From Methanosarcina sp. (lineage in GTDB: Archaea > Halobacteriota > Methanosarcinia > Methanosarcinales > Methanosarcinaceae): 21,535 bases of DNA. Location: positions 1 to 21,535 of the forward strand of contig JADGNM010000003.1 of the NCBI GenBank assembly GCA_017883485.1, given 5' to 3'. The position numbers were made by a program, and so were the translations under genes. The notes below the pieces were generated by a model, which was not told the DNA's origin, made no database searches, and was given only the letters and a program-made list of their open reading frames with translations. Shown here piece by piece: positions 1 through 21,535 of this stretch; the first letter of the stretch is position 1, and the number at the start of each line of letters is the position of its first letter.

Positions 1-95
1 GCATCATCATTGACCTCATACGCCAAATATTATCTTTGCAGTGAAATCGATGACAGCTATTGGAGTAACTGTCTAATATGACATAGTCATGTTAG
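1..95. repeat. Left copy of a ~95-bp inverted repeat at the window edges (probable insertion-element end)
   Basis: This stretch is an imperfect inverted copy of 21437-21535. Shared blocks read in the same order after reverse complementing the right end: CATCATCATT (2-11), GAAATCGATGACAGC (43-57), GGAGTAACTGTCTAAT (62-77), TGACATAGTCA (79-89) and GTTA. Similarity stops sharply at about position 94, so the element boundary probably lies there and the rest of the element lies outside the window. Compared with the right copy there is a one-base indel near position 12, and the frame that is open in the right copy is broken here, so this copy looks decayed. An insertion-sequence end is an inference; no full transposase is visible. 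Confidence 0.6.
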
Positions 96-197
96 TTAAT
101 TGAGTTTTGAGACAGCCAATTGAGGAATCTCATGGATTGCTTCAAGTGCCTTTGTAAAAGCATTTGGAGTTTTACATAATAATTAGGAGCAGATGGT

Positions 198-521
198 ATG
201 ATGCGCATCGACTTTGAAAGTTCAGGTGGATATGCCAATATTACGACAACATTTCATGGGAATACAGACGAACTTCCGGAAGAAGTTGCCAATAAACTCA
301 TAAATCTTGTAGAAAGCTCCAGGGTATTCGATCTTCAACAAAGTCAAGTTGCTCCTAGTTCATCCGGCCCTCCTGATGTATTATACTATAAACTTACAGT
401 TCAGGAAGGTAATAAGAGGACGTCTTTATCTTTTAATAACATAAGAGCTCCAGATTCTTTGCGCCCACTTTTAAATCTTTTGCAAGAGCTTGCATGGGAA
501 CAGGCCAGGAAAGGCAAATAA
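198..521 (+). CDS. Emfourin-like protease inhibitor (protealysin-inhibitor family), 107 aa
   Basis: The protein opens with MRIDFESSGGYANI and ends with a SLRPLLNLLQELA helix. In between are a DELPEEVANKLINLVESS segment, an FDL turn and a YYKLTVQEGNKRTSLSFN strand pair. This matches the pattern of emfourin, the small cytoplasmic inhibitor encoded beside protealysin-type M4 metalloproteases in bacteria. The usual length is about 100-120 residues. AGGAG at 185-189 sits 8 bases before the ATG at 198; the second ATG at 201 is an alternative start. No M4 protease gene is present in this window; the region upstream is the repeat copy ending near position 94. The gene is followed by a hairpin terminator. 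Family assignment rests on recognised sequence pattern; binding of an M4 protease is inferred. Confidence 0.75.
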   Translation: MMRIDFESSGGYANITTTFHGNTDELPEEVANKLINLVESSRVFDLQQSQVAPSSSGPPDVLYYKLTVQEGNKRTSLSFNNIRAPDSLRPLLNLLQELAWEQARKGK

Positions 522-532
522 TTGCTTTAAAT

Positions 533-566
533 TCCTGGAATCACATCCAGGATTCTAGTTTTTGTA
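533..566 (+). terminator. Hairpin terminator after the emfourin-like gene
   Basis: Stem CCTGGA (534-539) pairs with TCCAGG (546-551), extended by one A-T pair, around a 6-base loop. A T-rich run follows (TTCTAGTTTTTG). It begins 12 bases after the stop codon and lies between two convergent genes, so it may serve as a stop for rightward transcription. Confidence 0.55.
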
Positions 567-610
567 TCATTTAGCGGGATAAAAATATAGTATCGACAAT
601 GCTTCGCTTT

Positions 611-1735
611 TCAGGTTTTTCGGTGTTTTTCCCAGTATCCTGTGAGTTTTCCGCCGAGGGCAAGTTTTCCAAGCTCTCGTTTTACCCTGTCGCTCACTTC
701 TGTAGGAGTGACAGATGAATATGGTGTTCCCGGAAGTGGAGCCAGGTAGTGAGCGCGGACGGTTCCTCCTTTCCTGCAGATCCAGCGGACAAGATCCAGG
801 CTTTTTTCCTGGTCTTCTTCGGTTTCGGTTGGAAAGCCAAAAATGAAATCAACCGCAGGAACAATCTCATGTTCCAGACAACACTCGACGGCCGAGATTG
901 TATCCTCTACAGCATGCCCCCTCCTAATCTCTTTGAGAATCCCGTTACTGCCGGATTGGGCTCCCAGGCTAAGGCTGTCGTTTGCGCAATATTTTCTCAC
1001 AAGTTCGGCTGACTCGTCAGTCACAAATTCGGGGCGCACCTCTGAAGGGAATGTTCCGAAGAAAATTTTTTTATCGGGCAGTCTATGAAGTGCAGAAAGC
1101 AGTTTCTCCACTTTGTCAAACCTCGGATGGATTCCGTCACTCCCGTAGGCTAAGGCATTGGATGCTATAAAGCGGAGGTCATCGTAGTACCTTGCATTCT
1201 CCAGAATAGAATCAATGCTTCTGTGTCTGACTTCTCTTCCAAAAAGCCTTGGGGTCTGGCAGTATTTACAGCCCCAGGGGCATCCCCGACTGATTTCTAT
1301 AGGGGCACGAAGTTTTTCAGGGTCAAAGCAGGGATAGGAATCAAGGTTTACATGGGGCCTTTTTGGGGTTATGACAATTTTGCCGGCGGCAGGGTCTTTA
1401 TATACAATGCCCCGGACTTTTCCTGGGTCTTCCCCTTCCTGGAGTACTTTTACAAGTTCGGGAAGGGTTTCTTCTCCTTCCCCAAGTACGACATAATCAA
1501 AATATTCAAGAGTTTCATCCGGAGCTCCTGAGGGATGCGGTCCTCCTGCAATAAAAATAGAATCCGTGCCTGCATTTTTCACCTCCATGAAGACCTTTGC
1601 TGCCTGGCGCGTTGTAAAACTGTAAATCATAATCCCTTTTAAAGGCCTGTCTGAAAACCCGGCTTCCGGCAGTATGGGGGAAAGGACTGCAAAGCTATAG
1701 GAGTTTTTTTTGCTGTAGCGAAAATGCACATCCAT
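611..1735 (-). CDS. B12-binding domain/radical SAM protein (MJ_1487-like), 374 aa
   Basis: The radical SAM iron-sulfur motif is CPWGCKYC, with Cys152, Cys156 and Cys159 ligating the [4Fe-4S] cluster that binds S-adenosylmethionine. The N-terminal ~100 residues (FIAGGPHPSGAPDETLEYFDYVVLGEGEETLPEL) are the cobalamin-binding-type Rossmann fold of the B12-binding radical SAM group. The architecture resembles the archaeal MJ_1487 family, whose substrate is unknown. The start at 1735 is chosen because AAAAGGAGAAAACAA precedes it; a reading frame running up to 1837 would overlap the upstream protease gene and adds a sequence foreign to the family. It starts 34 bases after the site-2 protease stop, so it is probably the last gene of that transcript. 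Role in lipid chemistry is possible from context only. Class confident, substrate unknown. Confidence 0.85.
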   Translation of the reverse strand: MDVHFRYSKKNSYSFAVLSPILPEAGFSDRPLKGIMIYSFTTRQAAKVFMEVKNAGTDSIFIAGGPHPSGAPDETLEYFDYVVLGEGEETLPELVKVLQEGEDPGKVRGIVYKDPAAGKIVITPKRPHVNLDSYPCFDPEKLRAPIEISRGCPWGCKYCQTPRLFGREVRHRSIDSILENARYYDDLRFIASNALAYGSDGIHPRFDKVEKLLSALHRLPDKKIFFGTFPSEVRPEFVTDESAELVRKYCANDSLSLGAQSGSNGILKEIRRGHAVEDTISAVECCLEHEIVPAVDFIFGFPTETEEDQEKSLDLVRWICRKGGTVRAHYLAPLPGTPYSSVTPTEVSDRVKRELGKLALGGKLTGYWEKHRKT

Positions 1736-1769
1736 TTGTTTTCTCCTTTTTAATAATCCCTGGTTTTCT

Positions 1770-2900
1770 TCAGATAATGGTCTTAAATGGAATAAGAGTA
1801 AAACAGAGAAGACCGAGGATAAACATAATGATTCCAATTAAGATGCGTCTTCTGTCCAGTTCTATTTTGTCCTGAAGGGGAGAAGGATGTCCGGATGCTG
1901 CGAGAGCCCAGAGGAGAAGAGCCCAAAAAATCCATATGAAGCCGTCTTCCTTCAGCCAGTAAATTACATAGAGCCCCAGGAGGAACAGTAGACGCGGCAT
2001 TAAAAAAGAAATATTATCTGCCTTTTTACCGAGCATAGCTCTCAGAATATGTCCTCCATCAAGCTGCCCAGCAGGGAGAAGATTGAGGAGAGTTATGAAC
2101 ATTCCTACCCAACCCGCGAAAGCTACAGGATGCATATGCCCCTCTGTAGCTCCGACAAGGTTCTGGATAAACATAAAAAGGGGGGGTGTGCCGAGATCAA
2201 GCATCATAGAATCCTGCAAAGGTTTGACGGCAGGCGCTTCAAGGTTAAATCCAATGAAAGTAACTGCAATAGATACCAGTAACCCTACCAGAGGTCCTGC
2301 AATCCCTACATCGAAAAGGGCTTTTCGGTTGGGAACCGGACCTTTATAGCGAATTACTGCCCCCATGGTGCCGATGAAGGCAGGAAATGGGATGAAGTAG
2401 GGAAGGGTTGCTTCCATCCCATGGTACCTGGCCATTATATAATGAGCCATTTCATGAGAAAAGAGAATTGCCATTATCGCAAGAGTAAAAGGTAAACCTC
2501 TAAAAAGCTGCAAAGGATCGTTTCCGATATCTACTCCAAAAAATCCCGCTCCGCAAATCATGGTTGTAAAAAAGGTCGTAATAAAAAGGAAGAGGTTTAT
2601 CCAGATCCTTTCCCTTTCCTTTTTTTCAGGTGCGACCAGGAGAAAATGTTCCCCAAGCTCGTACTTGAGATTACACCTGAATCCAAACTGATGAGAAGGC
2701 AACCAGAGTTCTCCCTCAACGTTCTCAACGTCGATTTTTGGAGTTCCGTAGAAATATATGGCATTCCCGGAACTCTGAATCTCATACACATCAAATACTC
2801 TGGCTATGAACGGATATAAACGCGAAATCGTTTCTTCGACATCGAATTTTTCATTGCCTTTCTTATGATTCTTCTTTTCCCGGTTAATCTTTAGGTTCAT
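1770..2900 (-). CDS. Site-2 protease family (M50) membrane zinc metalloprotease, 376 aa
   Basis: The zinc motif HEMAH (residues 149-153) lies in a hydrophobic segment, and the second motif [14 protein letters not shown] supplies the third ligand, Asp281. These are the two hallmarks of M50 intramembrane proteases. About 7-8 hydrophobic segments are visible, including [16 protein letters not shown], the HExxH helix, [15 protein letters not shown] and the C-terminal [16 protein letters not shown]. The N-terminal ~90 residues are soluble and charged. The start at 2900 overlaps the upstream dehydratase gene by 17 bases; ATGs at 2948 or 2942 would overlap by 59-65 bases, and none has a strong ribosome binding site, so the start is uncertain. 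Archaeal M50 proteins cut within the membrane; the substrate is unknown. Its place after two mevalonate-pathway genes is notable. Confidence 0.85.
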
Positions 2901-3366
2901 ATCTCTGTAGCTTAAAATTTTGTTCTTGGATAAGTTCAACATATCCATCGTTTCCGTTTACCAGAACAAGGTCTCCATCCTTTAAGAATTCATAAGGATC
3001 CTTTTCAAGCATGTCAACGAGTGGGATTTCGGAAATAATCGCTCCAACTGCCACAATGGGTTCAGTTTCCAGATTTATAATTGCTGAGGGTGCAGCTCCA
3101 TTTTTCTTCAGCTGATACATTACATAAGAGCCAACCGTAGAGCCTTTTCCATGCGGGAAAACAAGGACCTTACCTTTAATTGATTTCCCGGCAAGGATGT
3201 GATTTGCTTCAACCACAACTCCGGTTTTGGGGTCGATACTGCCAAGGAAAGAAATGGGGTCTCTGGAGAGCAATACCTCTCCCTTTGCACATCCTCTGGA
3301 GATTGTCCTGCCTTTCAATTTAATGGGAGCCACCTGCCTTTTTTTCCTTGCCGCCGGCTGCCTCAT
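2884..3366 (-). CDS. Phosphomevalonate dehydratase small subunit (aconitase X swivel domain), ~160 aa
   Basis: This is the small, swivelling beta-domain partner of the aconitase-X large subunit. Family features are [17 protein letters not shown], the [14 protein letters not shown] loop with its conserved serine, and [21 protein letters not shown]. With the large subunit it dehydrates (R)-5-phosphomevalonate to trans-anhydromevalonate 5-phosphate in the archaeal mevalonate route. The gene overlaps the large-subunit gene, whose stop lies at 3320. Two starts are possible: ATG at 3366, with GGAAG about 10 bases upstream, gives 160 residues; GTG at 3333 gives 149 residues, a smaller overlap, and an N-terminus closer to the family ([13 protein letters not shown]). 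A longer frame back to 3429 lies deep inside the large-subunit gene and is unlikely. Confidence 0.88.
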
Positions 3367-4525
3367 CGATACAGGCTTCCATGTTTCCGTATACTGCTTC
3401 AGCTTCGCACATTCCTGGCACGTAAGCAAAGGCTTTTCCCGAATTCACCATGACGCAGGAATAACTGTCGGTAGCTGGAGAGACCACCATGCATGTATCA
3501 CAGACAACTTTCGCTCCGCTTTTTTCAATGTTTCGAACATAGTCCGGATAGCGTTCTGCAAGTTCTCTTGAGGTGAAAATCCAGAGCTCTTTTGAAACTG
3601 TTTTTCCTTCCAGAAGCTTAGCTGCTTTCCCAAGTTCGGCTGCGGAGCAGTGAGGGCATCCGATAGTAATCAATTCGGGTTCTCTGCAGGCTTTTCTCCG
3701 ACTCTCGTAAACGTATTCAAGCTGGTCTCTTTCAATAGTTATTTTCTCTGCCGGTTCCTCAAAATCCAGCTTACAAATTTCAGGTGTGACTCCGTAAACG
3801 TGGTAAAGAGCAACTGCTCCTGAGGCTGCCATTGCAGCTCCGAGAGCTTTTAACTCGTCTGTTTCTGGAATATCTTTTAGATGAAAAACAGGCACTTTGC
3901 TCCCCAGAAGCTTGCCAGCCACATACCCAAGTGCTCCGTAATCCGATTCCTTCAACGAGCATTCGACATCAATTGAAATCTCAGGCATACGGTTTTCATC
4001 CAGATGAAACCCATAATTTGCAGTTTTGCCAACAAGCGCTGCAGAAAGGGCTGACGGCCCTCCTTCTCTATTTGTGCGGGCTCCGATCACGGAATTTGCA
4101 TAGGAGACGGCTGACGATTCGCTCCACGCCAGATGGTCTCCGTAGCTGACATCAAAACCCTCAAGGGTATACGGCGTGCACGTGCATTCACCGCGAATTC
4201 CCAATCTTTCGTAAGCCTGAACGATTGATTTTTGTTTTTCCGCAAAATCAGGTGAGACCCTGAGCCTTTCCCAGTCTTCCAGGTCCATTCCTGCAGGATT
4301 CAGAATTGCAGGAACCCTAACCTTACCTTTCAGGTCAGAAATCCATTGAAGGCCAGCATCGCCTATAGTTTTGTAGGAAACACCTGCGATCTGAGCATTC
4401 TTGATAGGGATAAGCCTATCCGCACCGTAAATGTCTCCAAGAGCTACAAGGATCTCAGTGGCCTGCCTGAGAGTCTCCCCGGCTTCTCCATTCAGGATTT
4501 GCTCTTCTTCTTTTGTTAGATACAT
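3320..4525 (-). CDS. Phosphomevalonate dehydratase large subunit (aconitase X), 401 aa
   Basis: The protein is an AcnX catalytic subunit. The segment [18 protein letters not shown], followed by [17 protein letters not shown] and [13 protein letters not shown], is characteristic of the family. Candidate iron-sulfur ligands are among Cys114/Cys116 (ECTCTPY), Cys290/Cys293 (GCPHCS) and Cys342/Cys345 (CDTC). It removes water from phosphomevalonate, the first special step of the archaeal mevalonate pathway, leading to isoprenoid lipid precursors. Related AcnX enzymes act on cis-3-hydroxyproline, but the adjacent UbiD-type decarboxylase strongly favours phosphomevalonate. The ATG at 4525 follows a weak GAGTGA. 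There is a 120-base gap after the decarboxylase gene, which holds a 15-base dyad, so a separate promoter is possible. The cytosolic complex is expected to be oxygen-sensitive by analogy with other aconitases. Confidence 0.92.
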
Positions 4526-4583
4526 GAAAATTCACTCTGCATTGCCAGTGATTGAAAGCATTTCTATGCCTGAGCCTGCAGAT

Positions 4584-4598
4584 CCCAATATAATTGGG
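4584..4598 (-). other. 15-base dyad between decarboxylase and dehydratase genes
   Basis: CCCAAT-ATA-ATTGGG is a perfect 6-bp inverted repeat with a 3-base centre, placed about 60 bases upstream of the large-subunit start. The AT-rich core could overlap a TATA box for a second promoter, or the dyad could be an operator or processing hairpin. Nearby (about 4615-4645) is a repeated TTCCTTTTACTTCCC pyrimidine tract of unknown meaning. Confidence 0.35.
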
Positions 4599-4645
4599 TT
4601 TTGACAAGGCTGCTTTTTCCTTCCTTTTACTTCCCTTACTTCCTT

Positions 4646-5917
4646 TTACTCTTCTTCCGGAATAGTTGCCCTTTCAAAACTTTCCTTCTTTACAAGGACT
4701 TTTGTAGCATCGATCCCGACTTTTGTTGTCGTCCCATCTGGGGCGCCCCTCGGGTCTAATGAACTGCCTCGGACATTTGTGATAATAAGAATATCCATAT
4801 CCCCTTTTACCCGTGTAGCTATTGCAAACTCAACGTCTTTCGGGTCAAAGATGTTTATATCTTCATCCACAACCACTACATGTTTTAGGCTCGTATGGGC
4901 TGCAAAGGCTGCCATAATAGCGTTTTTTCCATCTCCTTCGGTCTGCTTTTCGATCTGAACAACTGCATGAAGATAACAGCATCCCCCTTCTGTCAACACC
5001 ACGTTTTTGACAGTAGTAACTTCCCCGACAGCTCTGTAAATCCTGGGTTCGTAAGGCACACCCATCATCAGAAGATGTTCCGGACCGGCTGGCAGAATTC
5101 CATGGTAAATGGGGTCCTTTCGGTGGATAATTCGAGTAATACGGATCACCGGTTCTTTTCTTACTACATCGTAAGTTCCGGTAATATCCACAAAAGGCCC
5201 TTCATCAATTTTCTCCACAGGATCAATATAACCCTCAAGCACAATTTCGGCATGAGGGACCTTTACTCCGTTTTCGCATTCAAAAACTTCAACAGGAAGC
5301 CCTCTCAGGGCAGCTGCATATTCGAATTCTTTTCCTACAGGAACCCTTGTCGAAGCCGCGTAAATTATTAGCGGGTCACAGCCGATTACGATTGCAACAG
5401 GCAGAAGGTCGCCGTTTTCAGCTGCCTTTTTGTGAAGGAGATATGTATGTCTCGGGGGAACCAGGCGGACTGCGAGTTTATCTTTTCCTGCAAGCATAAG
5501 GCGGTGTATGGAAGCGTTCATTATGCTCTCGTATTCTGAAACCACGATCCCTGCAGTTATATAAGGCGCTCCATCTTTTTCAAAGTGAGTAAGGATAGGA
5601 AGTTTTTTCAGGTCAACTTTATTTTCCACAACTTCCTGAGTAGGAGAATCTGATACCAGTATCACTGCGCCCTTAGGAGAAACCTCGGAAAGCCTCTTTA
5701 TAATTTCCTCTTTAGGAACTCCTAACATAGAAGCCAGTTCATCCCTGGACCCAAGAAGATTCATGACGACCTTTGAGCCTGAAACATCGTGAAAAAGGAC
5801 AGGGTCTTTTACTCTGTTTGCAATTCTTGAAGCTTCGAATACAGGAGAAACGGATTGCGGAATCTCTACCAGTTTTCCGTTTTCTTTTAACTGGTCGATG
5901 AAATCTCTAAAACTCAT
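4646..5917 (-). CDS. UbiD-family anhydromevalonate phosphate decarboxylase, 423 aa
   Basis: The protein is a full-length UbiD decarboxylase. It has the N-terminal MSFRDFIDQLKENGKLVEI helix, an INASIHRLML-type region (YESIMNASIHRLMLAGKD) and RLVPPRHTYLLHKKA, which form the prenylated-FMN and phosphate site. The motif EGPFVDITGTY carries the conserved catalytic glutamate, and the C-terminal half has the hexamer-forming VVDEDINIFDPKDVEFAIATR segment. UbiD enzymes need prenyl-FMN made by UbiX; no ubiX is in this window. Beside aconitase X it is best read as trans-anhydromevalonate 5-phosphate decarboxylase, giving isopentenyl phosphate for archaeal lipids. It is the first gene of the minus-strand row. 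No clear ribosome binding site precedes ATG 5917; a GATATC-CA-GATATC palindrome abuts the start. Generic UbiD activity on aromatic acids is the alternative. Confidence 0.9.
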   Translation of the reverse strand: MSFRDFIDQLKENGKLVEIPQSVSPVFEASRIANRVKDPVLFHDVSGSKVVMNLLGSRDELASMLGVPKEEIIKRLSEVSPKGAVILVSDSPTQEVVENKVDLKKLPILTHFEKDGAPYITAGIVVSEYESIMNASIHRLMLAGKDKLAVRLVPPRHTYLLHKKAAENGDLLPVAIVIGCDPLIIYAASTRVPVGKEFEYAAALRGLPVEVFECENGVKVPHAEIVLEGYIDPVEKIDEGPFVDITGTYDVVRKEPVIRITRIIHRKDPIYHGILPAGPEHLLMMGVPYEPRIYRAVGEVTTVKNVVLTEGGCCYLHAVVQIEKQTEGDGKNAIMAAFAAHTSLKHVVVVDEDINIFDPKDVEFAIATRVKGDMDILIITNVRGSSLDPRGAPDGTTTKVGIDATKVLVKKESFERATIPEEE

Positions 5918-5931
5918 GATATCTGGATATC
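5918..5931 (-). promoter_or_regulatory. GATATC palindrome touching the decarboxylase start codon
   Basis: Two GATATC hexamers separated by two bases form a 14-base palindrome that ends directly at the ATG. It takes the place where a ribosome binding site would be. A weak TATA-like AAATATTTA lies about 45 bases farther upstream (near 5973-5981). Operator or 5'-end hairpin function is a guess. Confidence 0.35.
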
Positions 5932-6019
5932 AAAAAGCTCTCAGATGATAAAAAGATTATCTGATTCTCGACGTAAATATTTCTCTGTCAGTACCCATAA
6001 ACCCTGTTTAGTCTAAAAT

Positions 6020-6829
6020 TCATTGCTTTTTGGCTATTATATAGATTCTTTTGAATTTTAAATCAATCATGCCGGAGTTATCGGCCTGTTCTTTAAAAGA
6101 TTCTTTAACTAACTCACGAAAGGCATTTATATATTCATCTGTCAAAGGTACTGTATAAACAGATTGGTTTAAATACCCATTTTCGGCTCCAGATTGATAT
6201 ACTTTGTACGCCTGTTCAATAGAGAAAGGATTTGATTCGTCTCGAAGTTCACTAAAAATAATATCAAACCCGCAACTTCGAAAAAGCTGCTCGTATTCCT
6301 CTTTGCTTTCGAGGAAAAACCAGGGGCTTTTAAAGTGTTTGAATACCTCTCGTGTATTTGGATGCATATGGATTTTCTCTATCGCTGCAACAAAGTTCGG
6401 ACTATATAATTGGGTAGCAGGAGCCTGTACACCTATTCTGCCCCCCTGCTTAAGCGCATTAAAACAATGGATTAGCACCTGTTCTTGTCTTTTAAACCAC
6501 TGAAAGCTCGAATTGCATACAATAACATCAAAATTGATAGGTAGCTCAAGATTTTCAGCATCCATTACAGAATATCTTAAATTGGAAAGTTCTTTATTGG
6601 AGCTTATCGCTTGTTCTATCATACCTTGAGAAATATCGATGCCCATCACGGTTCCTTCAGTGATTTGTGCAATCTTTTTTGTGATATGACCTGGTCCACA
6701 GCCTAGATCAAGGACATCTTCTCCCTTTTGAATTGATAATAAGTTCAGAAGGATTTCAGAAGCTGACTTTTGAACCAATGCGTTATTTGCATATGTAAAA
6801 GCCTTGGAATTAAAATTAACGTCTGTCAT
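6020..6829 (-). CDS. Class I SAM methyltransferase resembling trans-aconitate 2-methyltransferase, 269 aa
   Basis: Motif I is VLDLGCGPGH (residues 39-48) and the acidic loop is MGID, with Asp65 binding the SAM ribose. The segment CNSSFQWFKRQE resembles the NASLQWLPDH block of trans-aconitate methyltransferase, as do GRIGVQAPATQLYSPN and the end IDLKFKRIYIIAKK (compare FPRLFIVARR in the E. coli enzyme). Length matches that family (about 252 residues). BioC-like malonyl-carrier methyltransferases share some of these blocks and are the main alternative. A GAGTGG sequence lies about 8 bases before the ATG. The gene follows citrate synthase by 69 bases on the same strand, after aconitase, which supplies cis-aconitate whose trans isomer is the Tam substrate. 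By eye it is more AT-rich than the neighbouring genes, consistent with acquisition. Confidence 0.65.
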   Translation of the reverse strand: MTDVNFNSKAFTYANNALVQKSASEILLNLLSIQKGEDVLDLGCGPGHITKKIAQITEGTVMGIDISQGMIEQAISSNKELSNLRYSVMDAENLELPINFDVIVCNSSFQWFKRQEQVLIHCFNALKQGGRIGVQAPATQLYSPNFVAAIEKIHMHPNTREVFKHFKSPWFFLESKEEYEQLFRSCGFDIIFSELRDESNPFSIEQAYKVYQSGAENGYLNQSVYTVPLTDEYINAFRELVKESFKEQADNSGMIDLKFKRIYIIAKKQ

Positions 6830-6898
6830 AGTTGACCACTCTTTTTGATGAGTGTTTTGCTATCATTTTCTCAGTCCAACTGCGTAAGTCCATTTATT

Positions 6899-7966
6899 TT
6901 AACATTCATCAAGCATGAAGGCCCTGGGCCTTATGATCCTTTTTCTCTCGTACTGGTCGAAACAGTGTGCTATCCAGCCTGAGACTCTGCCAATTGCAAA
7001 GATGGATGTTGCAAGCTGAGGGGGAATGTCCATATACATATAGATTAATCCCGAGTAGAAGTCTACATTCGGATAGATCGGCTTTCCTCTTTTCTCCACA
7101 AGTTCGTTGATAACAGTTCTTTCGATCGCTTCGGCTGTTTCGTACCGGTGCATATCCCCTTTTGCCTCTGCCAGTTGTTTGGAAAGCTGCTTGAATACCG
7201 TACCTCTGGGGTCATAAGTTTTGTAAACTCTGTGTCCGAAACCCATGATTTTTTCTTTGTTTGCGAGTTTTTCGAGGACAAATTTCTCTGCATTTTCCGG
7301 GCAGGCAATTTCTTTTATCATGCTCATAACTTCTGCCCTTGCTCCTCCATGCAGCGGACCTTTAAGGGCACAAAGCCCGGAAACTATGACTGAGTACAGA
7401 TCTGCAAGAGTTGAAGCGGTTACTCTTGATGAGAAAGTGGAAGCATTCAGTTCGTGTTCGGCACTGAGGATAAAGTCCTTTTCCATGACCTCGGCCTCCA
7501 GTTCGCTTGGCTTGCTTCCTCTTAACATATACAGGAAATTAGCTCCATGAGAAAGAGATTCATCTGGAGGTACAGGCTCTTTTCCATTTGCGACTCTGTA
7601 ATATGCAGCAATGATAGTAGGGATCCTGGCAATTAACCATATGGCTTTTCTTATATTTCCTTCAGGAGAGCTATCGTTGATATCCGGATCGAATTTCGAC
7701 ATGAAAGAAACAATCGTACGCAGTGCGTCCATGGCGTCAATATCAAAATTGTACATACGAATAATGTCAATCATCTCCCTGTTGATTTCACGCTCCCCAC
7801 GCAAGCGGGCTGAATAACTGGCAAGTTCCTCGTCTTCCGGGAGGTTTCCTTGAATAAGCAGATAGGAAACTGCATCATAGGGCAGGTCAACCAGCTGGTT
7901 GATGTCTATATCCCTATATTTCAGAATGCCCTCCAGCCCGTCTATGAAACAAATATTTTTACTCAT
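6899..7966 (-). CDS. gltA: Citrate synthase, 355 aa
   Basis: The catalytic residues of citrate synthase are all present: His171 in SAEHELNAS, His206 in LKGPLHGGA (citrate and CoA binding), His245 in MGFGHRVYKTYDPR, and Asp302 in NVDFYSG. Length matches short archaeal/2-methylcitrate-type enzymes (about 360-380). It condenses acetyl-CoA with oxaloacetate to citrate. With aconitase upstream this gives the oxidative arm to isocitrate and 2-oxoglutarate, which Methanosarcina uses for glutamate synthesis rather than for respiration. Start at ATG 7966 is supported by GAGGT four bases away. A 392-base gap from aconitase with its own dyad, tandem repeats and a hairpin suggests separate or attenuated expression. 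2-Methylcitrate synthase is a less likely alternative given the context. Confidence 0.92.
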   Translation of the reverse strand: MSKNICFIDGLEGILKYRDIDINQLVDLPYDAVSYLLIQGNLPEDEELASYSARLRGEREINREMIDIIRMYNFDIDAMDALRTIVSFMSKFDPDINDSSPEGNIRKAIWLIARIPTIIAAYYRVANGKEPVPPDESLSHGANFLYMLRGSKPSELEAEVMEKDFILSAEHELNASTFSSRVTASTLADLYSVIVSGLCALKGPLHGGARAEVMSMIKEIACPENAEKFVLEKLANKEKIMGFGHRVYKTYDPRGTVFKQLSKQLAEAKGDMHRYETAEAIERTVINELVEKRGKPIYPNVDFYSGLIYMYMDIPPQLATSIFAIGRVSGWIAHCFDQYERKRIIRPRAFMLDEC

Positions 7967-8055
7967 TTTCTACCTCGCAGTTTTGCCTAGAGGATTTTTA
8001 AAAAACCTCGACGTTTGGGGAATCCTCTAATCATACGTGAAAGACTTAACACGAA

Positions 8056-8070
8056 GGGTCTTTAAGACCC
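8056..8070 (-). promoter_or_regulatory. GGGTCTT/AAGACCC dyad in the citrate synthase leader
   Basis: A perfect 7-bp inverted repeat around a single central base, about 90 bases upstream of the citrate synthase start. It could be an operator or a leader hairpin; no known regulator site was recognised. Confidence 0.4.
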
Positions 8071-8099
8071 AAAAATAGGGTGACGATGCATTTCTACTA

Positions 8100-8154
8100 T
8101 TGTTGAATAAGTATATTAAACTTGTTGAAATTGTATATTCACGTCTTTATAATT
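8100..8154 (-). promoter_or_regulatory. Tandem half-sites and TATA-like box upstream of citrate synthase
   Basis: TTGTTGAA-nnn-GTATATT occurs twice (8100-8117 and 8122-8139) with a 22-base period. On the coding strand this reads AATATAC-nnn-TTCAACAA twice. A TATA-like TAATTATAAAG lies at about 8144-8154, so the repeats would fall near the transcription start, fitting a repressor site. The AATATAC blocks could alternatively be TATA elements themselves. Confidence 0.4.
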
Positions 8155-8279
8155 ATTTTTTCACATTATGCGGATCTGCGACTCTAGCCTCTCAGTTATA
8201 TTAAATATGAAATATAATGGTTACCGGACGCCGAATTTCTGAAATAACTGTATTATCCAGAATCCTTTATTTCAGTAAA

Positions 8280-8333
8280 ATGAAAGGTTCCGATAGAGAA
8301 GGAGTCCTATCTAAAGCTTACGGAACCTTTCAT
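8280..8333 (-). terminator. 13-bp stem-loop just after aconitase
   Basis: ATGAAAGGTTCCG (8280-8292) and CGGAACCTTTCAT (8321-8333) are perfectly complementary over 13 bp. The 28-base loop holds GATAG and CTATC, which can form an inner stem. It starts 26 bases past the aconitase stop. The tract beyond it on the minus strand is only weakly T-rich, so it may instead be a 3'-end protector or partial terminator between aconitase and citrate synthase. Confidence 0.5.
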
Positions 8334-8358
8334 AAAGGTCTCTTAACCTTTCCGGAAT

Positions 8359-11181
8359 TTATAACTTTTTACTTTTTTTTGCAGAATCCCGCAGGAACTT
8401 ATGTAAAATCCCGCCGTTCAGGTAATACTCCATTTCCACGGTAGAGTCCAGTCTCGAGATTACCTGAAATTGTATTTCATCTCCCTTCTCGTCTGTTGCC
8501 CTTACGAAAAGTCCTCCTTTTGGCTCCATGTTTTCAATGCCCAGGATATCGTAGCTTTCCTTTCCTGTGAGGCCAAGGGTTTCTGCGTTTTCTCCCTCTT
8601 TAAACTGCAGGGGAAGAACCCCCATCCCAACAAGGTTGCTTCTATGGATGCGTTCGAAGGACTCGGCAATAACTGCCTTTACTCCGAGAAGGAATGTGCC
8701 TTTGGCTGCCCAGTCTCTGGAACTGCCTGTCCCGTACTCCTTTCCTGCAATAACTATCAACGGAATATCATTTTCCGCATAAAGCATAGCTGCCTCAAAG
8801 ATATTGATTCCACTGCAGGGTTCCTCCGGGAAATCCTCTTTATGAAGATGGGGATGGTATACAGTCCAGCCTCCTTCCCCGTCCACAAGCCTGTTTCTGA
8901 GCCGGATGTTTCCGAAGGTTCCACGCATCATTACCTCGTGGTTACCCCTGCGGGATCCGTAGGAATTGAAGTCCTCAGGATCCACACCCCAGGATATCAG
9001 GTATCTGCCTGCAGGACTATCCGGTGGAATATCACCTGCAGGTGATATATGATCCGTGGTAATGCTGTCCCCGAAAAGGGCCAGGACCATGGCATTCGTT
9101 ATATCTCCTGGCACAGGTGGAGAAAGCGGAAAATTCGCGAAATAAGGAGGTTCCTGAATGTAGGTTGATGTCTGGTCCCAATCATAGAGGGTATCGGCTG
9201 GTGCTTCAAGCTCTTTCCAGAGTTCGGGCCCTTCAAAAACACCGGAATACTCTTTTTCGAACATCGAAGGTTTGATACTGTTCTCTTCAGCATTCCTGAT
9301 CTCTTCCTCAGAAGGCCAGATATCCCTGAGATAGATAGGGCTGCCGTTGGCCTTATAAGCAAGAGGATCAGTGTCGAGGTTAATGTTCACGGTACCTGCG
9401 ATTGCATAAGCAACCACAAGAGGAGGAGAAGCAAGGTAGTTAGCCCTGACAAGCGGGTTGATCCTTCCTTCGAAGTTCCGGTTTCCGCTGAGCACGGCTG
9501 CAACGGTAAGGTCGTTTTCCTCAATTTCTTTTGCAACGGGTTCAGATAGAGGTCCACTGTTGCCAATACAGGTAGTGCAGCCATAACCAACCTGATAGAA
9601 ACCAAGGGTTTCGAGGTAAGGCAGCAGGCCTGCAGCTTTCAGATATTCCGTAGCTACTCTTGAACCGGGAGAGAGGCTTGTTTTTACATAAGGCTTTATT
9701 CGCAGCCCTTTTTCTACAGCCTTCTTTGCAAGCAGCCCGGCTCCTATGAGCACCGAAGGGTTTGAGGTGTTGGTACAGGAGGTAATGGCTGCAATCACTA
9801 CAGAACCATGTGTGACTTTGGAAGCCTTTTCCTGAGATTCTGCTTCTTCTGCCTCGTCTTTAATCTCAGACTCAGATTCCCCTACAGGTGTCCCTCCTTC
9901 TCCTATCCAGCGCTGATAAGCACGGTCACTGGATAGGTCAATTCCCGCTTTGCTCCTCCTAATAAAGGTCTGCTGCATCATTTCACGGTAGTTTTCAGGC
10001 ACTTCGCTTAAAAAGAGTTGGTCTTGAGGGCGTCTCGGGCCTGCCAGACAAGGCTTTACCGTGCTCATATCAAATTCCAGGGTGCTGCTAAAGATTGGAT
10101 CAGGCTTATGGACCGAATAGAGAAGGTCCTGAGCTTCCAGATACTTTTTCACAAGATCGATCTGCTCTTCGCTCCTGCCTGTTCTCCTGAGATAGTCTAA
10201 GGTCTCAGCATCAGGAGGGAAAATTCCGAGTGTTGCTCCATATTCCGGAGCCATATTGGAGATTGTTGCTCTGTCCGGAAGGCTCAGCGAATTTAAGCCG
10301 GGCCCGTAGAATTCCACAAATTTGCCGACAACTCTCTCCTCTCTCAGAATCTTTGTAATTGTCAGGACAAGATCAGTTGCAGTAACGCCTGGTTCCAGTT
10401 TACCATAGAGCTTGAAACCTACAACCTCAGGAACAGGCATATAGTAAGGCTGCCCTAGCATTACTGCCTCAGCTTCTATGCCTCCTACTCCCCAGCCCAC
10501 CACTCCTATCCCGTTAATCATTGTGGTATGTGAGTCAGTCCCAACAACAGTATCCGGGAATGCAGACAATTCTCCGTTCTTCTCATAGAGATGTACGAGT
10601 GGAGTTAAGTACTCAAGGTTTACCTGATGAATTATCCCCCTACCGGGAGGCACAACCCTGAAGTTGTCAAAAGCTTTCTGAGCCCAGCGGAGGAGAGAGT
10701 ATCTTTCCCCATTGCGCTGAAACTCTTTTTTTTCGTTTTCCTCAAGGGCATATGGCGTGCCGTAGGAATCAACCTGGATCGAATGGTCAATGACCAGATC
10801 TACAGGAATAACAGGATTAATTTTCGCAGGTTTGTCTTCAAGACGTTTCATTGCCGAACGAAGTGCTGCCAGGTCTACTACAGCGGGAACGCCTGTAAAG
10901 TCCTGCATAATCACTCTTGATGGAATGAACGGGATATCTCTGCCACTTATATTTTCGGGATTCCAGCGAGCAAGGGCTTCAATATCTTCGGAAGCTATTA
11001 TATGCTTTTCAGTATCGGCATGTCGGAGCAGGGATTCAAGCAGGATTCTTACGGAGTAGGGAAGCAGGGAAATACCTTCATAACCTCTCTCTTCCAGTTT
11101 GCCCAATCTGTAAATCTTAGCCTCTCCGGCAGCAGTTTCGATAACGTCTCTTACCCCAAACGGGTCCGGACCATCTCTCAT
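8359..11181 (-). CDS. acnA: Aconitate hydratase (AcnA/IRP1 type), 940 aa
   Basis: The three [4Fe-4S] ligands are Cys469 in AAITSCTNTSNP and Cys535 and Cys538 in GYGCTTCIGNSGPL. The 66- and 3-residue spacing is the same as in human IRP1. Other family blocks are RVIMQDFTGVPAVVDLAALR, DHSIQVDSYG, GVVGWGVGGIEAEA, the swivel-domain GDSITTDHISPAG and AGKEYGTGSSRDWAAKG. It interconverts citrate and isocitrate through cis-aconitate in the cytosol. At 940 residues it is slightly long; an acidic, low-complexity insert (ESESEIKDEAEEAESQEKAS) precedes the first cluster cysteine. A strong GGAGGT lies before ATG 11181. Citrate synthase and a Tam-like methyltransferase follow on the same strand. RNA-binding moonlighting is known for AcnA relatives but cannot be judged here. 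Confidence 0.95.
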   Translation of the reverse strand: MRDGPDPFGVRDVIETAAGEAKIYRLGKLEERGYEGISLLPYSVRILLESLLRHADTEKHIIASEDIEALARWNPENISGRDIPFIPSRVIMQDFTGVPAVVDLAALRSAMKRLEDKPAKINPVIPVDLVIDHSIQVDSYGTPYALEENEKKEFQRNGERYSLLRWAQKAFDNFRVVPPGRGIIHQVNLEYLTPLVHLYEKNGELSAFPDTVVGTDSHTTMINGIGVVGWGVGGIEAEAVMLGQPYYMPVPEVVGFKLYGKLEPGVTATDLVLTITKILREERVVGKFVEFYGPGLNSLSLPDRATISNMAPEYGATLGIFPPDAETLDYLRRTGRSEEQIDLVKKYLEAQDLLYSVHKPDPIFSSTLEFDMSTVKPCLAGPRRPQDQLFLSEVPENYREMMQQTFIRRSKAGIDLSSDRAYQRWIGEGGTPVGESESEIKDEAEEAESQEKASKVTHGSVVIAAITSCTNTSNPSVLIGAGLLAKKAVEKGLRIKPYVKTSLSPGSRVATEYLKAAGLLPYLETLGFYQVGYGCTTCIGNSGPLSEPVAKEIEENDLTVAAVLSGNRNFEGRINPLVRANYLASPPLVVAYAIAGTVNINLDTDPLAYKANGSPIYLRDIWPSEEEIRNAEENSIKPSMFEKEYSGVFEGPELWKELEAPADTLYDWDQTSTYIQEPPYFANFPLSPPVPGDITNAMVLALFGDSITTDHISPAGDIPPDSPAGRYLISWGVDPEDFNSYGSRRGNHEVMMRGTFGNIRLRNRLVDGEGGWTVYHPHLHKEDFPEEPCSGINIFEAAMLYAENDIPLIVIAGKEYGTGSSRDWAAKGTFLLGVKAVIAESFERIHRSNLVGMGVLPLQFKEGENAETLGLTGKESYDILGIENMEPKGGLFVRATDEKGDEIQFQVISRLDSTVEMEYYLNGGILHKFLRDSAKKSKKL

Positions 11182-11547
11182 TTATTTCTACCTCCAGCAA
11201 AAATATGGAAATAATACTATGTGATATATGGTTTTCTCTTTATCGTATGAAGCTCCATCTGGTCTTTAGACTATTATATTCCTTCGGGCTTACATATACT
11301 CTTTTCAGAAGCAGAATCTAACGTTAGGATAGCCTTTCCTCAACTTCCCCCGCTATCCAGTAAATTACGATTTTTAACTTTATGTGTTAACCAGTATAAT
11401 AATATTTGACTTTCAAACTCAGCCCTGAAAAATGCTTGTTCTGGAATCCATATTTCCTTTAAACCTCTTCCCTTACTGGTACAACAGAATTGACAAAAAA
11501 TTAAAGGTAGAAGAAGGCGAGTTAAATGAAAAAAGATCGAAAGCTGC
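11182..11547. other. Intergenic region, 366 bases: aconitase promoter and exported-protein terminator
   Basis: No convincing gene was seen. On the minus strand CATATATCAC (11221-11230) is a possible TATA box about 45 bases before the aconitase start, and GGAATATAATAG farther upstream is another. Immediately past the exported-protein stop, the minus strand reads GATCTTTTTTCATTT (about 11523-11538), a T-run suited to archaeal termination. Confidence 0.35.
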
Positions 11548-12945
11548 TTATTTCTCAGCAGCTCCGACTGTAACTGAATATTCAAAGTTTTCGGTGTTTT
11601 TGGGCAGGATTGAAAGTGTCCACTTTCCAGCAGCTCCCGGAACTGTATAAGTCTCAACAAAGGTTGTAGTTCCTCCCTGGTAACTTCCCTGATTAGAAGT
11701 TCCCATACTGCCCATAACATTTGGGGATTTCTCAAAAAGCGGACGCGGCTGCGGGTATGTGTCGTCTACTATGCTTACCGAGCCAATCGATTTTGTGTTT
11801 ACAAGTACTGGTTTTACCTCTTTTCCTGAAGGGTCTTTCAGACTTACATTGAAGGAAGGAGTGATATCCTTGTTTCCTCCGGTTGTATACAGGCCGTACC
11901 CGTACTGATAGGCTTTTACCTCTACGGTGATGGTATCATCTGTCCTGGCTTCAAAGGTAGTTTCGTAGGGCTCTTTAAGAACCGGAAGAATGCGGAAGCT
12001 TAAAGGAACCGAGCCTCCGTTGCTAATTCCGGGATCATCGATATGCAGGTCAAGGCTACCGCTATAACTGCCCTTTGCACTGGCTGGAACTGCAAGCTTC
12101 AGCTTTACAACAGCTGTCTGCCCGGCTTTTATCTTCTCAGGTGCTTCAATGGTTATTGCTTCATTTCCGAAAGCCTGTCCTGGCCCGGCTGAAGGAGGCA
12201 TAATTGAGGAAGATACACTTGAGGAAGATGCCTCGTAGTAAATAATGCCTCCTTCAGTAAGCTTAGGGGAGATGGCGATATCCTGATCTCCTGTATTCCT
12301 GAGTTTTATTTCATAAATATAGTCCTTCCCGGCTTCAACCAGGTCACTGACATAAGGTGTAAGAATCTGGACTGCAGGCGGAATCCATACCTGCACGTTC
12401 AGCTGCATTGTACCCGGGAAATTAGGATAAATGCCAGCTACGTCTCCTTCAGGTACTTTATCCGTAAAGGCTACGAGTACGGCATAGCTTCCAGCATTCG
12501 CATCTTTGGGTATGCTCACTTTTACCTCAAACTCCTCTTTCTCTCCGGATTTCAGAGACTTTTCGGAGGGACTTATGCTAATCCAGCTCTCATTCATGAA
12601 ATATTCGGTATAGGGAGTGATTAAAATTCTTGGCTTCAATTCGATCGTTTTGTTGTCGTTATTTATAACGGTCACAGTAAAGCTTTCACTGTCTCCGGGC
12701 TTCATTTGCAGATACTTATAGGCCGGATCAACTGTGATTTTTTGATATTCCGGGAAATAAGCTCCGGCAGATGTTCCAGCTGCTGGGACAGGAACTGGCC
12801 CGACTTTTGCCTGTACTGCTATAGCTTCCTTTGAAGACGCTGCCGTACTTCCAACCTCCGCTCCTGCACAGGCAATCGAAATGATTGATATGGCTATGAG
12901 CCCGCATATGATTGCTTTTAATGTCTTTGTCTTATTTATACTCAC
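11548..12945 (-). CDS. Secreted beta-sandwich (Ig/NEW3-like) surface protein, 465 aa
   Basis: The N-terminus has a classic signal peptide: basic NKTKTLK, then the hydrophobic AIICGLIAISIISIACAGA. The rest is beta-rich and resembles repeated NEW3/CARDB-type sandwich domains. A first domain (about residues 70-170) carries YLQMKPGDSESFTVTVINNDNKTIEL and KSGEKEEFEVKVSIPKDANAGSY; a second (about 190-320) carries DYIYEIKLRNTGDQDIAIS and KIKAGQTAVVKLKLAVP; a C-terminal domain ends GAAGKWTLSILPKNTENFEYSVTVG. There is no C-terminal membrane anchor. Start: GTG at 12945 is preferred because GAGGTGA lies five bases before it; the GTG at 12954 is part of that ribosome binding site. A TATA box at 12984-12991 supports this. 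Extracellular or envelope location likely; partner unknown. Confidence 0.75.
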   Translation of the reverse strand: MSINKTKTLKAIICGLIAISIISIACAGAEVGSTAASSKEAIAVQAKVGPVPVPAAGTSAGAYFPEYQKITVDPAYKYLQMKPGDSESFTVTVINNDNKTIELKPRILITPYTEYFMNESWISISPSEKSLKSGEKEEFEVKVSIPKDANAGSYAVLVAFTDKVPEGDVAGIYPNFPGTMQLNVQVWIPPAVQILTPYVSDLVEAGKDYIYEIKLRNTGDQDIAISPKLTEGGIIYYEASSSSVSSSIMPPSAGPGQAFGNEAITIEAPEKIKAGQTAVVKLKLAVPASAKGSYSGSLDLHIDDPGISNGGSVPLSFRILPVLKEPYETTFEARTDDTITVEVKAYQYGYGLYTTGGNKDITPSFNVSLKDPSGKEVKPVLVNTKSIGSVSIVDDTYPQPRPLFEKSPNVMGSMGTSNQGSYQGGTTTFVETYTVPGAAGKWTLSILPKNTENFEYSVTVGAAEK

Positions 12946-12982
12946 ATTTTTCACCTCGCTTACTATTATTATAAGTAAAATG

Positions 12983-12994
12983 CTTATAAAAAAA
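12983..12994 (-). promoter_or_regulatory. TATA box of the exported-protein gene
   Basis: The minus strand reads TTTTTTTATAAGCA. At the usual 24-27 base distance, transcription would begin near 12960, leaving a short leader that contains the GAGGTGA ribosome binding site. Confidence 0.45.
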
Positions 12995-13203
12995 TTGCTT
13001 AAACTGCGAATTCATTTGCAGTTATCTTAAAGAAATAAGGGACACATAGTCTTACATTTCACGGTGCTGTCGGTGTGTTGGCGTGGATCCATTAGAGCGC
13101 CCAGGTTCCCAGCTGATCCTGTACTCAAGAACTATTCTATATCACAGTTTAGATTTTAAAGGGAAGCGCACTCGAAACAAAGGGCGATATTTAGACAAGA
13201 TAG

Positions 13204-13213
13204 ACTTATAAGA
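13204..13213 (+). promoter_or_regulatory. TATA box of the small CxxC-protein gene
   Basis: ACTTATAAGA is preceded by purine-rich GACAAGAT, as in archaeal BRE-TATA pairs. Predicted transcription start is about 13235, giving a ~30-base leader with AAAAAGGAGAA before ATG 13267. The remaining 13000-13200 spacer contains a short stretch (13085-13135) that on the minus strand resembles the 3' part of 5S rRNA; see findings. Confidence 0.45.
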
Positions 13214-13266
13214 CAAAAACAAAGTTAATCAATAAGAGAAAACAGTATACAAAAAGGAGAATAGCC

Positions 13267-13521
13267 ATGATTATAACACCAATTTACTTCTGCAGGAATT
13301 GCAAGAAACAGTACTCAGGCACAAATCAGGAAATTCCCAAAGGCCAGCTAGAAGGCTTAGTTCGTGCAGCGAGATATACCCTTGGGTCAGAAGATCACGT
13401 TTTCCGAATCGGAGGCAAGACAATTCAACTTTCAGACCTACATCAATGCAGTAACAACGAAATAGGGCTTGCTAATTTCATAAAAATCCAGATAGAAAAT
13501 CACGATCAGAAGAAGGAATAA
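13267..13521 (+). CDS. Small CxxC (zinc-knuckle-like) protein, 84 aa, unknown function
   Basis: A real gene is supported by AAAAAGGAG seven to eight bases before the ATG, a TATA box about 60 bases upstream and a hairpin six bases after the stop. The protein has Cys9-x-x-Cys12 near the start and His59-x-Cys61 near the end, a plausible single zinc site (CxxC...HxC). The middle is a short helix, KGQLEGLVRAARYTLG. It was not matched to a family. It could be a small nucleic-acid- or protein-binding adaptor. It is divergent from the exported-protein gene and stands alone, flanked downstream by the hairpin-rich gene-free region. Confidence 0.7.
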   Translation: MIITPIYFCRNCKKQYSGTNQEIPKGQLEGLVRAARYTLGSEDHVFRIGGKTIQLSDLHQCSNNEIGLANFIKIQIENHDQKKE

Positions 13522-13527
13522 TAAGTA

Positions 13528-13554
13528 TGTGGCGGAGTTGAAAAGTCCGCCACA
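13528..13554 (+). terminator. 9-bp perfect hairpin after the small CxxC gene
   Basis: TGTGGCGGA (13528-13536) pairs with TCCGCCACA (13546-13554) around GTTGAAAAG. It begins six bases after the stop codon. No T-run follows directly, so it may stabilise the 3' end rather than terminate. Confidence 0.5.
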
Positions 13555-13663
13555 ATTGCCGTTTAACTTTGACCCAGAGTTTACCGCTACAATCTTGTTA
13601 TGCTTGGTATATGCTGAAGATCACTTCATTAGTACTTAAGATTTGTCAATTTTGAAATTTATT

Positions 13664-13692
13664 TTGAATGTCAGATTAAAACTGACATTCAA
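13664..13692. other. 11-bp perfect stem-loop in gene-free region
   Basis: TTGAATGTCAG and CTGACATTCAA are perfectly complementary with a 7-base loop (ATTAAAA). It is the first of several hairpins set at short intervals here; transcription is not shown. Confidence 0.55.
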
Positions 13693-13700
13693 TAGTTGCA

Positions 13701-13728
13701 TTGGAGGTCTTAGATAAGAGACTTCCAA
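13701..13728. other. Second stem-loop, 10-11 bp
   Basis: TTGGAGGTCT and AGACTTCCAA pair with one G-U wobble in RNA and a 6- to 8-base loop. It lies nine bases after the preceding hairpin, so both could belong to one structured RNA. Confidence 0.5.
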
Positions 13729-13779
13729 AACATACGATTAAATCTTTAATTTTATATATCATAAAGTAGACTGTGATCT

Positions 13780-13868
13780 GGCATCTGAGAAGGTTATTAA
13801 AGACCTTAATAACTCTTTTTTATAACCCCCCACTCCCCATTGACCCCCACTCCCATTTCTCAGATGCC
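13780..13868. other. Nested palindromic element with 12-bp outer arms, inner hairpin and C-rich tract
   Basis: GGCATCTGAGAA (13780-13791) and TTCTCAGATGCC (13857-13868) form a perfect 12-bp outer stem. Inside are GTTATTAA/TTAATAAC (13793-13813, 5-base loop) and, at 13826-13854, four C-runs of 6, 4, 5 and 3. The minus strand of that tract is GGG-AGT-GGGGG-TCAAT-GGGG-AGT-GGGGGG, a textbook G-quadruplex pattern with 3- and 5-base loops. The 89-base unit could be a structured RNA, or a small non-coding mobile unit with terminal inverted repeats. No direct-repeat target duplication is evident. Confidence 0.5.
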
Positions 13869-14053
13869 TAATTCCTAACCAAAATGTACCAAAATTTTCC
13901 ATATGTAAAACTAAAAACCAAAATGTTGCACACTACCAAGGTTTTCTGAAGCAATAACAACCAGATAATAAGGAATGATAGTTTGCAAAAATATGCATAC
14001 ATGAGGGGTCAGAATCCTGAAACTTGCAAAAGAGAATACCCATGATAAGAAGT

Positions 14054-14089
14054 GCAGGGGGAAAAGTCTTAAAGCCCCCTGCTTTTTTT
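14054..14089 (+). terminator. Strong intrinsic-type terminator ending a possible small RNA
   Basis: GCAGGGGG (14054-14061) pairs with CCCCCTGC (14075-14082), followed at once by seven T (14083-14089). No protein gene ends just upstream, so it may end an unannotated transcript beginning somewhere in 13870-14030. The same CCTGC can instead pair with GCAGG at 14090-14094 across the T-run. Confidence 0.55.
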
Positions 14090-14152
14090 GCAGGAGAGAG
14101 GGCGGTTTGTACACTCCTGCTTCATCAGGAAGCCCGGAATTTCATCAGGGCT
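14090..14152 (+). other. Second hairpin and short repeat after the terminator
   Basis: GCAGGAG (14090-14096) pairs with CTCCTGC (14114-14120). AGCCC (14131-14135) can pair with GGGCT (14148-14152), and TTCATCAGG occurs twice, 20 bases apart (14121 and 14141). Together with the terminator this gives overlapping, mutually exclusive pairings, as in attenuators. Whether it is transcribed is unknown. Confidence 0.4.
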
Positions 14153-14188
14153 GTTTGATAGTTCGAATATTGTAACAACTTAAGGCAA

Positions 14189-14203
14189 ATCTATACTATA
14201 GAT
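14189..14203. promoter_or_regulatory. ATCTATA-C-TATAGAT palindrome
   Basis: A perfect 7-bp inverted repeat with a one-base centre, followed by an AT-rich stretch (14210-14270) holding several TATA-like strings. It could be an operator. The rest of 14204-14466 shows no gene; TATTAAAATATTAAAG (about 14388-14403) is a possible TATA region for the gene starting at 14467. Confidence 0.35.
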
Positions 14204-14466
14204 CGTCGTTATATATCTAATTTTTCATTATAAAAAAAGTATTATATATTAGAATATGTTTAATGTGTATTTTTGTTGGTTCATTTTTTCTCGATCTTGA
14301 GTTTCCATGCAAAGACTTTTCTGAGGTGCAGGGTACTGTTTCTTTCGTAGATAACTATCGGGGCAACCTTCATGTAGCTTCTCGTTAATATTAAAATATT
14401 AAAGTTATGCCAGGCTAGAACTATCCGTTACAAACAGCATACCTTCTTAAAAAAGGGGCGATTTTC

Positions 14467-15222
14467 TTGCTTAAAAGCAAAAAAGGAGTCTTTGACAGGC
14501 TTTCAGATGCAGCTTTCAGGATCAAGAGACCAGAATTCAGGAAGGTCTCACACGAATCTCTTTTCGGATCCTGTCCTGTAATAGATGCCGATTTTGTTGA
14601 GATAAATGAAGATTTTCCTCCTGATTCTTCTTATAAATCAAAATCCGAGTCAATTCCGAACTCTGAGTCAATTGACCCCGAACTGCTGGAGAAACTCAGA
14701 GAGTACCTTAAAACAAGATCTCAGGAAGAAATCTCAGAGATATTTGAAGAAATCCGCAAAATTCTGGAAAACCGGGCTTCTAAAGACGAATACAAAGGCG
14801 AATTCAATAACAGCCGGGGAAGAAGAACTCATTATAATGAGGAAGTGAATATAAGAGAAAACCTTAAAAGCGCTTTCAGGTTTTGTTCGGAGACTGCTTC
14901 CCTTGGAATGGAGCGGATAATAAATATCTCAAAAGCTGCTTCCTCAACAGCCTCGTCAATAACATCCGGTGGAAAGGAATCTATAAAGGTCTCCTCGAAA
15001 ATGCTTAATGATAAATGGAATGACCTGAGTCCCAGGGACCGCAAAATCATTTCCGAAGTTATAATTGCATTGATTGAAATCGGGCTGCTCAGGAGTTCAT
15101 CAAAAGGCAAAAGGGCAGCATTTGCCATTCTGTCAAGCATATCCAGACGTCAAACACCGGGCAAAAATGACCTTGAAGAGTTTGTAGAAGGTGCGCGAGG
15201 GCTGTTCAAACGCAGGCGTTAA
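14467..15222 (+). CDS. Uncharacterised mostly helical protein, 251 aa
   Basis: Not matched to a family. The N-terminal half is polar with a serine-rich linker (SSYKSKSESIPNSESID, about residues 54-70) and a charged helix (ELLEKLREYLKTRSQEEISEIFEEIRKI cut here at its core). The C-terminal part holds a hydrophobic helix, ISEVIIALIEIGLLR (about 195-210), and ends in a basic tail, GLFKRRR. The start is TTG at 14467: no ATG or GTG exists in the open frame upstream (stop near 14416) and the next ATG is far inside; AAGGGGCG lies about 8 bases upstream. It is convergent with the ViaA-like gene and the two stop codons share TTAA. A link to the RavA/ViaA pair is possible by position but not shown. Confidence 0.65.
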   Translation: MLKSKKGVFDRLSDAAFRIKRPEFRKVSHESLFGSCPVIDADFVEINEDFPPDSSYKSKSESIPNSESIDPELLEKLREYLKTRSQEEISEIFEEIRKILENRASKDEYKGEFNNSRGRRTHYNEEVNIRENLKSAFRFCSETASLGMERIINISKAASSTASSITSGGKESIKVSSKMLNDKWNDLSPRDRKIISEVIIALIEIGLLRSSSKGKRAAFAILSSISRRQTPGKNDLEEFVEGARGLFKRRR

Positions 15223-16991
15223 AACCTGAGAGGCCGACTGATCGCCTTCACAAAGCTTGCCGGGCTTTCCCGGACTTCCCAGTTTCCTGCATCCCCTACG
15301 ATATATGTGTGGTCAGAAACCTTCTCTAACCCTCCAGCATCGTAATTTCCTATTATCAGGGAAAAAATCCTGGCTCTTCGTTCGGTTTTTATTTCATTCC
15401 ACTCTCTGATAAGAGGCGCTTCGGAAAGTTCGGAAGCCCCATCGGTAAGGAAAAGGATATCTGCTCCCTCAAAGGCTTTTTCTCCTTTCAATGTCTTCAG
15501 ACCTGCACGAAGTGCAGTATTGAAATCGGTGCCGCCGCCGAAAGTAAATTTGAGAAATTCCAGAAATTCCTGGCCCATACGCTTTTTATTTGTAAGCTCA
15601 ATTTCAAAGGTCTGCCACTTCGAGGAGAAGAGAATTACTTTAACATCTCTTCCTTCTTTCAGCATCCTTCTAGTAATCGCCAGCATCACGGCTTTTGCAA
15701 ATAACTCGGGAGCCCCCCGCATTGAGGCTGATGTATCAACCAGGGCAATGACAGGTCCCTTCCTTCTCTTTCCTGCAGTATCCGAGTTCCAGTTCTCCCC
15801 TCTAAGCTGGTAGGTCAGGAGTTTTTCTTCAAGCATGTCAGCGTAGAATTTGAGCTTTAAAGTCGGATTCTTCAGTTTTACGACTTCTATCGGAAGCAGT
15901 GTCTGGATATCGCTTGAAAAAGTAACTGAATGCACCTCATTTCTGCTATAAGGTGATAGACTCAATTTCTTTGAGCCGTACTCAAGTTCGATTCTCCCAA
16001 CCTGCTCAAGAATCTCCCGAAGGTCAGCTCTCTTCCTGAGAACTGCAGCATATCTTTCCAGGTTTCCGAAATATTCCCTATGCAATGCCCTTAACGAATA
16101 ATCCCACATCTTGCCTGGAAACAGCATTGAAAGGATTTCTAGCATCTCAAGGTGCTCCTCAAGGACAGGGATTAGCTCTTCAATTTTTGCAGCTATCGTA
16201 TCCCCTATTGTAATATCCAGTGCCTCCCCAGCCTTTTCGCCGAACATGAATTCCTGAGTCATTGAGGCAAGTCTTTCTGACCCTGCCATTGTTTCTGTCC
16301 GCTGGCCTGGATTTTCCTGATTTTCACTTTCAGGACTTCTCAAGAAATCGTCCTGATTATTTTCCCGCTTATTTTCCTGATTGTTCTTTTGCTTGTTTTC
16401 CTGCTTATTTTCCTGATCATTCTCTCCAGTTTGCTGTTTTTCCCTGGTATCCGGGCTTTCATACCAGCGGGGGGAATTCATCTCCATTGCCCGTCTCTCT
16501 CTCTTCTCCCATGCTACATGGGTATCATTGATTAGTTTCCCAAGAATCTTCAGGATTTTTTCCATGTTTTGGGAAAACTTTTTTGAAGACTTAAGTTCTT
16601 TTTCGTAAGCATCTAGCAGTGAGAATAGTTCGTTTAGCAAGGTTCTCAGGATAAATACTCCAGCCATGCTGTTAGTTCTGGCAAGAGCTTTTATTTCATT
16701 CCAGCCTTCTAAATTCCTTAGACTCAGAAATATAGGGAAAAAGACTCCGAATTTACCCATGAACAGCTTTTCATCCTTTATTTCATACTCTTTGTCTGAA
16801 AAAAACTCATAGATCAGGATTCCTGCAATTTCTTCCCTGAGCAGCCTTGGCATTTTTCGTGGAGTCGCCAGGACGTCTCTAAGTTCAACATTCAATATTG
16901 TGGAGGGATTGAAGGCATGGTCGAACTTTAAAGCTGAACCTGATCCGGATACACTTCCAAAATTTTCCTTCCAGTCTTTTAGTTCCTGCAT
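15219..16991 (-). CDS. viaA: ViaA-like von Willebrand factor A protein, 590 aa
   Basis: The C-terminal vWA domain has an intact MIDAS metal site: DTSAS (Asp419, Ser421, Ser423), Thr488 in FGGGTDFNTAL and Asp517 in FLTDGASEL. The N-terminal ~400 residues are helical, as in ViaA/CoxE-type partners of MoxR ATPases. At residues 186-213 there is a low-complexity Asn/Gln/Glu/Lys tract with repeated QENK units, which explains the extra length over E. coli ViaA (about 480). The protein is expected to act as the co-chaperone/adaptor of the AAA+ ATPase encoded 50 bases upstream; bacterial RavA-ViaA pairs act on respiratory or membrane complexes. Start ATG 16991 has only a weak ribosome binding site. 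Its stop overlaps the convergent unknown gene by four bases. Family secure; exact orthology to ViaA less so. Confidence 0.82.
   Translation of the reverse strand: MQELKDWKENFGSVSGSGSALKFDHAFNPSTILNVELRDVLATPRKMPRLLREEIAGILIYEFFSDKEYEIKDEKLFMGKFGVFFPIFLSLRNLEGWNEIKALARTNSMAGVFILRTLLNELFSLLDAYEKELKSSKKFSQNMEKILKILGKLINDTHVAWEKRERRAMEMNSPRWYESPDTREKQQTGENDQENKQENKQKNNQENKRENNQDDFLRSPESENQENPGQRTETMAGSERLASMTQEFMFGEKAGEALDITIGDTIAAKIEELIPVLEEHLEMLEILSMLFPGKMWDYSLRALHREYFGNLERYAAVLRKRADLREILEQVGRIELEYGSKKLSLSPYSRNEVHSVTFSSDIQTLLPIEVVKLKNPTLKLKFYADMLEEKLLTYQLRGENWNSDTAGKRRKGPVIALVDTSASMRGAPELFAKAVMLAITRRMLKEGRDVKVILFSSKWQTFEIELTNKKRMGQEFLEFLKFTFGGGTDFNTALRAGLKTLKGEKAFEGADILFLTDGASELSEAPLIREWNEIKTERRARIFSLIIGNYDAGGLEKVSDHTYIVGDAGNWEVRESPASFVKAISRPLRF
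16351..16422. repeat. Imperfect tandem repeat coding for the NQEK-rich linker
   Basis: Units close to TTTTCCTGATTA/TTTTCCTGCTTA recur roughly every 12-15 bases on the plus strand, inside the ViaA-like gene. They encode QENK/NNQ units. Such tracts expand and shrink by slippage, so linker length probably varies among relatives. Confidence 0.55.
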
Positions 16992-17041
16992 ATCTTTATT
17001 TTTCCGAAGCTTTTCTTAGTTTTTTGGCACTTTTTTTCGTC

Positions 17042-18556
17042 TCAGGCGGCTTCTCCTACTTTCTCGATTGCCACATCAAAAACCTTGGGTTTCTCAAGGA
17101 GAGCTCTGATATCGCTAAGATAGTTTGAGATCTCGAATGTATCTGCGTTCTTAGAGCGGTATTTTATAAGGATTTCCTGAGCATCAAGTTCCGAGACCCA
17201 GATATTTTCCTTTAAGGTTCTCTCAAGAGCTTTTTCTTCTTCCTGGATCTGTCTTTTGAAGTAGTTCAGTCTCTCCTCCAAATTCTTGTACTCTTTTTCA
17301 TAGAGTTTCTTATCTCCATAGTCGAGGCTGATCTTGAATTCAAATCCATATTTCTTTTGTAACATTTCTGCGAGGGATTCAAAGCTCATGGATTTGTTGA
17401 GGTTACTGTAATCGATTGAAACACTGTAAGTATGATGCGGATATTCAGTGTGGTGTTTTAGAAGATCGACAGTGTTGTCAAACGTAAGACTCTTTGGGAC
17501 CTTTACTCCTGAAAACCTTGAACTTTTCATTCCATCTGCTGTTTTCTTTTCTTCTACGAAGCACTTAGTGCAGGCAACCAGGTCCGGAAGTTCCTGCTGC
17601 AGACATTTGTAAATGGAGTTTTTCAGGTCGAGAACATCCAGTTTCATTTTTCCGGTATCTGTGCCTCCCGAAATAACCCTATCCAGAATGAGCTTCCTGA
17701 TAATTTCCCTCTGTTCAGGCACGTCCCAGAGCACATGCTGGAGCAGAACAATAGTCATCCTGTTCACGCTGGAGTGTCCGTTTACGGCTGAAGCGACTCG
17801 GAGCATGTTTATGATCTTTTTCCAGCGCCTATCTGAAACGAAAATATTGGAGTTTTTAAGGTCTCTCCTGAGCCCTTTTACAATTGTCCGGACCTCAGGA
17901 TCAACTGGCAGGTTTTTTGCTCTCTTCTGGATTTCCCTTATTTCCTCTATAGGTAATTTGGTTGAAGGCTCGAAGTCTTCTGCATTTTCGAATATCAGTT
18001 TCTCAAGGTTTTCCTCGTGCTGGATATAATCAACTCTGTACCTGAAGAGGAAGCGGTCATAGAGGGCCTCGAGACTTTCTTCTTCTTCGGGCAGTTCATT
18101 GGAAGCCCCAAAAACGGAAAACAAAGGCACTTCCAAAATCTCCTTACCATTATGGTATATCCTTTCATTCAGCACAGATAGCAGGCTGTTTAAGATTGAA
18201 CTATTTGCCTTGAAAATCTCGTCAAGCAGGGCGATATGGGCAGTTGGCAGGTAGCCCTCTACTCGTCTGCTGAACTCGTCCCTCTCAAGTGCCTTTAAAG
18301 AAAGCGGCCCAAATACCTCTTCAGGAGTAGAAAAGCGGGTCAACAGGTAGTGAAAAAAATTTCCACCCTCTATAGTCTCGCAGATTTTATTTGCAAGCAG
18401 GGTTTTTGCAGTCCCTGGCGGGCCCAGCAGGAGGACATGTTCTCCTGAGAGGAGTGCAAGGAGAGATCCATTGATTTCAGCATCGCGTTCTTTAAAATAA
18501 GCTGAGAATTCCTGTTTTATATTGATGATAGTATTTTTTAATTCCAAAACTCTCAT
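17042..18556 (-). CDS. ravA: RavA-like MoxR-family AAA+ ATPase, 504 aa
   Basis: Walker A is GPPGTAKT (45-52), Walker B is ALLDEIFKA (Asp112, Glu113), sensor 1 is GASNELPEEEESLEALYDRFLFRY (Asn153, arginine finger around Arg168) and sensor 2 lies in SDRRWKK (241-247). The string FSTPEEVFGPLSLKAL is typical of MoxR/RavA. After the AAA+ module come a Cys329-x-x-Cys332 pair (CTKC) and a predicted coiled coil (about 415-450, YKNLEERLNYFKRQIQEEEK). The length is near that of E. coli RavA (498). It should form hexameric ATPase rings working with the vWA protein 50 bases downstream. ATG 18556 has no good ribosome binding site; a TATA-like CTTATAAATT at 18570-18579 would give a leaderless message, and a second TATA at 18634-18643 gives a ~50-base leader. 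Confidence 0.88.
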   Translation of the reverse strand: MRVLELKNTIINIKQEFSAYFKERDAEINGSLLALLSGEHVLLLGPPGTAKTLLANKICETIEGGNFFHYLLTRFSTPEEVFGPLSLKALERDEFSRRVEGYLPTAHIALLDEIFKANSSILNSLLSVLNERIYHNGKEILEVPLFSVFGASNELPEEEESLEALYDRFLFRYRVDYIQHEENLEKLIFENAEDFEPSTKLPIEEIREIQKRAKNLPVDPEVRTIVKGLRRDLKNSNIFVSDRRWKKIINMLRVASAVNGHSSVNRMTIVLLQHVLWDVPEQREIIRKLILDRVISGGTDTGKMKLDVLDLKNSIYKCLQQELPDLVACTKCFVEEKKTADGMKSSRFSGVKVPKSLTFDNTVDLLKHHTEYPHHTYSVSIDYSNLNKSMSFESLAEMLQKKYGFEFKISLDYGDKKLYEKEYKNLEERLNYFKRQIQEEEKALERTLKENIWVSELDAQEILIKYRSKNADTFEISNYLSDIRALLEKPKVFDVAIEKVGEAA

Positions 18557-18633
18557 AAATCCAAAACCCTTATAAATTTCTCTGTTCGAGTTTTCAATCT
18601 GAATACGTGAGAATGTTCTGCGGTAACAGGTTG

Positions 18634-18693
18634 CTATATATAGTCAGTCTGCTACACATAATCAGTTTGTTTGCAATAATCAGTTCCAATAGC
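18634..18693 (-). promoter_or_regulatory. TATA box plus three 18-base-period repeats upstream of the RavA-like gene
   Basis: CTATATATAG (18634-18643) is a TATA box for leftward transcription. Just upstream, ATAGTCAGTC (18640-18649), ATAATCAGTT (18658-18667) and ATAATCAGTT (18676-18685) recur at exact 18-base spacing. On the coding strand these are AACTGATTAT, AACTGATTAT and GACTGACTAT, the last overlapping the TATA box. Regular spacing beside a promoter suggests cooperative binding by a regulator. Confidence 0.5.
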
Positions 18694-18754
18694 CGATTAA
18701 AATGATATTAAAAATAAACTATGCATTTTTATGGGCGTTGCCTTAATTAATTTT

Positions 18755-18895
18755 TCAAAAAAAATTCCTGATTCTTAGCCACCACTGATCTTTGTCTATG
18801 TTCTCTTCTCCGTGATATACTTTTCGGCCTTGAAATTCGAATCTGAAGTACCCTCTCTTGTCCCCTTTAATCAAGTTCCGCTTCTTCCTTTCCAT
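18755..18895 (-). CDS. Candidate small basic protein, 46 aa
   Basis: The frame reads MERKKRNLIKGDKRGYFRFE at the start, then a QGRKVYHGEENIDKDQWW stretch and ends LRIRNFF before TGA. The composition is protein-like: basic N-terminus, alternating aromatic/charged strands (GYFRFEFQGRKVYH) and a WW-aromatic end, suggesting a small beta-type nucleic-acid- or protein-binding fold. An in-frame stop lies six codons before the ATG, so the start is limited to 18895. No clear ribosome binding site was seen; GCCTATAAGAAC near 18975 (minus strand) could be its TATA box. It fills most of the 477-base spacer between the RavA-like and E1-like genes. It may be a true small gene or the end of a decayed one; not matched to a family. 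Confidence 0.45.
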   Translation of the reverse strand: MERKKRNLIKGDKRGYFRFEFQGRKVYHGEENIDKDQWWLRIRNFF

Positions 18896-19033
18896 CGAAG
18901 GTGTTATGCATCAAGAGGTCAATGACTACGGGACAAAAACTGCTTGAGTAATTTGGACTTATTGAGAAAATGGGTTCTTATAGGCTAAATAATAAAATCA
19001 ATATCCTTAGAAATCGATAATCCGGAGGATTAA

Positions 19034-19777
19034 ATGAATAATTTCGAGCGCGAAAAATACAGCCGGCAGATCCTTCTTTTTGGGGAAGAGGGGCAGGAAA
19101 AGCTGAAGAATGCAAAAGTACTGGTCGCCGGCGCAGGCGGGCTCGGCAGTCCGATCTCCACATATCTTGCAATTGCCGGAGTCGGAAAATTAATTCTTGT
19201 AGATTTCGATTTTGTTGATCCCAGCAATCTGAACAGACAGTTTCTCCATCATGAAAAGGACATTGGAAGGACTAAGGTGGAATCAGCAAAGGAAAAGCTT
19301 CTTTCTATGAATCCTGAGATTGAGGTTGAGACAATCGGAGAAATGCTTACCGAATCAAACGTCGAAGCTTTAATACCAGAATGCGACATTATAGTAGATG
19401 CCCTGGATAATCTCGAAACCAGACACATGCTTAACAGGCTTGCCATAAAAAGGAGAATTCCTTTGATTCACGGGGCTGTTATGGGGTATGATGGTCAGGT
19501 GACAACTATAATTCCAGGAAAAACCCCATGTTTTTACTGTATTTTTCCGCGCATCTCCAGGAAGGAGGTCTTTCCGGTACTTGGAACGACTCCGGGAATT
19601 ATCGGCTCTATTCAGGCAAACGAAGCGATTAAATTCCTGACAGGACAGGGAAAACTGCTGGAGGGTCGCCTTCTGTTCTGGAATGGGCTTTCAGGAAATT
19701 TCAGCGAAATCTCACTCTCAAAGTTAAATAATTGCCCAGTTTGCGGATTTCTTAATGAAATAAATGAAAATAAATAA
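19034..19777 (+). CDS. E1-like adenylating enzyme, ThiF/MoeB/HesA family, 247 aa
   Basis: The nucleotide-binding loop is VAGAGGLGSP (31-40), the adenylate-binding residues are Asp57/Asp59 in VDFDFVD, Arg68 in SNLNRQF and Lys81, and the zinc site is Cys166/Cys169 (CFYC) with Cys234/Cys237 (CPVC). It activates the C-terminal glycine of a ubiquitin-like sulfur carrier (MoaD, ThiS or archaeal SAMP) with ATP. The segment that holds the sulfur- or thioester-forming cysteine in ThiF or UbaA reads SRKEVFPVLGTTPG here and has no cysteine. So it probably only adenylates, or hands sulfur on differently. GGAGG six bases before ATG 19034 is strong. No carrier-protein gene is visible nearby. Molybdopterin, thiamine and tRNA thiolation roles cannot be separated. 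Confidence 0.88.
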   Translation: MNNFEREKYSRQILLFGEEGQEKLKNAKVLVAGAGGLGSPISTYLAIAGVGKLILVDFDFVDPSNLNRQFLHHEKDIGRTKVESAKEKLLSMNPEIEVETIGEMLTESNVEALIPECDIIVDALDNLETRHMLNRLAIKRRIPLIHGAVMGYDGQVTTIIPGKTPCFYCIFPRISRKEVFPVLGTTPGIIGSIQANEAIKFLTGQGKLLEGRLLFWNGLSGNFSEISLSKLNNCPVCGFLNEINENK

Positions 19778-19820
19778 AACTTTCGCTCTTTTCAGGCTGT
19801 ATAAACCTTTTTTTAATTCT

Positions 19821-19900
19821 TGCCTATTGATCAAATTTTATGCCTATCGATCAAATTTCATGCCTATCGATCAAATTTCATGCCTATCGATCAAATTTTA
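19821..19900 (+). repeat. Four tandem 20-bp repeats upstream of the HExxH gene
   Basis: TGCCTATCGATCAAATTTCA is repeated four times head to tail (19821, 19841, 19861, 19881). Copies 2 and 3 are identical; copy 1 has TTGATC and ends TTTTA; copy 4 ends TTTTA. Each has the palindromic core ATCGAT (ATTGAT in copy 1). The array ends exactly where the TATA box begins. Twenty bases is about two helical turns, so all sites face one side of the DNA. Confidence 0.9.
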
Positions 19901-19908
19901 TATATCTT
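19896..19908 (+). promoter_or_regulatory. TATA box of the HExxH gene
   Basis: TTTTATATATCTT directly follows the fourth repeat. Transcription should start near 19930, giving a ~20-base leader with GGAG at 19941-19944 five bases before the GTG start at 19950. Confidence 0.6.
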
Positions 19909-19949
19909 TAGTGATAATACTCTATAAGAATGATATACGAGGAGATATT

Positions 19950-20888
19950 GTGAAAAGGAAGGCTCGGCTAACTGAGAATAAAAATAGCGATCAGCAAGAT
20001 GGCTCAGGCTCATGTCCTTACAAATTTAGTGGGCTTAATTCATCTGCGCCTTATTTTTATTATGCCTCAGTTCAGAACACTCCCTATTTGGATCTAGTCT
20101 ATCGAGAATCCAGTGTGAAGTCATTGATAAGAGCGCACAGTAAAGATATGTACCGATTGCTTGAGAAAGTTAATTTTGATGGAAAATACCACAGGGTAAA
20201 GTGTGTAAAATCCGAGGAATGGGAATGCTGCTGGGACCTGGCAGTCAGAATTCAGTTTTTTGGCAAAATTCAGGGAATGGTCCTATATCCGAAACGGCTG
20301 GTCTCACAGAAAGAAAAAAGGATTGTTTACAGGTCCATAATTGTAATTAACCCCTATCAGCTCTGGGACGAGACCCTTGTAAATAGATTCTGGAACCTGC
20401 AGGAGAGAGTTGAATTCCTGATAGCCAGAATTCTTTATCACGAATGCATTCACGTCATAATCTCACTTGCAGATGTCCTGCCTTCAAGTTTTGAAAATAC
20501 GGATATTTTCCTCGAGTTTAGAAAGATGCTGGAAGTCTCATGTTCTAAAAAGCTTTGCACCGAGCTTCACAGTGTGCAGTTCCGCCTCTGGAACCTTGTC
20601 CTTTTTGGAGCGTCAGGTTCCGAAAGCGAACAGAAATTGCTCGAAAGAGTCCAGGAGATCTACGAATTCCTTATTAATGAAAAATACAGTAACGATAAAA
20701 CCGGAAAGGTTTTCCATTTTCCTTCGAACAACGAAAAAATAGCCAGAAAATACGCATGGATGGCAGCTGTCAAAGCCGGAGGGGATACCCAGGTTAGCAA
20801 AAGAGTATGGGAAGTGGAAGTCCGCAGGCTCAGCATAGACTTGAGGAAACTCTATAACGAAATTGACACGCAGATGCGTGAGAGCTGA
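19950..20888 (+). CDS. Unknown protein with HExxH zinc-protease signature, 312 aa
   Basis: The sequence VEFLIARILYHECIHVIISLADVLP contains HECIH (His164, Glu165, His168) inside a hydrophobic helix, the usual active-site form of zincin metalloproteases. Glu189 and Glu195 in FLEFRKMLE are possible third ligands. No family was recognised. The N-terminus is polar and has a cysteine (GSGSCPYKF), and there is no signal peptide or membrane segment, so a cytosolic location is likely. GTG 19950 is chosen from the GGAG five bases upstream and the TATA box; an open frame back to ATG 19764 would translate the tandem repeats and overlap the E1-like gene, so it is rejected. Four 20-bp repeats stand before its promoter. 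It is convergent with the peroxiredoxin gene 28 bases away. The peptidase role is an inference from one motif. Confidence 0.7.
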   Translation: MKRKARLTENKNSDQQDGSGSCPYKFSGLNSSAPYFYYASVQNTPYLDLVYRESSVKSLIRAHSKDMYRLLEKVNFDGKYHRVKCVKSEEWECCWDLAVRIQFFGKIQGMVLYPKRLVSQKEKRIVYRSIIVINPYQLWDETLVNRFWNLQERVEFLIARILYHECIHVIISLADVLPSSFENTDIFLEFRKMLEVSCSKKLCTELHSVQFRLWNLVLFGASGSESEQKLLERVQEIYEFLINEKYSNDKTGKVFHFPSNNEKIARKYAWMAAVKAGGDTQVSKRVWEVEVRRLSIDLRKLYNEIDTQMRES

Positions 20889-20916
20889 ACCGGATTATTT
20901 TCTTTTCCGTTTTTCT

Positions 20917-21399
20917 CTACTTTTTCCTTTCCGTTTCTCCCTGCGTCTCCAGGACTTTTGTTATCTCCGCCATGTCTGGAAGCTCGTGAGCCGGAAATAC
21001 TTTAAAGAATATTACTTTTTGTTCCTCGTCAATAATTATGTTTGCTCTTTCGGAGACGCCTTCCTTTTCCCTGAATATTCCATATTCTCTGGCAACTTCC
21101 CCATGCGGCCAGAAATCCGAAAGTAACTTGATGTGCGTAATCCCGAGCTCCCTCGCCCAGGCTCTTTTTGATGGTACGGGATCCACACTTATGCCAAAGG
21201 CTACTGTGTTCAGATTGTCGAACAACTCATAATTTTCCTCAAGTGCTTTCATCTGCTCTGCACATACTCTGGTCCAGGCAAGCGGATGGAACGATAGGAG
21301 CACGTTCTTGCCGCGGAAGTCATCGAGATGAACTTCCTTCTCTTTTTGGTCTCTTAACCTGAAATCCTGAATTTTATCCCCGATCTCTATCTCAGTCAT
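20917..21399 (-). CDS. One-cysteine peroxiredoxin (AhpC/TSA family), 160 aa
   Basis: The thioredoxin-fold peroxiredoxin pattern is clear: IGDKIQDFRLRDQKEKEVHLDDFRGKNVLLSFHPLAWTRVC, whose last part (PLAWTRVC) is the PxxxTxxC active site with the peroxidatic Cys. It is the only cysteine in the protein, so it must be reduced by an outside thiol. The nearest known types are AhpE/Bcp-like one-Cys enzymes of about 150-160 residues. It removes hydrogen peroxide or organic peroxides in the cytosol, useful for a strict anaerobe rich in iron-sulfur enzymes such as the two aconitase-type proteins here. GGGGGATT lies four bases before ATG 21399. It ends 28 bases from the convergent HExxH gene, where a T-rich tract may stop both transcripts. 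Confidence 0.9.
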   Translation of the reverse strand: MTEIEIGDKIQDFRLRDQKEKEVHLDDFRGKNVLLSFHPLAWTRVCAEQMKALEENYELFDNLNTVAFGISVDPVPSKRAWARELGITHIKLLSDFWPHGEVAREYGIFREKEGVSERANIIIDEEQKVIFFKVFPAHELPDMAEITKVLETQGETERKK

Positions 21400-21436
21400 G
21401 ATAATCCCCCAGGTTTGGTAAAAATCATTTATGGTA

Positions 21437-21535
21437 TTAACTTGACTATGTCACATTAGACAGTTACTCCATTTGCTGTCATCGATTTCGCAGCAAACAA
21501 GGTATTTGGTTTAATATGGTCTAATGATGATGTTT
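21437..21535. repeat. Right copy of the inverted repeat at the window edges
   Basis: Reverse complement matches 1-95: TAACTTGACTATGTCA, ATTAGACAGTTACTCC, GCTGTCATCGATTTC and AATGATGATG are shared. Similarity stops near 21437, a few dozen bases before the peroxiredoxin promoter. The outer part probably continues beyond the window. Consistent with an insertion-element end facing inward, opposite in orientation to the left copy. Confidence 0.6.
21456..21535 (-). CDS. Possible C-terminal end of a transposase (partial, 25 codons)
   Basis: Reading leftward from the window edge, one frame is open and ends SLDHIKPNTLFAAK then SMTANGVTV and TAA at 21456. The stop lies about 20 bases inside the element end, a usual arrangement for insertion sequences. 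The matching frame in the left copy is disrupted. Too short to assign a family. Confidence 0.3.
   Translation of the reverse strand, partial: TSSLDHIKPNTLFAAKSMTANGVTV

Follow-up and report, generated by a model that had tools for sequence, protein, structure and literature searches.

Four head-to-tail 20-bp units at the core promoter of a gene for an HExxH protein in Methanosarcina sp.

For an HExxH protein with a glutamate as the candidate third zinc ligand, we take the gluzincins of clan MA, e.g., IrrE/PprI and lethal-factor-type peptidases, to be the class of comparison. Another HExxH family, Peptidase_M91 (PF14891), consists of effector proteins and is presumably of the NleD type. Contractile injection particles (eCIS) carry toxins as cargo. 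The eCIS_core domain (PF13699, former DUF4157) is described in passages of two papers as a marker that is fused to eCIS toxins or lies beside them (PMC8213781; PMC11297309). As for the promoters, the Methanosarcina consensus in the promoter description of PMC11409679 comprises a 5-bp BRE (CAAAA), 2 bp, the TATA box TTTATATA, and a transcription start approximately 23 bp further. Here, we analysed a stretch of 21,535 nucleotides from Methanosarcina sp. (contig JADGNM010000003.1, hereafter the window), in which a 20-bp array runs into the TATA box of a gene for an HExxH protein. Among the titles and abstract openings of the literature on tandem repeats or duplications and on Methanosarcina or archaeal promoters, we recognised no paper on such arrays. 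The whole is likely to be explained by a gluzincin-like gene with one ordinary BRE and TATA promoter, the BRE-side half of which was tandemly duplicated in the lineage of the window.

The array, the core promoter, and the neighbouring genes

Tandem Repeats Finder reports the array at 19817-19898 with a period of 20, 4.1 copies, 93% matches, and a score of 143; among 100 shuffles of the window that preserved its dinucleotides, the highest score was 61. The preliminary description had placed four head-to-tail copies of a 20-mer at the TATA box, shortly before the start of a HECIH-containing protein, and we confirm this observation of array and gene, with the GTG start codon lying 49 bases past the last unit (Table 1). 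The originally named 20-mer is exact in units 2 and 3, two bases off in unit 1, and one base off in unit 4. Unit 1 is TATTGATCAA, a reading also found in several relatives, and units 2-4 are TATCGATCAA; TATTGATC occurs in unit 1, as in several relatives, and TATCGATC is common to units 2-4. The TATA box begins inside unit 4 and shares four bases with the tail of that unit. Unit 1 ends in TTTTATG, a partial TATA box, and TTTATATA is absent from units 1-3.

Table 1. Features of the array, its promoter, and the adjacent genes in the window
Feature	Position	Strand	Basis and remarks
ThiF/MoeB-like E1-type protein	19034..19777	+	Pfam and NCBIfam searches; conserved upstream neighbour
Four 20-bp units, head-to-tail	19821..19900	+	In register at 19821-19840, 19841-19860, 19861-19880, and 19881-19900; read from the sequence and compared with relatives
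BRE position ATCAA	19890..19894	+	Inside unit 4; placed by the geometry described in PMC11409679 (5 bp, separated from the TATA box by 2 bp)
TATA box TTTATATA	19897..19904	+	Overlaps the end of unit 4 by four bases; same place in ortholog promoters
Conserved stretch downstream of the TATA box (about TATATATCYTCAGTAATAATATCYTATAGGG)	19901..19935	+	Comparison with relatives
GAGGAG, likely ribosome binding site	19939..19944	+	Similar G-rich sites precede the start in relatives
Gene for the 312-residue HExxH protein	19950..20888	+	GTG start; HECIH at residues 164-168 (H164, E165, H168), E244 candidate third zinc ligand; ORF translation and homologue alignments
AhpC/TSA-type peroxiredoxin	20917..21399	-	Pfam search; convergent downstream neighbour

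Since the published geometry puts the BRE of the window inside unit 4 and the TATA box across its end, the repeated unit corresponds to the BRE side of the promoter together with the first TATA-box bases. By the spacing of approximately 23 bp given in PMC11409679, transcription would be expected to start near 19927. The corresponding upstream stretch in relatives is an ordinary core promoter, e.g., TGCCTATTGGTCAATTTTTATATATC.

We scored promoters by the identity of the 20 bp running into the TATA box with the preceding 20 bp. Setting aside the window, 14 identical promoters, three without a TATA match, and one with a short upstream sequence, 29 of the 48 loci remained as other distinct scorable promoters. 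The match is 19/20 in the window versus 5-12/20 in these 29, which reach 10-16/20 at the best offset within 100 bp upstream, the 16 being a T-rich stretch. All 29 have a single unit, and none has a second one 20 bp upstream. When 60 bp, i.e., three units, are omitted, the window promoter aligns with small gaps to 24 chosen distinct promoters of main-locus orthologs, upstream as far as the stretch AAACCTTT, of which 10 of the 24 have an exact copy. Downstream, the alignment continues through well-conserved sequence around AGTAATAATAT. Judged against these ortholog promoters, this conserved sequence follows unit 4 and none of the other units. The BRE of 13 of the 24 carries TTGNNCAA, a symmetric site with a variable central pair.

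Within its own genome (453 contigs, 81.67% complete), the array was found at this locus only. The suggested search for the 20-mer elsewhere in that genome thus led to no second array, and with two mismatches the unit has three further matches, as many as the control. A longer promoter pattern found unit 4 as its sole match in the same genome (control, one), and a search for the array in viral contigs found none.

In 36 of 41 loci (the window among them, and some genomes contributing more than once), the ThiF/MoeB-like gene is the immediate upstream neighbour in the same orientation; four of the five loci without it belong to the paralogous group or to another genus, and the contig of the fifth ends too early. 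A functional link between the two genes may exist. A separate TATA box precedes the HExxH gene, and the two therefore need not form one operon. The AhpC/TSA-type neighbour is present in 20 of the 41 loci, window included, many of which have short flanks.

The region between the ThiF/MoeB-like and HExxH genes bears tandem arrays in eight of 29 cases, again including the window, and none in 21. The units and their places mostly differ. The arrays of loci L011 and L041 are one array in close relatives, so that the eight regions represent at most seven separate cases, and the 10-mers of L010 and of the L011/L041 pair may also be related. Genome G085 (L012; L065:7094-7167) carries 3.7 copies of an unrelated 20-mer, AATCTCTGAAATTAGCTGGA, in this region, and another genome carries 16.7 copies of a 10-mer. 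Arrays scoring 100 or more are common, with 24 over the loci of 11 relatives (135,344 bp), two of them from this same intergenic region and one CRISPR-like; two of the 11 loci had none. The window itself holds a further repeat at 16351-16415, 5.4 copies of a 12-bp unit encoding a Gln/Asn/Lys-rich linker in the gene at 15219-16991, which is VWA-like by eye.

The HExxH family and its eCIS_core-fused relatives

The protein had been reported as belonging to no recognised family, and it is indeed unnamed in the libraries searched: Pfam gave a sub-threshold match and no family above threshold, PHROGs gave chance-level matches only, and NCBIfam, PADLOC, and the PDB sequences gave none. It represents an apparently undescribed family of HExxH, gluzincin-like proteins, a kind that is itself known. 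The family is present in 27 of 30 Methanosarcina genomes, in 33 of 237 genomes of the class, and in 20 of 392 genomes drawn from the phylum, in two of 136 genera. Conservation of the HECIH residues, the point on which the earlier proposal was to stand or fall, extends as HExxH to all 120 homologues that were listed and examined, out of 177 found (a second homologue set covered 120 of 196), and to all 31 rows of alignment A1, including a second, paralogous group at about 50% identity. Some paralog frames contain in-frame TAG or TGA codons; pyrrolysine was considered and rejected, as these codons are not internal to the aligned protein at the six loci inspected. The ortholog L049 (G100:C9:300760-301691) is split over two frames by a frameshift or an assembly error.

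The profile search found one relative outside the archaeal family of the window, in genome G225 (family f7, same class), with an E-value of 2e-10 for one genome. Its frame of 577 residues contains an eCIS_core domain (PF13699, E-value 8e-29), and the domain after it matches Peptidase_M91 below threshold (E-value 0.0021, 18.8 bits, cut-off 25). The C-terminal part of this frame, used as a query, retrieved five proteins including itself (P0129-P0133), each with an eCIS_core domain. The window protein and the G225 domain share 22% identity over 175 columns by BLASTP (E-value 3e-08 for the single pair), and the profile-profile comparison between the window family and the eCIS-fused domain gave a probability of 97.4% with an E-value of 1.3e-11. 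In the reverse search of the 392 genomes, the eCIS-fused domain retrieved only members of the HExxH family (in 10 of the 392); the window's own gene fell below the threshold, and the sample of 392 did not include G225. Of the profile and structure searches proposed for placing the protein, the former thus yielded remote relatives, the eCIS_core fusions, whereas Foldseek against PDB and BFVD at E ≤ 0.001 yielded nothing. The structure model (pLDDT 81.3, pTM 0.78) has strands ahead of the HExxH helix, and modelling residues 46-222 alone gave no usable structure (pLDDT 42.3). VIA-align produced weak matches, dominated by helical proteins matching the C-terminal helices.

The alignment of 43 family members with the five eCIS_core fusions has 21 near-invariant positions in common, among which H164, E165, H168, E244, and D306 are the sole His, Glu, or Asp residues near-invariant in both groups. 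HExxH is present in all five fusions. As a third ligand, E189 is the less favoured candidate: it is present in 120 of the 120 listed homologues but not kept in the remote relatives, in which E244 is kept. Being invariant in both groups, E244 is the strongest candidate third ligand for zinc, in the manner of gluzincins. Zinc would be bound via H164, H168, and probably E244, and the protein may cleave an intracellular protein substrate. The proposal of a new cytosolic metallopeptidase is a reasonable reading, the peptidase function and the fold being predicted. It is unlikely that the protein is non-catalytic, with a zincin-like fold and the HExxH as a structural remnant, a view for which the weak structural matches could speak; H164, E165, H168, and E244 are invariant across two groups that are about 22% identical.

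We found no eCIS_core domain in the window protein or among the families listed for the members of A1. The domain has matches in eight of the 30 Methanosarcina genomes (G077, G089, G106, G054, G091, G100, G103, and G061), with two to five per genome, often close together, and contractile injection systems may therefore be present in part of the genus. There is no match in the window's own genome at its 81.67% completeness. Peptidase_M91 has no match in the window protein and does not appear in the family listing of the 31 A1 members; a search with PF14891 had no match in the 30 Methanosarcina genomes, nor in 14 control genomes, so this is not proof of absence. The words Methanosarcina and M91 are absent from the main text of PMC8213781 and PMC11297309.

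The HExxH family and the eCIS-fused domains share an ancestor, with the branch of the window being without eCIS_core and its product probably staying inside the cell. That the protein itself is an eCIS cargo, i.e., an injected effector instead of a resident enzyme, we regard as very improbable. The only remote relatives found are eCIS_core fusions, and eCIS_core is tied to eCIS toxins in the passages of PMC8213781 and PMC11297309 cited above. However, 20 of the 27 Methanosarcina genomes with the HExxH family, the window's own incomplete genome included, have no eCIS_core match, which, given 27 and eight of 30 genomes for the family and for eCIS_core, respectively, makes a resident cytosolic role more likely than delivery by an injection particle. 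We consider the protein probably to be a resident, cytosolic, gluzincin-like peptidase specific to its archaeal family. The data are compatible with an effector having become a resident enzyme and equally with the reverse.

Origin and possible function of the array

The other short arrays between the same two genes in some relatives make local tandem duplication the likeliest origin of the repeats. Most likely, promoter sequence was duplicated in tandem in this lineage, locally and by chance, and the effect of the array is probably small or modest. In the simplest history, one tandem duplication followed by further copying would have added three 20-bp units (60 bp). Transcription would still proceed from the TATA box joined to unit 4, and units 1-3, without a full TATA box, could be inert, or at most offer weak extra TFB contacts or push upstream elements 60 bp away.

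A related reading, which is unlikely, regards the copies as extra weak core-promoter elements, with added TFB contacts or upstream starts, the copy number of which tunes expression; it overlaps with the duplication described above, where the size of the effect stays free. Each unit does repeat the BRE position and the first TATA-box bases, and the partial TATA box at the end of unit 1 fits as well, whereas TTTATATA is missing in units 1-3 and the conserved downstream stretch follows unit 4 only.

The preliminary description had likened the array to a multi-site operator. In such an operator, a dimeric regulator at each unit would block TFB or loop the DNA. The symmetry of TTGRYCAA half-sites, frequent over the BRE in relatives in the form of TTGNNCAA, and the phasing of the units by about two helical turns (20 bp) are features in its favour. 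We also searched five genomes for the motif with its TATA box (TTGRYCAAWTTTTATATA, up to two mismatches), using the reversed pattern as a control. The own genome has six matches versus two in the control, a further point for the operator, whereas the other four have 14 versus 17, five versus six, seven versus nine, and six versus five, and the five-genome total of 38 versus 39 shows no clear excess, so that we rejected a regulon. In three of the five genomes, the sole perfect match is the promoter of the HExxH gene. Rather than several sites, the relatives keep one: a single unit in all 29 other scorable promoters and a single TTGNNCAA in 13 of the 24. Moreover, the unit is BRE and TATA-flank sequence, in which the CAA half is already expected from the BRE, units 2-4 of the window have lost one half-site (TCGATCAA), and arrays of other kinds sit at the same place elsewhere. 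The operator is therefore not borne out, and we would assign it a low probability. Some constraint on the BRE site is nevertheless suggested by the symmetric TTGNNCAA in 13 of the 24 and by the six versus two matches in the own genome.

An extended version would have a protease domain related to injection-particle effectors become a resident regulatory peptidase in Methanosarcina, its promoter kept in check by a dimeric repressor on TTGRYCAA over the BRE because the protease is dangerous to the cell, and the window lineage raise the site dose fourfold; we deem this highly improbable. There is hardly any chance that translation begins inside the array and gives the protein an N-terminal extension: an open frame does extend back to the ATG at 19764 (374 residues) and the database sequence P0001 (342 residues) begins at the ATG of the unit 2/3 junction (19860), but both starts sit upstream of the TATA box, most aligned orthologs begin near the position of 19950, and each 20-bp copy shifts the frame, leaving no repeated peptide. 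The start of P0001 at 19860 reflects a frame that is open at that point by chance, and this N-terminus, inside the array and upstream of the TATA box, is probably wrong.

Comparison with known systems

Local tandem duplication, as the preferred origin of the array, would mean that copying in place can occur at an archaeal core promoter, and the array is a natural experiment on a possible influence of extra BRE half-sites on expression. The gene adds a small family of zincin-like proteins that is widespread in Methanosarcina and has no name in the libraries searched; its sequence link to the eCIS_core-fused domains would open the function of such a domain to study in a genetically tractable, non-pathogenic host.

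Neither sequence searches nor Foldseek gave a significant match of the window protein to the gluzincins of clan MA. Peptidase_M91 resembles the family in its HExxH, and four of the five eCIS-fused relatives match it below threshold (at best with 19.5 bits); it differs in that these scores lie below the curated cut-off of 25 bits and that the window family is without an M91 match. In the eCIS_core fusions P0129-P0133, the C-terminal domain is homologous from the HExxH region to the C-terminus, less surely before it, and has the same near-invariant H, E, H, E, and D. Unlike these fusions, the window protein is without eCIS_core and its family occurs in genomes without a detected one. As for the promoter, unit 4 and the bases following it share the layout of the Methanosarcina core promoter as described in PMC11409679, whereas the window has the BRE-side half in four copies, ATCAA at the BRE position, and extra units without a full TATA box.
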